Assembly (NCBI RefSeq): GCF_000421565.1
Contig: NZ_ATXG01000005.1
Span: 1-64,000, forward strand
Length of the DNA stretch: 64,000 nucleotides
Source: Agromyces subbeticus DSM 16689
GTDB taxonomy: Bacteria; Actinomycetota; Actinomycetes; Actinomycetales; Microbacteriaceae
Direction: 5' to 3'
Shown here one piece after another: positions 1 to 64,000 of the stretch (position 1 is its first letter; each line of letters opens with the position of its first letter). Made by a program: the position numbers and the translations under genes. The notes under the pieces were generated by a model, which was given only the letters and a program-made list of their open reading frames with translations, was not told the DNA's origin and made no database searches.

Positions 1-1232
1 ACGGTGTCGGCTCCGGCACCCAGGCGCTCATCGACGTGTCGATTCCCGTGACCGTGGGCGGCAACGCCATCTCGGTCATCGGCGACTCGTCGTCGGAGGG
101 CGCGACCACCGAGGTCGCACCGGCACCGGCACCCGCCGCGGCCGAGGCACCCGAGACCAGCGGGTCGGACTCGCTGCTCGGCGGCACACAGGGACTCGTC
201 AACGTGTCGGTTCCCATCACCATCAGCGGCAACGCGATCTCGGTCATCGGCGATTCGTCGACCGAAGACGCGAGCACCGCGGTGGCATCGGGCGGCTCGA
301 ACGACGCAGGCAGCGCGTCGACCTCGGGTGACGACGGAATCCTCGGCGGCACCCAGGTGCTCGGCGGCATCGGCATTCCGATCACGCTCGGCGGCAACGC
401 CATCTCGGTCATCGGCGACAGCACCAGCAGCGGTGCCGCGACCGTCGTCGAATCGGGCACGGCATCGGGCGGGGCATCCTCGGCCGAGACCAGCGGCGAG
501 GATTCCATCCTCGGCGGCACGCAGGCGATCGTGGGCGGCTCCGTGCCGGTGACGATCGGCGGCAACGCCATCTCCGGCATCGGCGACAGCACCAGCACCG
601 ACGCGACGACCGTGGTCGAATCGGGCTCCGGCTCGGGTGGCTCGGCCGAGACGAGCGGTGAGGACTCGGTCCTCGGCGGCACGCAGCTGCTGCCGTCGCT
701 CGCTCTGCCGGTGACAGTCGGAGGCAATGCGATCTCGGGAGTGGGCGACAGCACGTCGACCGATTCCGAGACGGTCGTGACGCCAGGAACCGGGGTGGGT
801 TCGGCGACGACGGATGGTGACGGCGGGCTGCTCGGAGGAACACAGCTGCTGCCGAACCTGTCCCTGCCCATCACGATCGGCGGCAACGCGATCTCGGTGA
901 TCGGCGACAGCGAGACGGACGGATCGACGACCATCGTCGACCCGGTCGACCCCGTGGACCCGGTCGACCCCGTGGACCCTGTCGACCCTGTCGACCCGGT
1001 TGACCCGGTCGACCCCGTTGACCCGGTCGACCCGACGAACCCGACGAACCCGACGACGCCCGCAGGTGCCGGCGGGAGCGCGACGGTCGCCTCCGGCGCC
1101 GGATCGAGCGCCGCGGACTCCACGACGCTCGCGTCGACGGGAGTCGACCTGGGCGCCCTCGGGCTGGCAGTACTCGCGTTTCTCGCGGGCCTGCTGCTCG
1201 TCGGCTTCCGCCGGTTCGCGATGAGCCGGTAA
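1..1232 (+). CDS. LAxTG-anchored surface protein with chaplin-like repeats (5' end outside window)
   Basis: The frame is open from base 3, so the N-terminus and any signal peptide lie upstream; the GTG at 36 is internal. Six repeats of about 55 residues each carry a P-(V/I)-T-(V/I/L)-x-GNAIS-(V/G)-(I/V)-GDS core, centred near nt 57, 225, 390, 557, 719 and 878, joined by Ser/Thr/Gly-rich linkers with a recurring LLGGTQ element. The core resembles the chaplin (DUF320) segment in which GN is followed by a V/I-S-V-I-G strand, but the chaplin cysteines are absent. After the repeats come eleven VDP triplets (about nt 938-1030), a TNP linker, LASTG (nt 1128-1142), a hydrophobic helix and a short RRFAMSR tail: a LAxTG sortase signal of the class E type. 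Role inferred: a covalently anchored cell-surface protein, possibly amyloid-like. No sortase gene is visible nearby. Confidence 0.75.
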   Translation, partial: GVGSGTQALIDVSIPVTVGGNAISVIGDSSSEGATTEVAPAPAPAAAEAPETSGSDSLLGGTQGLVNVSVPITISGNAISVIGDSSTEDASTAVASGGSNDAGSASTSGDDGILGGTQVLGGIGIPITLGGNAISVIGDSTSSGAATVVESGTASGGASSAETSGEDSILGGTQAIVGGSVPVTIGGNAISGIGDSTSTDATTVVESGSGSGGSAETSGEDSVLGGTQLLPSLALPVTVGGNAISGVGDSTSTDSETVVTPGTGVGSATTDGDGGLLGGTQLLPNLSLPITIGGNAISVIGDSETDGSTTIVDPVDPVDPVDPVDPVDPVDPVDPVDPVDPVDPTNPTNPTTPAGAGGSATVASGAGSSAADSTTLASTGVDLGALGLAVLAFLAGLLLVGFRRFAMSR

Positions 1233-1243
1233 CACCGGGCTGC

Positions 1244-1272
1244 GCCCGGCGCCGACCTACCCGGCGCCGGGC
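1244..1272. terminator. Hairpin after the surface-protein gene
   Basis: A perfect 10-bp stem GCCCGGCGCC / GGCGCCGGGC with a 9-nt loop begins 12 bases after the stop codon of the surface-protein gene. There is no T-run, which is usual for high-GC terminators. Confidence 0.6.
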
Positions 1273-1303
1273 CCATCCCCCGGCAGTTCTCACTGCCCCA
1301 AAC

Positions 1304-1510
1304 GCTCCGTGCCGTCGACCCGTTCGGCACGGCAGGCCGCTTGCCCCATCGGCGGCCACGAGGGGCGGCGGACGAGCGCAGTCGTCCGCCGCTCCACCTG
1401 CTCCACAGAGCTCCGTGCCGGCAACCCGTTCGGCACGGCCAGGCCGCGGCTGGGGCGCCGCGGCCGATGGGGGCGGCGGGCGAACGCAGACGTCCGCCGT
1501 CCCGCATTCC
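1304..1510. repeat. Imperfect tandem repeat, about 106 bp, two copies
   Basis: A segment starting GCTCCGTGCCG at 1304 recurs at 1410 (offset 106). Both copies share a CCGTTCGGCACGG core followed by a GGGCGGCGG...CGTCCGCCG stretch. It fills the non-coding space between the surface-protein gene and the convergent MocR gene. No ORF in it looks real; function unknown. Confidence 0.55.
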
Positions 1511-1527
1511 TCCGCCCGGTGGCGGAG

Positions 1528-2970
1528 CTACACCACCGACTCGATCAGGCTCTGCTCGGGTGCCGGCGCAGCTCCCGACAGGGAGCGCCACGCCCTGGCC
1601 AGGGCCTGCACCGCGGCATCCGTGGTCTCGGCGGGGTAGCAGATCGGCAGTCGCAGGAACCGCTCGAACGCTCCGTCGATGCCGAATCTCGGGCCCGCCG
1701 CGACGATCAGGCCCTGCGCCCTGGCAGCCAGCGCGAGCTGCGAACTCACCGGTGCTCCGAGGCCGATCCAGGTCACGATGCCGCCATCGACGCGCGGCAC
1801 CCGCCACTCGGGAAGGAACTGCGCGAGCAGCTGCTCGAGGCGGTCGCGCCCGGAACGAAGCTGTTCGCGGCGCAGCTCGAGGATGTCGTCCATGTGCGGC
1901 AGGGCACGGGTCACGAGCAACTGCTCGATGATCGGAGTGCCGAGATCGCCGGGCGAACGCACCGCCAGCAGCCGCCTGATGAGCGGCCGGTCGGCGCGGA
2001 TCCAGCCGACGCGCACCCCGCCCCAGACCGTCTTGCCGACCGAGCCGACCATGATCGCCGGCCCGTAGGCGGCCATCGGCAGGAGCGATTCGGGGCGATC
2101 GATGTCGAGCTCGCCCGTGGTCTCGTCGGCGATGATCGCGGTGCCCTGCCGGGCGGCGGCATCGAGCACCCGCTCGCGGGTCTGCGCACTCATCGAGCGC
2201 CCGGTCGGGTTCTGGAAGTCGGGCATCAGATACGCGGCGACAGGGTTCGAGTGGCCGATCGCGCGAGTCAGCGCCTCGGTCTCGGCCTCGCCGCTCCACT
2301 CCGGCTCGTCGTGCGGGGCGACGCCGACCGGCACGAGCCGGGCGCCCGCGGCGCGCAGTGCCTCATAGGCGTGGGGGTAGGTCGGCGCCTCGATGACGGC
2401 CCGGTCGCCGCGGCCGATGAGTGCCCGCGAGAGCAGCGCGATCGCATGCTGGGCGCCGATCGTCACCATGATCTGCTCGGGCATCGTCGGCAATCCGCGC
2501 GCGGTGTAGCGGTCGGCGATCACGGCCCGCAGGGCTGGCGTGCCGATCGGGTCGAAGCCGGCGTCGCCGAGATGCTCCGGCAGCTCGTCGAGCGCTTGCC
2601 GTGCGAGGTCGGGCAGCCAGGGCAGGGCGGGCGGCGCGGCCTTCGAGAAGTCGATGTAGTCGGCCGCGGGGGGTGCCGGCAGCATCGTCGGCGCACCCGG
2701 CAGCCGCGCGACGCTGCCCGAACCGCGCACGCTCAGCACGAGGCCCTGCTCGCGCAGATGGCGATAAGCCGCCGTCACGGTCGTGCGGCTGAGCCCGAGG
2801 CGAACGGCGAGATCGCGCTCGGCCGGCAGCCGGGTATCGACCGGAATCCGGCCGTCGAGCACGAGCAGCCTGATGCGCTCGGCGAGCGCGTGGTACGCGC
2901 TGCCTGCGCCCGCGCGCCAGTCGCCGAGCAGGTTCTCGAGCGATCGTGCGCTCAGTGTGGACTCCGCCAT
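1528..2970 (-). CDS. yczR: MocR/GntR-family PLP-dependent regulator, YczR type
   Basis: A 480-residue fusion of an N-terminal winged-helix DNA-binding domain (about residues 24-85, with LSRTTVTAAYRHLREQG as the recognition helix) and a fold-type I aminotransferase domain, the MocR architecture. The PLP-binding lysine is present as Lys313 in SVGKTVWGG. The ATG at 2970 is preferred over the upstream frame because it leaves a 62-bp divergent promoter region facing yczE. MocR genes adjacent to a YczE membrane protein form the described YczR group, so it most likely controls yczE in response to a PLP-linked ligand. The effector is unknown and the exact subgroup rests on gene context. Confidence 0.85.
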   Translation of the reverse strand: MAESTLSARSLENLLGDWRAGAGSAYHALAERIRLLVLDGRIPVDTRLPAERDLAVRLGLSRTTVTAAYRHLREQGLVLSVRGSGSVARLPGAPTMLPAPPAADYIDFSKAAPPALPWLPDLARQALDELPEHLGDAGFDPIGTPALRAVIADRYTARGLPTMPEQIMVTIGAQHAIALLSRALIGRGDRAVIEAPTYPHAYEALRAAGARLVPVGVAPHDEPEWSGEAETEALTRAIGHSNPVAAYLMPDFQNPTGRSMSAQTRERVLDAAARQGTAIIADETTGELDIDRPESLLPMAAYGPAIMVGSVGKTVWGGVRVGWIRADRPLIRRLLAVRSPGDLGTPIIEQLLVTRALPHMDDILELRREQLRSGRDRLEQLLAQFLPEWRVPRVDGGIVTWIGLGAPVSSQLALAARAQGLIVAAGPRFGIDGAFERFLRLPICYPAETTDAAVQALARAWRSLSGAAPAPEQSLIESVV

Positions 2971-2988
2971 TCGAGCCACTTTAGACGA

Positions 2989-3013
2989 ATTGGCTCTTTG
3001 CGAACAGGCCAAT
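2989..3013. promoter_or_regulatory. Inverted repeat between yczR and yczE, candidate YczR box
   Basis: ATTGGC (2989-2994) and GCCAAT (3008-3013) form an inverted repeat 19 bases apart, start to start. A further CCATTGG lies at 3018-3024. The whole lies between the divergent start codons, where a MocR operator is expected. I have not compared it with published YczR sites. Confidence 0.5.
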
Positions 3014-3032
3014 CGTGCCATTGGATTGCAGA

Positions 3033-3728
3033 ATGCCCCGCTCCATCCGTTTCACCTCGGCCGATTCGACGCCCGTCCTCGTGCGTCGGTTCGTGCAACT
3101 CTTCGTCGGTCTCTTCCTCTATGGCATCGGCATCGCCCTCATCGTGCGCGGCGAACTGGGCGTCGGCCCGTGGGATGTGCTGACGCAGGGCATCTCGAAG
3201 CACACCGGCCTCGGCTTCGGCCTCATCACCGTGCTCATGAGCGGCGTGGTGCTGCTGCTGTGGATCCCCATCCGCCAGCGACTCGGCTTCGGCACCGTGA
3301 TGAACGCGCTGCTCGTCGGCCCCGCGGCCGACGTGGGCCTGTGGCTCATCCCATCGGGGCTCGACCTCTGGGTGCGCATCGTCCTGCTGGCCTCGGGCAT
3401 CGTGGTGCTCGCCGCGGCGACCGGCCTCTACATCGGCGCGCACTTCGGCCCCGGGCCGCGCGACGGCCTGATGACGGGCCTGCACCGCGTCACCGGTTGG
3501 AAGATCTGGATCGTGCGCACCGGCATCGAGCTCGTCGTGCTGGCCGCCGGCTGGCTGCTCGGCGGCAACGTCGGCATCGGCACCGTCGCCTTCGCACTGC
3601 TCATCGGCCCGCTCTGCGGCTACACGATCCCGCTGTTCGCGATCAAGCGCAGCCCGGTCGTTCCGAGCACCGGCCGAGCGGATGCCACCACGCCCGAGCC
3701 GACGCCATCCGCAGCGTCGCCGGCCTGA
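3033..3728 (+). CDS. yczE: YczE-family integral membrane protein
   Basis: A 231-residue polytopic membrane protein with about six hydrophobic segments and the family-typical GIGIALIVRGELGVGPWDV stretch near the N-terminus, repeated later as GLYIGAHFGPGPRDGLMTG. This internal duplication is characteristic of YczE/YitT-like proteins. I chose ATG 3033 (MPRSIRF) over GTG 3015, because the latter lies in the putative operator. It is divergent from the MocR regulator, the arrangement known for yczR-yczE. The substrate of the family is not established; a transporter related to vitamin B6 or amino acids is often proposed. The gene ends at a strong bidirectional terminator. Confidence 0.85.
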   Translation: MPRSIRFTSADSTPVLVRRFVQLFVGLFLYGIGIALIVRGELGVGPWDVLTQGISKHTGLGFGLITVLMSGVVLLLWIPIRQRLGFGTVMNALLVGPAADVGLWLIPSGLDLWVRIVLLASGIVVLAAATGLYIGAHFGPGPRDGLMTGLHRVTGWKIWIVRTGIELVVLAAGWLLGGNVGIGTVAFALLIGPLCGYTIPLFAIKRSPVVPSTGRADATTPEPTPSAASPA

Positions 3729-3738
3729 CCCAGAGACC

Positions 3739-3778
3739 GCAGTCGCCCCCGAGGCGGGGACACCTCGGGGGCGACTGC
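3739..3778. terminator. Bidirectional terminator between yczE and the MerR gene
   Basis: A perfect 16-bp stem (GCAGTCGCCCCCGAGG and its complement) with an 8-nt loop sits between the convergent yczE and TipA-like genes. Confidence 0.8.
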
Positions 3779-3792
3779 ATGTGCAGCTCGCT

Positions 3793-4551
3793 CTAGAGCT
3801 CGCGCTCGGCGTACGCCGTCATCGCGTCGCGCACGAACTCGGCACCGGCCTGGCCGCCGTAGTTCGCGCCGAAACGCTCGTCGGCCACGTACATCTCGGC
3901 GAGGCCGAGGAAGTACTCCTTGCTCGGCCCTGCACCACCGCCACCCGGCGTGCCGGGCACGCCGCGCAGCCACTCGAAGTGCCGCTGCGCGAGCGCCTGC
4001 GCCTCGTCGCCCGCGGGGTCGACGCCCCGCTCGAACGCCGCGACCCAGTCGCTGCTGAGTTGCGACACGCGCTGCTGCCAGGCGGCCTTCTCATCGGCGC
4101 TCATCGAGCGCCACCACGCGTCGCTCTTCGCGTACGCGTCCTTGCCCCAACGCTCCTCGACCTCCTCCTTGTACTGAGTGTGGTCGAAGCCGTCGAACAT
4201 GTTCTCTGCCATCAGTTGTTCACCTCCTTCCAGTGCTCCGATGGTGCTGACGACCGACGCGATCTGCCGCGCCAGCCGATCCTGCTCGCCCCGCAGCCAC
4301 TCGAGGTGACTGCGCAGGGCATGCGGGGCGCTCACCTCTCGGTCGAGCACCTCGCCGATCGCGGGGAGCCCGAGCCCGAGCTCCCGCAGCAGCAGGATCC
4401 GCTGCAGGCGCACGAGCGCGGCATCGTCGTAGTGGCGATACCCGTTCGAGCCGATGCGCGTCGGCGCGAGCAGCCCGATGTCGTCGTAGTGACGCAGGGT
4501 GCGGCTCGTCGTGCCGGCGAGCTTCGCGATCTCCTGAATCGACCAGTCCAC
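3793..4551 (-). CDS. TipA-like MerR-family regulator with TipAS domain
   Basis: The 252-residue product has an N-terminal MerR helix-turn-helix (WSIQEIAKLAGTTSRTLRHYD, residues 3-23 or so), a dimerisation coiled coil and a C-terminal TipAS domain (FDGFDHTQYKEEVEERWG onward), the antibiotic-recognition fold of Streptomyces TipAL. I place the start at GTG 4551 because GAGAGGAG stands seven bases upstream; the longer frame to 4701 would read through the promoter. MerR regulators activate promoters with an over-long spacer, and exactly such a promoter lies 40 bp upstream, so autoregulation is likely. The inducer is unknown. No resistance gene is adjacent in the same direction, so it may act elsewhere or serve as a drug sink. 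Confidence 0.88.
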   Translation of the reverse strand: MDWSIQEIAKLAGTTSRTLRHYDDIGLLAPTRIGSNGYRHYDDAALVRLQRILLLRELGLGLPAIGEVLDREVSAPHALRSHLEWLRGEQDRLARQIASVVSTIGALEGGEQLMAENMFDGFDHTQYKEEVEERWGKDAYAKSDAWWRSMSADEKAAWQQRVSQLSSDWVAAFERGVDPAGDEAQALAQRHFEWLRGVPGTPGGGGAGPSKEYFLGLAEMYVADERFGANYGGQAGAEFVRDAMTAYAEREL

Positions 4552-4597
4552 GTCGTGCTCCTCTCTCGTGACCGGGGCGCTCTGGCCCACGTCTGCA

Positions 4598-4628
4598 ACG
4601 GTAGAGGTTGACGTGACGTCAATGTCAA
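4598..4628 (-). promoter_or_regulatory. MerR-type promoter with 19-bp spacer and internal dyad
   Basis: On the minus strand, -35 TTGACA (4628-4623) and -10 TACCGT (4603-4598) are separated by exactly 19 bp, the diagnostic over-long MerR spacer. The spacer holds a perfect dyad TTGACGT-C-ACGTCAA (4622-4608). This is the expected binding site of the regulator encoded 40 bp downstream. Confidence 0.8.
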
Positions 4629-4750
4629 GCAGCGGCGACCTCGGCGTCGGCGGAACATCCGAGCGGCACGCCGGAGTGCGCCGGCGTGTCGCTTCGATCA
4701 TCCGCCGACTCGCTGACGGCTGATGGTGCGTCGACTTGCATCACGGGCAG

Positions 4751-4793
4751 ACGCGATATATCGTGTTGATATCGCACACGCGATATATCGCGT
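4751..4793. promoter_or_regulatory. Twin CGATATATCG palindromes, candidate PadR operators
   Basis: ACGCGATATATCGTGT (4751-4766, near-palindrome) and ACGCGATATATCGCGT (4778-4793, perfect 16-bp palindrome) are centred 27 bp apart, with a GATATC between them. They lie 78-120 bp upstream of the DUF4097 start. The only regulator in this operon is the PadR protein, the natural candidate to bind them. Confidence 0.7.
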
Positions 4794-4870
4794 CACAGAC
4801 TTCGAGAGCAGCGGATGCCGCGACATCCGCACCTCGCATACGAACGCAACCGCGACAGAAGGAGCACCAC

Positions 4871-5770
4871 ATGTCCATCGAGAAATGGGTCGTCAACCCG
4901 GGCGAGACACGAGTCATCGACCTCGAACTCGTTCGCAAGCTCAAGGTCGGCCTCATCGGCGGCAAGGTCGACGTGATCGCCCACGACGAGCCGGGCGCTC
5001 GCATCGAGATCTCGAACGTCACCGGCAAAGACCTGAAGGTCGAGATCGACGGCGACGCCCTCGAGATCGATCACCCGCAGCTGCGGTGGGACAACTTCGT
5101 CGACGTCTTCAAGGGCTTCATGGGTCAGGCGAAAGCCGACGTCTCGATCCTCGCTCCGCGTCACGTGCTGCTGAAGCTCGGCGTCGTCTCGGGCGATGCG
5201 CTCATCTCGGGTTTCGCGACCGACGCGAAGCTCAGCACCGTCTCGGGCGACCTCGTTCTCGACAACCACGAGGGCGACGTCGAGCTGTCGACCGTCTCTG
5301 GCGAGCTGTCGGCGGGCAACCACACGGGGCGCATCACGGCGCACTCGGTGTCGGGCGACGTCGTCGCCACCGGTGACGTGCGCTCGTTCAACGTCGACAC
5401 GGTGTCGGGCAACATGATCCTCGACGCCTTCGGCACTCCCGACCGCGTCGACACCAACACGGTCGCGGGCGACCTGACCGTGCGCTTCGACGCCGGCACC
5501 GGCGCGCGCTACCGCATCAACACCGTCGGCGGCACCGTGCTGCTCGACGACACGACCATCAAGGGCATGCTCGGCAAGGGCTTCGAGCGCACCACGGGCG
5601 AGCTCTCGGGCACCTGGCTCGACCTCGGCGCGAACAGCGTCTCGGGTTCGATCTCGGTCATGCGCCGCGAGCCCGGCGATCGGGCGACGGATGCCTCGAG
5701 CTCGAGCCGCGACGACGAGTCGGGCACGACGGGCGCCACGAGCACCGCCGACCACGAGGCATCCGCATGA
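4871..5770 (+). CDS. DUF4097-family beta-repeat protein
   Basis: The 299-residue product consists mainly of short repeats of the type (T/S)VSG(D/E/N)(L/V/I) (STVSGDLVLDN, STVSGELSAGN, HSVSGDVVATG, DTVSGNMILDA, NTVAGDLTVRF), the right-handed beta-helix-like pattern of DUF4097 putative adhesins. There is no signal peptide or membrane helix. The C-terminal 40 residues are Ser/Asp/Glu-rich and disordered. ATG 4871 follows AGAAGGAG at six-base spacing. It overlaps the PadR gene by ATGA, so the two are translationally coupled. DUF4097 proteins commonly travel with PadR or envelope-stress regulators; the molecular role is not known. Confidence 0.82.
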   Translation: MSIEKWVVNPGETRVIDLELVRKLKVGLIGGKVDVIAHDEPGARIEISNVTGKDLKVEIDGDALEIDHPQLRWDNFVDVFKGFMGQAKADVSILAPRHVLLKLGVVSGDALISGFATDAKLSTVSGDLVLDNHEGDVELSTVSGELSAGNHTGRITAHSVSGDVVATGDVRSFNVDTVSGNMILDAFGTPDRVDTNTVAGDLTVRFDAGTGARYRINTVGGTVLLDDTTIKGMLGKGFERTTGELSGTWLDLGANSVSGSISVMRREPGDRATDASSSSRDDESGTTGATSTADHEASA

Positions 5771-6411
5771 CCCCGCCGGTCTTCGCCCACGGAAGTCTGC
5801 GCCTCTACCTGCTTGCGCTGCTCGAAGAGCGGCCGCGCCACGGCTACGAGCTGATCCAGGCGCTCTCCGATCGCTTCGGCGGCACCTACAGCCCGAGCGC
5901 CGGCACGATCTACCCCCGTCTCTCGAAGCTCGAGGAAGAGGGCCTGGTCTCCAAGTCGACCGACGGCCGCAAGACCGTCTACGAGATCACGGATGCCGGT
6001 CGCGCCGAGCTCGACGCACGCCGAGGTGAGCTCGACGGCATCGAGAACGAGGTCACCGACTCGGTGCGTCGACTCGCCGACGGTGTGCGCGCCGAGGTGA
6101 ACGGGGCGATGCGCTCGCTCCGCGCCGAGCTCGCGAGCGCGGCTCGCGAGGCCAAGCGGTCGGCGACGAAGGCACCGGCGTCGGCGTCGGGTGGCACCTC
6201 GTCGACCGGCTGGGGCGGTGACGCTCGCGCCGAGTCGAGTCGCGCGGTGCACGAGATCGACCTCGTGCTGAGCGAGTTCCGCCAGCAGCTGCGCACCGAC
6301 CTGCGCACGCATGCGAGCCACGGGCGGGTGACGCCCGAGTCGGTCACCCTGCTGCGCGCTCGCCTCGCCCAGGTGCGAGCCGATGTCATGGCCACGCTCA
6401 CCGACCACTGA
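5767..6411 (+). CDS. PadR-family transcriptional regulator
   Basis: The 214-residue protein has an N-terminal PadR winged helix (LYLLALLEERPRHGYELIQ, then GTIYPRLSKLEEEGLV and the beta-wing GRKTVYEITDAGRAEL), followed by an extended Ala/Ser/Arg-rich, partly helical C-terminal region much longer than the classic short PadR tail. Its start codon overlaps the stop of the DUF4097 gene (ATGA). It probably represses its own operon through the twin palindromes at 4751-4793. The effector is unknown. Confidence 0.87.
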   Translation: MTPPVFAHGSLRLYLLALLEERPRHGYELIQALSDRFGGTYSPSAGTIYPRLSKLEEEGLVSKSTDGRKTVYEITDAGRAELDARRGELDGIENEVTDSVRRLADGVRAEVNGAMRSLRAELASAAREAKRSATKAPASASGGTSSTGWGGDARAESSRAVHEIDLVLSEFRQQLRTDLRTHASHGRVTPESVTLLRARLAQVRADVMATLTDH

Positions 6412-6438
6412 CCCGGGCCGAATCGGCCCCAGAGAGTT

Positions 6439-6466
6439 GGGCGGCGCCTCCCCCGGGGCGCCGCCC
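6439..6466. terminator. Terminator after padR
   Basis: A perfect 10-bp GC stem GGGCGGCGCC / GGCGCCGCCC with an 8-nt loop is followed by TTCGTCGTCTTCC, 27 bases after the PadR stop. Confidence 0.75.
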
Positions 6467-6506
6467 TTCGTCGTCTTCCGGCGCGATCGGAGCCGGGCGA
6501 CGTGAC

Positions 6507-6598
6507 GCTGTGCGCAATTCCGGATGCCTCGTGCGACACGCCGCACAGAGAGTCTCCGCCCCGGCGTGTCCGCCGAGGCATCCGGAGTAGTGCACAGC
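6507..6598. repeat. 92-bp imperfect inverted repeat
   Basis: Three paired blocks nest around one centre: GCTGTGC/GCACAGC (6507-6513, 6592-6598), CCGGATGCCTCG/CGAGGCATCCGG (6520-6531, 6574-6585) and GACACGCCG/CGGCGTGTC (6535-6543, 6562-6570). The loop is 18 nt. It lies between the padR terminator and the GNAT gene and codes for nothing visible. Confidence 0.7.
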
Positions 6599-6634
6599 GA
6601 CGGCGATGTGGGCGGGTGATGATTCGATGAGCGC

Positions 6635-7150
6635 ATGCCCGAGATCGAGTTGCGTCCGTGGTCCGAAGACGATCTCGCGCTGCTGCATCGCGCGAACACG
6701 CACGAGCTGATGGACCAGCTCGGCGGCCCCGAGAACGACGAGCAGGTGCTCGCGCGGCACGAGCGGTACCTCCGCCTGCAGCGCGAGGGCACCGCCCACC
6801 AGTTCCGCATCATCATTCCCGGCCATCCCGATGGCGTCGGCATGGTCGGCTATTGGCAGCACGACTGGCACGGCGAGCCCGCGCTCGAGAGCGGCTGGTC
6901 GGTCGAGGCCGAGTTCCGGGGCCAGGGCATCGCACCCACCGCCGTCGTCGCGATGCTCGAGACGGCACGCGCGACCGGCGAGACCCTGCCCGTGCACGCC
7001 TACCCGCGAGTCGACAACCCGGCCTCGAACGCCGTGTGCCGCAAGGCGGGCTTCCGGTTGCTCGGTGAAGAGCAGTTCGAGGCGAAGCCCGGCCTCGTGC
7101 TGCACACCAACGACTGGGTCTTCGACCTCGCGGCGTCGTCGCGGGCATAA
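6635..7150 (+). CDS. GNAT-family N-acetyltransferase
   Basis: The 171-residue product matches the RimJ/RimL-like GNAT layout: an N-terminal LRPWSEDDLALLHR strand-helix, the acetyl-CoA loop region VEAEFRGQGIAPTAVVAMLE (R-G-Q-G-I-A in the A motif) and a C-terminal VDNPASNAVCRKAGF(R) motif B, in which Asn-x-x-S-N positions the cofactor. The acceptor substrate cannot be told from sequence; small amines, protein N-termini and antibiotics are all possible. It ends ten bases before the first FluC gene. Confidence 0.85.
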   Translation: MPEIELRPWSEDDLALLHRANTHELMDQLGGPENDEQVLARHERYLRLQREGTAHQFRIIIPGHPDGVGMVGYWQHDWHGEPALESGWSVEAEFRGQGIAPTAVVAMLETARATGETLPVHAYPRVDNPASNAVCRKAGFRLLGEEQFEAKPGLVLHTNDWVFDLAASSRA

Positions 7151-7159
7151 CCTCTGGGA

Positions 7160-7579
7160 GTGCGCTCGTATCTCGCCGTCGCCGTCGGCGGCCTCATCGG
7201 CACCGGCCTCCGCCTCGTCTGCGACCTCGCGTTCCCGCACTCCGACGACGCCTTCCCGATCGAGACCCTCGTGGTCAATCTCCTCGGCTGCCTCGCGCTC
7301 GGCTGGCTCGTCGGCGGGCTCTGGACCCGGCCGGCAACGCCTGTCTGGCTGAAGGCCGGCCTCGGTGCGGGCGTCATCGGCTCGTTCACGACACTCTCCG
7401 CCGTGATCGCGTCGCTGCTCGCGCTGACTCGCGAGGGCGAGGTGTGGCTCGCCGCGCTCTCCCTGCTCGTCTCCGTCGTCGGCGGTCTCGCCCTCGCCGC
7501 GGCCGGACTCCAACTCGGTTCGACGCTCGCGCACCGGCCGCTTCCGCACGACGTCAGCGATGCCGGAGAGACCCTGTGA
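7160..7579 (+). CDS. fluC: Fluoride channel FluC/CrcB subunit 1
   Basis: A 139-residue protein with four membrane helices of the FluC family, which exports F- as a dual-topology dimer. Family marks are GGLIGTGLR in helix 1, the pore asparagine in ETLVVNLLGCLALG and GVIGSFTTLSAV (the TTxS phenylalanine-box region). The start is GTG 7160, which follows a TAACCT hexamer by exactly six bases, so a leaderless transcript is possible as well as read-through from the GNAT gene. It overlaps the second fluC by four bases. Separate paired genes imply an antiparallel heterodimer. No fluoride riboswitch fits in the nine-base gap upstream. Confidence 0.9.
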   Translation: MRSYLAVAVGGLIGTGLRLVCDLAFPHSDDAFPIETLVVNLLGCLALGWLVGGLWTRPATPVWLKAGLGAGVIGSFTTLSAVIASLLALTREGEVWLAALSLLVSVVGGLALAAAGLQLGSTLAHRPLPHDVSDAGETL

Positions 7580-7959
7580 CGAGCATGGCCCTCAGCCCAC
7601 TGGTCATCGCCGCCGTGCTCGTCGCGGGAGCGGTCGGCGCCGTGCTGCGCTTCGCGCTGTCGCGCGCCTTCCCCGTACGGCCAGGGCACCTGCCGGGCGG
7701 CATCCTGCTCGTGAACGTGGTGGGCTCCGGCCTCGCCGGTGCACTCATCGGCCTCGCCGAGGTCGCGGCGATCGACGGCGCACTGCGCCTCGTGCTCGTC
7801 ACGGGGTTCTGCGGCGGCCTGACGACGTTCAGCACCTGGAGCGTCGAGACGATCGAGCTGCTCGTCGGCGGTCGGTGGCGCGCGGCGGTGCTCAATGTGG
7901 GCCTGACACTCGTGCTCGGCATCGGCGCCGCGGCAGCGGCGTACCTCGCCGTGCGCTGA
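7576..7959 (+). CDS. fluC: Fluoride channel FluC/CrcB subunit 2
   Basis: A 127-residue second FluC subunit, starting at GTG 7576 inside the stop of the first gene (GTGA overlap). ATG 7585 is an alternative start. It has GAVGAVLRF in helix 1, the pore-lining GILLVNVVGSGLAGAL and the conserved GFCGGLTTFSTWSVET that supplies the F- coordinating phenylalanines and central Na+ site. Together the two genes encode the two orientations of a heterodimeric fluoride exporter. Confidence 0.92.
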   Translation: MTSMALSPLVIAAVLVAGAVGAVLRFALSRAFPVRPGHLPGGILLVNVVGSGLAGALIGLAEVAAIDGALRLVLVTGFCGGLTTFSTWSVETIELLVGGRWRAAVLNVGLTLVLGIGAAAAAYLAVR

Positions 7960-7971
7960 CGCCAGAACGCT

Positions 7972-8008
7972 GCGAGCGGATGCCTCGGGGTCGGGGTCAT
8001 CCGCTCGC
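7972..8008. terminator. Convergent terminator fluC / copC
   Basis: A perfect 11-bp stem GCGAGCGGATG / CATCCGCTCGC with a 15-nt loop lies between the convergent fluC and copC genes. It contains the recurrent GGATGC/GCATCC words. Confidence 0.65.
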
Positions 8009-8022
8009 TGGTCGTTCGCGCG

Positions 8023-8811
8023 TCAGGCCGCGTCGCCTCCCGTGCCCGTGCCCGTGCCGTTACCCGTGCCAGTGCCATCGCCGGCGCCGCCATCCGTGCC
8101 GGAACCCGGGCCCGCGCCCGGGCCGGCGCTCTTGCGCATCGCATTCACGATGACCGCGGCGATGAGCGCGAGGACTCCGAGCCCGCCGACGACGAAACCG
8201 GCGACCGCCCAGCCGTCGGGGCCGCTCGACGCGGTCTCCTCGGCGTCGCCGGCCTCACCTGCGTCCTCGCCCTCGTCGGCCTGCTCGCCCTCGTTCGCAG
8301 GCGCATCGTGCGGCGCCTCCTCGGTCCAGACGCCGGTTGCGTCGGCCCCCACGCCGAAGTCGATGGTGCCCTCGATGGGGTGGCCGTCGCTCGACACCGC
8401 GCGCCAGCGCACCTGGTAGTCGCCCTCGAGATCGGAGGGGAGCGACGCGGTGACGCGCGGGCCGACGACGACGGGCTCGCCGACGGCGACCTCACCGCCG
8501 TGGTGGTCGACCACCTCGACGGCGGTGCCGACCTCGATGATGTCGTTCGAGAACTCGAGCGAGAGCTCTGCCGGCGCGGCGTCGAGCACTTGGCCGGGCT
8601 CGGGGCTCGAGCCGAGGAGCTCGTCGTGCGCGAAGGCGGGCGATGCGCCCGCGAAGGCGATGCCCGCGGCGAAGGTGAGCGCCGCAGCGGCGAGCACCGC
8701 GGTGCGGAGACGATGGGTGCGGGCCGACGACGCGTCGTCTGCAGCGAACACGGCAGCAGAACCTGCAGCGGAGCCGCCTGCCGAAATGGTGGCGGAATTG
8801 GTGTTGGTCAT
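8023..8811 (-). CDS. copC: CopC-domain copper-binding protein, membrane-tethered
   Basis: The 262-residue precursor has a Sec signal ending near PAFA, leaving His as residue 1 of the mature protein (HDELLGSSPEPGQ), as in CopC where the N-terminal imidazole binds Cu(II). The Ig-like CopC domain continues through LSLEFSNDI and ends in VSSDGHPIEGTIDFGV, whose Asp/His complete the site. An acidic linker, one membrane helix (AGFVVGGLGVLALIAAVIV) and a low-complexity Gly/Thr tail follow. The start is ATG 8811. It is the second gene of a pair with the His-rich membrane protein upstream. Role: surface copper handling at the outer membrane leaflet. Confidence 0.88.
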   Translation of the reverse strand: MTNTNSATISAGGSAAGSAAVFAADDASSARTHRLRTAVLAAAALTFAAGIAFAGASPAFAHDELLGSSPEPGQVLDAAPAELSLEFSNDIIEVGTAVEVVDHHGGEVAVGEPVVVGPRVTASLPSDLEGDYQVRWRAVSSDGHPIEGTIDFGVGADATGVWTEEAPHDAPANEGEQADEGEDAGEAGDAEETASSGPDGWAVAGFVVGGLGVLALIAAVIVNAMRKSAGPGAGPGSGTDGGAGDGTGTGNGTGTGTGGDAA

Positions 8812-8913
8812 TGCGATGGGAGTCTCTCTCCTCGGGTCCGGCTGCCGGCGAGCCCGCGACGAGCGCGTGCGCAGCGGCATCCGGAACGATCTGGTTCCGC
8901 CGGTCGGCGGAGC

Positions 8914-9522
8914 TTACGCGGAGGCGAAGAGAGCCGGCGGTCCGCGATAGCCGAACGCCGTGAAGCGCAGCCTCGACCGCAGCCGCGGCGCCGGCGAGCC
9001 GATGGCGCGACGGGCCAGCGGCAGGGCGACGTCGACGGGCAGCACATTCGACGCGGTGAGCCGCAGCACGAGGCGACGCGTCGCAGCACCGACCGCACGC
9101 CAGGCCGCTCGCTCGACGGCGACGAGGTACACGATCGTGAGCGCGGCGGCGATGGTGTGGCCGATGAGCATGGCACCGTCTGCGTGCGCGTGGTCACCGG
9201 CCGACCGCGCACCGTCGATGAACGCGACGGTCGAGTGGTGCCCGCCCCCGCTCACGACGACCGAACCGGTCGACGTGCCGGCACCGACGCCGAAGAGCAG
9301 GTGGAATGCCGCCTGGCTGACGACGACGGCGAGGGTGGTGCGCACCGGTGTCGCTCGGCGGCCGATGAGGGCGACGGATGCCGCGAGCGCGACGAGTGCC
9401 GCCAGTGCGACCCCTGCCCCACCGGGTGCTTCACCCCCGGCGACCCCGTGCGAGAACCCAGCGAGCAGCACGGCGACGGCCGCGATGGCCGCCCCACGCG
9501 CGAGCTGCGTCGCACGGTTCAC
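8914..9522 (-). CDS. His-rich integral membrane protein linked to copC
   Basis: The 202-residue protein has about five hydrophobic segments and an extracytoplasmic loop with GGGHHSTVAF and GDHAHADGAMLIGH, clusters of histidine that could bind a metal. I recognise no named family. It is transcribed just ahead of copC with a 102-bp gap, so a role in copper uptake or sensing alongside CopC is a reasonable inference. Other explanations, such as a haem or proton role for the histidines, remain open. Confidence 0.65.
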   Translation of the reverse strand: MNRATQLARGAAIAAVAVLLAGFSHGVAGGEAPGGAGVALAALVALAASVALIGRRATPVRTTLAVVVSQAAFHLLFGVGAGTSTGSVVVSGGGHHSTVAFIDGARSAGDHAHADGAMLIGHTIAAALTIVYLVAVERAAWRAVGAATRRLVLRLTASNVLPVDVALPLARRAIGSPAPRLRSRLRFTAFGYRGPPALFASA

Positions 9523-9602
9523 GGCGTGCCCCCAGAGGTTCGAACGATCGGCGAAATCGCCACAACTCTACAAGGCGCGCCTGAGACTCCCTCGGGTCCG
9601 AC

Positions 9603-9630
9603 TTGACACCGCCCGCCGCAAGAGTAGTGT
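9603..9630 (+). promoter_or_regulatory. Promoter of the APC permease gene
   Basis: -35 TTGACA (9603-9608), 16-bp spacer, -10 TAGTGT (9625-9630). The GTG start lies eight bases further on, so the transcript is predicted leaderless or nearly so. Confidence 0.7.
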
Positions 9631-9638
9631 CAGGCGCC

Positions 9639-11744
9639 GTGACGAATGAGGCGGATGCCCCGCCGGCCGAACTGAAATCGCCGAAGCACTGGATCATCGG
9701 CGACCCGCTGCCGACCGAGAAGCTCGAGGGTCAGCTGCTCCCCAAGCGCTTCGCGCTGCCGATCTTCGCGAGCGACCCGCTCTCCTCCGTGGCGTACGCG
9801 CCGCAAGAGCTGGTGATGATCCTCATGGTCGGCGGCCTGGCCTTCCTGAGCTTCGCGCCGTGGGTCGCGCTCGCGGTCGTCGTGCTGCTCGTGACGGTCG
9901 TCGCGAGCTACCGGCAGCTGATTCGCGCCTACCCCTCGGGCGGCGGCGACTACGAGGTCGCACATCGCAACCTCGGCGAGAAGTCGGGGCTCGTCGTGGC
10001 CTCGGCCCTGCTCGTCGACTACGTGATGACGGTCGTCGTCTCGGTCGCCTCGGGCGTCGACAACATCATCTCGGCCATTCCCGAGCTGAACCCGTTCCGC
10101 GTCCAGCTCGCGATCGTCTTCGTCATCATCCTCGCGGCCATCAACCTGCGCGGCGTCTCCGAGTCGTCGAAGGCCTTCGCCGTGCCGACCTATCTCTTCA
10201 TCGGCAGCGTCTTCGTGATGGTCGTCGTCGGCCTGACCCGCACGTTCATGGGCGATCCGCCGGTCGCCGAGTCCGCGACGTTCGGCGTCGAGGCCGAGTC
10301 GCTCACGCAAGCGGGCATCATCCTGCTGCTGCTGCGCTCCTTCGCGAGCGGATGCTCCGCCCTCACGGGCGTCGAGGCGATCTCGAACGGTGTGCCGGCG
10401 TTCCGCCGCCCCAAGGTGAAGAACGCGCAGCGCACGCTCGTGCTCATGGGCGGCATCGCGATCGTGCTCTTCGCAGGGCTCACGACGCTCGCGCTCGTCT
10501 CGCAGGTGCACTACGCCGAAGACCCGTGCCATCTGATCGGGTGGGCCGAGTGCGCGACCGAGCCGCAGCGCAGCCTCATCGCGCAGGTCGCCGCGGCGAC
10601 GTTCGGCGACGCCACGGTCTTCTTCTACCTGATCCAGGCGGCAACGGCGCTCGTGCTGTTGCTCGCGGCGAACACCGCGTTCAACGGCTTCCCGCTGCTC
10701 GGCTCGGTGCTCGCGCGCGACGGCTACGCCCCCAAGTCGCTCTCGACCCGCGGCGACCGCCTGATCTACTCGAACGGCGTCGTGATCCTCGCCGCCGCGG
10801 CATGCGTCATTCTGCTGGTCTTCCAGGCCAACCTGACGGTGCTGATCCAGCTCTACATCATCGGCGTGTTCGTCTCGTTCACCCTCGGCCAGACCGGCAT
10901 GGTGCGGCACTGGCTGCGCGCGCTCTCGCAGCTGCGTCGACCGAAGCCGGGCTCCCCGAAGCGATCGGGACACGCCGACGACGACGATGCCGCGCCGCTC
11001 ACGAGGGGCGCGATCTGGCGCGCACTCGTGATCAATGCGGTCGGCGCGGCGATGACCGCCGTCGTGCTCATCGTGGTCATCGTCACGAAGTTCACCCACG
11101 GCGCGTGGATCGTGTTCCTGCTCATGCCGATCCTGTTCCTGCTCATGATGGGCGTCAACCGCTACTACCGCGACGTCGAGAAGGAGATCGAGGTCGACCC
11201 CACGACGACCTTCGGCTCGGCGGGCGACCACGCCATCGTGCTCGTCGGTCGCATGCAGAAGCCCACGCTGAAGGCCCTCGACTACGCGATCGCCGCAAGG
11301 CACGACTCGATCGAGGCGGTGCACGTCTCGCTCGACGACGAGCAGACGAAGCAGCTCAAGAAGCAGTGGGCGAAGCAGAACATCCATGTGAAGCTGCGCA
11401 TTCTCTCCTCGCCCTACCGCGACCTCAGCTACCCGCTGATCACCTACATCAAGTCGCGCCGAGAGGAGCACGGCTCCGAGGTCGTCACGGTGTACATGCC
11501 GCAGTACGTCGTCGGGCACTGGTGGGAGAGCATGCTGCACAACCACAAGGCGCGTCGCATCCGCCAGAAGCTGCTGCTCGTGCACGGCGTCACGGTCGCG
11601 CTCGTGCCCTGGTTGCTCGACTCCTCAGACCTCATCTACGGCCGGCGCTCGCGCCCGCTGCCCGGGCAGGATCGTCGCGGCGAGCCCGTGCGCCCGGTGC
11701 CGCGACGCCCACTCGCCGAGAGCGCGCAGAAGCCGAAGCGGTAG
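9639..11744 (+). CDS. APC-superfamily amino-acid permease with C-terminal cytosolic domain
   Basis: The 701-residue product starts with a conserved cytosolic stretch (KHWIIGDPLPTEKLEGQ) and FASDPLSSVAYAPQE in helix 1. About 12 membrane helices follow, including SGGGDYEVAHRNLG and the SGCSALTGVEAISNGVPAFR stretch typical of this APC subgroup. The last 200 residues form a soluble domain of USP-like character (HAIVLVGRMQKPTLKALDYAIAA). GTG 9639 is taken as the start from the promoter spacing. Substrate unknown. The gene is followed after nine bases by the DUF1801 gene. Confidence 0.85.
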   Translation: MTNEADAPPAELKSPKHWIIGDPLPTEKLEGQLLPKRFALPIFASDPLSSVAYAPQELVMILMVGGLAFLSFAPWVALAVVVLLVTVVASYRQLIRAYPSGGGDYEVAHRNLGEKSGLVVASALLVDYVMTVVVSVASGVDNIISAIPELNPFRVQLAIVFVIILAAINLRGVSESSKAFAVPTYLFIGSVFVMVVVGLTRTFMGDPPVAESATFGVEAESLTQAGIILLLLRSFASGCSALTGVEAISNGVPAFRRPKVKNAQRTLVLMGGIAIVLFAGLTTLALVSQVHYAEDPCHLIGWAECATEPQRSLIAQVAAATFGDATVFFYLIQAATALVLLLAANTAFNGFPLLGSVLARDGYAPKSLSTRGDRLIYSNGVVILAAAACVILLVFQANLTVLIQLYIIGVFVSFTLGQTGMVRHWLRALSQLRRPKPGSPKRSGHADDDDAAPLTRGAIWRALVINAVGAAMTAVVLIVVIVTKFTHGAWIVFLLMPILFLLMMGVNRYYRDVEKEIEVDPTTTFGSAGDHAIVLVGRMQKPTLKALDYAIAARHDSIEAVHVSLDDEQTKQLKKQWAKQNIHVKLRILSSPYRDLSYPLITYIKSRREEHGSEVVTVYMPQYVVGHWWESMLHNHKARRIRQKLLLVHGVTVALVPWLLDSSDLIYGRRSRPLPGQDRRGEPVRPVPRRPLAESAQKPKR

Positions 11745-11753
11745 CATCGCGGC

Positions 11754-12191
11754 ATGGCCACGGACTACACGGATGCCTCGGTGCACGAGTTCGTCGACCG
11801 GGTCGCGCACCCGGTGCGGCGCCGTGACGCCGAGACGCTGCTCGAGCTCTTCTCTCGCGTGACGGGCGAGCCGCCGCGCATGTGGGGGCCGTCGATCATC
11901 GGGTACGGCGAGTACCACTACAAGTACGACAGCGGCCGCGAGGGCAGTGCCGGCGCCGCAGGGTTCTCGCCGCGCAAGGCCGCGACGACGATCTACTTCC
12001 CCGAGGGCGTCGGCGCGCATGCCGAGGCCCTCGCGAAGCTCGGACCGCACACCAGGGGCGTCGGATGCCTCTACCTCAAGAACCTCGAAGACATCGACCT
12101 GGGCGTGCTCGAGTCGATGGTGCGCGATTCGTACCGCACCGTCACCGCCGGCACCTTCGGGCAGCGCGCCCGCGACGGCGATCCCGGTTAG
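11754..12191 (+). CDS. DUF1801-domain protein
   Basis: The 145-residue protein contains a DUF1801/YdhG-like fold (RRDAETLLELFSRVTGEPPRMWGPSIIGYGEYHYKY cannot be matched to an enzyme). The second half, ATTIYFPEGV and CLYLKNLEDIDLGVLESMV, is typical of the family. A TAGCAT hexamer at 11742-11747, overlapping the permease stop, sits six bases before ATG 11754, suggesting its own leaderless transcript. The function of the family is not established. It overlaps the convergent flavoprotein gene by four bases. Confidence 0.75.
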   Translation: MATDYTDASVHEFVDRVAHPVRRRDAETLLELFSRVTGEPPRMWGPSIIGYGEYHYKYDSGREGSAGAAGFSPRKAATTIYFPEGVGAHAEALAKLGPHTRGVGCLYLKNLEDIDLGVLESMVRDSYRTVTAGTFGQRARDGDPG

Positions 12192-13369
12192 AGCATCGCC
12201 ATGATCTGGCGGGCGATCATGCGCCCGGCGCGGCTCGCGCCGATCGTCGAGGCCTGCGGGCCGTAGCCGGCGAGGAACACGCGCGGGTCGTTCCACGCGG
12301 CGCCCTGTCCCACGGTCACGCCGCCGGTCTTCTCGCGAAGCTTCAGCGGCGCGAGGTGCCGCAGATCGGGGCGGAAGCCGGTGGCCCAGATGATCACGTC
12401 GGCGCGGGCCAGGCCCGAGTCCTCGCCCTGCCAGACCACCCGGTCTCCCTCGATGCGATCGAACATCGGGCGCGCCACGAGCAGTCCGCGCTCGATGCCG
12501 GCCGAGATGCGGCGGCTGCGCGGCACCCCGGTGCCACTCACGATCGACGGCAGTGCGCGACCCGATCGTGCCGCCTCGTCTTGCATCGCGACGGCAGCGG
12601 ATGCCCCTTCGAGGTCGAGTTCCTGACGATCGAGCCAGTCGATCGGGCGTCGCGAGACCCAGGTGAGCCCCGCCGCGACATCCTCGAGCTCGAGCATGAA
12701 GCCGATCGCCGAGGTGCCGCCGCCCACGACGACGACGTGCTTGTCGCGGAAGTCTTCGGCATCGGTGAAGTCGGACGTGTGCAGATGGCGGCCCGCGAAC
12801 TCGGTCATGCCGGGGTAGTACGGCACGAACGGCGACCCCCACGTGCCCGTGGCGTTCACCAGGAATTGGGTGGCGATCTCGTGCTGCGGCACGACCGGCG
12901 CCGCGGGCTCCTCGAAGGTCTTGCGGCGACGGCCGAAGAGGCCGCGCGCCTCTTTCTGCACCTCGAGGAGGGGTTGCGGGGCGAGGTCCTCGTAGCGCAC
13001 GAGCAGGTCGACGCCGGCGTTCACGACCTGTCGCACGTTCATCGGGCGGCGCACACGCAGGTCGAAGTGCTCCTCGAACCTGCTGTAGTAGTCGGCGACG
13101 ACCTCTTTCGCCGGCAGGTTGCGGTCGGCGGTGTCGAAGCTGAGGCCGAGTTCGGTCATGCCGGGCAGGTCGTTCACGCGGTGCGCGGTGCCGAGGCGCA
13201 GCGACGACCAGCGATGCTGCCAGGCGCCGCCGGGGCCGGGCGCGCGGTCGAGCATGACGAAGTCCTCATCGGCCACGAGCTCGAATCGGCGCAGATAGAA
13301 GGCGACCGACAAACCGGCCTGACCGGCGCCGATCACCACGACCTTCACGCGTTCGGGGCTCGTCATCAC
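12188..13369 (-). CDS. FAD-dependent monooxygenase-like oxidoreductase
   Basis: The 393-residue protein has two dinucleotide-binding motifs: VVVIGAGQAGLSVAFYL at the N-terminus for FAD and VVVVGGGTSAIGFMLEL midway for NAD(P)H. Between them is GPGGAWQHRWSSLRLGTAH, resembling the GGxW region of flavin-containing and Baeyer-Villiger monooxygenases. ATGF follows in IIWATGFRPDLRHL. This is the CzcO/FMO-like group that oxidises small lipophilic substrates. ATG 13369 or 13366 may be used. The substrate cannot be inferred. Confidence 0.82.
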   Translation of the reverse strand: MMTSPERVKVVVIGAGQAGLSVAFYLRRFELVADEDFVMLDRAPGPGGAWQHRWSSLRLGTAHRVNDLPGMTELGLSFDTADRNLPAKEVVADYYSRFEEHFDLRVRRPMNVRQVVNAGVDLLVRYEDLAPQPLLEVQKEARGLFGRRRKTFEEPAAPVVPQHEIATQFLVNATGTWGSPFVPYYPGMTEFAGRHLHTSDFTDAEDFRDKHVVVVGGGTSAIGFMLELEDVAAGLTWVSRRPIDWLDRQELDLEGASAAVAMQDEAARSGRALPSIVSGTGVPRSRRISAGIERGLLVARPMFDRIEGDRVVWQGEDSGLARADVIIWATGFRPDLRHLAPLKLREKTGGVTVGQGAAWNDPRVFLAGYGPQASTIGASRAGRMIARQIMAML

Positions 13370-13549
13370 CTGACAATCTCAGCATGGGTTGCTGTGTGCT
13401 CGCAGCACACCAGCCGAACGCCCACCATACGCCCCGGGCACACCCTATGGAGCGTGCCGCCCGCGCTCTACCGCGGCGCCCTGGGCGCACTCCGTCGCGG
13501 CGCCCCGGGCGCGCCTGTGGAGGGCGCCGTTCGCTCTCGATCGCGGTGC

Positions 13550-13555
13550 TAAACT
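13550..13555 (+). promoter_or_regulatory. Candidate -10 element for the DUF3073 gene
   Basis: TAAACT at 13550-13555, same hexamer as the purC -10. The -35 is weak. The resulting 5' leader would be about 75 nt, ending in an AAGGGGG ribosome binding site. The rest of the 269-bp gap (13370-13638) holds two CGCGGCGCCC-type direct repeats (about 13473-13513) and no visible gene. Confidence 0.4.
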
Positions 13556-13638
13556 GGCGGTCGGACGAATTCATTTATCAGATGAGCGCCGGGTGAAGAC
13601 ACAATCCCACCCGGCCAGATGTCGTAAGGGGGTCACGC

Positions 13639-13845
13639 ATGGGGCGCGGCCGTCAGAAAGCCAAGCACACCAAAGTCGCTCGGGAGCTGAAGTACTTCAG
13701 CCCGAACACCGACTACAACGCGCTTGAGCGCGAGCTCACCACGAGCTCGCCGCATGACGAGTACAGCGAAGAGGCGTCGAAGTGGGCGGAGTATTCCGCT
13801 GACGATGACGACACCTACGTCGCGGGCGATGAACAGCGCGCCTGA
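13639..13845 (+). CDS. DUF3073 protein
   Basis: The 68-residue basic-then-acidic protein opens MGRGRQKAKHTKVARELKY, the signature of DUF3073, a small family confined to Actinomycetota. ATG 13639 has AAGGGGG upstream. In Mycobacterium the same family (Rv0810c type) lies next to purM and faces it, and here too it is convergent with the purM operon, separated only by the LLM gene. This supports a conserved but unexplained link with purine synthesis. Confidence 0.88.
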   Translation: MGRGRQKAKHTKVARELKYFSPNTDYNALERELTTSSPHDEYSEEASKWAEYSADDDDTYVAGDEQRA

Positions 13846-13897
13846 GCGCGCGCTTCTCATCGCCGATCTCGGGCTCATCACCCTTCTCGCACCGACC

Positions 13898-14665
13898 TCA
13901 TTCGGCGTGCGCCAGCCAGTCGGCGGTGCGCTCGACGAAGGCCTCGAGCTCGGCGAGTGATCCGGTCGGCGTGATCGCACGAAGCACCACCTCGTCGACG
14001 ACGTCGAAGTCGATGAGGTGCTCGCCGTCGGCGAGCGTCGCGTCGAGCGCGCGCATGCCGAGCCGGTCGAAGTTCGCCGCATACGCCGGCACCGCTTCGT
14101 AGCGTTCGGCCTCACGCGAGAGCATCGGCTGCGCGTCGGCGTCGGTGATGGTGCGCACGTAGAGCACGCTGCGCGGGCCGGGCCCGCTGCGCGCTCCGGC
14201 CGCAGCGCGAAGCTCGCTGGTCGCCTCGGCCGCCGCCGCCGGCGTCAGCCAGTTGAAGAGCACGCCGTCGGCCTGTTCGGCAGCGAGCCGGCGCATGCGC
14301 GGCCCGAGCGCGCCGACGACGATCGCCGCCTCACTCACGGCGCGGAGCGCCTCGATGCCGCGCTCGACGAGTGCGAGCGGGTGCGCCACTCGCCCCGAGC
14401 CCACGCCGATCGTGGTGCGTTCGACCGGAAGGCCCGCGAGGTCGAGCGTCTCGGCGGGCCGTCGATCGAGGGGGATCACGCCCGTCGCGAGCCCGAGCCC
14501 GCCGGTCACGCCGGCCGCGACGCGAAGCCCGGCGAGCGAGTCGCCGCCGGGGATGTCGTTCAGCCAGAGCGCCGAGAACCCGAGCCGCTCGATGCGCGGA
14601 GCGAGCGAGCGCACGACCGAGGCGTCGGTGCTGCCCGCGAGCCCGATCGAGACCGCCGCCCGCAT
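13898..14665 (-). CDS. LLM-class (luciferase-like) flavin/F420 oxidoreductase
   Basis: The 255-residue TIM-barrel protein carries luciferase-like monooxygenase marks: ERLGFSALWLND, LGLATGVIPLDRR, an (R/V)TTIGVGSGR strand and EQADGVLFNWLTP, as in F420-dependent oxidoreductases. It is shorter than the usual 300-330 residues but appears intact. It follows purM by five bases and is surely co-transcribed with it. Substrate and cofactor (FMN or F420) cannot be decided. Confidence 0.78.
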   Translation of the reverse strand: MRAAVSIGLAGSTDASVVRSLAPRIERLGFSALWLNDIPGGDSLAGLRVAAGVTGGLGLATGVIPLDRRPAETLDLAGLPVERTTIGVGSGRVAHPLALVERGIEALRAVSEAAIVVGALGPRMRRLAAEQADGVLFNWLTPAAAAEATSELRAAAGARSGPGPRSVLYVRTITDADAQPMLSREAERYEAVPAYAANFDRLGMRALDATLADGEHLIDFDVVDEVVLRAITPTGSLAELEAFVERTADWLAHAE

Positions 14666-14670
14666 GAGCG

Positions 14671-15789
14671 TCAGCCCGCGTACGAACCGACGAGTCGCAC
14701 GGCGCCGCCGTCGACGCCCTTGGCGCCCTGCTCCCAGGCATCAACCCCGGCCAGGGCGGCGGGGGTCTCGCCGATCGTCACGGTGCCCGCCTGCCAGGCC
14801 GGAAGGCCGAGGGCGTCGAGGGCCGAGATGACGGATGCCGCGGCATCCGCTCGCACGACGGCGAAGAAGCCGATGCCGAGGTTCCAGGTGCCCTCGGTCG
14901 ACTCGAGCGTCGTGCCGGCCAGTTCGTTGAGCACGCGGAACACCGGCGCGGGCGACCAGGTCGACCGGTCGAGTTCGACCCACGAACCGAGCGGCAGCAC
15001 GCGGGCGAGGTTCGCGGCGATGCCGCCGCCCGTGACGTGCGAGAGCGAGTGCACGGCATCGCCGTGCGGGCCGGCGAGCAGTTCGACGAGCGGTCCGGTG
15101 TAGAGCCGGGTGGGCTCGAGCAGCGCCTCGCCCCACGTGGAACCCAGCTCGGTCGAGGAATCGGTGTACCCGATGCCGGCGGTCGACAGCACGTGCCGCA
15201 CGAGCGAGAAGCCGTTGGAGTGCAGGCCGCTCGAGGCGATCGCGATGACGGCGTCGCCCGATGCGACCTTCTCGGCGCCGAGCAGGCGGTCGGCCTCGAC
15301 CACGCCGACCGCTGCGCCCGCGACGTCGTAGTCGTCGGCACCCATGAGCCCCGGGTGCTCGGCGGTCTCGCCGCCGACGAGGGCCGTGCCGGTGTCGGCG
15401 CAGGCGCGGGCGATGCCGGTGACGATCGAGGCGATGCGCTCGGGCACGACCTTGCCGCACGCGATGTAGTCGGTCATGAAGAGCGGCTTCGCACCCACCA
15501 CGACGATGTCGTCGACGACCATGCCCACGAGGTCTTGCCCGATCGTGTCGTGCTTGTCGAGCGCCTGCGCGATGGCGATCTTCGTGCCGACGCCGTCGGT
15601 CGAGGTCGCGAGCAGCGGCCGCGTGTAGTCCTTCGCGAACGAGAGGTCGAAGAGGCCGGCGAAACCGCCGACGCCGCCGAGCACATTGGCGTTGTGCGTG
15701 GCGGCCACCGCGGACTTCATGAGCTCGACCGCGAGATCACCGGCCCGCGTGTCGACTCCGGCAGCGGCATAGGACGAGTTCGAGGTCAC
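14671..15789 (-). CDS. purM: Phosphoribosylformylglycinamidine cyclo-ligase (AIR synthetase)
   Basis: The 372-residue enzyme converts FGAM to AIR with ATP, step five of purine synthesis. Family marks: YAAAGVDTRAGD at the start, LLATSTDGVGTK (ATP site), DLVGMVVDDIVVVGAKPLF, ALVGGETAEHPG and SSGLHSNGFSLVR. The start GTG 15789 lies exactly six bases after TACGCT (minus strand), indicating a leaderless mRNA. It heads a two-gene operon with the LLM gene. In many actinobacteria purM follows purF directly, but here purF is 10.8 kb away on the opposite strand. Confidence 0.97.
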   Translation of the reverse strand: MTSNSSYAAAGVDTRAGDLAVELMKSAVAATHNANVLGGVGGFAGLFDLSFAKDYTRPLLATSTDGVGTKIAIAQALDKHDTIGQDLVGMVVDDIVVVGAKPLFMTDYIACGKVVPERIASIVTGIARACADTGTALVGGETAEHPGLMGADDYDVAGAAVGVVEADRLLGAEKVASGDAVIAIASSGLHSNGFSLVRHVLSTAGIGYTDSSTELGSTWGEALLEPTRLYTGPLVELLAGPHGDAVHSLSHVTGGGIAANLARVLPLGSWVELDRSTWSPAPVFRVLNELAGTTLESTEGTWNLGIGFFAVVRADAAASVISALDALGLPAWQAGTVTIGETPAALAGVDAWEQGAKGVDGGAVRLVGSYAG

Positions 15790-15795
15790 CTGTCA

Positions 15796-15852
15796 AGCGT
15801 ACCCGCGCCCCGCGTGCCGAACCGTGCCGTTCTCGTGCCGGCGGACTAAAAT
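15796..15852. promoter_or_regulatory. Back-to-back leaderless promoters, purM and the 203-residue gene
   Basis: Within the 69-bp gap, TACGCT on the minus strand (15801-15796) precedes the purM GTG by six bases and TAAAAT on the plus strand (15847-15852) precedes ATG 15859 by six bases. Both -35 regions must overlap in the 44 bp between them. Confidence 0.6.
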
Positions 15853-15858
15853 ACAGCC

Positions 15859-16470
15859 ATGCAGCCTGAGGGCACACCGTCGTGGGTGATCCGTGAGAAC
15901 GCGAGTCGCCCGGTGCTCCTCGCCCTCTATCTCCGCGAGGTGCTCGCGATCGCCTCCCCCGTCGAGCTCCCGAGATTGCGCGATGTCGGTGCCTTCGGCG
16001 ATCGACTCGAGATCGACCAGCACGATCTGCTCGAACGCCAGTGGCGTGCCTGGTGGGCGATGACCGTCGAACCCGAGGCGCATCCGTCGCCCGTGCCGCT
16101 CGAGCTCGTCGACGCGTTCGAGACCGACGTCGCACTGCCGACCGGCGAGGCCGAGGTGCTCGCCGCCGCGATCGTGCCGCACGCCGAGGCCGCACGGGCC
16201 TGGGCCGCTTGGGCCCACGAGGGGTACCGCAAGGCATCCGCGACGCGGCGCGGCGACTCGTATCGCGCCTACGCCGGCACGATCGCCGAACACGAGCGCG
16301 AGGTGGGCCGCCGCGCCCACTCCTTCGAACTGAACGTCGAGGTGGTGCCCCTCTCGGCGCCCGGCGTGTGGTGGATCGGCGCGATGACCGTCGCGGTCAC
16401 CGACTCGCTGCGGTCGGATGCCGCCGCCTTCGACGACGCGATGCACCCGATCATCGCCGAGCTCGCGTAG
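15859..16470 (+). CDS. Conserved hypothetical protein, divergent from purM
   Basis: A 203-residue soluble protein, acidic, without signal peptide or membrane helix. I do not recognise a domain. Visible segments are a Pro-rich middle (EPEAHPSPVPLELVDAF), an Ala-rich helix (AAAIVPHAEAARAWAAWAH), and a C-terminal strand-rich part ending VWWIGAMTVAVTDSLRSD. The start is fixed by TAAAAT six bases upstream. Sharing a compact divergent promoter with purM suggests co-regulation, but no function can be assigned. Confidence 0.7.
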   Translation: MQPEGTPSWVIRENASRPVLLALYLREVLAIASPVELPRLRDVGAFGDRLEIDQHDLLERQWRAWWAMTVEPEAHPSPVPLELVDAFETDVALPTGEAEVLAAAIVPHAEAARAWAAWAHEGYRKASATRRGDSYRAYAGTIAEHEREVGRRAHSFELNVEVVPLSAPGVWWIGAMTVAVTDSLRSDAAAFDDAMHPIIAELA

Positions 16471-16483
16471 TCCACGCGATCCG

Positions 16484-17362
16484 CTACGACCGCGCGAGCT
16501 CTCGGGAGGCGTCCACCATCGCACGCACGTCCCGGGGGTGGTAGCGGAGATACACGCGTTGCGGTCGCCCCTTGCGCATGAGTGCATCCGTGCCGCCGTC
16601 GCCGTAGATGACTTGGCCGGTGATGAACCGGTTCCGGGGCGAGGCGAGATGCGCGACGAGTTCAGCCACGGGCTCCACCGGCCCCGGCGACCCCAACGGC
16701 TGCGGGAGCGCCGTCTGCAAGAGCCGTTGCTGCCGGTGCCACGACGAGACGACCTGCTCGGTGGCGATGATCCCGGGAGCCACCGCGTTCAGGACGATGC
16801 CATTGCCTGCCCACTCGGCCGCCACCGCGGCGGAACGCACCCAGAGGTTGAGCGCCATCTTGCTCGATCGGTAGATCTGGCTTCCCCGCCGCGTGCTGAC
16901 CAGCCGTCGAGCGACGCGTCCGGCCCGCTCCTCATCGCCGCGGAGACAGGCCCGAACCAGGGCGCCGCTGCCCCGGTTGAGGGTCGACGAGGAAGAGATC
17001 ACCACCGCGGCACCCGCCGGTGATGCGGCCAGGCAGTCACGGAGCCCATCGAGTACCGCGATGGTGCCGAAATAGTTGAGCGCCACCGTGTTCGGCCCTC
17101 GATCGTCCATTCCGGCGACGGCGATGACCGCGTCGATTCGACCATCAGTGCGATCGCGCACCTGACGGATGAGGTCGGCTCGACCCACGGGTGTCGCCAG
17201 GTCCGCCCGGACATCCACCGATTCGCCGATACCGCACGTGATCACACGAGCGGCGTTGCCGAGTTCGTGCGCGATTGCCCGGCCCAGCCCCGAGTCTGCG
17301 CCGGTCACGACGTACGTTCGAGCTTCGTCTGAGGTCTCCACCTTCCCACTCTTGCATGCCAT
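16484..17362 (-). CDS. Short-chain dehydrogenase/reductase (3-alpha-HSD/carbonyl reductase-like)
   Basis: The 292-residue SDR has the TGADSGLGRAIA cofactor loop (TGxxxGxG), a VVISSSSTLN active-site serine strand and YRSSKMALNLW (YxxxK). About 30 residues (ALVRACLRGDEERAGRVARR...) sit between Ser and Tyr, an insertion typical of the 3-alpha-hydroxysteroid dehydrogenase/carbonyl reductase branch. I chose ATG 17362 (MACKSGK), which falls inside the shared palindrome; the frame upstream to 17410 would overlap the TetR promoter. It is divergent from the TetR gene and presumably its main target. Substrate unknown, perhaps a xenobiotic ketone or steroid. Confidence 0.83.
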   Translation of the reverse strand: MACKSGKVETSDEARTYVVTGADSGLGRAIAHELGNAARVITCGIGESVDVRADLATPVGRADLIRQVRDRTDGRIDAVIAVAGMDDRGPNTVALNYFGTIAVLDGLRDCLAASPAGAAVVISSSSTLNRGSGALVRACLRGDEERAGRVARRLVSTRRGSQIYRSSKMALNLWVRSAAVAAEWAGNGIVLNAVAPGIIATEQVVSSWHRQQRLLQTALPQPLGSPGPVEPVAELVAHLASPRNRFITGQVIYGDGGTDALMRKGRPQRVYLRYHPRDVRAMVDASRELARS

Positions 17363-17393
17363 ATTGCAGTTCTGCAATATGCGGCCGTAGACT
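17360..17393. promoter_or_regulatory. TetR operator fused with the tetR promoter
   Basis: CATATTGCAG-TT-CTGCAATATG (17360-17381) is a perfect 22-bp palindrome. The tetR -35 TTGCAG (17365-17370) lies inside it, followed by a 17-bp spacer, -10 TAGACT (17388-17393) and ATG six bases later. The same palindrome covers the SDR start codon on the other strand, so one bound dimer can block both genes. Confidence 0.82.
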
Positions 17394-17399
17394 GCCGGG

Positions 17400-18023
17400 A
17401 TGGCGACCATGAATCACTATGCAGCCCGAAAGTCGCGCACCCGCAACGCCATCCGGACCAGCGCTGCCCGTCTCTTCGCGGATCGCGGCTACGCACGCAC
17501 GACGGTCGCGCAGATCGTGGCCGGCGCGAACGTCTCGGAACGGACCTTCTTCGTGCACTTCGCGTCGAAAGAGGACCTTCTCTTCGCCCACGTGCACGAG
17601 TTCGCTGAGGTTGCCTGGGCGGTTGCCGATTCGACGCCCTCGCCGCACCCGGTCGATCGCGTGAGGGCTGCCGTCGCCGCGCTGGTCGACGCGGCGTGCA
17701 CGGACGAGGCACTCCGAGACCAAGCCAGCGCGCGCGCGGCCCTCAGCCTCAACGGCCTGATCCCCGCCTCCCTCGCACGACAGCTCGTCGAGCTGGCGAG
17801 CGAGCTCACACTCCGAGTCGCCCGCGGAACTGCATCGCCCGCTGCCGATGTCGCACCGATGGTTGGGGCGGCGATCGGAGCGGTCGAGGCCGCTGGCCTC
17901 GTCGGCGCGGATGAGGCCGTGGATTCGCACGAGCTGCACCGTCGCATGATGGACGCGCTCGACGCGTCGCTCGTCGGCTTCGGTCGCACGCGGGGTCACA
18001 TCACGGGAGCCGCGCCCGTGTGA
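17400..18023 (+). CDS. TetR-family repressor of the SDR gene
   Basis: The 207-residue protein has a canonical TetR helix-turn-helix (IRTSAARLFADRGYARTTVAQIVAGANVSERTFFVHFASKEDL spans residues about 17-59) and an all-helical ligand domain rich in Ala. The ATG at 17400 is the predicted transcription start of TAGACT at 17388, so the mRNA is leaderless. The perfect palindrome over its -35 box implies negative autoregulation together with control of the divergent SDR. The ligand is unknown. Confidence 0.88.
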   Translation: MATMNHYAARKSRTRNAIRTSAARLFADRGYARTTVAQIVAGANVSERTFFVHFASKEDLLFAHVHEFAEVAWAVADSTPSPHPVDRVRAAVAALVDAACTDEALRDQASARAALSLNGLIPASLARQLVELASELTLRVARGTASPAADVAPMVGAAIGAVEAAGLVGADEAVDSHELHRRMMDALDASLVGFGRTRGHITGAAPV

Positions 18024-18046
18024 TCGGTCGTGCCAGACTCGACCCC

Positions 18047-18478
18047 ATGAGCATCTGGTTCGGCGAGCCCTCGTTGGAGTGGGCGAATTCACGAGACGAC
18101 ACCATGATCCGGGCGATTGGCATCGAGATGACCGAGGTCACGGAGCACTCGCTCAAGGGGCGCATGCCGGTCGACCACCGCACCCGCCAGCCCGGCGGGG
18201 TGCTGCACGGCGGGGCATCCGTCGCCTTCGCAGAGACGCTCGCGAGCTGGGGCGCGAGCTTCACCGTCGACCCGGAGAAGAACTACTGCGTCGGCATGGA
18301 GATCAACGCGAACCACATGCGCCCCGTCGCCGACGGCTGGGTCTACGGCGAGGCCACTCCGCTCACGCGCGGCCGCACCACGCAGGTCTGGGACATCAGG
18401 ATCACGGATGCCGCGGGCAAGCTCGTGTGCGTCTCGCGATGCACGATGGCCGTGCTCGCGAAACCCTCCGAGTACTGA
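18047..18478 (+). CDS. PaaI-type hotdog-fold thioesterase
   Basis: The 143-residue protein has the PaaI/MenI-like hotdog signature: RTRQPGGVLHGGASVAFAE, in which HGG starts the central helix, then CVGMEINANHMRPVADGWV, and TTQVWDIRITDAAGKLVCVSR. These enzymes hydrolyse acyl-CoA thioesters such as phenylacetyl-CoA or DHNA-CoA. ATG 18047 (MSIWFGEP) is preferred to 18020; CAGACT lies seven bases upstream and could serve as a -10. It stands alone between tetR and the convergent GH31 gene. Confidence 0.87.
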   Translation: MSIWFGEPSLEWANSRDDTMIRAIGIEMTEVTEHSLKGRMPVDHRTRQPGGVLHGGASVAFAETLASWGASFTVDPEKNYCVGMEINANHMRPVADGWVYGEATPLTRGRTTQVWDIRITDAAGKLVCVSRCTMAVLAKPSEY

Positions 18479-18509
18479 GCCTGCGGCACCCGGACTCTCG
18501 GGCACGAAC

Positions 18510-20753
18510 TCAGCCGGTGAACACCGGCGCGAGGTCGTCCCACGCAGCGGCCCTGATGTAGACCGCCGCTCGGTCGATCGACACCTCGCGTCGCAGCACC
18601 GCGGGTCCCTCGACCGCTTCGCCGGTCCACGCATCGCGCCACGCCCCCGGCGGCAGCGCGACCTCGTGCTCCGCCTCCCCCGCGACCAGCACGGGCGAGA
18701 CGAAGAGGTCGCGCCCGAGCATCCACTGCAGCGGGTGCGTCCATGCGGTGTCGAGCGCCGGGTGGTCGAAGTACACGGGCCGCATGAGCGGCGATGACGT
18801 GCGGATGCTCTGGGCGGCTTCGGCCGCGAGGTACGGCACGAGCCGCTCGCGCAGTTGCGCGAACTCGCGGAAGACCCCGAGCACGCGCTCGTCGCCGCTC
18901 TGCTCGGCGATGTTCCACGGCGTGCGGTCACGCGACGGCGTGCGGTGATGGTTGAACTCCGAGTGGTACTGCATGATCGGCACGAACGTCGATGCCGCGG
19001 TCGCCCGCAGGTAGAGCTCGGCGTCGGGCAGGTCACCCGAGAATCCGGCGAGATCCCAGCCCCAGTAGAGAATTCCGCTCGCCGCCGCCGAGAGCCCCGC
19101 GAACATCGACCAGCGGAACGCGTCCCACGTCGAGTTCTCGTCGCCGGCCCAGAACGCGCCGTGCGCCTGCGAACCGGCGAACCCGGCGCGACTGAACGTG
19201 ACGGGCGCCTTGCCCGAGGAACGGAGCAGGTCGCCGTACGCCTTCGCGTAGGCGACCGGGAAGCGATTGTTCGCCTCATCGCCGCGCGTGCCGTCGAGAT
19301 ACCCGAGCTCTCGGCCCCACGCGTGTTCGCCGCCGTCGGTCTTGAACCCGTCGATGCCGACCTCGTCGACGAGGTAGCGCCGTTTCTCGGTCCACCAAGC
19401 CGCTGCGCGATCGTCGGTGAGGTCGGGCATGTACGACAGCGGGAACCACCAGCCGCGGTTCCGGTACGGGCGGAGCGCGCCGCGAGCGTCGGGCTCCCTG
19501 ATGAGCACCCCCTCGCGAACGGCCGCGCGAGCGTCGGCCTTCGCCTGCCCCGCAGGGTGTGGTCGGAGCTTCATGAGGGGAATCTGCCAGAGGTGCACCC
19601 GGATGTCGCGGGCATGCAGTTCATCGACCATGCCCTTCGGGTCGGGCCACGCCCCGTCTTCGGGGAACTCGAAGTCGGCGAGCCGATGCGGGGCACCGTC
19701 CTCGGTCACGGCGTAGCGGGAATCGCGGAACGCGGTGAACGTGCTCTCGTCGCTCCACGCCTCGATCACGACCGAGCCGACCGGCACGTCGTGCCCGCGG
19801 TGCAGGTCCATCTGCCGCATGACCTCGGCCTGCGTGTTCCATTCGTTGCCACTCGCCCAGAGCCGGAACACCCAGTCGGGCAACTGCTCGGGGCGACCGA
19901 CCTCGTCGAGGAACGCGTCGAGCACCTCGGTGGGCGTGCCGCCGTAGAACGCGGTCGTCACCGCCGGCTCGCCGATCGGGGCATCCGTCTCGACCTCGAC
20001 GAACATCGTGTCGGTGGCGCTCGCCCCCAGGTCGAACTGCACCCGGCGCGAGGTCCGCACGTGGAAGCCCCAGCCATCGCCGCCGACGACGTGCGCGAAC
20101 GGCATCGGCAGGTACGTCTTGCGCTCGGCGCCCTGGCTCTTGTACTGCTCGAAGACGACCGAGTCGAGCTCGCTGCCGCGGTGGTCGAGGGCGTCGAACC
20201 GCTCGCCGAATCCGGTGACGTGTTCGCCCGGCTCGAGCGGGACCGCGAACCGCACTCGGCGCACGCGCTCGCCATCGGTGAGCGTGGCGACGCTGCCCGC
20301 CACGATACGGCGGGTGCCGGTCGACGCGACGACGTCGTCGGGTGCGGGCTGCCAGCCGAAGACGGGCGTCTCGAACCAGCGGGTGTGCTGCGCTGCGCCC
20401 TCGGCGGTGCGCCCGCTCAGTCGGTAACGGAGGTGGCTGCCCGCCTCTGGGGCATCGATCGCGAGCGCCCAGCCGCCTGCGGCGCGCGCGAGCCGCGCTT
20501 GAGCGGAGGCGAGATGGCCGCCGTCGACCGTCTGGCCGCGCGAGGTGCGGGCGATGCGGTCGAGCGGCATCCGCTCGCGGTGTCGTTCGCCGCTCGGATC
20601 GACGACGACGAGCTCAGCTTCGACCTCGACGATGTCGGGGGTCGCACGTGCACCGATCGCCAGCGATTCGCCGGCGACCGGGTCGATCGGCCAGCGCTGC
20701 TCGGTGTCGACCGAGTACGGGTGCCCCGATCCGAACGGGCGATGGCGAATCAT
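18510..20753 (-). CDS. Glycoside hydrolase family 31 (alpha-glucosidase/alpha-xylosidase type)
   Basis: The 747-residue enzyme has an N-terminal beta-sandwich, the GH31 (beta/alpha)8 barrel and C-terminal beta domains. The nucleophile is Asp473 in GIDGFKTDGGE and the acid/base Asp538 in WAGDENSTW; VRGHDV-like and GWDLAGFSG stretches are also present. There is no signal peptide, so it acts on imported oligosaccharides. The start ATG 20753 overlaps the GH15 stop (ATGA); the much longer open frame upstream is only a shadow of GH15. It is the last gene of the sugar operon. The linkage specificity (alpha-1,6, 1,3, 1,4 or xyloside) cannot be read from sequence. Confidence 0.92.
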   Translation of the reverse strand: MIRHRPFGSGHPYSVDTEQRWPIDPVAGESLAIGARATPDIVEVEAELVVVDPSGERHRERMPLDRIARTSRGQTVDGGHLASAQARLARAAGGWALAIDAPEAGSHLRYRLSGRTAEGAAQHTRWFETPVFGWQPAPDDVVASTGTRRIVAGSVATLTDGERVRRVRFAVPLEPGEHVTGFGERFDALDHRGSELDSVVFEQYKSQGAERKTYLPMPFAHVVGGDGWGFHVRTSRRVQFDLGASATDTMFVEVETDAPIGEPAVTTAFYGGTPTEVLDAFLDEVGRPEQLPDWVFRLWASGNEWNTQAEVMRQMDLHRGHDVPVGSVVIEAWSDESTFTAFRDSRYAVTEDGAPHRLADFEFPEDGAWPDPKGMVDELHARDIRVHLWQIPLMKLRPHPAGQAKADARAAVREGVLIREPDARGALRPYRNRGWWFPLSYMPDLTDDRAAAWWTEKRRYLVDEVGIDGFKTDGGEHAWGRELGYLDGTRGDEANNRFPVAYAKAYGDLLRSSGKAPVTFSRAGFAGSQAHGAFWAGDENSTWDAFRWSMFAGLSAAASGILYWGWDLAGFSGDLPDAELYLRATAASTFVPIMQYHSEFNHHRTPSRDRTPWNIAEQSGDERVLGVFREFAQLRERLVPYLAAEAAQSIRTSSPLMRPVYFDHPALDTAWTHPLQWMLGRDLFVSPVLVAGEAEHEVALPPGAWRDAWTGEAVEGPAVLRREVSIDRAAVYIRAAAWDDLAPVFTG

Positions 20754-21904
20754 GCCGATGCCTCCAACTCGACCGAGAGGCGCATCACCATCGCGTGGCT
20801 CCAGAGCAAGGGTTGCGCGACCGGCCCCCAGCGCTCGACCCACTCGTCGACACGATCGGGTGCGAGGAGATGCCCGCCGACCTGCTCGGGCAGGGAGCCG
20901 TCGTCGCCTGCGGTCGCCACGGCCCAATCGAGGAGCTCGCGCGCGCGGTCGGCGTTGCCGGAGCGGAGCTGGGCGAGCCCGAGCACGCATGACAGCAAGG
21001 GCCACCGGCCGCCGCCGTAGAAGGTGTCCTCGCGATAGCGGTGCACCCCACCGTCGACCGTGAGGTCGCGTTCGATCGCCGCGATCGTGGCGCGACCCAG
21101 ATCGGATCCGGCCGGAACGACGTCGAGCAGGCCGACGACGGCTGCAAGGCTCGCATCGACGGCGGCGGAGCCGACCCACTTGGCGAGATGACCGTCGACG
21201 ACGCCGTCGGTGAGCAGCATCCGGCTGATCTCCGCTTCGGCCGCGACGGCCGCGGCTTCTCGCTCGGCATCGAGCACTCCGACGGCGACGGCCTCGCGAA
21301 GTCCGGCCGCGATGCATCCGAGCGTGGAGACGTGCACGTGCATGGCGTGCTCCTCCCACCAGTCGAAGCACGGGCGCTGCCATGAGACGCAGAGATAGTC
21401 GACGGTGAGGGCGATCGCGTCGGCCCAGCGCGAGGCATCCGTGCCGTGCCGGCGCACATGCTGCCCCACCGCCCAGAGCCACGTGCCGTACCCGTCGAGC
21501 TGGAAGTCCCACCACTCGTCGTCGCCGGCCTGGCCGTCGAACGTGAACCGCGTCGACAGCATCGCGGTGTCGGCGACGGGCACGCCGGCCCGGGCGGCCT
21601 CGACGATCGCCGTCACGTCGGCGGCGCGTGCGTCGAGCACCGCGGCGCACCAGTCGAAGAACCGCGCCGCCGATTCCGCCCGGCCGTAGCTCGACATGCC
21701 GTCGGCGATGAACGCGCCGTCTCGGAACCAGCTGTAGCCGGTGTACGCCGAGAAGGTCGGACTCGCCGGATAGGCACCCCCTGCATGCTGGAGCGATGCG
21801 ATGAGGTCGGCGCTCGATTCGGCGAGCGCGGCGATCGCGGTGTTCGCGGTGCGCGCCGCTGGCGCGCCGGTCGGTGCCGGTTGGTCGATCTTCGGCAGGG
21901 TCAT
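20750..21904 (-). CDS. Glycoside hydrolase family 15, single-domain, cytoplasmic
   Basis: The 384-residue (alpha/alpha)6 barrel enzyme lacks the N-terminal beta-sandwich of classical bacterial glucoamylases. GYSWFRDGAFIADGM is the substrate-subsite motif; Glu184 in DWWEEH fits the general acid and Glu340 in GSLPEQVGG the base. The size and layout recall the isomaltose glucohydrolase type of GH15 described in Kribbella, from memory and not aligned. No signal peptide. ATG 21904 is chosen; it overlaps GH31 by four bases. Predicted to release beta-glucose from short alpha-glucosides delivered by the adjacent ABC importer. Confidence 0.85.
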   Translation of the reverse strand: MTLPKIDQPAPTGAPAARTANTAIAALAESSADLIASLQHAGGAYPASPTFSAYTGYSWFRDGAFIADGMSSYGRAESAARFFDWCAAVLDARAADVTAIVEAARAGVPVADTAMLSTRFTFDGQAGDDEWWDFQLDGYGTWLWAVGQHVRRHGTDASRWADAIALTVDYLCVSWQRPCFDWWEEHAMHVHVSTLGCIAAGLREAVAVGVLDAEREAAAVAAEAEISRMLLTDGVVDGHLAKWVGSAAVDASLAAVVGLLDVVPAGSDLGRATIAAIERDLTVDGGVHRYREDTFYGGGRWPLLSCVLGLAQLRSGNADRARELLDWAVATAGDDGSLPEQVGGHLLAPDRVDEWVERWGPVAQPLLWSHAMVMRLSVELEASA

Positions 21905-21988
21905 CCGTCTGCTGCTTTCATGCTCGTTCGTGGGTGGTCCTGTGCTTCGTCGGGCCGAGGCCGGCACTGCGCCCCGGCCCGACGCTTC

Positions 21989-23233
21989 TCAGCCGCCGAT
22001 GGCGGCGTTGATGCGCTCTTCGGCCGAGCTGAGCGCTTCTTCGACGGACTTGCGGCCCGACTGCGCTTCCACGAGTTCCTCGGTCATGATGTCCTGCATC
22101 TCCTGCTGGCCCTCAGCCACCACGGGCGGCAGCGCGACCTGCTCGAGCGAGTCGAAGACGGCCTGCCGGTTCTCGGGGGTGCCGAGCTCGAGGTAGCTCG
22201 CGAGCGCTGCTTCGTCGGACGTCGCCGGCAGTTCCCATCCGGATTCGAGGCGAGCCTCGACCATGACCTCGCTCGACGTGAGGAACTCGGCGAACTTCGC
22301 GGCCGCCTCGACGTGGTCGGACTCGGCGGAGACGCCGACGGCGTTCGAGAACAGGGCGCTCGCCTGCTCGGTGTTGCCGGGCTCGACGGCGATGTCCCAG
22401 CCGAACGGAACGTCGGCGAAGGCGCCGAACATCCAGATTCCGGTGTGCAGCATGCCGAGCTTGCCGTCGGTGAACAGGGTCGTGTCGAAGTCGGGAGTGC
22501 CCTGCCCCGCTTCGATCGTCGGCATCACGGTGCCGCTCTTGCCGACCAGCCACTCGGCGGCTTCGATGCCCTCGGGCGAGTTGAAGGCGGTCTTCGTGCC
22601 GCTCTTGTCGAGGAACTCGCCGCCGTTCTGCGCCAGCACCTTGTAGAACTCGTAGAAGCTCACCGGCTGGTGGTCGCCCCACGCACCTGCCGCGGCGTCG
22701 GTGAGCTTCTCGGCCGCGGCCTGCTCCTCGGCCCAGGTCCAGTCGGAGGTCGGGTACTCGAGCCCCGCCGCGTCGAAGAGGTCGCGGTTGTAGAACAGCA
22801 CAACGGTCGAGAACGAGCTCGGGAGTGCGTACTGCACGCCATCGGTCTGATAGGCATCGAGCACACTCTGGCGATACGCGTCGGGGGCCTCGACGGGCAG
22901 CTCCGCCAGAACGCCGTTGGCCTGGTACTGGGCGTAATTCGAGTACTCGATGTCGAACACGTCGGCGACGGTGCCTGCTGCGAGGTCGGTCTGCAGCGCC
23001 GTGCCGTAGTCGGCGTACGGGAGCGTGGTGACCTCGACGGTGATGTCGGGATTCTCCTCTTCGAACGCGGCGACGATCTTCTCGAGGTTCTCTTCGTTGC
23101 CGTCGTTGGAGATGAAGTTCGTGTAGGTGATCGTGACGTCACCGGACTCCTGGTCCCCGCCGGCGGCGCAACCGCTCAGGGTGAGCGCGACGGCGGCAGC
23201 GAGGCCGACCGTTGCGAGTGCTGTGGTCCTCAT
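21989..23233 (-). CDS. ABC sugar-binding lipoprotein
   Basis: The 414-residue precursor has a lipoprotein signal with lipobox LSGC (Cys near residue 22), then an extracellular solute-binding domain of the MalE/family 1 type: VTITYTNFISNDGNEENLEKIVAAFEEENP cannot be missed as the usual first lobe, followed by YALPSSFSTVVLFYNRDLFDAAGL and DGKLGMLHTGIWMFG. ATG 23233 follows GAAGGAGAT by a few bases. It lies between the permeases and the hydrolases in one operon and binds the substrate outside the membrane. Confidence 0.92.
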   Translation of the reverse strand: MRTTALATVGLAAAVALTLSGCAAGGDQESGDVTITYTNFISNDGNEENLEKIVAAFEEENPDITVEVTTLPYADYGTALQTDLAAGTVADVFDIEYSNYAQYQANGVLAELPVEAPDAYRQSVLDAYQTDGVQYALPSSFSTVVLFYNRDLFDAAGLEYPTSDWTWAEEQAAAEKLTDAAAGAWGDHQPVSFYEFYKVLAQNGGEFLDKSGTKTAFNSPEGIEAAEWLVGKSGTVMPTIEAGQGTPDFDTTLFTDGKLGMLHTGIWMFGAFADVPFGWDIAVEPGNTEQASALFSNAVGVSAESDHVEAAAKFAEFLTSSEVMVEARLESGWELPATSDEAALASYLELGTPENRQAVFDSLEQVALPPVVAEGQQEMQDIMTEELVEAQSGRKSVEEALSSAEERINAAIGG

Positions 23234-23312
23234 GATGGGTATCTCCTTCGATATGGGTGAGGCGGAGTGGATGGTGCGGTGCATGGGTCGGGTGGCGACC
23301 GACGCCGGCCGA

Positions 23313-24206
23313 CTACTTCAAGCCGGCATTGGCGACACCCTGGATCACGTACTTCTGGGCGAAGAGATAGATGGCGAGCATCGGCAGGATGCTGATCACC
23401 GAACCGGCCATGACGATGTCCCACTGCGTGGTGAACTGGCCCTGCAGGCCGGCGAGTGCAACCGGCAGCGTCTGCAATTCCGGCGAGCGCAGCACGACGA
23501 GCGGCCAGAGGAAGCTGTTCCAGCTGCCCATGAACGCGAAGACCGCGAGGGTGGCGAGGGCCGGCCGGATGTTCGGGAGGATCACCGTCCAGAAGATCCG
23601 GAAGTGGCCGGCGCCGTCGAGGGCGGCGGCCTCATCGAGCTCGATCGGCACCTGGTTCATCGCCTGCCGCAGCAGGAAGATGCCGAAGGCGGCCGCGAAT
23701 GTCGGCAGCAGCGCGCCGAGGTAGGTGTCGACGAGTCCGAACGCCTTCAGCTCGGCGAACAGCGGCACGACGAGCACCTGCAGTGGGATCATCATCGTCG
23801 CGAGGTACACGCCGAACACGACCGTGCGGCCCGGGAACGGCAGACGGCTGAAGGCGTAGGCGGCCGTCGCACTCGTGAAGAGCTGCACGAGGGTCGTGAC
23901 GACGGCGAGCAGCATGCTGTTTCCGACGACCCTCGCGAACGGCACCTGCTGGAAGAGCTGCACGTAGGCGTCGAAGCCCGGGTCGGCCGGCAGGAGCGAC
24001 GGCGTCGAGCCGAGCCCGCTGCCCGGGCTCAGCGAGGTGACGAGCGTCCAGTAGAACGGGAAGAACATCACGAGCGCGCCGATCACCATCACGGTGTGCA
24101 GCAGTACGCTGCGTCCCATCGCGGCACGTGCCGCGGCGGTGCGTGCCGCGACGGTGCGTGCCGCGACGGTGCGGGGCCCGGTCGCTCGAAGCGTCGTCTC
24201 AGCCAT
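23313..24206 (-). CDS. ABC sugar permease, MalG type
   Basis: The 297-residue inner-membrane permease has six helices and the EAA loop ELDEAAALDGAGHFRIFW...P that docks the ATPase. The N-terminus is a low-complexity (V/A)AART repeat (about nt 24120-24185), a local GC-rich tandem duplication. Its start overlaps the MalF-type gene by eight bases. No ATP-binding subunit is encoded in the operon, so a shared MsiK-like ATPase elsewhere must energise it, as is common in actinobacteria. Confidence 0.92.
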   Translation of the reverse strand: MAETTLRATGPRTVAARTVAARTAAARAAMGRSVLLHTVMVIGALVMFFPFYWTLVTSLSPGSGLGSTPSLLPADPGFDAYVQLFQQVPFARVVGNSMLLAVVTTLVQLFTSATAAYAFSRLPFPGRTVVFGVYLATMMIPLQVLVVPLFAELKAFGLVDTYLGALLPTFAAAFGIFLLRQAMNQVPIELDEAAALDGAGHFRIFWTVILPNIRPALATLAVFAFMGSWNSFLWPLVVLRSPELQTLPVALAGLQGQFTTQWDIVMAGSVISILPMLAIYLFAQKYVIQGVANAGLK

Positions 24207-25164
24207 AGTTCACCCACTTGCGTTGGCCGCGGATCTGCACGACCGTGACCGCGAGGATCACGATGAAGAGCAGCCACGAGAGAGCGGATGCCTCGCCGGC
24301 CTTGCCATACCGGAAGGTGAGGTCGTAGATCTGCTGCACGACCACCTGGGTCGCGCCACCCGGCCCGCCCCCGGTCATCGCGTAGACCTGGTCGAAGACC
24401 TGGAACCCGTTGATGAGCGAGATCACGACGACGAAGAACGTGGCAGGCGACAAGAGCGGGAGGGTGATGGAGAAGAGCCGACGCCACCAGCCCGCGCCGT
24501 CGACGCGTGCCGCATCGACGAGTCCGGGGTCGATCGCCTGGAGCCCGGCGAGCAGGATCACCATGACGAAGCCGAGATCCTTCCACGCCGAAGCGAGGAT
24601 GATCGACGGCATCGCCCATGCCGGATCCGACCACCATCCGGGCCCCTCGATGCCGAAGAAGCCGAGCACCGTGTTCACCACGCCGTTGCTGGGGTTCAGG
24701 AGCCATCGCCAGACGAGGGCGACGACGATCCAGCTCGTGATGACCGGCAGGAAGTAGATCCCGCGCAACAGCGTGCGGCCGCGGAGCGCCGTGTTCAGCG
24801 CGAGCGCGATCGCGAGACCGCCGACGTACACGAGCGGCAGATAGCCGACGATGTAGTACACGGTGTGCAGGAAGACGTCGCCCGTCGCGGGATCCGTGAG
24901 CAGGGTCGCGTAGTTGTCGAGCCCGACCCATTTCGCCGGCGAGAGCAGGTTCCACTCGGTGAGGCTGATCCATGCGGCCGCCACCATCGGGCCGAGCACG
25001 AAGAGCACGAGCGGGATGGCACTCGGCAGCATGAAGGCGAGCACTGTGAGCGCGTAGCGACGCCGCGACCCACGGGCCGACGGATGTCGCGGAGCGACGC
25101 CGGTCGCCGAAGACGATGATCCACCGTCGATCTCGGCGGCCGCCGCTCCGACGAGGGCGGTCAT
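24199..25164 (-). CDS. ABC sugar permease, MalF type
   Basis: The 321-residue permease has six helices. The EAA loop reads GLVDAARVDGAGWWRRLFSITLPLL in pieces (VDAARVDGAGWWRRLF is the core). ATG 25164 (MTALVGAA) is selected because it overlaps the ROK stop codon (ATGA); the frame further upstream is only a shadow. It partners with the MalG-type protein to form the channel for the alpha-glucoside importer. Confidence 0.92.
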   Translation of the reverse strand: MTALVGAAAAEIDGGSSSSATGVAPRHPSARGSRRRYALTVLAFMLPSAIPLVLFVLGPMVAAAWISLTEWNLLSPAKWVGLDNYATLLTDPATGDVFLHTVYYIVGYLPLVYVGGLAIALALNTALRGRTLLRGIYFLPVITSWIVVALVWRWLLNPSNGVVNTVLGFFGIEGPGWWSDPAWAMPSIILASAWKDLGFVMVILLAGLQAIDPGLVDAARVDGAGWWRRLFSITLPLLSPATFFVVVISLINGFQVFDQVYAMTGGGPGGATQVVVQQIYDLTFRYGKAGEASALSWLLFIVILAVTVVQIRGQRKWVNYG

Positions 25165-26369
25165 GATCTGCCCGCTTGCTCGACGAGCCGGGCGCGGATC
25201 AGCCGGCCCTGGTCGCCCGAGGCGCCGGCCGAGTCGAACGGCGTCGCGAGCACGAGCGCCGCGGCTCCCTGCGCCCAGCTCTCGTCCTGCCAGGTCTCGA
25301 CCTCGACCGGGAGGCTGCGCCGGTGCCGAAGGAGGTGCGAGCGGAACGACGGCTCGAAGCCGTGCGCCCAGTGACGCCACGATGTCGTTCCCTCGCCCAG
25401 CACGATGACGAGCGCTGGATCGATCATGTGCACGACGCCGGCGAGGGTGCGGCCGAGCAGCCGACCGGCGTCATCGAAGACTGCGAGCGCGCGATCGTCA
25501 CCGGATTCTGCGGCCGCGTGCAGCTCGGCGATGCGGTCATCGGCGGCGATCACGCCGAGCTCGCGGGCACGGGCGACGAGAGCTGCTTCGCCGATGTAGG
25601 CCTCGAGGCATCCGTCGTTGCCGCAGCTGCAGCGCGGACCGTCGTCGCTGATCGGGATGTGCCCGATCTCGCCTGCGCCGCCCGAGGCGGCCCGGAGCAC
25701 GCTCCCGTCGACCACGATGCCTGCGCCGATACCAGTGCCGATCGTGACCACGAGGAAGTTGTCGTGTGCGCGACCGAGCCCGAAGAGACGCTCGGCGACG
25801 GCGAGCGCGTTGACATTGTTCTCGACGATCACCGGCAGGTCGAGGGCGCGGCGAAGCGCGCGGCCGAGTTCGACGCCCGACCAGCCGAGCTGTGGCGCGT
25901 CGACGATGCCGTCTCCCGGCAGGTCGACGCTGCCGGGCACGCCGACGCCGATGCCGAGGAGCGTCGCGCCCGTTCCGTCGGCGATGAACGCCTGGATGCG
26001 TGCGATCAGCTCGGCGAGGGAGACGCTCGATGCGGCGTCGTACGGCACGCTCGCCGAGCGCAGGACCCGCCCGTCGATACCCACCTCGACGAATGCGACA
26101 TGATCGGCGACGACCTTCACCCCGATGGCGCGGCCCGATGACGCCGCGAGGCCGAGCATCCGTGCAGGGCGTCCGCCGTTCGAGGGCGCCTGCTCGAGTT
26201 CGACCACCAGTCCGTCGACGATGAGGTCCTTCACGAGCTGGGTCATGAGGGCCGGGGAGACGGCGAGCACGCGGGCGAGATCGGCGCGGGAGGCGGGGCC
26301 GTTGGCACCGAGCTGCGCGAGGATCGCCGAGCGGTTCAGATCGGTGCGCAAGGTGGAGCGGATCGCCAT
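25161..26369 (-). CDS. ROK-family repressor of the alpha-glucoside operon
   Basis: The 402-residue protein joins an N-terminal winged helix (ILAQLGANGPASRADLARVL) to a ROK sugar-sensing domain: VTIGTGIGAGIVVDG (ATP/sugar motif), GEIGHIPI and the zinc cluster CSCGNDGCLEAY (CxCGxxGCxE). It is the first gene of the six-gene operon and overlaps the next by ATGA. ATG 26369 is chosen because a palindrome lies 35-56 bp upstream. It likely represses the operon until a sugar binds. XylR- or NagC-like regulators share the fold. Confidence 0.92.
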   Translation of the reverse strand: MAIRSTLRTDLNRSAILAQLGANGPASRADLARVLAVSPALMTQLVKDLIVDGLVVELEQAPSNGGRPARMLGLAASSGRAIGVKVVADHVAFVEVGIDGRVLRSASVPYDAASSVSLAELIARIQAFIADGTGATLLGIGVGVPGSVDLPGDGIVDAPQLGWSGVELGRALRRALDLPVIVENNVNALAVAERLFGLGRAHDNFLVVTIGTGIGAGIVVDGSVLRAASGGAGEIGHIPISDDGPRCSCGNDGCLEAYIGEAALVARARELGVIAADDRIAELHAAAESGDDRALAVFDDAGRLLGRTLAGVVHMIDPALVIVLGEGTTSWRHWAHGFEPSFRSHLLRHRRSLPVEVETWQDESWAQGAAALVLATPFDSAGASGDQGRLIRARLVEQAGRS

Positions 26370-26403
26370 TGAGTCCTCGGAGTGTTCGGTCGTGCAGATG
26401 TGA

Positions 26404-26425
26404 GTTAATTTAGACCTAAATAAAC
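26404..26425. promoter_or_regulatory. ROK operator upstream of the sugar operon
   Basis: ATTTAG-AC-CTAAAT (26408-26421) is a perfect 14-bp palindrome, extended by GTT/AAC outside a mismatch (26404-26425). It is the only AT-rich island in the region and lies between the ROK start and purF. Confidence 0.72.
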
Positions 26426-26551
26426 CCCAGAAGCAAGACCTCGCGGCGAATCCGCACGCGAGACCGCGCCCGGCATTCACCCATCAGAGGTATGGGAGGA
26501 TTGATTGTCCTGCTCGGACACTTCCCCCACCTTCGAGGAGCCATCGCTCGC

Positions 26552-28009
26552 ATGTGCGGCATCGTCGGCATCGTCTCCACTGAACCGGCCAACCAGCAGA
26601 TCTACGACAGCCTGCTCCTGCTGCAGCACCGCGGTCAGGACTCGACCGGCATCGCGACCGCCGACGGGCCGGTGTTCCACATGGCCAAGGCGCGCGGCCA
26701 GGTGCGCGAGGCGTTCCGCACCCGCGACATGCGCTCGCTGATCGGCAACATCGGCCTCGGTCACGTGCGGTACACGACGAAGGGCGCCGCCGAGCGCGAA
26801 GAAGAGGCGCAGCCGTTCTACGTGAACGCGCCCTACGGCATCATCCTCGTGCACAACGGAAACCTCACGAACACCCGCGAGCTCTCAGAAGACCTGTTCC
26901 GCATCGACCGCCGGCACGTCAACTCGACGAGCGACACCGAGATGCTGCTCAACGTGCTCGCCACCGAGCTGCAGACCCAGATCACCGGCCTCGACCTCGA
27001 CCCCGACCAGGTCTTCACGGCGGTCGAGCAGGTGCACGAGCGCGTCGAGGGCTCCTACGCCGTCATCGCGCTCATCGCCGGCTACGGCCTGCTCGCGTTC
27101 CGCGACCCGTTCGGCATCCGCCCGCTCATCCTGGGCCGGCGCACCGCCGACAACGGCCGAGACGAGTGGATCGTGGCATCCGAATCGCTCGTGCTCGAAT
27201 CGGGCGGCTACGAGATCGTGCGCGACGTGCGACCCGGCGAGGCCATCTTCATCGGCCTCGACGGCCAGATGATCTCGCGGCAATGCGCGAAGAACGCGCA
27301 GCTCGTGCCGTGCTCGTTCGAGTACGTCTACCTCGCCCGCCCCGACTCGATCATGAACGGCATCTCGGTCTACGAGGCGCGACTGCGCATGGGCGACCGG
27401 CTCGCGACGACCATCGAGACGTACATGGACAAGGGCGACATCGACGTCGTCATGCCCATTCCCGACTCATCGCGCCCGGCCGCGATGCAGGTCGCGCAGA
27501 AGCTCGGCATCGAATACCGCGAGGGGTTCTACAAGAACCGCTACGTCGGCCGCACGTTCATCATGCCCGGCCAGGCCGAGCGCAAGCGCTCGGTGCGCCA
27601 GAAGCTCAACGCCATGGGCACCGAGTTCAAGGGCAAGAACATCCTCATCGTCGACGACTCGATCGTGCGCGGCACGACCTCGAAAGAGATCGTCGAGATG
27701 GCCCGTGCCGCCGGCGCCAACAAGGTCACGTTCACCTCGGCAGCACCGCCCGTGCGCTTCCCGCACGTCTACGGCATCAACATGCCGAGCCGCGAAGAGC
27801 TCATCGCCTACGGCCGCAAGATCCCCGAGATCGCCGCCGAGCTGAGCGCCGACCACATGATCTACCAAGAGGTCGCCGACCTCCAGGCCGCGATCACCGA
27901 CGGCACCTCGATCGAGCAGCTCGACCTCTCGTGCTTCACGGGCGAGTACGTCACCGGCACCGTCACCGAGGAGTACCTCGGCTGGGTGGAGCGCACGCAG
28001 CTCAGCTGA
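26552..28009 (+). CDS. purF: Amidophosphoribosyltransferase
   Basis: The 485-residue enzyme catalyses the first committed step of purine synthesis, PRPP + Gln to phosphoribosylamine. After Met removal, Cys2 of MCGIVGIV becomes the N-terminal nucleophile, so ATG 26552 is the true start and there is no propeptide. LQHRGQDSTGI and the phosphoribosyltransferase loop ILIVDDSIVRGTTSKEIV are intact. CSFEYVYLARPDS and CxxC-like residues could hold an Fe-S cluster, as in the Bacillus type. GAGGAG stands 11 bases upstream. The gene ends at a strong hairpin. Confidence 0.97.
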   Translation: MCGIVGIVSTEPANQQIYDSLLLLQHRGQDSTGIATADGPVFHMAKARGQVREAFRTRDMRSLIGNIGLGHVRYTTKGAAEREEEAQPFYVNAPYGIILVHNGNLTNTRELSEDLFRIDRRHVNSTSDTEMLLNVLATELQTQITGLDLDPDQVFTAVEQVHERVEGSYAVIALIAGYGLLAFRDPFGIRPLILGRRTADNGRDEWIVASESLVLESGGYEIVRDVRPGEAIFIGLDGQMISRQCAKNAQLVPCSFEYVYLARPDSIMNGISVYEARLRMGDRLATTIETYMDKGDIDVVMPIPDSSRPAAMQVAQKLGIEYREGFYKNRYVGRTFIMPGQAERKRSVRQKLNAMGTEFKGKNILIVDDSIVRGTTSKEIVEMARAAGANKVTFTSAAPPVRFPHVYGINMPSREELIAYGRKIPEIAAELSADHMIYQEVADLQAAITDGTSIEQLDLSCFTGEYVTGTVTEEYLGWVERTQLS

Positions 28010-28014
28010 CGCGA

Positions 28015-28050
28015 AACGGCGAGCGGATGCCGCGGCATCCGCTCGCCGTT
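28015..28050. terminator. Convergent terminator purF / GH3
   Basis: A 17-bp perfect stem (AACGGCGAGCGGATGCC and its complement) closes directly on a GC dinucleotide, five bases after the purF stop. It contains the GGATGCC-GC-GGCATCC palindrome. Confidence 0.82.
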
Positions 28051-28087
28051 GTGCGCGCCGTGTCGTCGGCGCGCCGGCCGGCGCGAC

Positions 28088-29869
28088 TCAGGCCGTGAGG
28101 CGGCCCTCGGTGGTGCCCTCGAGGCCGAGCGTGCGCTGCAGCCCGAACCCGGTGCGGAAGAGCGGGTCCGCCGTGTCGAACGGCACGTCCTCGCGCGAGG
28201 CCTCGACCGCAGCCATCGACGACGGCAGGTCGAACGGCAGGGTGCCGCTGAATGCCGCCCGCCCGGTGAACGCGTCGAGCACCACGGCGTCGCTCGCACC
28301 GAAGTCGCCGACGACGACCGCCGCGATGTCGAGCAACGGGGTGAGCACGGCCGGTCGCTCGAGGTAGACCGACACGTACACCGGCGCGTGCTCGGCATAG
28401 CGGCGCATCCGTTCGACGACCTCGCCGGTGAAGGCGAGGCTGCCGCCGCGGAAGAAGTCGCCGAGCGATCCGCGCCCGGGTTCGAACGGCGAGTCGAGTC
28501 GCACGAGCACGGCGTCGGCCTGATCGAGCTCGTCGACCGCGACGAGATCGGCGGCCGGCAGCGCATCGGGCGACACGCCGTCGAGCAGCACGCGCGAGCC
28601 GGCAGCGAGCGCACGCGCGCCGTGGTTCTCTGCGAGCAGCACGAGTGAGGCCCGCTGGGCGGCGACGCCGCGCTCGAAGAACACGGGCGAACCGCACTCC
28701 GCACGCGCGGCCTCGGTGTCGACCCGGCGGTGCTCGAAAGCGCCGAGCTGGAACTTCTCGTGCAGCAGGCGACGCACCGACTCGTCGATGCGCGCCTCGG
28801 TGATGCGGCCCGAATCGACGAGTTCCTCGACGAGCGCCGGGTTCCGGTCGCCGCCGAACTGGTCGACGCCCACGTCGATAGCGATCGCGGCGCGCTCGAC
28901 CGGCGTGAGGTGCTCGAGGCCCCAGCCGTTGGGGCCGAACTCGAGCCCGGCGACGCTCTCGCTCTCGAGCAGATTCCAATCCGTCACGACGATGCCGTCG
29001 AAGCCGAGGCGGCGGCGAAGGATGTCGCGGACGACGGGCGCGTTGAACGCGAAGCCCACCTCTTCCCACTCGGTGCCGACGGGCTTGCCGTAGTACGTCA
29101 TGACCTGCGTGGCGCCGGCTGCGAAGGCGCGCGTGAACGGCTCGAGATGCAGCTCCTGCATTCCGCCGGGGTACACCTGCTCTGGGTAGCGCGGGTCGTG
29201 CGCGTCGTCGCCGTTCAGTTGCGGGCCGCCGCCCGGGAAGTGCTTGACCACGGCAGCGACCGAGTCGGGCCCGAGCTCGGTGCCGCCGCGCAACGCCTCG
29301 ATGAAGGCGACCGTCAGTTCGGCCACCCGCTCGGGGTGCTCGCCGAACGTGCCGGAGCCGCGTGACCAGCGCGGCTCGGTGAACAGGTCGGCCATCGGGC
29401 CGAGGAACACGCGGATGCCCATCGCGAGCAGTTCGCGGCGCATGGTGTCGCCGAACGATCGCGCAGCGTCGAGGCCGCCGATCGCGGCGATGCCGGGGGC
29501 ATCCGGCCAGCGCGACAGGCTGTCGAGCGCCTGCCCCGTGAAGAGGTTGCTGCGGAACCCGTGCCTGGGGTCGGTCGACAACGTCACCGGGATGCCGAGC
29601 CGGGTTGCCTCGGCGATCTCCTGAAGCGTGTTGTGCCATGCCGCGACGGCCGCGCTGTCCTGCCCGCCGAGCACGTTGAAGTGGCTGATGCCCCGCTCAC
29701 CGGCGAATCGCTCGGCCGCGGCGATGGCGTCGGCCTCGCTCAGGCCGTCGCCCGCCGGAGCGGTCGAGGGGTGGAACATGAGCGCGGCCTTCTCGGCGAC
29801 GGTCATGCGGCCCAGCAGGTCGTCGACACGGCGGTCGACGGGCAGGGCGGGGTCACGGTAGTCGTTCAT
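28088..29869 (-). CDS. Glycoside hydrolase family 3 enzyme
   Basis: The 593-residue enzyme has the GH3 barrel and a C-terminal alpha/beta sandwich. Visible marks are KHFPGGGP (about residue 209) and the nucleophile Asp297 in GIVVTDWNLLE. NLFTGQALDSLSRWP matches the beta-glucosidase branch rather than the NagZ branch, whose KH(F/T)PG-H-G dyad is absent. No signal peptide, so cytoplasmic. It follows the frameshifted MFS gene by 36 bp in an operon under the 36-bp palindrome. Likely cleaves a beta-linked disaccharide or glycoside. Confidence 0.88.
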   Translation of the reverse strand: MNDYRDPALPVDRRVDDLLGRMTVAEKAALMFHPSTAPAGDGLSEADAIAAAERFAGERGISHFNVLGGQDSAAVAAWHNTLQEIAEATRLGIPVTLSTDPRHGFRSNLFTGQALDSLSRWPDAPGIAAIGGLDAARSFGDTMRRELLAMGIRVFLGPMADLFTEPRWSRGSGTFGEHPERVAELTVAFIEALRGGTELGPDSVAAVVKHFPGGGPQLNGDDAHDPRYPEQVYPGGMQELHLEPFTRAFAAGATQVMTYYGKPVGTEWEEVGFAFNAPVVRDILRRRLGFDGIVVTDWNLLESESVAGLEFGPNGWGLEHLTPVERAAIAIDVGVDQFGGDRNPALVEELVDSGRITEARIDESVRRLLHEKFQLGAFEHRRVDTEAARAECGSPVFFERGVAAQRASLVLLAENHGARALAAGSRVLLDGVSPDALPAADLVAVDELDQADAVLVRLDSPFEPGRGSLGDFFRGGSLAFTGEVVERMRRYAEHAPVYVSVYLERPAVLTPLLDIAAVVVGDFGASDAVVLDAFTGRAAFSGTLPFDLPSSMAAVEASREDVPFDTADPLFRTGFGLQRTLGLEGTTEGRLTA

Positions 29870-29905
29870 GGGTGTTCTCTTTCTGAAGGTCAGGGCGTCG
29901 GCCGG

Positions 29906-31176
29906 TCAGCGCGTCGAGCGGATGGCGAGCATCGGCACGAAGCCCAGCAGGGTGAGCACGGCGCTGACGACGAGCAGCACCGGGTAGTTCGGCGCGGCGC
30001 CGCCGATGCCGAGCAGGAGGGGCGCCGCGAAGGGCATGATCGAGAACGGCAGGGTGATCGCGATGTTCGTGACGCCGAGGTCGCGCGCGGCTGTCGCCGG
30101 GTCGTTCATCGTCGCCACGGCGAATCCGATGTAGCTGCCGTACAGCAACCCGGTGCCGACACCCGAGACGAGGCACACCCCGAGCAGGAAGACCGGCACG
30201 GTGCCGGCGAACGCGATCACGAGGATTCCCGCCGCGATCGCGACGGCGCCTGCGCCGAGCACCAGCTTTCGGCGGCCGGTGCGGTCGTTGAGCCAGCCGG
30301 CGACCGGAGCGATCGCAACCGCGAGGATGCCCGGGACACGTACGCCAGCGTGATGAGCCCGGGCAGTTCGGCCTCGCTCGCCTGGATGCGGTCCTGGAGG
30401 ATGTAGACCGTGTAGGTCGCGATGACTCCGAGCCCGCAGGAGATCAGGAAGAGCGCGGCGAGGAGCTTGGCGAAATCGGGCGAGGTGCGCGGGTTGACGT
30501 AGAAGCTGCCGATGAACTCGCGCAGGCTGAACGGCTCGATGTCGGCGGGCGCCGGGGTGTCATCGCGGAACATGGCGATCAGCACCACCGAGAAGACGAT
30601 GGCGACGAGCACGGGCAGGCCGAACTGGGCGAGCATGTTCGACGGGAACCACTGCACGAAGAACACGCCGACCAGCAGGGCCGCCGCTGAGGCCGTGCCC
30701 GAAAGGGAGCCGACGAGACCCTGCTGCTTCTCGGGGATGCGGTCGGGCACGATCGCGAGTGCCGCGGCGATGGCCGCGTTCACGAACGCCTGCATGATGA
30801 TCCAGCCGAGCAGGAGCATCGGCATCGAGTTGCTGAGGCCGATGATGGCGGCGCCGGCGATCGTGCCGGCGAGGCCGATCACGATCCAGGGGCGGCGACG
30901 TCCGAAGCGGCTTCTCGTGCGGTCGCTGAGCCGGCCGAAGAACGGATTGGCCAGCAGCGCGACGAGCGTGCCGACGCCCGCGGCGATGGAGTAGCTCGTC
31001 GTCTTGTTGTCGGGATCGATCTCGGAGATGCGCAGGGCGATCGTGACCGATGCGGGAAGCATGATCGACATCCAGATGCCGAACATGACCAGTGCGTACA
31101 CCGCGATGAACAGCGGCCCGACCGGCTTACGGGTGGCCGGGGCCAGCACTCCGGGGGAACTGAGTGATGCAGACAT
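29906..31176 (-). pseudogene. MFS sugar transporter with a frameshift
   Basis: From ATG 31176 a 12-helix MFS/GPH-like transporter reads in one frame (KPVGPLFIAVYALVMFGIW, FFGRLSDRTRSRFGRRRPW between helices 2 and 3) up to LPGLITLAYV, then jumps frame near 30331-30336 and resumes as GILAVAIAPVAGWLNDRTGRRKLVLG to the stop at 29906. One missing base in a C run (or two extra) accounts for it. The rest is intact and the signature RxGRR loops are in both halves. Either a recent inactivating mutation or a sequencing error. It is transcribed divergently from LacI and upstream of GH3, so it should import the GH3 substrate. Confidence 0.8.
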
Positions 31177-31216
31177 TGGGGGATCCTCATCATTGAGACT
31201 AGTGGATGGTTGTTCT

Positions 31217-31252
31217 GGAAGCGTTACCGGAAACGTTTCCGGTAACGCTTCC
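31217..31252. promoter_or_regulatory. 36-bp perfect palindrome: three abutting LacI-type operators
   Basis: Three 12-mers lie head to tail: GGAAGCGTTACC (31217-31228), GGAAACGTTTCC (31229-31240) and GGTAACGCTTCC (31241-31252). The middle one is a perfect LacI/GalR-family operator with the central CG; the outer two are mirror images, making the whole a perfect palindrome. TAAGAT at 31255-31260 is a candidate -10 for lacI, so the palindrome covers its -35. Confidence 0.88.
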
Positions 31253-31321
31253 GCTAAGATAGGCCAGGTCGGGTCACGCGTCAAGCCCGACTTCGAACGA
31301 GCGGCGATCACGAGGGGCGAG

Positions 31322-32359
31322 ATGGCACGCAGAGTGACCCTGATCGATGTGTCGAGCGCTGCAGGCGTGGGCATCGCCACGGTGTCGCGGGCGCTCGGCG
31401 ACCACCCCGATGTCAGCGAGGCGACGCGCGAGCGAGTTCGCTCAGTGGCGCGCGAGCTCGGCTACCGCCCGTCGGTCACGGCTCGTGCGCTCCGCTCGGG
31501 CGGCTATCACGCCATCAGCGTGATCGTGCCCGATGCCGGTTGGGGATGGTGGGAGCCCGTCATCCGCGCGGCATTCAGGGCGGCATCCGACGAGGGGTAC
31601 CAACTCATGGTGCACCCGGTGGCGGGTATCGACGGTGGCACGGCGGCCGTTGTCGAAGGGCTCGCCAACGTGCCCACCGAGGGCGTCATCGTCATCAGCA
31701 TGCCCGACCAGGATGCCGTTCGCGACGCGTGCGATCGCATCGCGCTGCCCGCCATCGCGGTCGACGACACGAGCCGCGCGGTCCGGTTTCCGACCATCTC
31801 CGCACGGAACCGGGAGGGTGCGCGGGCAGCGGTCGAGCACCTCATCGCCCAGGGGCGGCGATCGATCGCGCTGCTTCGCGCCGAACTCGGCGACTCCCCC
31901 ACCGACTGGGGCGACGGACTCTTCATCGACGAGCGCACGATCGGCTACCGCGAAGCGCTCGAGGCGGCCGGCATCGCGGTCGACGAATCGCTCCTGATCG
32001 ACTGCGCCGACCCGTTCGACGAATCGCGCGAGATCTGGCCCGAGCTCGACGCCGCGCTCGAGCGCGGGGTGCACATCGACGCCGTCTTCTGCCTTGCCGA
32101 CCTGATGGCCGCGCCGGCGGTTCGCACCCTGCGAGCTCGGGGGCTGCGCGTGCCCGACGACGTCGCGCTCGTCGGCTTCGACGACGAGCGGGCCGCGGTG
32201 CTGATCGACCCCCAACTCACGACGATGCGCCAGCCCTACGCCGAGATGGGCCGATTCGCCGTCGAGTTGCTGCTTCGCCGCATCCAAGGCGAACAGCTCG
32301 AGGAACGACGCCACGAGTTCGACACGAGCCTGGTCGAGCGCGCCTCCACCCGACGCTGA
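31322..32359 (+). CDS. LacI-family transcriptional regulator
   Basis: The 345-residue protein has the LacI helix-turn-helix (TLIDVSSAAGVGIATVSRAL) and hinge, then a periplasmic-binding-like sugar domain ending in DVALVGFDDERAAVLIDPQLTTM. ATG 31322 is chosen as the first Met before the HTH. It is divergent from the MFS-GH3 operon, and the triple operator between them marks it as the local repressor. The inducer is expected to be the transported glycoside or its product. The leader from the TAAGAT element is about 55 nt. Confidence 0.93.
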   Translation: MARRVTLIDVSSAAGVGIATVSRALGDHPDVSEATRERVRSVARELGYRPSVTARALRSGGYHAISVIVPDAGWGWWEPVIRAAFRAASDEGYQLMVHPVAGIDGGTAAVVEGLANVPTEGVIVISMPDQDAVRDACDRIALPAIAVDDTSRAVRFPTISARNREGARAAVEHLIAQGRRSIALLRAELGDSPTDWGDGLFIDERTIGYREALEAAGIAVDESLLIDCADPFDESREIWPELDAALERGVHIDAVFCLADLMAAPAVRTLRARGLRVPDDVALVGFDDERAAVLIDPQLTTMRQPYAEMGRFAVELLLRRIQGEQLEERRHEFDTSLVERASTRR

Positions 32360-32398
32360 GGTCCTCCGCATGTCGGTGTGGTGCTGCAGACTGCCTGC

Positions 32399-33295
32399 AT
32401 GGGATTCACTCGCACCGGCACTGTGCGCACCTCGGTGCTCGACATCGCGTACGAAGAGGCCGGCCCTGCAGACGGGCCGGTCGCGGTGCTCGCGCACGGC
32501 TTCCCCTACGACGTTCGTGCGTTCGACCAAGCGGCCGAAATGCTCGCGGCATCCGGCGTTCGCGTGATCGCGCCGTACCTGCGCGGGTACGGTCCGACCC
32601 GGTTCACCGACGCCACGACGCTGCGTTCGGGTGAGCAGGCCGCCCTCGCGCACGACCTGCTCGACCTGCTCGACGGTCTCGGCGTCGAACGCGCGGTCGT
32701 CGGCGGCTTCGACTGGGGCGGGCGTGCTGCGTGCATCGTCGCGGCACTGCATCCCGAGCGGGTCGCGGGTCTCGTCACGGTGGGCGGCTACAACATCTTC
32801 AACCCGGCGTTCGCGCAAGAGCCCACCCGGCCCGAGTGGGAGCGCACGTACTGGTACAAGTACTACTTCCACTCCGAGGCCGGCCGGCGCGGGCTGGAGC
32901 GCTACCGCGACGAGTTCTGCGAGTTGCTCTGGACGAGCTGGTCACCCGAGTGGGCCGGCGCCGCCGACGCATTCCGGGCGAGCGCCCCGAGCCTGTCGAA
33001 CCCCGACTTCGTCGATGTCGTGATCCACTCCTACCGGCACCGCTCGGGGCTCGTGGCGGGCGACCCACGATACGCGGCCACCGAGACCGCGCTCGCCGCC
33101 GAGCCGCCCATCACCGTGCCGACCGTCGTACTCGAGAGCGGCGCCGACGGCATCGGCGGGCCGCATGCGTCAGACGATCGCGATGCGTTCACCGGGCCGT
33201 ACACGTTTCGCGAGCTGCCGGGCATCGGCCACGACCTGCCGCAAGAGGCGCCGCGCGAGTTCGCCGACGCGGTCGCGAGTCTCATCGTCACTTGA
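32399..33295 (+). CDS. Alpha/beta hydrolase, epoxide hydrolase-like
   Basis: The 298-residue hydrolase has an HGFPYD oxyanion segment, PYLRGYGPTRF and the nucleophile Asp in GGFDWGGRAA (G-x-D-W-G-G), which points to epoxide hydrolase or dehalogenase rather than Ser esterase. GIGHDLPQEAP supplies the catalytic His. ATG 32399 is placed by CAGACT (32387-32392) exactly six bases upstream. It stands alone after lacI. Natural substrate unknown. Confidence 0.88.
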   Translation: MGFTRTGTVRTSVLDIAYEEAGPADGPVAVLAHGFPYDVRAFDQAAEMLAASGVRVIAPYLRGYGPTRFTDATTLRSGEQAALAHDLLDLLDGLGVERAVVGGFDWGGRAACIVAALHPERVAGLVTVGGYNIFNPAFAQEPTRPEWERTYWYKYYFHSEAGRRGLERYRDEFCELLWTSWSPEWAGAADAFRASAPSLSNPDFVDVVIHSYRHRSGLVAGDPRYAATETALAAEPPITVPTVVLESGADGIGGPHASDDRDAFTGPYTFRELPGIGHDLPQEAPREFADAVASLIVT

Positions 33296-33334
33296 GGCGG
33301 CTGCCGCGGCGGAGCGTTCGGCCGGCTCCGCCGG

Positions 33335-33670
33335 CTACTCGTCGACCGGCGGGTGGATCGTCTCGTGCTCAACCGTCACCGAGGCTGCGTGACGCGCGGT
33401 CGCCCGGTCGATGACGAGCGCGACGACGGCGCCGAGCGCGACGCCGACCGTGGCGCACGCAAGCAGCAGGAAGCCGAAGATCTGGCCCTTGTCGAACTCG
33501 TCGTTGTCGGGAAAGGCGACGGTGAGAATGAGCGCCACGACGACGCCCACGAGCGCGCCGAGCATGATGAACCGCGAGTAGCGCGGGGCGCGCCGCACCG
33601 TCACCGTGTCACGCGCGATCTCGGTCTCACGCGGGTCGACGGGCTCAGGTGCATTCGATGGGTCGGTCAC
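33335..33670 (-). CDS. Small conserved membrane protein, two helices
   Basis: The 111-residue protein has a Pro/Glu/Asp-rich N-terminus, then RRAPRYSRFIMLGALVGVV, a first helix, a polar PDNDEFDKGQ hairpin and a second helix ending VALVIDRATARH. No named domain recognised; proteins of this type are common in Microbacteriaceae. GTG 33670 is chosen because GAGAAT precedes it by six bases. It is transcribed next to, and in the same direction as, the HtaA gene but beyond that gene's terminator. Confidence 0.7.
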   Translation of the reverse strand: MTDPSNAPEPVDPRETEIARDTVTVRRAPRYSRFIMLGALVGVVVALILTVAFPDNDEFDKGQIFGFLLLACATVGVALGAVVALVIDRATARHAASVTVEHETIHPPVDE

Positions 33671-33703
33671 CCCTCCATTCTCCCGCACCCGTGCTGAAAC
33701 GGC

Positions 33704-33738
33704 GACGGGAGGCTCACCAGCTGGGTGAGCCTCCCGTC
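33704..33738. terminator. Terminator after the HtaA-domain gene
   Basis: A perfect 15-bp stem (GACGGGAGGCTCACC and complement) with a 5-nt loop lies 28 bases beyond the stop of the HtaA-domain gene on the minus strand, followed by GCCGTTTC. Confidence 0.8.
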
Positions 33739-33766
33739 ACTCGACGTTCCGGCGAGTCGGAACGGA

Positions 33767-36700
33767 TCAGGCGGTCGCGCGGCGCTTCCGCTGCACCACG
33801 AACACGGTGATCGCGGCGATCGCCAGCACCATCAGTGCCGCGGCGAGCCAGATGAGCCAGGTCGCCTGGCTGTCGGCCGCGGTGTTCTGCGCTTCGAGCT
33901 GCGTGGCCGCCGCCGGCTTCACCTCGGGCTTCGCAGCCGCGGCTTCGGCCTCGATGCCGCAATCGGCCGGCACGCCGATCGAGAACGAGACCGGGTCGAG
34001 CTCCTCGCCTGCGGTGTACGTGCCGAACGCGGCGGCACCCTCCTCGGTGAAGACGGCGGGGGCCGCCGTCGCCACGAGCGCGTCGCCGTCGCGAGCGAGC
34101 ACGTCGCCGAGGTCGAGCTTCGCGAACCGCACCGACTGCGCCGTGACGGGCTGACCGTCTTGGGTCGTACCGGTCACGTCGAGACGCAGGTAGCCCTCAT
34201 CACCGCCGACGAGCTCGATCGACGGGTTCGCGATCGTCGTGTCGAGTGCACCGTCGTGACCCGTGAACTTCACCGAACCCGGGAACGTGACGAGCCCGCG
34301 GCCGGTGGCCGCCTCGACCGACCCGGCACCACCGGTGAACGAGAAGACGCCGTCGGCCTCGCTTGCGCCGGTCACCGTCCACTCGCCGTTCGCGATGCCG
34401 CCCTCGAGGTACTGCAGGAACGACTGCTTGAAGCCCCAGTGGAGCGTCGCGGCCGTGACGGTGCACAGGCCGGCGGGCGCCGCGATCGTGAATCGGATAC
34501 CCTTGGCGATCGAGCCCTGGAAGGTGAGCGTGTGCTCGCCCGCCTCGAGGCCGGCGGGCAGGCTGCCCGTCCAGCTGACAACGCCGTTCGCGTCGGCGAC
34601 CAGGTCTCGTGCGAGCACCGTGGGCGTCGAGTAGACGACGACCATGATGCCGGTCTCAGCGGGCTGGAAGCCGTCGGCGGTGACCGTGACGGTCTTGCCC
34701 TCGACGAGAGCGGCGAGGGTCGCGGTGTCGAGTTCGATGCCGGTCGTGGCGGGCGGGGCCGGCGGCACGACGGCCAGCGGGGTCGCCCGCGCCGCAGCCG
34801 CCACTGTTCCCGAATTACCGGCGGGCGCTGCTCCCGGCGTGCCGATCACCGCAGTGAGCGGATCGAGGGTCTTGCCCGCCGAGTAGTAGCCGTCGAAAGC
34901 CGTCGCGCCGGCGGCCGTGAGGGTCACCGGTGCACCCGCGAACCTCGTGGCACCGCTCGCGATGGACTTCGACGCTGCGCCGAGGTCGACGGTCGCGAAG
35001 TCGACCCGGGAGCCGTTGACCGTGAGTTCGAGCACTCCGCTCGTCGCGGTCGTGGCGCGCAGAGTCGGATTCGCGAACGTCAGGTCGAGCAGTCCGCCGT
35101 GGCCCGTGAACCGCACCGAGCCGGCGTAACCGGCGGTGCCGGTTCCGGTGATCGGGCTGTACGTGCCACCGGTCTGGCCGAACTGGAAGGCACCGCCCGA
35201 CTGCGTCGCGCCACCGCCGACCGAGATCGAGCCCTTCGCAGTGTCACCGGCGATGTACCGGCGGAAGTCGCCCGAGACTCCCCACGAGAGCGAGCCGCTC
35301 GCGACCGGAACACTCGTGCCGGGTTGCGCGGGCGTCGTCGGCGGGGTGGTGGGCGGGGTCGTCGGCGGCGTGATCTCGTCGGCGAACGAGATCGGCGTGG
35401 AGGTCTCGAAGGCCGCGACCTTGGCGCCGCTGCCGGCGTACGTGTAGACGCCGTAGTGGCCGTCGTCGAGGGCCTTGTCGAACTCGCGCACCGTCAGCTC
35501 GACCTCGAACGAGCCGTCGGCGCCGATCGCGACCGCACCGGCGGGAGCACCGCCGATGGCGGCGACATCCGCTGCATCGACGACCCACTTCTGCGAATCG
35601 GCGACGCGGGCTGACGATGGGGCGCCCGCGCTCGGCTTCCAGTTCTCGAGGAACGAGCCGAAGACAACGTAAGCCCCGGCGAACCTGCCCGCGAGCGGCG
35701 GTCGCACTCCATCGGTCGCTGGGGCGTTGGGAACGAACCCGGTTCCCGTGACCGTGACCGTCTCACCCGAGGCGTTGAGCTTGCTCGTCTTCGAGACGGT
35801 GACGGTCGGCGTCACTGGCTCGGGCTTCGGCTTCGCGATGGCAATCGGGGCGAAGGCGTCGAGCGAGCGGTCGGTGACCGAGAGGCCGTGGGCCGCGGAT
35901 GTCGCGGCGACGTACTGCTTCGCCGGGTCGAACGATCCGGCAGGCACCTTCAGCGTCGTCGTGAACGCACCGTCGACCATCTTCGACGCCGGCACCCATG
36001 CGAGCGCCAGCCAGCCGGTCGCGACGAGCGGCCCGCTGCCGTTCCAGATGCTCGCGTCGCCGAGCAGCACGTACGCGCCGTTCTTCGCGCCGTCACCGAC
36101 GTAGCCGGTGCCCGAGACCGTGAAAGTGTGCTCGACTGCGGGGTCGACGTCCGTCGCCGGCGTCACGCTCAGCACCGGGTCTGCGACGGGCTTCGGCTGG
36201 GCGATCGCGATCGGGGCGAAGGCGTCGAGCGAGCGATCGGTGACCGAGAGGCCATGGGCGGCGGATGTCGCGGCGACGTACTGCTTCGCCGGATCGAAGC
36301 TGCCCACGGGAACCTTCAGCGTCGTGGTGAACGCCCCGTCGACCATCTTCGACGCCGGCACCCACGCGAGCGCCAGCCAGCCGGTCGCGACGAGCGGCCC
36401 GCTGCCGTTCCAGATGCTCGCGTCGCCGAGCAGCACGTAGGCGCCGTTCGCGGCACCCGGGCCGACGTAGCCGGTGCCCGAGACCGTGAAGGTGTTCTCG
36501 ATCGATGGGTCGACCTGGGTGGCCGGCGAGATCGACAGCGTCGGCTCGATCGCGGCGGCTGCCGCGGCCGGCGCGGTCTCGGCCGGCGCGGCGATGCCGG
36601 ACGCGGCCTCCGTCGTCGGCTCGGTCTCCGCCGGAGCCGATGCGGTTGCCGATGCCGACGCCGGAGGCGCCTGGGGGCCGGCCGATTGCGCGGCATCCGC

Positions 36701-36907
36701 CGGCGCAGCCTCTGGTACGACGGGCTCCTGCGTCGGCGCGGCATCCTGCGGCGCAGGCTCCTGCGAGACGGCCGCCGGCGGAGCGAACTCCTCGGCGAAC
36801 GCCGGTGCAGTCGCGAGCGTCGAGCCGCCGAGGGCGAGCAGCGCCGCGAGGGCGGCGGCGAGCCAGCGCCCTCCCGCACGGGTGGATATCGATGACGGTG
36901 TCTTCAC
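33767..36907 (-). CDS. HtaA-domain haem-binding surface protein
   Basis: The 1046-residue protein has a signal peptide (AALAALLALGG...PAFA), a Pro/Ala/Glu linker, two near-identical 122-residue Ig-like modules plus a third diverged one, then two HtaA domains at about nt 35310-34830 and 34460-33970 separated by another Ig-like module, and a C-terminal helix with an RKRRATA stop-transfer tail. Both HtaA domains keep a Tyr near the start (FRRYIAG, FLQYLEG) and a His in FTGH(G/D)G, positions known to hold haem in Corynebacterium HtaA. GTG 36907 is chosen for GGAGGA seven bases upstream. Divergent from hmuTUV under iron boxes; it should capture haem outside and hand it to HmuT. Confidence 0.9.
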   Translation of the reverse strand: MKTPSSISTRAGGRWLAAALAALLALGGSTLATAPAFAEEFAPPAAVSQEPAPQDAAPTQEPVVPEAAPADAAQSAGPQAPPASASATASAPAETEPTTEAASGIAAPAETAPAAAAAAIEPTLSISPATQVDPSIENTFTVSGTGYVGPGAANGAYVLLGDASIWNGSGPLVATGWLALAWVPASKMVDGAFTTTLKVPVGSFDPAKQYVAATSAAHGLSVTDRSLDAFAPIAIAQPKPVADPVLSVTPATDVDPAVEHTFTVSGTGYVGDGAKNGAYVLLGDASIWNGSGPLVATGWLALAWVPASKMVDGAFTTTLKVPAGSFDPAKQYVAATSAAHGLSVTDRSLDAFAPIAIAKPKPEPVTPTVTVSKTSKLNASGETVTVTGTGFVPNAPATDGVRPPLAGRFAGAYVVFGSFLENWKPSAGAPSSARVADSQKWVVDAADVAAIGGAPAGAVAIGADGSFEVELTVREFDKALDDGHYGVYTYAGSGAKVAAFETSTPISFADEITPPTTPPTTPPTTPAQPGTSVPVASGSLSWGVSGDFRRYIAGDTAKGSISVGGGATQSGGAFQFGQTGGTYSPITGTGTAGYAGSVRFTGHGGLLDLTFANPTLRATTATSGVLELTVNGSRVDFATVDLGAASKSIASGATRFAGAPVTLTAAGATAFDGYYSAGKTLDPLTAVIGTPGAAPAGNSGTVAAAARATPLAVVPPAPPATTGIELDTATLAALVEGKTVTVTADGFQPAETGIMVVVYSTPTVLARDLVADANGVVSWTGSLPAGLEAGEHTLTFQGSIAKGIRFTIAAPAGLCTVTAATLHWGFKQSFLQYLEGGIANGEWTVTGASEADGVFSFTGGAGSVEAATGRGLVTFPGSVKFTGHDGALDTTIANPSIELVGGDEGYLRLDVTGTTQDGQPVTAQSVRFAKLDLGDVLARDGDALVATAAPAVFTEEGAAAFGTYTAGEELDPVSFSIGVPADCGIEAEAAAAKPEVKPAAATQLEAQNTAADSQATWLIWLAAALMVLAIAAITVFVVQRKRRATA
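35810..36541. repeat. 366-bp tandem duplication inside the HtaA-domain gene
   Basis: Two consecutive 366-bp (122-codon) units are nearly identical over long stretches, for example the segments beginning at 35835 and 36201. The similarity at silent positions indicates recent duplication or gene conversion. Confidence 0.8.
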
Positions 36908-36991
36908 GACGCGGTCCTCCAGGCATGGCGAAGCCGCGGCGCGCACAGGGCGCTCCGCGGCATCGCGAGGGGTGATCGAGGGAAAGCCGAG

Positions 36992-37010
36992 TTAGGTAAG
37001 GCTCAACTAA
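36992..37010. promoter_or_regulatory. Iron box 1 (DtxR/IdeR-like)
   Basis: TTAGGTAAGGCTCAACTAA matches the 19-bp DtxR/IdeR consensus TTAGGTTAGGCTAACCTAA at 16 positions. It is 85 bp upstream of the HtaA-domain gene. Confidence 0.8.
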
Positions 37011-37047
37011 GAATGAAGCTAGAGTGATCACGCCGCCCTGTCAACTT

Positions 37048-37066
37048 TAAGGTAAGGCTTACCTCA
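37048..37066. promoter_or_regulatory. Iron box 2 (DtxR/IdeR-like)
   Basis: TAAGGTAAGGCTTACCTCA matches the same consensus at 15 of 19 positions and ends one base before the hmuT start codon, so a bound regulator would block hmuTUV directly. Confidence 0.8.
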
Positions 37067-37067
37067 C

Positions 37068-38201
37068 TTGGCTACCTTCATCGCCTCCCGTCGTTCATCG
37101 CGCCATGCGTACGTCGCCCTGCTCGTCGCAACCGCGCTGCTCACGAGCGGCTGCGCCGCGGCAGCATCCGGATCCGCCGCCGAGCCGCACTGCGAGGCCA
37201 GTGCGCTTCCATTCGCCGAGCTCGCGATCGACGAGGCTCCGCGCGCCGTCGAGGGTCCGTCGACCGCGTGTCTCGCCGACGCCGCGCTGCCGACGATCAC
37301 GTCCCACGAGTCGCCGCAACTCCCGGCGACGGTCACCGACGACGAGGGCACCGAGGTCACGGTGACGGATGCGTCGCGCATCCTCGCCCTCGATGTCGCA
37401 GGTTCGCTCGCGGCGACGGTGTTCGGACTCGGCCTCGGCGACCGCGTCGTCGGGCGTGACAGCTCGACCGGGTTCGCCGAGGCATCCGCTCTGCCGGTGG
37501 TGACGCAGGGCGGGCACAACCTGACCGCCGAGGCGCTGCTCGCGCTCGACCCGAGCGTCGTGATCACCGACACCACCCTCGGCCCGCTCGACGTGCTCGA
37601 CCAGCTCCGCGACAGCGGAATCCCCGTCGTGATCACCACGTCGGAGCGCAGCCTCGACAACATCGACGAGCTCATCGGGCAAGTGGCCGCTGCCCTCGGC
37701 GTGCCCGAGCGGGGGCGGCTCCTCACCGAGCAGGTCGACGCCGACCTCGCCCGGGTGCTCGCCGACATCGACGCGGCAGTCCCCGACGACCCGGCCGTGC
37801 GGCCGCGCATCGCGTTCCTCTACGTGCGCGGCTCGGCGAACGTCTACTACCTCTTCGGCGCCGAGTCGGGCGCCGATTCGCTCATCGAGTCCATCGGCGG
37901 CGTCGACATCGCGAGCGAGATCGGCTGGCAGGGCATGCGGCCCGTCACGGCCGAAGCACTCGTGGCGGCCCAGCCCGATCTCGTGCTGCTGATGAGCGGC
38001 GGGCTCGACTCGGTGGGCGGCGTCGACGGACTGCTCGAGCGGGTTCCGGCGCTGGCCTCGACCCCCGCCGGCGTGCATCGACGATTCGTCGACATGGCCG
38101 ACACCGAGATCCTGAGCTTCGGCCCCCGCGCACCGCAGGTGGTCGAGGCCCTCGCCCGGGCGGTGTGGGCACCGGCGCAGTCGGGGTTCCTCGATGAGTA
38201 G
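37068..38201 (+). CDS. hmuT: Haemin ABC transporter substrate-binding lipoprotein
   Basis: The 377-residue lipoprotein has lipobox LTSGC and a class III binding fold (BtuF/HmuT): ASRILALDVAGSLAATVFGLGLGDRVVG cannot be cut shorter than VGRDSST, then ALDPSVVITDTTLGPLDVL and YVRGSANVYYLFGAESGADSLIESIGG in parts. The start is assigned to TTG 37068 because no ATG or GTG precedes the signal peptide; AGGTAAGG in the iron box could double as a ribosome binding site. It overlaps hmuU by eight bases. It receives haem from the HtaA-domain protein. Confidence 0.88.
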   Translation: MATFIASRRSSRHAYVALLVATALLTSGCAAAASGSAAEPHCEASALPFAELAIDEAPRAVEGPSTACLADAALPTITSHESPQLPATVTDDEGTEVTVTDASRILALDVAGSLAATVFGLGLGDRVVGRDSSTGFAEASALPVVTQGGHNLTAEALLALDPSVVITDTTLGPLDVLDQLRDSGIPVVITTSERSLDNIDELIGQVAAALGVPERGRLLTEQVDADLARVLADIDAAVPDDPAVRPRIAFLYVRGSANVYYLFGAESGADSLIESIGGVDIASEIGWQGMRPVTAEALVAAQPDLVLLMSGGLDSVGGVDGLLERVPALASTPAGVHRRFVDMADTEILSFGPRAPQVVEALARAVWAPAQSGFLDE

Positions 38202-39327
38202 CGTGCGAGGCACCGGCACGGTCACGACCCCGGCCGACGATGTGGTGCCCATGCTCGGCGCCACGAGAGGGCGACCGACTGTGCCCCGAGGCGGCCTGCG
38301 CCTCCGCCACGCGGTGCTCTTCGGCGGGCTCGCGCTCGCGCTCGGGGCGTGCGTGATCGTCTCGGCGGGCGCCGGCCAATTGCCCGTCGCACCGGCGGAG
38401 GTCTGGACGTCGCTGCTGCGCGGGCTCGGCCTGAGCGATGCGCCCGAGGCGCTGCCGAACACCGACTCGGCGCTCTGGAACATCCGCTTCCCACGCATCG
38501 CGATGGCACTGCTCATCGGCGCGGCACTCGCCATGGCCGGCACGGTCATGCAGGCGATCTTCGCGAACCCGCTCGCCGAACCCGGTGTCGTGGGCGTCTC
38601 TTCGGGCGCCGCGCTCGGCGCCGCCGCCGCGATCGTGCTCGGCTGGACCGCCCTCGGCGATTGGGTGACGGCGACCGCCGCATTCGTCGCGGGGCTCGGT
38701 GCGACGCTCGTCGTCTACCTCGCGAGCCGCGCCGGCGGCCGCACCGAGATCGTGACCCTGGTGCTCACCGGCATCGCGATCAACGCCTTCGCGGGCGGCG
38801 CGCTCGCGTTTCTCACCTTCATCGGCGACACCGGCTCACGTGAGGAGATCGTGTTCTGGCAGCTCGGCTCGCTGAACGGCGCTCGCTGGCCCGAGGTGGC
38901 GGTCATGCTCCCGCTCGTCGTCACCGCGGGCGCCGCCGCGCTCGTGCTCGGCCGCACCCTCGACCTCTTCTCGCTCGGCGAGCGCGGCGCGCGTCATCTC
39001 GGCGTGCGGGTCGAGGCGGTGCGCATCATCGCGATCGTCGTCGTGGCCGTGCTCGTCTGCTCGGCGGTCGCCTTCGCGGGCATCATCGCGTTCGTCGGGC
39101 TCATCGTGCCGCACCTCATGCGCATGGTGATCGGCCCCGCCCACCGCCCGCTGCTCGTGGCGAGCGCCCTCGGCGGCGCCCTTCTGCTGCTGCTCGCCGA
39201 TCTTGCGGCCCGCACGATGGTGCCGATGGCCGACCTTCCGATCGGCATGCTCACCTCGCTCATCGGCGGCCCGTTCTTCTTCTGGTTGCTGCGCCGCACG
39301 CGCCGCCGTTCGGGAGGCTGGGGATGA
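38194..39327 (+). CDS. hmuU: Haemin ABC transporter permease
   Basis: The 377-residue FecCD-type permease has about ten helices after a 45-residue cytosolic N-terminus. Family marks are WNIRFPRIAMALLIGAALA, ANPLAEPGVVGVSSGAALG and the ATPase-contact AFVGLIVPHLMRMVIGPAHR. ATG 38194 lies within the hmuT stop overlap. It forms the membrane channel for haem with HmuV. Confidence 0.94.
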   Translation: MSSVRGTGTVTTPADDVVPMLGATRGRPTVPRGGLRLRHAVLFGGLALALGACVIVSAGAGQLPVAPAEVWTSLLRGLGLSDAPEALPNTDSALWNIRFPRIAMALLIGAALAMAGTVMQAIFANPLAEPGVVGVSSGAALGAAAAIVLGWTALGDWVTATAAFVAGLGATLVVYLASRAGGRTEIVTLVLTGIAINAFAGGALAFLTFIGDTGSREEIVFWQLGSLNGARWPEVAVMLPLVVTAGAAALVLGRTLDLFSLGERGARHLGVRVEAVRIIAIVVVAVLVCSAVAFAGIIAFVGLIVPHLMRMVIGPAHRPLLVASALGGALLLLLADLAARTMVPMADLPIGMLTSLIGGPFFFWLLRRTRRRSGGWG

Positions 39328-40157
39328 GCCGGCAGCAGCAGGAAGCGCGCGCAGCCACAGGCACCGGCGCCGTGACGGATGCCTCGGCCCGGCTCGCCCT
39401 GACTGCCACGGGCCTCGCCGTCGAGATCGACGGCGCACGGTTGCTCGAGGGCGTCGACTTCACCGCAGCCCCGGGCCGGGTGCACGCGCTCATCGGCCCG
39501 AACGGGGCGGGCAAGTCGACCCTGCTCGCGGCGCTCGCGGGCGATCGCGCCACCGCGGCGGGCACCGTGCTGCTCGACGGCACGCCCGTCGCGCAGCATG
39601 CGCCGAAGGCACTCGCACGGCTGCGTGCCGTGCTCACGCAAGAGCACATGGTCTCGTTCCCGTTTCCGGTGCGCGAGATCGTGGCGATGGGCCGCCACCC
39701 GTGGGCCGGCACGGATGCCGCCGACGACGACGACCTCGCGATCGAGGCGGCCATGGCCGCAACGGACGTCTCGCACCTCGCCGCCCGCACCGTGCCGTCG
39801 CTCTCGGGCGGCGAGCGGGCGCGCGTCGCCCTCGCGCGCATCGTCGCCCAGCGCACACCTGTGCTGCTGCTCGACGAGCCGACGGCGGCGCTCGACCTGA
39901 AGCACCAGGAGGACGTGCTGCGCCTCGCCCGCGCGCACGCCGCAGCGGGCGCCACGGTCGTGGTCGTGCTGCACGACCTCAATCTCGCGGCCGCCTACGC
40001 CGATGACGTCACCCTGCTGCGACTCGGTCGGGTCGTCGCGACCGGCGCACCGGCCGAGGTGCTCACGGCCGAGCGCATCGAGGCGGTCTACGGGCAGCCC
40101 GTCGACGTCGTGCCGCACCCGCGCACCGGGGCGCCACTCGTGCTGCCGGTGCGGTGA
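39324..40157 (+). CDS. hmuV: Haemin ABC transporter ATP-binding protein
   Basis: The 277-residue ATPase has Walker A GPNGAGKST, the signature LSGGERARVALAR, Walker B VLLLDEPTAALD and the switch His in VVLHDLNLAAAYAD. It overlaps hmuU by four bases (ATGA). It is the last gene of hmuTUV; the next gene is on the opposite strand nine bases later with no clear terminator hairpin. Confidence 0.95.
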   Translation: MSRQQQEARAATGTGAVTDASARLALTATGLAVEIDGARLLEGVDFTAAPGRVHALIGPNGAGKSTLLAALAGDRATAAGTVLLDGTPVAQHAPKALARLRAVLTQEHMVSFPFPVREIVAMGRHPWAGTDAADDDDLAIEAAMAATDVSHLAARTVPSLSGGERARVALARIVAQRTPVLLLDEPTAALDLKHQEDVLRLARAHAAAGATVVVVLHDLNLAAAYADDVTLLRLGRVVATGAPAEVLTAERIEAVYGQPVDVVPHPRTGAPLVLPVR

Positions 40158-40166
40158 CGCGATGGC

Positions 40167-40550
40167 TCAGCGAACGATCGGCAGCACCTCGGTGAGGTCG
40201 GCCCGCTGCCCTGAGGCGTGCACGCGACCGTTGGCACGGGCGTCGGCCCAGGAGAGGTCGCCCGATGCGAGGGCGAGCCACGTTGTGACATCCGTCTCGA
40301 CGACGTTCGGTGGTGTGCCCCGCGTGTGCTTCGGCCCCTCGATGCACTGCACCGCGCCGAACGGCGGCACGCGCACCTCGACGGTGCCGCCGGGCGCCTG
40401 CTCGGCGAGCAGCTGCAGCGAGTAGCGCACCGCGAGCGCGAGCGTCGACCGATCGACGGATGTCGCGGCATCCGCCCCATCGGCGGTGACCAACTGCACG
40501 ACGGTCATCGCCGCCCGCCCGATGTCGTCGCCGATCCTCACGCGTGCCAT
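40167..40550 (-). CDS. SCP2-like (sterol carrier family) protein
   Basis: The 127-residue soluble protein is all of one SCP2-like fold: VEVRVPPFGAVQCIEGP, then RGTPPNVVETDVTTWLALASG and ASGQRADLTEVLPIV, a pattern conserved in the actinobacterial family that lies near purF in mycobacteria. ATG 40550 is preferred over the long upstream frame; GAGAAT lies seven bases before it. It has no sterol partner in the window. Position next to lspA-purD suggests it is a relic of the ancestral pur neighbourhood. The ligand is unknown. Confidence 0.82.
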   Translation of the reverse strand: MARVRIGDDIGRAAMTVVQLVTADGADAATSVDRSTLALAVRYSLQLLAEQAPGGTVEVRVPPFGAVQCIEGPKHTRGTPPNVVETDVTTWLALASGDLSWADARANGRVHASGQRADLTEVLPIVR

Positions 40551-40584
40551 GCCCACCATTCTCCCACCCGTGGGCGAGCCGCGC

Positions 40585-41190
40585 TCAGGAAGCGGCGGAG
40601 GCCGGCGAATCCGTGGTGCCGGGATCGGTGTCGGCCGGGTCGGTTGTCTCGGCATCGGCCGCGCGCCCGCCCCTGATCGTGATGCCCATGAACGTCAGCA
40701 CGAGGATCATCACGGCGCCGGCGAAGATCGCGATGTCGGCGACGTTGCCGATGAAGAGGTTGCCGTAGCCGATGAAGTCGACGACGTGCCCACGGCCGAA
40801 GCCCGGTTCGCGGAACAGCCGGTCGCCGAGGTGGGTGATCGCGCCGCCCAGCAGGAGTCCGAACGCGATCGTCCAGCCGATGGAGCCGACCCGCCAGGCG
40901 AACCACGCGACGGCGATCGCGCCGATGCCGGCGAGGATCGCGAAGATCCAGGTGAAGCCGGTGCCGATCGAGAACGCGGCGCCCGGGTTGTAGACGAGCA
41001 CGAACCGGATGAGCTCGCCGATCACGGGAATGGTGCGGCCGTCGCCGAGCTCGGCCTCGGCCCACCACTTGCTGCCCTGGTCGATGAGCACGACGACCAC
41101 TGCGATCGCGAGCACCCACCAGAAGAGACGGTGCCGGCCGGTGCTGGGAAGGTCTCGCGCGTCGTCGGCGCCGGGGCTCACTGAGGTCAC
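40585..41190 (-). CDS. lspA: Lipoprotein signal peptidase
   Basis: The 201-residue type II signal peptidase has four helices. It cleaves prolipoproteins before the lipid-modified Cys; this window alone supplies two clients, HmuT and the sugar-binding protein. LIDQGSKWWAE, VYNPGAAFS, the first catalytic Asp in GDRLFR and the second in FIGNVADIAIF are present. The usual GN of the GNLxDR motif is replaced: the protein reads AITHLGDR. GTG 41190 is chosen, since GAGAAT lies seven bases upstream and would include ATG 41199. The C-terminus is an acidic, disordered tail. Confidence 0.93.
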   Translation of the reverse strand: MTSVSPGADDARDLPSTGRHRLFWWVLAIAVVVVLIDQGSKWWAEAELGDGRTIPVIGELIRFVLVYNPGAAFSIGTGFTWIFAILAGIGAIAVAWFAWRVGSIGWTIAFGLLLGGAITHLGDRLFREPGFGRGHVVDFIGYGNLFIGNVADIAIFAGAVMILVLTFMGITIRGGRAADAETTDPADTDPGTTDSPASAAS

Positions 41191-41268
41191 CCGCACCATT
41201 CTCGCAGCCCGCTCGAGCGCGCCGGGCCGTCGAGCCGATGCAGCGCGTCATCGCGGTGGCCGAAGGGG

Positions 41269-41274
41269 TAGCCT
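41269..41274 (+). promoter_or_regulatory. -10 element of leaderless purD
   Basis: TAGCCT at 41269-41274 followed by six bases and the purD GTG. Confidence 0.6.
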
Positions 41275-41280
41275 GAACCG

Positions 41281-42624
41281 GTGAGAATCCTGGTCCTCGG
41301 CTCCGGCGCGCGCGAGCACGCCATCATCCTCGCGCTCCTCGACGAGGAGGCCGGCCACGAGATCATCGCCGCTCCCGGCAATGCCGGCATCGCGGCATCC
41401 CACACCTCGTCGGCCCGCGGCAGCGTCACGACCATCGCCCTCGATGCCGCCGATCCCGGCCTCGTCACCGACTACGCCCTCGACAACGACATCGAATTCG
41501 TCGTCATCGGCCCAGAGGCGCCGCTCGTCGCCGGCGTCGCCGATGCCCTGCGCACCCGCGGCATCGCCGTGTTCGGCCCGGGCAAGGCCGCGGCAGCGCT
41601 CGAAGGCTCGAAGACGTTCGCGAAGCGCATCATGGAGACCGCCGGCGTGCCCACCGGGCGGGCGAACCTCGCCGAGACGCTCGAGGCCGTCGAGGCGACC
41701 CTCGACGAGTTCGGCTCGCCCTATGTCGTGAAGGCCGACGGACTCGCAGCGGGCAAGGGCGTGCTCGTCACCGACGACCGCGCCGCTGCAGTTGCGCACG
41801 CCACCCACTACCTGCAGCAGGGCCCCGTGCTGATCGAGGAGTTCCTCGACGGCCAGGAGGTCTCGCTCTTCCTGCTCTCCGACGGCACCAACGTGCTGCC
41901 GCTCTCGCCGGCGCAGGACTACAAGCGCTTGCGCGACGGCGACGCCGGCCCGAACACCGGCGGCATGGGCGCCTACTCCCCCCTGCCGTGGCTCGCCGAC
42001 GCCGACGACGGCCGGGGCGGTCGCTTCGGCAGCGAGCAGGCGTTCGTCGACGAGGTCATCGAGACGATCGCACTGCCCACGGTGCGCCAGCTCGCCACCG
42101 AGCAGACGCCGTTCATCGGGCTCCTCTACGCGGGCCTCATCCTCACCACTCGCGGCATCCGCGTCATCGAGTTCAACGCCCGGTTCGGCGACCCCGAGAC
42201 GCAGGTCGTGCTGCCGCGGCTCGAGACCCCCCTGTCGGGCCTGCTCTACGCCGCGGCGACCGGCGGGCTCGGCTCGCTGCCGCGCCCGGTCTTCCGGCCG
42301 GATGCCGCGGTCACGGTCGTGCTCGCGAGTGAGGGGTACCCCGAGGCGCCCGAGACCGGGCGGCCGATCGAGGGCATCGAGGCCGCGGCATCCGTGGCCG
42401 GCGTGCACCTCGCCCATGCCGCGACGGCCATCGGTGCGGCGAGTGCCACCGGCACGGCGACCGATGATCTGCCGCTCATCGCCACCGGCGGCCGCGTGCT
42501 CAACGTGGTCGCCGTCGGCGACGGCTTCGCCGAGGCGCGCCGCCGGGCCTACGAGGCCCTCGCGCACCTCAGGCTCGACGGCGGCCAGTACCGCACCGAC
42601 ATCGCGGCTCGCGTCACCGAATAG
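41281..42624 (+). CDS. purD: Phosphoribosylamine-glycine ligase (GARS)
   Basis: The 447-residue ATP-grasp enzyme performs step two of purine synthesis. It starts [15 protein letters not shown]; the ATP site shows [15 protein letters not shown]; the metal and substrate loop reads [15 protein letters not shown] and [13 protein letters not shown]. Full length for the monofunctional bacterial form. GTG 41281 is fixed by TAGCCT six bases upstream, so the mRNA is leaderless. purC follows after 130 bp with its own promoter. Confidence 0.97.
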
Positions 42625-42652
42625 CGAGTGCTTGAAGCTTGCGCACCAGCCC

Positions 42653-42722
42653 GAGTACCCGACGTGCGCCCAAGGTCGATTCGCGCGTGCACGACGGGTC
42701 CTCGTGGGCACATCGGGTACTC
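42653..42722. repeat. Inverted repeat between purD and purC
   Basis: GAGTACCCGACGTGCGCCCA (42653-42672) pairs with TGGGCACATCGGGTACTC (42705-42722) apart from one mismatch and a two-base bulge. The loop is about 32 nt. It lies just upstream of the purC promoter and 28 bases after purD, so it could act as a terminator or as an operator. Confidence 0.6.
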
Positions 42723-42742
42723 CAGCGTCAGCGCGACGCTCG

Positions 42743-42748
42743 TAAACT
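42743..42748 (+). promoter_or_regulatory. -10 element of leaderless purC
   Basis: TAAACT at 42743-42748, exactly six bases before the purC GTG. Confidence 0.65.
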
Positions 42749-42754
42749 GGGGCG

Positions 42755-43705
42755 GTGAGCGAATCGCAGGAGCACCCAGGCTGGACCCACGTCTACTCGG
42801 GCAAGGTGCGCGATCTCTACGTGCCCACCGCACTGCTCGTCGATGACGACAGCTGGACCGGCGACCCCCTGAGCCTCTCGCCCGTCGTGCTCGTGGTCGC
42901 GACCGACCGAGTGAGCGCCTACGACAGCGTTCTCTCCCCCGCGATCCCGGGCAAGGGCGCGATGCTCACGAGCCTCACGCGCTGGTGGTTCGACCAGCTG
43001 CCCGAGGTGCCGAACCACCTGGCGCAGCCGCTCGACGACCGCCTGCAGGCTCTCGACCTGCCTCCGGTCCCGGCCGAGTTCGCCGAGCGCGGCACGCTCT
43101 GCCACACGCTCGACATGTTCCCGATCGAGTGCGTCGTGCGCGGCTTCATCACCGGCGGCGGCTGGAAGGAGTACCAGCAGACGGGCGCGATCGGCGGCAT
43201 CCCGCTGCCCGAGGGGCTCTCGAACGGCGACCGGCTGCCCGAGCCCATCTACACGCCCGCGTGGAAGGCCCCCATGGGCGAGCACGACGTGAACGTGTCG
43301 TACGAGCGCACGGTCGAGCTCGTCGGCGAGGTCGTCGCCGCGCAGCTGCGCGAGCTCTCGCTCGAGATCTTCACTCGCGCCTCCGAGATCGCCGAGACCC
43401 GCGGCCTCGTGCTCGCCGACACGAAGTTCGAGTTCGGCGCCGACCGCGCGACCGGCATCGTGACGCTCGCCGACGAGGTGCTGACCTCCGACTCGTCGCG
43501 CTACTGGGATGCCGAGGCATACGCGACCGCGGCCACGCCCGAGCTGCGCATGGCGAGTTTCGACAAGCAGATCGTGCGCGACTGGCTCACCGCCAATTGG
43601 GATCAGGATGTCACCGAGGAGCCGCCGACGCTCCCCCACGAGATCGTCGAGCAGACAGCCGCGCGCTACCGCGAGCTGCTCGAGCGGTTGACGCTGCGCG
43701 CCTGA
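42755..43705 (+). CDS. purC: SAICAR synthetase
   Basis: The 316-residue enzyme joins aspartate to CAIR (step eight). Marks: HVYSGKVRDLY (ATP phosphate loop), VATDRVSAYDSVL, ECVVRGFITGGGWKEY, LADTKFEFG and VLTSDSSRYW. It is of the long monofunctional form. GTG 42755 is the predicted transcription start. It is followed after 44 bases by the VOC gene, which has its own operator-like site. Confidence 0.97.
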   Translation: MSESQEHPGWTHVYSGKVRDLYVPTALLVDDDSWTGDPLSLSPVVLVVATDRVSAYDSVLSPAIPGKGAMLTSLTRWWFDQLPEVPNHLAQPLDDRLQALDLPPVPAEFAERGTLCHTLDMFPIECVVRGFITGGGWKEYQQTGAIGGIPLPEGLSNGDRLPEPIYTPAWKAPMGEHDVNVSYERTVELVGEVVAAQLRELSLEIFTRASEIAETRGLVLADTKFEFGADRATGIVTLADEVLTSDSSRYWDAEAYATAATPELRMASFDKQIVRDWLTANWDQDVTEEPPTLPHEIVEQTAARYRELLERLTLRA

Positions 43706-43742
43706 GGCCTCCCGGAATACCGTCGCCGAGGCATCCGTTACT

Positions 43743-43764
43743 ATTAGTTGTGATTACAACCAAT
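43743..43764. promoter_or_regulatory. Operator-like palindrome over the VOC start
   Basis: ATTAGTTGT-GATT-ACAACCAAT (43743-43764): nine-base arms with one mismatch. The GTG start of the VOC gene is inside it. The TTGT-N-ACAA form is typical of MarR-family sites, but no MarR gene is present in the window. Confidence 0.65.
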
Positions 43765-44664
43765 GGCCAGCCCGCCGGCGCGGGACTGCTCGCCGCCGAT
43801 ACCGGCATGGGCGCGGTGACGCTGCGCGTCGGTGATCTCGACGCGATGATCCGCTACTACCGCGACGGCGTCACGCTCGACCTGCTGAGCCATGACGGGC
43901 CCGTCGCGGTGCTCGGCCGCGGCGCGACGCCGATCGTGATCCTCGAGCACGCGCCCGAGCTCAGGCACGCCTCGCCGCGCGACGCCGGCCTGTTCCACAC
44001 GGCGATCCTCTTCGACACCCGCGAGGCACTCGCGACCGCGATCTACTCCGTGGCCGCCAAGCACCCCGGCACCTTCACCGGCAGCGCCGACCATCTCGTG
44101 AGCGAGGCGTTCTACTTCACCGACCCCGAGGGCAACGGCGTCGAGCTCTACTTCGACCGCGACCGCTCGCAGTGGAGCTGGGTGCACGGCACCATCGAGA
44201 TGGGCACGCTCTACCTCGACCCGAACACCTACCTGCGCGAGCACCTCACCGAACGGGCAGCGGATGCCGCGGCATCCGTCACCGCCGACGCCACCTCCCG
44301 CCTCGGCGACGCCGTGGTCGGCCACGTGCACCTCTCGGTCGGCGACATCGCGAGCGCGCGCGAGTTCTACGTCGACCGGCTGGGTTTCGAGACGACGGCG
44401 AGCATGGGCGACCACGCGCTCTTCGTCTCGGCCGGCGGCTACCACCACCACATGGCGATGAACACGTGGAACAGCCGTGGCGCCGGCCGCCGGGGCCTCG
44501 CGCTCGGACTCGGCAAGGTCGAGATCGTGGTGCCGGGCGCCGACGACCTCGGCGCGCTCGGCGAGCGCATGGCGCACCACCGTGTGCCGACCCGCGACGA
44601 CGGTCGCACCCTCGCGTTCGACGACCCGTGGGCGAATCTCGTCGAAGTGCGCTCGGCCGGCTGA
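43750..44664 (+). CDS. VOC-family extradiol dioxygenase-like protein (CatE type)
   Basis: The 304-residue protein has two vicinal-oxygen-chelate modules. Candidate metal ligands: His in DAGLFHTAIL, Glu in NGVELYFDR (N-half), and His in VVGHVHLSVGD, His in YHHHMAMNTW, Glu in NLVEVRSAG (C-half), as in CatE catechol-2,3-dioxygenases. GTG 43750 is the only start before the first module apart from Met19; TACTAT lies five bases upstream. Its substrate (catechol or a quinol) is inferred from the family. The palindrome over its start suggests induction by a quinone-type signal. Confidence 0.8.
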   Translation: MITTNGQPAGAGLLAADTGMGAVTLRVGDLDAMIRYYRDGVTLDLLSHDGPVAVLGRGATPIVILEHAPELRHASPRDAGLFHTAILFDTREALATAIYSVAAKHPGTFTGSADHLVSEAFYFTDPEGNGVELYFDRDRSQWSWVHGTIEMGTLYLDPNTYLREHLTERAADAAASVTADATSRLGDAVVGHVHLSVGDIASAREFYVDRLGFETTASMGDHALFVSAGGYHHHMAMNTWNSRGAGRRGLALGLGKVEIVVPGADDLGALGERMAHHRVPTRDDGRTLAFDDPWANLVEVRSAG

Positions 44665-44731
44665 GTCACGACGACGTTCGCTGTTGCCGGCCGGCAAGCG
44701 CGCAGACGCAGACATTTGCGCTTCGACCATG

Positions 44732-44749
44732 AGTGAGTGTACAGTCACT
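44732..44749. promoter_or_regulatory. TetR operator A in the efflux cassette
   Basis: AGTGAGT-GTAC-AGTCACT (44732-44749), three bases before the tetR ATG; flanking bases extend the dyad to ATGAGTGA...TCACTCAT. The candidate -10 TACAGT (44740-44745) lies inside it, with a -35 TTGCGC 18 bp upstream. Confidence 0.82.
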
Positions 44750-44752
44750 CAT

Positions 44753-45364
44753 ATGGCAATCAAGCTCTCCACTGCAGAGGAACGGCGACCGCTCGTCATC
44801 GCCGCCGCGATCACCGCATTCGCCCGCACGGGCTACCGCGGCACCACGGTGGCCGACGTTGCGGCCGAGGCTCGCATCTCGTCGGCATACGTCTTCAAGC
44901 TCTTCCCGAGCAAGGAGCAGCTCTTCGTCGGCGCGCTCGACGCCTGCTACGACCGCGTGGTCGAGTCACTCGGCCACGGGGTGGAACACGCGACGAACCC
45001 CACCCCCGACGGCATCCTCGATTCGATGGGCGGCGCGTACGCCGAGCTCATCGCCGACCGCGACCTGCTGATGCTGCAGGTGCACGCGCAGTCGGCGGTC
45101 GAGGTGCCCGAGATCGGAGCCGCCCTCCGGCGCGGCTACCGGCGCGTGACGGAGTTCGCATCGACGAGGTCGGGCGCGACGGATGCCGCGGTGCAGCGGT
45201 TCATCGCCTTCGGCCAACTCTGCCACCTCGTAGCCACGCTCGGCATCGACGACTCCTCGGAGGCCTGGGCGGCCACGCTCGCCGCGGGCATTCGCCACCC
45301 CGACTTCACCGCGGCGGCGCCCGGCTCCGCGGCCGGCTCGAGTACCGGCGGCAACGCCGCGTGA
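44753..45364 (+). CDS. TetR-family regulator of the MFS cassette
   Basis: The 203-residue protein has a TetR helix-turn-helix (ITAFARTGYRGTTVADVAAEA, then ISSAYVFKLFPSKEQLFVGAL, quoted in parts) and a helical ligand domain. ATG 44753 comes directly after operator A, implying a leaderless, self-repressed transcript. It is followed by the 27-residue gene, and a second copy of the same operator precedes the 48-residue gene and the MFS gene. It therefore probably controls two transcripts of one efflux module. The ligand is likely a drug exported by the MFS pump. Confidence 0.9.
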   Translation: MAIKLSTAEERRPLVIAAAITAFARTGYRGTTVADVAAEARISSAYVFKLFPSKEQLFVGALDACYDRVVESLGHGVEHATNPTPDGILDSMGGAYAELIADRDLLMLQVHAQSAVEVPEIGAALRRGYRRVTEFASTRSGATDAAVQRFIAFGQLCHLVATLGIDDSSEAWAATLAAGIRHPDFTAAAPGSAAGSSTGGNAA

Positions 45365-45404
45365 ACCGACCGCCCGAACCCGTCACGCCGAAGGGAGGTG
45401 CTCC

Positions 45405-45488
45405 ATGAAGTCCGAACGCGTCATGCGCTGGGTCGCCCTGATCCCGCTCGTGCTCCTCGACCTCGCGATGTTCTCCGCCTGGTCGTAG
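45405..45488 (+). CDS. 27-residue single-helix membrane protein
   Basis: The gene reads MKSERVMRWVALIPLVLLD, then LAMFSAWS and stop. A strong AAGGGAGGTG ribosome binding site ends five bases before the ATG. One hydrophobic segment follows a basic N-terminus. It lies 40 bp after tetR and just before a hairpin. Its C-terminal two thirds align with those of the 48-residue protein downstream: (S/T)ERV-x-x-WVA...LAM-x-S-x-W. I know no family for it. Likely a small accessory membrane protein of the efflux cassette. Confidence 0.7.
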   Translation: MKSERVMRWVALIPLVLLDLAMFSAWS

Positions 45489-45505
45489 CCGCCGTCGCCG
45501 CCATC

Positions 45506-45530
45506 GCCCACGCGTCTCGTCGCCGTGGGC
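45506..45530. terminator. Hairpin after the 27-residue gene
   Basis: GCCCACG / CGTGGGC with an 11-nt loop, followed by AATTGTTCC. It probably ends the tetR transcript. Confidence 0.6.
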
Positions 45531-45547
45531 AATTGTTCCACCTCGAT

Positions 45548-45565
45548 AGTGACTGACTAGTCACT
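45548..45565. promoter_or_regulatory. TetR operator B in the efflux cassette
   Basis: AGTGACT-GACT-AGTCACT (45548-45565), 25 bp before the 48-residue gene. It matches operator A in both seven-base arms except for one base, with the same four-base spacer. Confidence 0.82.
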
Positions 45566-45590
45566 CATTACAAACGAATCGGAGTTTTCC

Positions 45591-45737
45591 ATGAACGACA
45601 CGAATCCCGCCACCGCCACCGCCACCGGCCCGACCGCAGCCAGCCCGGGCGGCCACTCGACCGAGCGAGTGCTCTGGTGGGTCGCCTTCGGAGTGCTCAC
45701 CTTCGCCGCACTGGCGATGCTCTCCCTCTGGAACTGA
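45591..45737 (+). CDS. 48-residue single-helix membrane protein
   Basis: The product has a Thr/Ala/Pro/Gly-rich N-terminal half (MNDTNPATATATGP...) and one membrane helix: STERVLWWVAFGVLTF, then AALAMLSLWN and stop. ERV, WVA and LAMxSxW are shared with the 27-residue protein encoded 100 bp upstream. A GGAG lies seven bases before the ATG. It sits between operator B and the MFS gene, with a 58-bp gap to the latter, so it is expected to be co-transcribed with the pump. Function unknown. Confidence 0.72.
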   Translation: MNDTNPATATATGPTAASPGGHSTERVLWWVAFGVLTFAALAMLSLWN

Positions 45738-45795
45738 TCTCCCCTCCCGACGGGTCTCCTCGGGGCATCCGTCATCGAATCGAAAGGACACTCCG

Positions 45796-47289
45796 ATGAA
45801 CACCACCCGCCTCTCCGAGGCCCGGTCGCAGCAGCTCGCTGCGACCGGCGCCGCGGCCCCGACCTCGCCCGACCGCACCCACCTGCGCTGGTGGGCCCTC
45901 GGCGCACTCGCACTCGCCCAGTTCCTCGTCGTGCTCGACGCCTCGATCGTGAACATCGCGATCCCGAGCCTCGGCACCGACCTCGGCCTCGACCAGGGCG
46001 CGCTCGCCTGGGTCATCACGGCCTACGTGCTGCCCTTCGGCAGCCTGCTGCTGCTCGGGGGCCGGCTCGCCGACCGATTCGGTCACCGCAAGGTCTTCCT
46101 CGTGGGCACCGTCGGCTTCGTCGCGGCCTCCGTCGCCGCCGGCCTCGCCCCTGACGGCACCTGGCTGCTGGCGTCACGGACCGTGCAGGGTGCATCCGCG
46201 GCCCTGCTCGCGCCCGCGTCGCTCGCACTCGTGACCCGACTCTTCACGACGTCGGCCGACCGCGCCAAGGCGCTCGGCATCTGGGGCGCCGTGGCGGGAA
46301 TCGGCAGTGCCGCAGGCGTGCTCGCGGGCGGACTGCTCACGGGCGCGTTCGGCTGGGAGGCGGTGTTCTTCGTGAACGCACCCATCGGCGCGATCGTGCT
46401 CGTCGCCGTTCCCTTCCTCGTGGCACGAGACCGACGCGGCGCCACGACGACCCTCGACCTGCCCGGTGCCGCAACCGTCACCGCCGGCCTCGTCGCGCTC
46501 GTCGCCGGCCTGTCGAACGCCGAGGCGCTCGGCTTCGGGCATCCGCTCGTCATCGCGCTGCTCGCAGCCGGCGCCGCCCTGCTCGCCGTGTTCGTCGCGA
46601 TCGAGCGCCGCACCACGATGCCGCTCGTACCGATGGAGCTCTTCCGTAATCGGGCGGTCACGGCGGGAAATGTCGTGATGCTGCTCGTCGGCGCCGCCAT
46701 GGTCGCACTGTTCTTCGCACTCTCCGTGTTCCTGCAGGAGCAGCTCGGCTTCGATGCGCTGGCCGCCGGCCTCTCGCAGCTCCCGCTCGCCGGGGCACTC
46801 GTCGTGATCGCCGGCATCGTGCCGCCCTTCGTCGCCCGATTCGGCATCCGCCCCGTGCTGACCGCCTCGCTGCTCGTGCTCACCGGCGGGCTCGCATGGC
46901 TCGCCGCAGCGCCGAGCGGCGCCGAGTTCGTCGTGCACGTGCTCGGCCCGAGCCTCGCCATCGGGGTCGGACTCGGTGGCGCCTTCGTCACGGCGACCCA
47001 GCTCGCGGTCGACGGGGTCGACGGCGGGGAGTCGGGCCTCGCGGGCGGCCTCGTGAACACGAGCCAGCAGATCGGCGGCGCGCTCGGGCTCGCGGTGCTC
47101 GGCGCCGTCAGCGGGGCGGTCTCGGCCGCGCTCGGTGAGAGCGGCGCGAGCGCCGAGGTCGTCGCGGCAGGAGGGTTCCGTGCGATCTTCGTGGGTGCTG
47201 GAGTCGCGGCGCTGCTCGCAGCGGTGGCCGTGGTGACGATTCGCCCGGCGGGCGCCCCCGGTGAGGCCCGCCTGCAGGGTCGCGCCTGA
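45796..47289 (+). CDS. DHA2-family MFS drug exporter (14 helices)
   Basis: The 497-residue transporter has about 14 hydrophobic segments. Family motifs: FLVVLDASIVNIAIPSL in helix 1 (DHA2 motif D1), GGRLADRFGHRK between helices 2 and 3 (motif A) and WGAVAGIGSAAGVLAGG in helix 5 (motif C, antiporter). ATG 45796 follows GAAAGGA. It is the likely pump of the TetR-controlled cassette and exports hydrophobic drugs by proton exchange. It ends at a long palindromic terminator. Confidence 0.92.
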   Translation: MNTTRLSEARSQQLAATGAAAPTSPDRTHLRWWALGALALAQFLVVLDASIVNIAIPSLGTDLGLDQGALAWVITAYVLPFGSLLLLGGRLADRFGHRKVFLVGTVGFVAASVAAGLAPDGTWLLASRTVQGASAALLAPASLALVTRLFTTSADRAKALGIWGAVAGIGSAAGVLAGGLLTGAFGWEAVFFVNAPIGAIVLVAVPFLVARDRRGATTTLDLPGAATVTAGLVALVAGLSNAEALGFGHPLVIALLAAGAALLAVFVAIERRTTMPLVPMELFRNRAVTAGNVVMLLVGAAMVALFFALSVFLQEQLGFDALAAGLSQLPLAGALVVIAGIVPPFVARFGIRPVLTASLLVLTGGLAWLAAAPSGAEFVVHVLGPSLAIGVGLGGAFVTATQLAVDGVDGGESGLAGGLVNTSQQIGGALGLAVLGAVSGAVSAALGESGASAEVVAAGGFRAIFVGAGVAALLAAVAVVTIRPAGAPGEARLQGRA

Positions 47290-47307
47290 CCAGCTGACCA
47301 CTCGCTC

Positions 47308-47360
47308 ACGTGACGCGAATCGACCTTCGAGCGGCCGCTCGGGGTCGATTCGCGTCACGT
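47308..47360. terminator. 53-bp nested palindromic terminator
   Basis: A perfect 18-bp stem (ACGTGACGCGAATCGACC and complement) encloses a loop that is itself a perfect CGAGCGGCCGCTCG palindrome. It lies between the convergent MFS and TetR genes. Confidence 0.8.
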
Positions 47361-47408
47361 CGCGTGCGGTCGGGCGCGGGGCAGGACAGCCGGGAGATCA
47401 CCGCGACG

Positions 47409-48059
47409 TCAGCGCGGCGCGGGCTTCGGCCCCTTCGCGTGCGACATGTCGTGGAACGCGGCGAAGGCCTGCGCCGGCGCCGGCATCGGCGTGGTGCCCG
47501 GCCGCGCCCGGAGCCCGTCGAGCACGATCGTGAGCTGGCGCCGCCAGAACGGCAGGTACTCGCGGCCGTACTGGCCGAGCGAGCCGAGCATGTCGACGAG
47601 GATGCCCAGATCGACCGCGGTGACGTCGTCGCGAAGGGCGCCCTCGGACTGCGCCCTCGCCACGAGGCCGTTGACGACCTCCTCGAACTCTGCGCCGGGG
47701 CGATACGAGGGATCGAGTTCGGCGACGCGACGCATCACGGCGGGCAGGAACGGCGATTCGGCCACCCAGGCGCCGAGCCGTTCGACGTAGAGCTCGACGG
47801 ATCGCCATGCCGTCTGGGCGCCGAGGATCTCGGGGGCGAGGTCGTGCAACTCGGCCACGGCAGCGTCGTAGATCTCTCGCACGAGCGCGTCGCGGTTCGC
47901 GAAATGGCGATAGACCGTGCCCGCTCCGACACCGGCACGGGCGGCGAGCTCGTCGAGCGGCGCGTCGATGCCGCGCTCCGCGAAGAGCTGCCGCGCCTCG
48001 TCGAGCAGGCGTGCATGATTCCGCCGCGCATCGCGGCGAGACGAGGTCGACGAGCTCAC
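47409..48059 (-). CDS. TetR-family regulator
   Basis: The 216-residue protein has a TetR helix-turn-helix (LLDEARQLFAERGIDAPLDE, then GVGAGTVYRHFANRDALVRE) and a TetR C-terminal domain of the type found in regulators next to oxidoreductases. GTG 48059 is six bases after TACAGT on the minus strand, so leaderless. It is divergent from kynA across 260 bp. No clear palindrome ties it to kynA, so its target is uncertain. Confidence 0.85.
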   Translation of the reverse strand: MSSSTSSRRDARRNHARLLDEARQLFAERGIDAPLDELAARAGVGAGTVYRHFANRDALVREIYDAAVAELHDLAPEILGAQTAWRSVELYVERLGAWVAESPFLPAVMRRVAELDPSYRPGAEFEEVVNGLVARAQSEGALRDDVTAVDLGILVDMLGSLGQYGREYLPFWRRQLTIVLDGLRARPGTTPMPAPAQAFAAFHDMSHAKGPKPAPR

Positions 48060-48065
48060 GCTTTC

Positions 48066-48071
48066 ACTGTA
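48066..48071 (-). promoter_or_regulatory. -10 element of leaderless tetR
   Basis: TACAGT on the minus strand (48071-48066), six bases before the GTG of the TetR gene. Confidence 0.55.
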
Positions 48072-48072
48072 C

Positions 48073-48155
48073 GCGCGCAGCTCGGGTATGATTCGGAGGG
48101 TCGTCTCCGTTTACCCGAGCGGGGTCGATTTCCCTCGGGGAGAGGGACACGCTGC
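48073..48155. other. Possible structured element between tetR and kynA
   Basis: GCTCGGGTA (48080-48088) pairs with TACCCGAGC (48112-48120) around an inner CGGAG/CTCCG. A second small hairpin TCCCT/AGGGA follows, and outer GCGCAG/CTGCGC can close the set. It matches no RNA family that I recognise and may simply be a DNA site or chance in a GC-rich gap. Confidence 0.3.
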
Positions 48156-48307
48156 GCGGCGGGCAACGAGCCGGTTCGTCCGGGACGGGGGCGCCCGCCG
48201 CGTCAGTGCAGCTGCCGTCGTCCCGCCGGCGCCATCTGCCTGCGCAGCGTCGACTCGTCCCGCTGGCCATCCGGCTCGCGAGCCACTGGCGGCCGATGCC
48301 GCGTGGC

Positions 48308-48313
48308 TAGGCT
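48308..48313 (+). promoter_or_regulatory. -10 element of leaderless kynA
   Basis: TAGGCT at 48308-48313, exactly six bases before the kynA GTG. Confidence 0.6.
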
Positions 48314-48319
48314 GGTGCC

Positions 48320-49213
48320 GTGACTCCTGAGCCAACCGAACCGGGCGACGACGCGATCGACGGCGTCGAAGCGAACACCCGCACGATCGAGGCATCCGTC
48401 GTCACCGACTTCAGCGATCGCATGAGCTACGGCGGCTACCTCGACCTGCCGACGCTGCTCCGCGCCCAGCGCCCGATCAGCCGGCCCGAGCACCACGACG
48501 AGCTGCTGTTCATCATCCAGCACCAGACCACCGAGCTCTGGCTGAAGCTCGTGCTGCACGAGCTCGAGACCGCCCGCGACCTGCTGCGCGCCGACGAGCT
48601 CGGCCGCGCGCTCAAGTGCATCGCCCGGGTGAAGCACATCCAGAAGACCCTCACCGAGCAGTGGTCGGTGCTCGCGACCCTCACCCCCACCGAGTACGGC
48701 CAGTTCCGCGGGGTGCTCGGCAACGCGAGCGGGTTCCAGTCGTACCAGTACCGCGCGGTCGAGTTCGTGCTCGGCAACAAGAACGCGAAGATGATGCAGG
48801 TCTTCGAATCGGATGCCGCGGCGAGCGTGATTCTGCGTCACGCGCTCGAGTCTCCGAGCCTGTACGACGAGTTCCTGCGCCTGCTCGCCCGCCGCGGCTA
48901 CCCGATCCCCGCGTCACTGCTGGAGCGCGATGTCACCCAGGCGTGGACGTTCGCGCCCGAGCTCGTGCCGGTCTTCGCAACGATCTACGCCGACACCTCC
49001 GAGCACTGGGCGGCCTACGAGACGTGCGAAGAGCTCGTCGACCTCGAAGACAACTTCCAGCTGTGGCGGTTCCGACACCTGAAGACGGTCGAGCGCATCA
49101 TCGGGTCGAAGACCGGCACGGGCGGTTCGAGTGGCGCGACCTTCCTGCGGCGCGCGCTCGACCTCACCTTCTTTCCCGAGCTCTACGCCGTGCGCACCGA
49201 GATCCCGGGTTGA
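48320..49213 (+). CDS. kynA: Tryptophan 2,3-dioxygenase
   Basis: The 297-residue haem enzyme opens the indole ring of tryptophan to N-formylkynurenine. Marks: MSYGGYLDLPTLL, HHDELLFIIQHQTTELW, GNASGFQSYQYR and the proximal-His segment LWRFRHLKTVERIIG followed by the substrate loop SKTGTGGSSG. GTG 48320 is set by the -10 at six bases. It heads a three-gene operon with the amidohydrolase and kynU. Haem supply may come from the nearby htaA-hmuTUV locus. Confidence 0.95.
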   Translation: MTPEPTEPGDDAIDGVEANTRTIEASVVTDFSDRMSYGGYLDLPTLLRAQRPISRPEHHDELLFIIQHQTTELWLKLVLHELETARDLLRADELGRALKCIARVKHIQKTLTEQWSVLATLTPTEYGQFRGVLGNASGFQSYQYRAVEFVLGNKNAKMMQVFESDAAASVILRHALESPSLYDEFLRLLARRGYPIPASLLERDVTQAWTFAPELVPVFATIYADTSEHWAAYETCEELVDLEDNFQLWRFRHLKTVERIIGSKTGTGGSSGATFLRRALDLTFFPELYAVRTEIPG

Positions 49214-49215
49214 CC

Positions 49216-50358
49216 ATGGCGCCGCCGCTCGACCTCGGACCGCTGGCTCGCCCCGTGCGCCGCTCGCTGAACGGCGAGCACCCGGGCGAGGTCGGCACGA
49301 TGCTGCCGCCGCTCATCGACCACCACGTGCACCTGATGATCATCGGGCCCGATGCGCTGCGCGACACGGCGATCGCCGGCGTCGTCGACCTCGGCGGCCC
49401 GCTCGACACGATCTCGGCGTACGCGCGGCGCAGCGGCGTGCCCCGGGTCGCGTTCGCCGGCAGCTTCCTCACGGCGCCGGGCGGCTACCCGGTCGGCCGC
49501 TCATGGGCCGCACCCGGAAGCGCCCGCGAGATCGCCGCCGATGCGGGTGACGGGCGCGCCGCCCTGCCGAGCTCGGTCGAGACTGCGGTCTCGGAGCAGC
49601 TCGCGTTCGGGGCATCCGTCATCAAGGTCGCACTCAACTCGGCGACGGGCCCGGTGTTCGACCGTGCAACGCTCGAGACCATCGTCGCGAGCGCGCACGC
49701 GCACGGGCTGCCGGTGGTCGCCCACGTCGAGGGCGAGGGGATGTCGCGGCTCGCGATCGACGCCGGCGTCGACGCCTTCGCGCACACGCCCTTCACCGAG
49801 CGCCTCGACGACGCGCTCGTCGCCAGCGCCGTCGCGGCGGGCCAGCGCTGGATCTCGACGCTCTTCGTCGCCGGCTACGGCGAGCCGACACCCGCGACCG
49901 CGATCGCGGTCGACAACCTGGCACGGTTCCGCGCGGCGGGCGGGCGGGTGCTCTACGGCACCGACCTCGGCAACGGCGAGCAACCGCTCGGCGTGAACCC
50001 GGCCGAACTCGAGCTGCTGGTCGACGCCGGCCTCGCGGCATCCGAGCTCATCGCCTCGATCACCGAGGTGTGGCCCGCCGCGGTCGCGACCGATCGCCAC
50101 GGCATCGCGACCTTCGTGCCGGGGCCGCCGCCCGTCTCGGTCGACGACGTGCCGCGCTGGCTCGCGACCGCGCGCGTCGTGGCGGTCGAAGACCTGGAGC
50201 CCTATGCCGGCCGGCCCGCCTCCGATCGAGCCGCCTCCGATCAGCCGGGCACCGCACCCGAACAGCCGGGCACCGCACCCGAACCGCCAGGCACCGCACC
50301 CGAACCGCCAGGCACCGCACCCGAACAGATCCGCACCGACCACCTGGAGCCCCAGTGA
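49216..50358 (+). CDS. Metal-dependent amidohydrolase, candidate formylkynurenine formamidase
   Basis: The 380-residue protein keeps every metal ligand of the amidohydrolase superfamily: HxH in LIDHHVHLM, a Lys in SVIKVALN that may be carboxylated, His in PVVAHVEG, His in DAFAHTPF and Asp in YGTDLGNG. It is flanked by kynA (two-base gap) and kynU (four-base overlap), so it occupies the step between them: hydrolysis of N-formylkynurenine, normally done by unrelated KynB. That assignment is inferred from position only. Near the C-terminus the protein ends in four degenerate PGTAPE(Q/P)P repeats, a disordered tail. Confidence 0.75.
   Translation: MAPPLDLGPLARPVRRSLNGEHPGEVGTMLPPLIDHHVHLMIIGPDALRDTAIAGVVDLGGPLDTISAYARRSGVPRVAFAGSFLTAPGGYPVGRSWAAPGSAREIAADAGDGRAALPSSVETAVSEQLAFGASVIKVALNSATGPVFDRATLETIVASAHAHGLPVVAHVEGEGMSRLAIDAGVDAFAHTPFTERLDDALVASAVAAGQRWISTLFVAGYGEPTPATAIAVDNLARFRAAGGRVLYGTDLGNGEQPLGVNPAELELLVDAGLAASELIASITEVWPAAVATDRHGIATFVPGPPPVSVDDVPRWLATARVVAVEDLEPYAGRPASDRAASDQPGTAPEQPGTAPEPPGTAPEPPGTAPEQIRTDHLEPQ
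50244..50328. repeat. 21-bp tandem repeat in the amidohydrolase gene
   Basis: Four copies of a 21-bp unit containing GGCACCGCACCCGAAC encode PGTAPE(Q/P) at the C-terminal tail. Being in frame, it can expand without breaking the gene. Confidence 0.8.
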
Positions 50359-51614
50359 CGCTCGACCCGCATCTCGCCTTCGCCCGCCGCATGGATCGCT
50401 CCGACGGGCTCGCCCACTATCGCAAGCGGTTCGCAGGTGCCGAGACCGACCTCGTGTACTTCGACGGCAACTCGCTCGGGCGGCCGCCGGTCTCGGCGAT
50501 CGAACGGGTCGAGCGGTTCCTGCGCGACGACTGGGGCGGCCGCCTGATCCGCGGCTGGGATGAAGCGTGGCTGCAGCTGCCCACCGAGATCGGCGACCGC
50601 ATCGGCCGGGCCGTCATCGAGGCGAAGGCCGGACAGACCGTGATCGGCGACTCGACGACGGTGCTGCTCTACAAGCTCGCCCGCGCCGCGGTCGACGCCC
50701 AGCTCGCGCGCGACCCCGCTCGCCGCGAGATCATCGTCGACACCGACAACTTCCCGACCGACCGCTACGTGCTCGACGGCATCGCGAAGGAGCGCGGCAT
50801 GCGGCTGCGCTGGATCGAGGTCAACACGACGGCCGGGGTGACGCCCGAGCAGCTCGCAGAAGCGGTCGGCCCCGAGACGGCGCTCGTGGTCGTCTCGCAC
50901 GTCGCCTACCGTTCGGCCTACCTCGCAGATGCTCCCGAGCTCACCCGCATCGCGCACGACGCCGGTGCCCTCATTCTCTGGGACCTCTGCCACTCGGCGG
51001 GTTCAGTGCCCGTGAAGGCCGACCTCTGGGGCTTCGACCTCGCCGTCGGATGCACCTACAAGTACCTGAACGGCGGCCCGGGCTCGCCCGCCTTCGCGTA
51101 CGTGCGCGACGACCTGCAGGCCGTGCTCGCCCAGCCGATCCAGGGCTGGTGGGGCACGACCGACATGTTCGCGATGGGGCCCGACTACGAGCCCGTGCCC
51201 GACATCAGGCGCTTCCTCTCGGGCACGGCGCCGATCGTCGGCATGCTCGCGATGGAGGAGACCCTCGCGATGATCGAGGAGGCCGGCATGCCGGCGCTGC
51301 GCGCGAAGTCGGTCGCACTGACCGAGTACGCCATCACGCTCGCCGGCGACTGGCTCGCCCCGCTCGGGGTGACGCTCGCCTCACCGGCCGACGCCGAGGA
51401 GCGCGGCGGCCACGTGACGCTCCACCACAACGCGATGCGCGAGGTGACCGCCCGGCTCTGGCAGCGCGACGTGATCCCCGACTACCGCGATCCGGGCGGC
51501 CTGCGCATCGGGCTGTCACCGCTGTCGACGAGCTTCGAAGAGGTGCACCGCGGGCTCGCCGCGACCCGCGACACCCTCAAGACCGTGCTGCTGGAGCGCG
51601 CCGGGCTCGCCTGA
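50355..51614 (+). CDS. kynU: Kynureninase
   Basis: The 419-residue PLP enzyme cleaves kynurenine to anthranilate and alanine. Marks: VYFDGNSLGRPP, the cofactor Asp/His region LILWDLCHSAGSVPV and the Schiff-base Lys in GCTYKYLNGGPG. GTG 50355 overlaps the amidohydrolase stop (GTGA). It completes a tryptophan-to-anthranilate route. No anthranilate-degrading genes are seen in the window, so the product may feed tryptophan or secondary metabolism, or leave the cell. Confidence 0.95.
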   Translation: MTLDPHLAFARRMDRSDGLAHYRKRFAGAETDLVYFDGNSLGRPPVSAIERVERFLRDDWGGRLIRGWDEAWLQLPTEIGDRIGRAVIEAKAGQTVIGDSTTVLLYKLARAAVDAQLARDPARREIIVDTDNFPTDRYVLDGIAKERGMRLRWIEVNTTAGVTPEQLAEAVGPETALVVVSHVAYRSAYLADAPELTRIAHDAGALILWDLCHSAGSVPVKADLWGFDLAVGCTYKYLNGGPGSPAFAYVRDDLQAVLAQPIQGWWGTTDMFAMGPDYEPVPDIRRFLSGTAPIVGMLAMEETLAMIEEAGMPALRAKSVALTEYAITLAGDWLAPLGVTLASPADAEERGGHVTLHHNAMREVTARLWQRDVIPDYRDPGGLRIGLSPLSTSFEEVHRGLAATRDTLKTVLLERAGLA

Positions 51615-51744
51615 GGTGCAGCTTCGTCATGTGGCCGGCGGCCGCGTTACCACCCGCACCAGCTCGTGACAAGCCCACCGGGCGATCCGGGCCTCTCCCG
51701 GCCGGCGAGCGTACGATGACTCGATCACCGGCGAAGGGAGCATC

Positions 51745-52194
51745 ATGTCCGACACCGACCGAAACATCACGAACGCGAAGACCGCCGCGCAGAACACCGC
51801 AGCACGAGCGAGCGATGCCATGAGCGACACCGCAGCGCGAGGGAGCGATGCCGTGAACGACACCGCCCAGCGAGCAGCGGATGCCGCAGCCGATGCTTCG
51901 ACGAAGTTCTCGAGTACCGCGGCCGACGCTGCCGACACCGTGAGCGACACCGCAGCGAAGGCATCCGACGCAGCGCACGACCTGTTGAGCGATGCGAAAG
52001 GCAACGCCACCGAGGCGATCGATGCCATCGCGGAGCAGGCGAGCACCGCGGCGACCGCAGCGAAGGAAGCCGCGAACGACGGCGTCGCCTATGTCAAGGC
52101 GCAGTACCGGGAGAACCCCGGTCGGGTCATCGCGGTCGGCGCGGCAGCCGTCGTCGCCCTCGGCCTCATCATCAAGGGGCTGCGGCGGCACTGA
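51745..52194 (+). CDS. Ala-rich LEA-like protein with C-terminal membrane anchor
   Basis: The 149-residue protein is built of degenerate 11- to 14-residue units (TAARASDAMSD, TAARGSDAVND, TAAKASDAAHD), predicted to form amphipathic helix as in LEA or apolipoprotein-like proteins. It ends in YRENPGRVIAVGAAAVVALG and LIIKGLRRH, a single helix like that of the YqjD/ElaB/DUF883 group. A GAAGGGAG ribosome binding site precedes ATG 51745. Likely an inner-membrane-tethered stress protein; a precise role is unknown. Confidence 0.7.
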   Translation: MSDTDRNITNAKTAAQNTAARASDAMSDTAARGSDAVNDTAQRAADAAADASTKFSSTAADAADTVSDTAAKASDAAHDLLSDAKGNATEAIDAIAEQASTAATAAKEAANDGVAYVKAQYRENPGRVIAVGAAAVVALGLIIKGLRRH

Positions 52195-52212
52195 CGACTG
52201 CACCCCCGAACG

Positions 52213-52236
52213 GCCCGGCAGACCGCCGTGCCGGGC
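52213..52236. terminator. Terminator before purS
   Basis: GCCCGGCA / TGCCGGGC, 8-bp stem with an 8-nt loop, 18 bases after the LEA-like gene. Confidence 0.6.
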
Positions 52237-52253
52237 ACCGCAGTTCTCCCCGG

Positions 52254-52259
52254 TAGAAT
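52254..52259 (+). promoter_or_regulatory. -10 element of the purSQ operon
   Basis: TAGAAT at 52254-52259. Unlike purD and purC, a leader of about 33 nt with GGACGGAG precedes the purS GTG. Confidence 0.55.
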
Positions 52260-52298
52260 CGACGCATCCACACTTTCGACACCGGACGGAGAACCGCG

Positions 52299-52631
52299 GT
52301 GCCCACCATCGTCGTCGACGTGATGCCCAAAGCCGAACTGCTCGACCCCCAGGGAAAGGCCGTCGCCGGCGCCCTCGCCCGCACGGGTCGCACCGGGTTC
52401 AGCAGCGTGCGCATCGGCAAGCGATTCGAACTCACCGTCGACGGTCCCGTCGACGACGCCCTCAAGGCGAGTGTCCAAGAGATCGCTGAAGAGATCCTCT
52501 CCAACGGCGTGATCGAAGACGTCGTCGGCATCCACTACGAGGTGACGAACGCCGAACTCGCCGCAGAGGCCTCCGACGCGGCATCCGTCACCGAAGACGG
52601 CTTCGGCGCCCCAGCCGGCGAAACGCACTGA
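52299..52631 (+). CDS. purS: FGAM synthetase PurS subunit
   Basis: The 110-residue product is the small structural subunit of the three-part FGAM synthetase (PurS-PurQ-PurL). It has [30 protein letters not shown] and [20 protein letters not shown] in parts. A 25-residue acidic tail extends beyond the usual length of about 85. GTG 52299 has GGACGGAG upstream. purQ follows after 13 bases. Confidence 0.95.
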
Positions 52632-52644
52632 GCGGGGTCCGACC

Positions 52645-53343
52645 ATGCGCATCGGCGTCATCACCTTTCCCGGCTCGCTCGACGATCGCGACGCGCAGCG
52701 CGCGGTGCGCATCGCGGGCGGCGAGCCGGTCGCGCTCTGGCACGGCTCGCACGACCTCGAGGGCGTCGACGCCCTGATCCTGCCGGGCGGCTTCAGCTAC
52801 GGCGACTACCTGCGCTGCGGCGCGATCGCCTCGCTCAGCCCGATCATGACCGAGGTCGTCGCTGCGGCGAACGCCGGCATGCCGGTGCTCGGCATCTGCA
52901 ACGGCTTCCAGATGCTCACCGAGGCGGGCCTGCTCGAAGGCGGGCTCATCCGCAACGACCACGGCGGCTTCATCTGCCGCGACCAGGTGCTGCGCATCGA
53001 GAACGCGTCGACCGACTGGACCGGCGAGTTCTCGGCGGGCGAAGAGATCACGATCCCCCTCAAGAACGGCGAGGGCGGGTTCATCGCCTCAGATGAGACA
53101 CTCGACCGGCTCGAGGGCGAGGGTCGCGTGGTGTTCCGCTACGTCGGCGTGAACCCCAACGGATCGCTGCGCGACATCGCCGGCATCTCGAACGAGCGCG
53201 GCAACGTCGTCGGCCTCATGCCGCACCCCGAGCACGCCGTCGAGCCGGGCTTCGGGCCCGACACCGCTGCCGCCATGCGCTCGGGCGTCGACGGACTCGG
53301 CTTCTTCACGAGCGTCATCCGCCGCGCCCTCGTCGAGGCGTAG
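52645..53343 (+). CDS. purQ: FGAM synthetase glutaminase subunit PurQ
   Basis: The 232-residue class I glutaminase supplies ammonia to PurL. Cys85 in VLGICNGFQ is the nucleophile, and MPHPEHAVE supplies the His/Glu pair. It starts [16 protein letters not shown], where the DRD region contacts PurL. It is co-transcribed with purS. Its partner purL is 8 kb downstream, separated by unrelated genes. Confidence 0.97.
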
Positions 53344-53551
53344 CCGCCGAGCGCTCGCGGGCTTCCTCCGGTCCAGCGCTGCCGGACGCGGCGGGCGCTA
53401 CACCCTCGCATCGGCCGGCTGGGCCGGCGGTCATCCGACGTACCGGTGCCTGCTCGGCGGGCAGGACCGAGGGCTGCTGATGGTCACTGCATCGAGCGAT
53501 GGCTCGGCCGTCTCGGCGATCCATCGATTCCTCCGTTGACCCCGCACCGCC

Positions 53552-53588
53552 GAACGGGCCCGGACGCCAGTAGCATCCGGGCCCGTTC
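53552..53588. terminator. Terminator after the catalase gene
   Basis: A perfect 13-bp stem (GAACGGGCCCGGA and complement) with an 11-nt loop, 11 bases past the catalase stop. The rest of the gap from 53344 to 53551 shows nothing I can name. Confidence 0.82.
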
Positions 53589-53598
53589 GTGCGACTGG

Positions 53599-55080
53599 TT
53601 ACGCCGCGGCGCCGTCGGCGGCAGCCGTCGCGTGCGCCGCTCGAAGCACGACGCCGAGGCCGGCGTCGACGTTCGTCCAGTACTGGAAGAAGCGCTCGCG
53701 GATCTCGTCGATCGTGATCGCGCCGGCCTGGCCGGTCAGGGTCTCGAGCAGGCGGGCGCGCGCCGCGTCGTCGAGCACCTCGCGGTAGAGCGTGCCGGCC
53801 TGGCCGAAGTCGCTGTCGTCGGCGCGCAACGTGTACGCCGAACGCACGAGCTCGCCGTCGCTCTCCCAGCCGCCCTCGGCGGCGGCCTCAGCCGACGCCA
53901 CGGGTCCGCCGAACGAGTTCGGCGCGTAGACCGGCGTGTTCGGCGCGTTGAAGCCGTGACGCTGCGCGCCGTCTTGCGAGTAGTTGGCGACGGATGCCGC
54001 GTGCGGCGCGTTCACCGGAATCTGGTTGTAATTCGTGCCCACGCGGTAGCGCTGCGCGTCGGGGTAGCTGAACACGCGGGCCATGAGCATCTTGTCGGGG
54101 CTGATCGCGATGCCCGGCACGGTGTTCGCCGGCGAGAACGCCGCCTGCTCGATCTCCGCGAAGAAGTTCTGCGGGTTGCGGTCGAGCGTGAGCGTGCCGA
54201 CCGGGATCAGCGGATAGTCGGCGTGCGGCCACACCTTCGTGAGGTCGAACGGGTTGAAGCGGTACGTCTTGGCGTCGTCGTAGGGCATGACCTGCACGTG
54301 GAGGTCCCACTTCGGGTGCTCGCCGGCCTCGATCGCGTCGTGCAGATCGCGGCGGTAGAAGTCGGCGTCGGCACCGGCGATCGCCTCGGCGGCGGCCGGG
54401 TCGAGGTGCAGGTCGCCCTGCTGCGTGCGGAAGTGGTACTTCACCCAGAACTTCTCGCCCGCGGCGTTGATCCACTGGTACGTGTGCGACCCGAAGCCGT
54501 GCATCTCTCGCCACGACTTCGGGAGGCCCCGGTCGCCCATGAGGTAGGTGACCTGGTGCGCCGACTCGGGCGAAAGGGTCCAGAAGTCCCACTGCATGTC
54601 GGAGTTGCGCAGGCCCGAGCCCGGCAGCCGCTTCTGGGAGTGGATGAAGTCGGGGAACTTGATGGCATCGCGGATGAAGAAGACCGGCGTGTTGTTGCCG
54701 ACGATGTCGTAGTTGCCCTCGGTCGTGTAGAACTTCACCGAGAAGCCGCGCACGTCGCGCCAGGTGTCGGGCGAGCCCTGCTCTCCCGCGACGCTCGAGA
54801 AGCGCATCAGGGTCTCGACGGTCGTGCCGGGCTGGAACACCGCGGCACGCGTGTACGCCGAGACATCCGCCGTCACCTCGAAGGTGCCGAACGCGCCGCC
54901 GCCCTTCGCGTGCACGATGCGCTCGGGAATGCGCTCGCGGTTGAACTGCGCGAGCTTCTCGACGAGGTACCGGTCGTGCAGCACCGTCGCGCCGTCGGCG
55001 CCGACCGTGAGGGAGTGGGCGTCGCTCGCGACCGGGGTGCCGGTCTGCGTCGTGGTGGGCGTGTTGGTGAGTTCCGACAT
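53599..55080 (-). CDS. katA: Haem catalase
   Basis: The 493-residue small-subunit catalase disproportionates H2O2. The distal His is in [12 protein letters not shown], and the proximal Tyr in [12 protein letters not shown](V)[21 protein letters not shown] and the NADPH-binding region are intact. ATG 55080 has GAAGGA six or seven bases upstream. It follows the Fur-family gene by 140 bp in one operon, an arrangement known for catalase-peroxidase and catalase genes of actinobacteria. Confidence 0.95.
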
Positions 55081-55220
55081 GCGTCCTTCTCTCTGTTTCT
55101 CTTCGTTCTTTCTCTGGGGTCGCCGACCGTGGGGTCGACGGGGCGCAGTAGGGCGCGCCCGAGTCTCGGTCGCCGGATCGACCCGGCGCGATGGATGGGA
55201 CCGGTACGGCCCCTGCCGGC

Positions 55221-55679
55221 TCAGCTCAGCGCGGTACTCGCACGGCCGGCGCTGCAGTCGGGGCAGACGCCCCAGAACGTGACCTCGGCGGTCTCGATGC
55301 GAAAGCCGTGCGTCTCGCTCGGTGTGAGGCAGGCGGCCTCGCCGACGATGCAGGCCACATCGAAGACCGTGCTGCAGGTCGTGCACACGAGATGGTGGTG
55401 GTTGTCGCCCGTGCGCGTCTCGTACAGCGCGGGCGAGCCGGCCGGCTCGATCTTGCGCAGCAACCCCGCCTCGGACAACGCACCGAGCACGCCGTAGACG
55501 GCCTGCCGCGAGGTGCTCGGCAGCACGCTTGCGACGCGTGCGTGCACCGCATCGGCGTCGAGGTGCTCACCCGGGCGGAACGCGTCGAAGACGGCGATGC
55601 GCGAGTCGGTGACCTTGAGGCCGGCGGCGCGCACGCGGGCGGCGAGCCGTTCGCTTGCGTCAGTGCCGGTCGAGGTCAT
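55221..55679 (-). CDS. furA: Fur-family peroxide regulator
   Basis: The 152-residue Fur-type repressor has the winged helix ([21 protein letters not shown], in parts) with the DNA-reading stretch [17 protein letters not shown], a histidine run [11 protein letters not shown] and a structural zinc site made of CTTC and CPDC. Its position upstream of catalase argues for a FurA/PerR/CatR role, derepressing the operon when H2O2 oxidises the bound Fe(II). ATG 55679 is six bases after TAGGGT, so leaderless. Confidence 0.92.
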
Positions 55680-55685
55680 GACTCG

Positions 55686-55718
55686 ACCCTATCGCTTGTT
55701 TTGATTGTGTCAAAACAA
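55686..55718 (-). promoter_or_regulatory. furA promoter with overlapping Fur box
   Basis: On the minus strand, TTGACA (55713-55708), a 16-bp spacer and TAGGGT (55691-55686) precede the ATG by six bases. TTGTTTTGA-TTGTG-TCAAAACAA (55696-55718, plus strand) is a perfect 9-5-9 inverted repeat covering the -35, the expected FurA operator. Confidence 0.87.
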
Positions 55719-55798
55719 CTTCAGGGCGAGTCGGATGCCGCGGGCCGCAGCTCCTGCGGGTGAGCCGCCGCCCGGCCTCCCTCCTGCATGATGGAACG

Positions 55799-56326
55799 AT
55801 GACCGACACCGCCCTCAGCCCCGAACTCGACGCGACGCTGCGCGAGATCTTCGACCGCCGCGACCGGGCGAACATGCAGCCGACGATCGACGAGTTCCTC
55901 GCCGTGCTCGAGCGCCACCCGGGCAACGCGTGGGTGCTCTACGAGGTCGGCGGGTCGTACGACACGGCGGGCGAGGAGCAGACCGCGCTCGGCTACTACG
56001 AACGGGCGATGGCCGCGGGCCTTGCGGGCGATGCCTTGCGCCGCTGCCTGCTGCAGTACGGCAGCACGCTGCGCATTCTCGGTCGCCTCGACGATTCGAT
56101 GGCGGCGCTCGATCGGGCACGCGCCGAGTACCCCGACTCGGCGTCGGTGCGGCTCTTCCACGCGCTCGGGCTGCACGCCTCGGGCCGCAGCGACGCCGCC
56201 GTCGGCTCGCTGCTGGCGTTCGCCGCCGACGAGGTTCGCACGCCCGACGTGCTTCGCTACGAGGCGGCGCTGCGCGGCAACGCGGCGTACCTGCTCGGGC
56301 TCGACGAGGTGCGACCACGGAGCTGA
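55799..56326 (+). CDS. Tetratricopeptide-repeat protein
   Basis: The 175-residue soluble helical protein has TPR-like units: AWVLYEVGGSYDTAGEEQTALGYYERAM and the following LQYGSTLRILGRLDDSMAALDRA, quoted from positions about 45 to 110. The family to which it is closest has tetratricopeptide-type protein-protein contacts and no enzyme activity. ATG 55799 has CATGAT six bases upstream. No operon partner identifies its client. Confidence 0.8.
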   Translation: MTDTALSPELDATLREIFDRRDRANMQPTIDEFLAVLERHPGNAWVLYEVGGSYDTAGEEQTALGYYERAMAAGLAGDALRRCLLQYGSTLRILGRLDDSMAALDRARAEYPDSASVRLFHALGLHASGRSDAAVGSLLAFAADEVRTPDVLRYEAALRGNAAYLLGLDEVRPRS

Positions 56327-56369
56327 GTGGGCCCGTCGTCGGTTTCCGAGTGACGTATGCGAGCCGGGT

Positions 56370-56684
56370 TCAGCGCTCGGCGCGGCGCTCGAGCGGGTCG
56401 GGCAGTACCCAACGCTTCGGGCGATCGGCCTCGGCCGGCAGCGAACGCCCCCTGAGATAGAACATGACGAGGGATGCCGCGATGAGCGCGGTGCCGAGCG
56501 GGATCACCAGGGTGTTCAGCAGGTCCAGTAGGAGCAGACCGAGGTATAGGAAGGTCTGACCCGGCTCGGTGTTGAGCCACGCGCTCGAATACAGCGCAGG
56601 CTGCACGAAGGCCGCGAGCACGCCACCGGCGAGCGCGAGGCCGATGCCAGACCAGAGCGTGATCTTCGGCATGCTGTCCTTCAT
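56370..56684 (-). CDS. Small membrane protein, unknown family
   Basis: A 104-residue protein with three hydrophobic segments: KITLWSGIGLALAGGVLAAF, then FLYLGLLLLDLLNTLVIPLG running into ALIAASLVMFYL. A charged tail RPKRWVLPDPLERRAER follows. ATG 56684 has GGGAGG five bases upstream, which fixes the start. I recognise no family. It stands alone between two convergent or divergent genes. Confidence 0.65.
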   Translation of the reverse strand: MKDSMPKITLWSGIGLALAGGVLAAFVQPALYSSAWLNTEPGQTFLYLGLLLLDLLNTLVIPLGTALIAASLVMFYLRGRSLPAEADRPKRWVLPDPLERRAER

Positions 56685-56798
56685 CAGACCTCCCGGTTCG
56701 GTGGCACACGCTACCACCCGCGCACCGTCAATCGTTCGTTCGATGCGTGCGCTCAGCGGCGGCTGCGAGGATGGGAGCACCCGAACCCTGGAGCATCC

Positions 56799-57260
56799 GT
56801 GTCACCGAAACGCCTCTACCGCGCCCTCGCCTTCGCCGAGGCCGTCACCTGGACGATCCTGATCGTCGCGATGATCCTGAAATACGCGGCCGGCGTCGAG
56901 TGGGCGGTGCTCGTGGGCGGATCGATCCACGGGTTCGTGTTCCTCGCCTATGCACTCACCGCCGTCATCATCGGCGTCAACCAGCGCTGGAACCTCGGCC
57001 GCGTCGCGTTCGCCGTGCTCACCGCGATCGTGCCGTACGCCACCATCCCGTTCGAGCTGTGGCTCGTGCGCAAGGGCCACCTCGAGGGCGACTGGCGCCG
57101 CGAGAAGACCGACCACCCCGCCGACTCGAACTGGGTCAACGGGCTGCTGCGCTGGTTCCTCGCCCGACCCGTGCTGCTCGTCTCGGTCGCGGTCGTCGGC
57201 ATCGCCGTCGTGTTCGCAGCGCTGCTCGTGATCGGTCCGCCCGGGGGCCGTGAGGCCTGA
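56799..57260 (+). CDS. DUF3817 membrane protein
   Basis: The 153-residue protein has four hydrophobic segments. The family-typical start is RLYRALAFAEAVTWTILIV, with GSIHGFVFLAYAL and VPYATIPFELWL further on. DUF3817 is a small actinobacterial membrane family of unknown role, sometimes found fused or next to transporters. GTG 56799 has GGAG about seven bases upstream. It precedes the shikimate dehydrogenase-like gene by 27 bases, which has its own promoter. Confidence 0.85.
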   Translation: MSPKRLYRALAFAEAVTWTILIVAMILKYAAGVEWAVLVGGSIHGFVFLAYALTAVIIGVNQRWNLGRVAFAVLTAIVPYATIPFELWLVRKGHLEGDWRREKTDHPADSNWVNGLLRWFLARPVLLVSVAVVGIAVVFAALLVIGPPGGREA

Positions 57261-57275
57261 TCCGTTCGGAGCGCG

Positions 57276-57281
57276 CAGACT
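57276..57281 (+). promoter_or_regulatory. -10 element of the shikimate dehydrogenase-like gene
   Basis: CAGACT at 57276-57281, exactly six bases before ATG 57288. Confidence 0.5.
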
Positions 57282-57287
57282 GGTGGC

Positions 57288-58103
57288 ATGCCCATTCTCA
57301 ACAAGGACATGTCGGTCTGCATCTCGCTCGCGGGCAGGCCGTCGAACCTCGGCACCCGCTTCCACAACTTCCTCTACGACGAGCTCGGGCTGAACTTCGT
57401 CTACAAGGCGTTCACGACCGACGACCTCGAGGGCGCCGTGCGCGGCATCCGGGCGCTCGGCATCCGCGGATGCTCCGTCTCGATGCCGTTCAAGGAGGCG
57501 GCGATCCCCCTCGTCGATGTCGTCGAGCCCTCGGCCGCGGCGATCGAGTCCGTCAACACGATCGTGAACGACGGCGGGGTGCTCACGGCGTCGAACACCG
57601 ATTACGAAGCGATCGCGCAGCTCATCGCGGAGAACGGGCTCGACCCGGTGCAGTCGGTGCTCGTGCGCGGGTCGGGCGGCATGGCGAAGGCCGTCGTCGC
57701 GGCGTTCCGCGGTGCGGGATTCGACGACGTCACGGTGCTCGCGCGCAACGCGTCGCTCGGCCCGGCGCTCGCGGAGCAGTACGGCTACACGTGGACGGCT
57801 GTCGACCCTGCGCCCGGCGCCGAGGCCATCGTGAACGTCACCCCGCTCGGCATGCAGGGCGCGGATGCCTCGGCGCTCTCGTTCTCCGATGCGCACATCG
57901 CCGCGGCATCCGTCGTCTTCGACGTCGTCGCGTTCCCCGCGGAGACGCCGCTCGTCTCGGCCGGCCGTGCGGCGGACAAGCTCGTCATCAGCGGCGCCGA
58001 GGTTCACGCGATGCAGGCCGCAGCGCAGTTCGAGCGCTACACGGGCGTGGCGCTGACACGCGAGCAGATCGCGCGCGCCGCCGCGTTCTCACGGGCGGAG
58101 TAG
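57288..58103 (+). CDS. Shikimate 5-dehydrogenase-like protein
   Basis: The 271-residue protein matches the shikimate dehydrogenase fold: SLAGRPSNLGTRFHNF and SVSMPFKEAAIPLVDVV in the N-domain (the catalytic Lys is in MPFKE), ASNTDYEAI for substrate binding and the Rossmann motif VRGSGGMAKAVVAAF. It is an atypical branch: the start lacks the usual GxPxxHS. It may be an amino-acid or quinate/shikimate-related oxidoreductase rather than the housekeeping AroE. No aro genes are adjacent. Confidence 0.82.
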   Translation: MPILNKDMSVCISLAGRPSNLGTRFHNFLYDELGLNFVYKAFTTDDLEGAVRGIRALGIRGCSVSMPFKEAAIPLVDVVEPSAAAIESVNTIVNDGGVLTASNTDYEAIAQLIAENGLDPVQSVLVRGSGGMAKAVVAAFRGAGFDDVTVLARNASLGPALAEQYGYTWTAVDPAPGAEAIVNVTPLGMQGADASALSFSDAHIAAASVVFDVVAFPAETPLVSAGRAADKLVISGAEVHAMQAAAQFERYTGVALTREQIARAAAFSRAE

Positions 58104-58110
58104 CTGCTCG

Positions 58111-59328
58111 TCAGTGCTGCACGCGGTTGACGATCGCGGTCCAGATGAGCGCCGTCGTCGAGCACGCGAGCAGCGCGACGAACACCCACGGCAGGCCGGC
58201 GAGCCCGACCACGCCGTAGAGCACGGCACCGAGCAGGGCACCGCCACCGATACCCGTGTTGAACGCGGTCGTGTAGAAGGATGCCGCGGCATCGCGGATG
58301 CGCGACGACGCCGAGTGCAGCAGGCGCGTGTTGAGCATCGGCGGCAACGCGCCGAACGCCATGCCCCAGAGCAGGAAGCTCGCGATGCTCACGATCGGCA
58401 CCTGCGGGAAGAGCGCGAGCCCGGCCACGCCGAGGCCCGTCGCGACGAGTGCGACGGCGAGCCCCGCGGTCGGCCGACGACCGAGCACGGTGCCGGCGAG
58501 AACCAGGCCGGCTGCCCCCGCGATGCCGTAGGCGAGCAGCATCGGGCTGATCGCGCTCGCCGGCAGGCCCATGACGTCGGTGATGTAGGGCGCGATGTAC
58601 GTGTAGAACGTGTACGCGCCGACCATCGTGACCGCGGTGACCAGGCAGACGACGATCACCGGCACGAACGTGGGGTCTCCGCGCAGGCGGATCGGCGCGG
58701 CATCCGCTTCACCGGCGTGGTGGCGCACCGGCGGCAGGAAGCGCCAGACGAGCAGCGCACCGAGCAGGGTGATCACGCCGATGCCGGCGAAGGCGAGTCG
58801 CCAGCCGAACGCGTGGCCGAGCGCGGTGCCGAGCGGCACGCCGAGCACGAAGGCGAGCGAGCCGCCGGCAACGCTGATCGAGACGGCGCGGGCGAGCTGC
58901 TCCTTGGGCACGAGGTGGCCGGCGTACGCTCCGACGACCGACCAGAAGAGTCCGTGTGCTGCGCCACCGAGGACGCGCGTGGCGAGCACCGTGCCGTAGT
59001 TCGGCGCGAGCGCGCTGAGCACGCAGCTGACGGCGAGCACCGCGAGGCTGATCACGATGAGCGTGCGCCGCGGAACGCGCTTCGTGAGGCTCGAGAGCGG
59101 CACGGTGAGCACCACGACCGTGGCCGCGAACACCGTGACGAGCAGGCCGATGAGGGGCTCGCTCACGCCCAGCTCGCGGCTCATGTCGGGCAGCAGGCCC
59201 GTCGGGATCATCTCGATCGTGACCGAGAGGAAGACGGCCGCGGCGAGCACGATGAGACCCAGCCACGGGAAGGGCGGCATCACGGCCGGCGTGGAGGACG
59301 TGGAGTAGAAGGGAGTGGACGGCGTCAT
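58111..59328 (-). CDS. DHA1-family MFS exporter
   Basis: The 405-residue transporter has 12 hydrophobic segments. Motifs: TIEMIPTGLLPDMSRELG in helix 1, LTVPLSSLTKRVPRRT between helices 2 and 3 and SLAFVLGVPLGTALGHAFGW near helix 5 (motif C of drug/H+ antiporters). It is close in layout to AraJ/Cmx-type efflux proteins. ATG 59328 has only a weak ribosome binding site. It is convergent with the shikimate dehydrogenase-like gene seven bases away, so termination must lie inside one of them. Confidence 0.9.
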   Translation of the reverse strand: MTPSTPFYSTSSTPAVMPPFPWLGLIVLAAAVFLSVTIEMIPTGLLPDMSRELGVSEPLIGLLVTVFAATVVVLTVPLSSLTKRVPRRTLIVISLAVLAVSCVLSALAPNYGTVLATRVLGGAAHGLFWSVVGAYAGHLVPKEQLARAVSISVAGGSLAFVLGVPLGTALGHAFGWRLAFAGIGVITLLGALLVWRFLPPVRHHAGEADAAPIRLRGDPTFVPVIVVCLVTAVTMVGAYTFYTYIAPYITDVMGLPASAISPMLLAYGIAGAAGLVLAGTVLGRRPTAGLAVALVATGLGVAGLALFPQVPIVSIASFLLWGMAFGALPPMLNTRLLHSASSRIRDAAASFYTTAFNTGIGGGALLGAVLYGVVGLAGLPWVFVALLACSTTALIWTAIVNRVQH

Positions 59329-59533
59329 GGGGATACCTGAGGAAGGGCGTTCCCGCGGGCGCGGGGCGGGGCTCCGCGAGCGCTACGGCGGGTCGACTAC
59401 GCGCTTTGTGCGCGCCCAGGGCCGTCGGGAATGCGACGACCAGGGTCGAGTCTACCGCGAGCGGATGCCGCGTGGCGGGGTCGTGGGCCGAGCGACGGCC
59501 TGACCCGGGAGCGGTGTCGAGCGAGTTCTCCAC

Positions 59534-59576
59534 ATTCGAACATTTCTTCGAATCTGCGTCCGTATTCCGCTAGAAT
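59534..59576 (+). promoter_or_regulatory. SOS (LexA) box and promoter of the DUF222-HNH gene
   Basis: TCGAAC-ATTT-CTTCGA (59536-59551) matches the actinobacterial LexA consensus TCGAAC-N4-GTTCGA at 11 of 12 defined positions, within a 7-6-7 dyad ATTCGAA-CATTTC-TTCGAAT (59534-59553). TAGAAT (59571-59576) follows as -10, six bases before the ATG, so the box covers the -35. Other parts of the gap from 59329 show nothing nameable. Confidence 0.8.
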
Positions 59577-59582
59577 CGAACC

Positions 59583-61109
59583 ATGCCCGAAGCCCCAGCA
59601 GCCCTCCTCGAACTCGAGGCTGCGTGCGCCGCGGTGCTTCGGCAGTGGGCGGGCGCGTTGCTCGGCTCCTCGAGCGACGCCGAAACCGACATCCGCGCCA
59701 TGAACGATGACGGGCTGGTGCGGGCGACCGAGGCGCTGGCGCAATTGTGTCGGCGGGTCGAGGCGCTCCAGGCGAGGTGCGCGGCGGGCATCGCCGAGCG
59801 CTCTCGCGGCGTCGATGACGGCGCCGACCTGGCTCGCAAGCACGGCTTCGCCTCACCCGAGCGGCTGATCGCACAGACCACTGGTGGTCGCTACACCGAC
59901 GCAGCTCGGCTCGTCGCCGTCGGCCAGGCGACGAGCCGCCGTGCATCGTTCACCGGCGAGGCGCTGCCACCCCGGCATCCTCACGTGGCGCAGGCGCTCG
60001 ATGCCGGCACGCTCGGGGTCGCCGCCGCCGACGTCATCCGCCGGTTCCTCGACCACCTTCCGCCGAGCGCTGCGCGCGACGAGCTCGATGCCGCCGAGCA
60101 ATTGCTCGTCGACCGCGCCCCGGCCGTCGGAGTCGACGGACTCGTGCGGCTCATCAGGCAGCTCGAAGCGCATCTCGACCCCGACGGCGTGAAGCCAAGC
60201 GAAGACGAGCTGCGAGCTCGCCGAGGCCTCTCGGTCTGGCAAGACGCGGCCGGCATGATCAACCTGAAGGGTGCGTTCGACCCGGCGAACGGTGCACCGA
60301 TCAAGCTCGCGATCGAAGCGCTCGTGAGTGCAGAGCTGCACCGTGCTCGCGACGCGAAGCGCGGCTTCGGCGAGCGCGGCGACGCAGACGCCGGCGCCGG
60401 CGCCGGTGCCGGTGCCGGTGCCGAGGCGCGCGACACCGGTGCCGATCCGCTCTTCCGCGAAGAGCGCACGATCGCGCAGTTGAATGCCGATGCGCTCTCC
60501 GACATCGCCCGGCTCTCACTCTCGAGCGCGGGCGCACCCCCGGCGCTTCGCAGCGTGACCGTCGTGGCTCGACTCGATGTCGAGGCGCTGGTCAGCGGGC
60601 GTGGGCACGCCACCATCGACGGCGTCGATCAGCCCGTGTCGGTCGCGACCGCCCGCGAGCTCGCCGAATCCGCCGGTGTCGCCCCGATGCTCATGCGAAA
60701 CGGCTGCGAAGTGCTCGACCTGGGCCGTGCGGCGAGGCTGTTCTCTCCCGCGCAGAAGCTCGCTCTCGTCGAACGAGACGGCGGGTGCGCATGGCCGGCC
60801 TGTCAGCGGCCCCCGTCGCACGCGCAGGCACACCACATCGCGTGGTGGGGTCGTCATCACGGGCGCACCGAGCTGTCGAACGGCATCATGCTCTGCAGTT
60901 TCCACCACCATCGCGTGCACGACGACGGTTGGAGCATCCGCATCCGCGACGGCCGCAGCTGGTTCGTGCCGCCGGTGCACCTCGATCCCGAACAACGCCC
61001 GCGGCCGGGCAACGTCGCGCCTCGGCTCCACCTCGCGCGACGGTCCGCCACGCACCCTTCCGCAGATTCGGGGCCACCGTCAGCGCAACCACGCACGGCC
61101 GCCGCATAG
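59583..61109 (+). CDS. DUF222 protein with HNH endonuclease domain (13E12 family)
   Basis: The 508-residue protein has the DUF222 helical region (about residues 30-330) and a C-terminal HNH nuclease: CAWPACQRPPSHAQAHHI, then ELSNGIMLCSFHHHRVHDDGW, with both Cys pairs reduced to C-x4-C and the His pair intact. A (GA)5 tract near residue 275 comes from a GCCGGC repeat (nt 60390-60425). This is the multicopy 13E12 repeat family of mycobacteria. The SOS box and leaderless start place it in the DNA-damage response. Precise action on DNA is unknown. Confidence 0.9.
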   Translation: MPEAPAALLELEAACAAVLRQWAGALLGSSSDAETDIRAMNDDGLVRATEALAQLCRRVEALQARCAAGIAERSRGVDDGADLARKHGFASPERLIAQTTGGRYTDAARLVAVGQATSRRASFTGEALPPRHPHVAQALDAGTLGVAAADVIRRFLDHLPPSAARDELDAAEQLLVDRAPAVGVDGLVRLIRQLEAHLDPDGVKPSEDELRARRGLSVWQDAAGMINLKGAFDPANGAPIKLAIEALVSAELHRARDAKRGFGERGDADAGAGAGAGAGAEARDTGADPLFREERTIAQLNADALSDIARLSLSSAGAPPALRSVTVVARLDVEALVSGRGHATIDGVDQPVSVATARELAESAGVAPMLMRNGCEVLDLGRAARLFSPAQKLALVERDGGCAWPACQRPPSHAQAHHIAWWGRHHGRTELSNGIMLCSFHHHRVHDDGWSIRIRDGRSWFVPPVHLDPEQRPRPGNVAPRLHLARRSATHPSADSGPPSAQPRTAAA

Positions 61110-61220
61110 CGACGCGGATACTCGCTACGCCTCGATGCGCTCCGGGTTCGCGCTCATCGAGAGAGTGCCGACGCCAGAGCCGCGCGCCCCCGGCATCTAC
61201 GACCGCAGATCCGAGATCCG

Positions 61221-61242
61221 TCCGCCCGCCCGCCCGCCCGCC
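61221..61242. repeat. CCCG tetranucleotide tract
   Basis: About five CCCG units in the 236-bp gap between the HNH gene and purL. It is prone to slippage; no function apparent. Confidence 0.7.
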
Positions 61243-61279
61243 ACTGAGGCGCCCGAGGTCGCGGCCATCCCGCGGCCGG

Positions 61280-61285
61280 TAGACT
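61280..61285 (+). promoter_or_regulatory. -10 element of purL
   Basis: TAGACT at 61280-61285. The leader would be about 55 nt, with TGGAG ten bases before the purL GTG. Confidence 0.5.
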
Positions 61286-61345
61286 GATCGGGTCAGGCAT
61301 CCGCCCGCGGCATCCCATCGTCGCCCTCTCTGGAGCTCGCCACTC

Positions 61346-63700
61346 GTGACCACTGAAGCCCCCGCCAACACCGCTGCCCCGTCGACCGGTTCAGGGGGCG
61401 CCGCCACGGCCGTGCTCGACACCGTCGAGGTCGCCGCGACCACGCCCGAGAAGGAGCAGCCCTACGCTGCCCTCGGCCTGAAGCCCGACGAGTACGAGCG
61501 CATCCGCAACATCCTCGGCCGCCGCCCCACGAGCGCCGAGCTCGCGATGTACTCCGTCATGTGGAGCGAGCACTGCTCCTACAAGTCGTCGAAGATCTAC
61601 CTTCGCCAGTTCGGCAAGAAGGTCACGCCCGAGATGAAGAAGAACCTCATGGTGGGCATGGGCGAGAACGCGGGCGTCATCGACGTCGGCGAGGGCTGGG
61701 CGGTCACCTTCAAGATCGAGAGCCACAACCACCCGAGCTACATCGAGCCGTTCCAGGGCGCCGCGACGGGCGTCGGCGGCATCGTGCGCGACATCATCTC
61801 GATGGGCGCCCGCCCGGTCGCCGTCATGGACGCGCTGCGGTTCGGCGCCATCGACCACCCCGACACCGCTCGCGTCGTGCACGGTGTGGTGAGCGGCATC
61901 AGCTTCTACGGCAACTGCCTCGGCCTGCCGAACATCGGCGGCGAGACCTGGTTCGACTCGGTCTACCAGGCGAACCCGCTCGTGAACGCCCTCGCAGTCG
62001 GCGTCATGCGCCACGAAGACCTGCACCTCGCCAACGCCAAGGGCGCGGGCAACAAGGTCGTGCTGTTCGGCGCCCGCACCGGCGGCGACGGCATCGGTGG
62101 CGCATCGATCCTCGCCTCCGACAGCTTCGACGAGGGCGGCCCGACCAAGCGCCCCGCGGTGCAGGTCGGCGACCCCTTCGCCGAGAAGGTGCTCATCGAG
62201 TGCTGCCTCGAGCTCTTCGCGGGCGACCTCGTCGAGGGCATCCAAGACCTCGGCGCAGCCGGCATCTCGTGCGCGACCTCCGAACTCGCGTCGAACGGCG
62301 ACGGCGGCATGGCGATCGTGCTCGACGACGTGCTGCTGCGCGACCCCACGCTCACGCCCGAAGAGATCCTGATGAGCGAGAGCCAGGAGCGCATGATGGC
62401 GATCGTGCGCCCCGAGAAGCTCGACGGCTTCCTCGAGGTCGTCAAGAAGTGGGACGTCGAGACGAGCGTGCTCGGCGAGGTCACCGACACCGGTCGCCTG
62501 AGCATCATGTGGCACGGCCAGGAGATCGTGAACGTCGACCCGCGTACCGTCGCCGTCGACGGCCCGGTCTACGAGCGCCCCGTCGCCTACCCGACGTGGA
62601 TCGACGCCCTGCAGGCCGACACGGCCGCGAAGCTCGACCGCCCGGCCACGCCCGACGAGATCCGCGCCCAGTTCCTGCAGCTCATCGGCTCGGCGAACCA
62701 GGCGGATGCCGCGTGGGTCACGAACCAGTACGACAAGTACGTGCTCGGAAACACGGCGCTCAGCTACCCCGACGACGCCGGCATGGTGCGCGTCGACGAG
62801 GAGTCGGGCCTCGGCGTCGCCATCGCGACCGACGCCAACGGCCGCTACTCGCAGCTCGACCCGCGCCAGGGCGCGAAGCTCGCCCTCGCCGAGGCCTACC
62901 GCAACGTCGCCGTCTCGGGCGCGGTGCCCGCCGCCGTCTCCGACTGCCTGAACTTCGGCTCCCCCGAGAACCCCGAGGTCATGTGGCAGTTCTCCGAGAC
63001 CGTCGAGGGCCTGAGTGACGGATGCCTCGAGCTCGGCATCCCCGTCACGGGCGGCAACGTCTCGTTCTACAACCAGACCGGTGACGTGCCCATCCACCCG
63101 ACGCCCGTCATCGCCGTGCTCGGCGTGATCGACGACATCGCCCGCCGCATCCCGAGCGGCTGGCAAGACGACGGCCACAACATCTACCTCCTCGGCGACA
63201 CCGCGCTCGAGCTCGACGGCTCCGCATGGGCCGGCGTCGTGCACGGCCACCTCGGCGGTCGCCCGCCGGCCGTCGACCTCGCCGGCGAGAAGCGCCTCGC
63301 CGAGCTGCTCAACGCCGCGGCGATCGAGGGCCTCATCGACTCGGCGCACGACCTCTCCGACGGCGGCCTCGCGATCGCCCTCGCCGAGGCGGTCGGCCGC
63401 TTCGGCCTCGGCGCCCGCGTGGTGCTCGACGAGGTCGCCGGCGACGCCGGCATCGACCTCGCCACCGCGCTCTTCTCCGAGTCGACGGGCCGCGTCATCG
63501 TGACCGTGCCGCGCGAAGACGACGTGAAGTTCCGCGGGCTCTGCGAGGGCCGCGACTACCCGGTGCGTCGCATCGGCGTGACCGACGCGACATCCGGAGC
63601 CCTCGAGGTGCAGGGCCTCTTCACCGTCTCGATCGACGAGCTGCGCGGCATCAACCGCGCCCCGCTCGCCGATGCGTTCGGCCCCATCGTCGGGTACTGA
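61346..63700 (+). CDS. purL: FGAM synthetase large subunit PurL (small type)
   Basis: The 784-residue ATP-dependent synthetase makes FGAM with ammonia from PurQ. Marks: [15 protein letters not shown], the catalytic His in [22 protein letters not shown] (quoted in parts), [21 protein letters not shown] and the C-terminal [14 protein letters not shown]. It is the short form without a fused glutaminase, consistent with the separate purS and purQ. GTG 61346 has TGGAG at ten-base spacing; the first 35 residues are a disordered extension. Confidence 0.97.
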
Positions 63701-63750
63701 CATCCGCTGTCGCGCAGCACTCGCCGTGACCCGCCACGACCTGGCATCGA

Positions 63751-63800
63751 GTCGCCAGAAACCGATGCAAGACCGCGTCGGAAGCGCGTTTTCTGGCGAC
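63751..63800. promoter_or_regulatory. Inverted repeat between purL and the NUDIX gene
   Basis: GTCGCCAGAAA (63751-63761) and TTTCTGGCGAC (63790-63800) form a perfect 11-bp inverted repeat with a 28-nt loop. It is 51 bases after purL and 15 before the NUDIX start: a terminator for purL or an operator. Confidence 0.55.
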
Positions 63801-63814
63801 CCCGCGGTGATGGC

Positions 63815-64000
63815 GTGAGCATCGAGGGTGCGGGTGCGGGCACCGCGTACTCCGAGGCGTACGCGGCGTCCCACGGACGCTTCGCGGTCATTCCGGCGGC
63901 GTACGTCGTGCTGCGGCGCGGCGACGAGGTGCTGCTCCAGCTTCGGCGTGGCACCGGGTATTTCGACGAGCACTGGGCGTGTGGCGCGGCCGGGCACGTC
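63815..64000 (+). CDS. NUDIX hydrolase (3' end outside window)
   Basis: The frame from GTG 63815 encodes VSIEGAGAGTAYSEAYAASH, then FAVIPAAYVVLRRGDEVLLQ and LRRGTGYFDEHWACGAAGHV before the edge of the window. The strand VVLRRGDEVLLQLRR and the GAAGHV that opens the NUDIX box are typical; the REUxEE part lies outside. GTG 63815 is the only start codon in frame after the inverted repeat. Substrate unknown (nucleotide or sugar diphosphate). Confidence 0.8.
   Translation, partial: MSIEGAGAGTAYSEAYAASHGRFAVIPAAYVVLRRGDEVLLQLRRGTGYFDEHWACGAAGHV

Follow-up and report, generated by a model that had tools for sequence, protein, structure and literature searches.

A conserved pair of predicted, homologous small proteins, each with one putative membrane helix, encoded beside a TetR regulator and in most cases a DHA2 exporter

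The window (the whole 64-kb stretch of Agromyces subbeticus DSM 16689 DNA analysed here) carries, between a tetR gene and the gene for an MFS exporter, two short open reading frames, p27 and p48, that belong together well beyond this genome. The pair is conserved, its two members are homologous, it is linked to a TetR gene in every intact case, and operator-like sites are placed before its genes. Translation of the two frames, their orientation in the membrane and their action as an accessory are what we infer from sequence. The most likely role, in which we have about even confidence, would be to modulate or stabilise the exporter of the cassette, as a non-obligate membrane accessory of two subunits.

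Results

The cassette and its two small genes

The cassette runs in the order tetR, p27, p48 and DHA2 MFS gene, all on the + strand (Table 1). The pump scores 235.1 bits against the EmrB-type DHA2 model TIGR00711, for which the cut-off is 230.2. The full p27 peptide is MKSERVMRWVALIPLVLLDLAMFSAWS, and p48 ends in STERVLWWVAFGVLTFAALAMLSLWN. An earlier note on this DNA had pointed out two frames of 27 and 48 residues with ribosome-binding sites and one hydrophobic segment each, sharing ERV-x-x-WVA and LAM-x-S-x-W. Both frames were found as described, and the common motif ERVxxWVA...LAMxSxW is literally present, as SERVMRWVA...LAMFSAWS in p27 and as TERVLWWVA...LAMLSLWN in p48. The p27 start is preceded by GAAGGGAGGTGCTCC-ATG and that of p48 by CGGAGTTTTCC-ATG.

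Each peptide contains a single hydrophobic segment, with a best 19-residue mean Kyte-Doolittle value of 1.84 for p27 and 2.04 for p48. The AlphaFold2 model of p48, built with eight sequences, consists of one helix that spans residues 22-47; a pLDDT of at least 90 is reached by 20 residues, the N-terminal half is of low confidence, and the mean pLDDT and pTM of the whole model are 73.7 and 0.40, respectively. By length, hydropathy, helix and conservation both peptides fall into the class of conserved proteins of at most about 50 residues with one membrane span. Convergent with the MFS gene, at 47409-48059 on the - strand, lies the gene for a further TetR, which belongs to a different subfamily (TetR_C_43/SbtR-like).

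Table 1. Features of the cassette, in window coordinates
Feature	Position	Strand	Basis
TetR operator O1, core GTGAGTGTACAGTCAC, before tetR and ~650 bases from p27	44733..44748	+	operator pattern, genome scan
tetR, TetR/AcrR-family regulator (TetR_N)	44753..45364	+	family match; orthologues in relatives
p27 ribosome-binding site AAGGGAGG	45391..45398	+	read from sequence
p27, predicted 27-residue single-span membrane protein	45405..45488	+	hydropathy; orthologues in 18 further loci
TetR operator O2, core GTGACTGACTAGTCAC, directly before p48-MFS	45549..45564	+	operator pattern, genome scan
p48 ribosome-binding site GGAG	45581..45584	+	read from sequence
p48, 48-residue p27 homologue; one membrane helix and a low-confidence N-terminal half	45591..45737	+	AlphaFold2, profile comparison, relatives
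Gene for DHA2-type MFS exporter (EmrB/QacA-like)	45796..47289	+	PF07690, E 6e-53; TIGR00711 over cut-off

Homology of p27 and p48

When the profiles of p27 (13 rows) and p48 (14 rows) were compared with hhalign, 26 columns were aligned with a probability of 87.6 and an E-value of 3.5e-6. The p48 profile gave a median of 12.7 bits on 16 real p27 sequences and of 0.6 bits on 4,800 shuffles, 0.04% of which reach the median of the real sequences; the reverse direction is weaker, with 2.2% of shuffles reaching the median. The view of the earlier note that the two are paralogues is borne out by the profile comparison, and the shuffle test speaks for it strongly one way and weakly the other; homology beyond shared hydrophobicity is thus supported at the level of profiles. 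Among 15,476 MFS windows from 36 related proteins, the first transmembrane helix (TM1) of the pump ranks top with both profiles (11.5 and 13.2 bits). An origin of the pair in such a DHA2 helix may be considered, but as no more than a lead, because chance-like matches in whole-genome searches reach ~20 bits (e.g. in G479).

Operators

The operator pattern GTGASTGWMYWGTCAC is a 16-mer built from O1 and O2 themselves and was used with at most one mismatch allowed. It matches only O1 and O2 in the window (0 expected, 100 shuffles) and likewise only these two in the whole 4.30-Mb genome. Since O1 and O2 are the only matches in the genome, a local regulon is suggested, in which O1 would drive tetR-p27 and O2 would drive p48-MFS. 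Each small frame had been proposed to lie downstream of its own copy of one operator. There are indeed two sites, and co-regulation by one operator type is supported, but p27 of the window has no operator of its own and is served from that of tetR. Most relatives differ from the window in that the second operator precedes p27; it lies between p27 and p48 in the window, L133 and L156.

An O1-type element is found 20-59 bases before the aligned tetR start in 48 of 52 loci with a TetR match; in the other four (L162, L202, L211 and L212) the pattern found no operator before tetR. In this survey, as in the trees below, L125 is represented by its second TetR (11640-11101), which outscored the one adjoining the MFS gene. 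L120 and L125 have an apparent FAD/GMC-type oxidoreductase gene, identified by eye, divergent from tetR (from the second tetR in L125), and in L120 an additional operator-like site lies between the two genes.

In Nocardia farcinica and on two Deinococcus plasmids (L159-L161), a TetR of this family (57-64% identical) is encoded behind an operator of the type seen here, and the gene that comes after tetR is for a medium-chain dehydrogenase/reductase, assigned from the annotation in Deinococcus and by eye in Nocardia. By this comparison, regulator and operator are conserved across phyla and the target genes differ.

Search for relatives

Searching the 60 genomes of the genus with p48 produced one further convincing match, in G008, which carries both genes; weaker matches (E 0.0025 and above) were left out. 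With two-row models, 398 genomes of the family yielded seven p27 matches at E ≤3.5e-7 (10 weak matches, E 0.003-0.05, left out) and nine p48 matches at E ≤2.6e-6, one of them spurious (matches over 2.6e-6 left out). A pattern scan of a genome collection of 84,980 species found nine loci in Labedella, Microbacterium, Curtobacterium and a Frigoribacterium MAG, three of which we treated as identical to G092, G272 and G332. Scans for p27 in 396 order, 200 other-family and 246 class genomes added G642, G782, G766, G932, G837 and G1169, as well as a broken p27 in G1192; weak matches were left out (G479 and G653 in the order; G852 and G653; G1026, G1111, G1054 and G1050). A plasmid search with the p27 consensus gave no match.

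Both frames are intact and side by side in 19 loci, the window and 18 further (L117, L109, L111, L112, L113, L114, L119, L120, L121, L122, L123, L125, L132, L133, L134, L153, L154 and L156), which fall under four family codes (f1, f7, f9 and f38). Labedella phragmitis and Microbacterium ulmi are among the pair-bearing species. Outside this set are G272, where p27 is frameshifted, G157, with p48 only, and G1192, a relic. In Labedella populi (L110/L126) a short deletion, as compared with Labedella phragmitis, puts p27 out of frame, and p48 and the pump match as in the latter species.

Several candidates were rejected. The p48-like match in G377 (L116) is part of a longer ORF that by eye looks pilus-assembly-like, and neither TetR nor MFS is present there; the stretches surrounding the p27-like matches in G1178 (L157) and G1078 (L158) contain no TetR or MFS match; and the degenerate p27 of G1192 (L155) has an in-frame stop and no TetR match.

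Conservation and selection

The p27 consensus is MKNEITMRWVALAPLALIAxAMFSQWx, with R8, W9, L12, P14, F23 and W26 invariant in 16 rows; p48 has the core EKTAWWIxFGVLTLxIVxMLGLWN (17 rows). Both alignments are without the rows from L153, L154 and L156, which were found later. In a placement test on sequence pairs hand-chosen by the analyst, non-synonymous changes were fewer than expected in 5 of 7 p27 and 4 of 7 p48 pairs (P <0.05, uncorrected). The strongest case is G255/G299, with 6 synonymous and 1 non-synonymous changes in p27 (P 0.0004) and 6 and 0 in p48 (P 0.0016). The four comparisons with the window's own copies were non-significant (P 0.12-0.20), as was p48 of L119/L120 (P 0.44).

Pooled pN/pS is 0.53 for p27, 0.78 for p48, 0.40 for TetR and 0.34 for MFS. 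The shifted frames of p27 give 0.94 and 1.64, against 0.53 in the true frame, and those of p48 give 0.91 and 1.08, close to the true frame; a ratio above 1 is common among the p48 pairs. Synonymous change is probably held down by high GC, and the ratios are therefore blunt. There is good support from these tests for p27, and moderate support for p48, being a gene under purifying selection. Lack of conservation of either frame in relatives had been named as one observation that would count against the pair; both frames are intact in 19 loci, and most of the close pairs tested show purifying selection.

What adjoins the pair

The pair had been suspected always to sit beside a TetR and a DHA2 MFS gene. 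This held for the regulator: an orthologue of the window's TetR lies beside the intact pair in 19/19 loci, in all of which the gene following p27 is p48. It held for the pump in part: a DHA2 gene comes directly after p48 in 15/19 and stands elsewhere in the locus in one more (16/19 in total). With any MFS exporter counted the number is 17/19, directly after p48 in 16 of them, including a different MFS in G837 (L154). The pair thus tracks regulator and operator more faithfully than it tracks the pump.

The arrangement varies. In Curtobacterium ISL-83 (L125) p27-p48 form a unit of their own with operator-like sites, which is followed by tetR-MFS. L134 (G766) reads tetR, operator, NAD-epimerase, p27, p48, and L156 (G1169) reads tetR, p27, operator, p48, NAD-epimerase. 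As in the window, p27 comes right after tetR in L156, where it overlaps the tetR stop codon. Neither MFS query matched in the 11 kb of L134 or the 15 kb of L156. The latter has no ORF with at least four hydrophobic segments and no exporter-like ORF; the single polytopic ORF of L134 lies upstream of tetR and looks CPBP-like by eye, and the top DHA2 match genome-wide in G766 has an identity of just 36%. In L133 an SRPBCC/polyketide-cyclase-like protein is encoded between tetR and p27 (5367-6005, - strand); its hydrophobic C-terminal tail ends in LALSLWD, and the likeness of this end (LSLWD) to that of p48 was not significant in profile scoring.

Regulator and pump without the pair

A TetR profile found 33 matches at E ≤1e-40 in 234 family genomes, 21 of them strong (E ≤4.5e-76); 7 of the 12 weaker ones were left out of the census. 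By profile search of 13,365 six-frame segments, the 21 strong loci comprise 4 with an intact pair, 2 with a partial one and 15 with none. The 15 pair-free loci contain a DHA2 gene in 13 cases (convergent in L199, divergent in L207, a partial match in L204) and a medium-chain dehydrogenase in 2. In the genus (60 genomes), 9 genomes have a strong TetR orthologue; the pump is present in 8 of these and the pair in 2, and 6 of the 8 pump loci are pair-free. The window's own TetR and pump cluster with pair-free loci of the same genus (support 99/91 and 99/95).

The earlier description of p27 and p48 as dedicated partners of the pump is too narrow by these counts: 3 of 19 intact pairs are without DHA2, and 13 of the 19 DHA2-bearing loci among the 21 strong TetR orthologues are without the pair. 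Presence of the pair (the 19 intact loci plus L110 and L115) requires 7 changes on the TetR tree, at least 4 of them on well-supported branches, and 6 on the MFS tree, at least 5 of them on such branches. Gain, loss or transfer of the pair has evidently happened more than once, and the pump can do without it. As most TetR-DHA2 loci and the window's nearest relatives are pair-free, the pump evidently works without the pair, which would not be an essential pump subunit.

Where the window has p27, L050 and L051 retain a ribosome-binding site, and a GTG start that overlaps the stop codon of tetR opens a frame of just eight codons. This may be a relic of p27 loss, and is only suggestive. In L135 (G042), of the same genus, the syntenic tetR is flanked by VOC-family/tetR2 and tryptophan dioxygenase genes and the pair is absent; no orthologous pump adjoins it, and a weaker MFS match (27-41%) lies ~4 kb on. 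A different membrane protein of ~120 residues is encoded after an operator-like site in L205 (3719-4078), where it precedes MFS, and in L201 (3721-4077), where it precedes the dehydrogenase; the L205 copy has a weak resemblance to DUF6220.

Known families and systems

No Pfam family matched 7 p27 and 8 p48 members up to E 1. NCBIfam gave none for p27 and no curated cut-off match for p48; five of its families were each matched by one of the 8 p48 members (best YmiA, E 0.008). Among open-licence PMC papers we found no description of such a pair, no described small partner of DHA2 exporters and no use of 'MFS transporter small subunit'; the accessible portion of PMC10903887 contains nothing on Microbacteriaceae, MFS or TetR.

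AcrZ, with which the pair had been compared, is a single-helix protein of 49 residues that modulates the substrate range of the E. coli RND pump AcrB (PMC7267776 and PMC10710835, in the parts available). It shares with p27 and p48 the concept of a small single-helix membrane protein that modulates a transporter, a modulation that for our pair is presumed, but its partner is an RND rather than an MFS pump and it is one protein, not a homologous pair. The comparison stands as a conceptual analogy and not as a family relation. To our knowledge, AcrZ has no local TetR cassette.

Mg2+ importers have tiny proteins of their own, namely MgtR (30 aa), MgtU (28 aa) and MgtS (31 aa); MgtU stabilises MgtB and MgtR promotes degradation (PMC10710835, in the part available). 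Like p27 and p48, these are made with or for a transporter, and the opposition of MgtU and MgtR is a good model for a pair; they are likened here by description rather than sequence and differ in serving P-type ATPase importers of enterobacteria under other regulation. Regulator, palindromic operator and exporter are common to the TetR-controlled DHA2 systems of the EmrB/QacA and LmrA/LmrB types. We know of no such small-protein pair in the named systems. Paired SMR transporters (EbrAB, YkkCD, MdtIJ) also consist of two homologous small membrane proteins encoded together, but these have ~110 residues and four helices each and are transporters in themselves; p27 and p48 match no Pfam family.

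Discussion

In the mechanism that we propose, a hydrophobic toxicant would bind the local TetR and free O1 and O2, whereupon tetR, p27, p48 and the main gene would be made together. Both peptides would insert as single-span inner-membrane proteins with the charged N-terminus inside and the outer end capped by tryptophan. Nearly always found together, they would form one functional unit in the membrane, probably a hetero-oligomer. As a non-obligate accessory, this unit would stabilise or tune the exporter of the cassette, mostly a DHA2 MFS and once another MFS, and could be re-used in cassettes with an enzyme as main gene. We consider modulation or stabilisation of the exporter the most likely role because 17/19 loci encode an exporter along with the pair. 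More broadly and more tentatively, p27 and p48 may be a portable two-peptide module, in which one-helix homologues of ~27 and ~45 residues under one TetR/operator system are combined with different detoxification genes (DHA2 pump, other MFS, epimerase) and act as a membrane unit.

Modulation of the exporter has a rival in a pump-independent membrane effector under TetR control: the two peptides would assemble to shield or change the membrane, or to sense the toxicant, and the pump, epimerase and SRPBCC genes would be parallel outputs of the regulon. Linkage to TetR does exceed linkage to DHA2 (19/19 against 16/19), L134 and L156 have an epimerase and no exporter found in the locus, and G766 lacks a close pump orthologue; unrelated membrane proteins follow the second operator in the pair-free L201 and L205, and in L133 this place is taken by an SRPBCC protein whose C-terminal tail is hydrophobic. 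Because of the two loci without a found exporter such an effector is a serious rival, but we think it somewhat unlikely, given that an MFS exporter still accompanies 17/19 pairs, directly after p48 in 16. The constant presence of the regulator would also fit membrane-anchored co-factors that tether or titrate TetR or present its ligand, in the manner of a tiny anti-repressor: every intact pair from the p27/p48 searches adjoins one TetR orthologue group, and p27 immediately follows tetR in the window and L156, in the latter overlapping its stop codon. However, linkage to TetR is expected of any regulon member, 15 of 21 TetR orthologues have neither gene, the conserved residues lie mainly in the membrane span and p27 has few residues in the cytoplasm, which makes such feedback improbable.

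A hydrophobic homologous pair of 27-50 residues adjoining an exporter also recalls membrane-damaging toxins or two-peptide bacteriocins for which the MFS would be the exporter. We regard this as very improbable: no leader or immunity gene came to notice, the charge of p27 and p48 is low, unlike that of most such peptides, the context is repressor-controlled detoxification, and two loci have no exporter found. We reject the idea that the frames are leader peptides, translational attenuators or spurious ORFs whose amino-acid sequence is irrelevant. They are short and located in the space before the pump gene, spurious ORFs are common at high GC, and the codon test was non-significant for the window's copies; against this, amino-acid conservation extends across families, most close pairs tested are under purifying selection, and the pair is a unit separate from tetR-MFS in Curtobacterium and follows an enzyme gene in L134.

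Tuning of transporters by small membrane proteins is known chiefly from enterobacteria (AcrZ, MgtS/R/U); here the pair is conserved and actinobacterial, with frames short enough for annotation to miss. The natural contrasts between loci with and without it, within the same genus and with the same TetR and pump, make an effect on drug export directly testable in environmental Microbacteriaceae.
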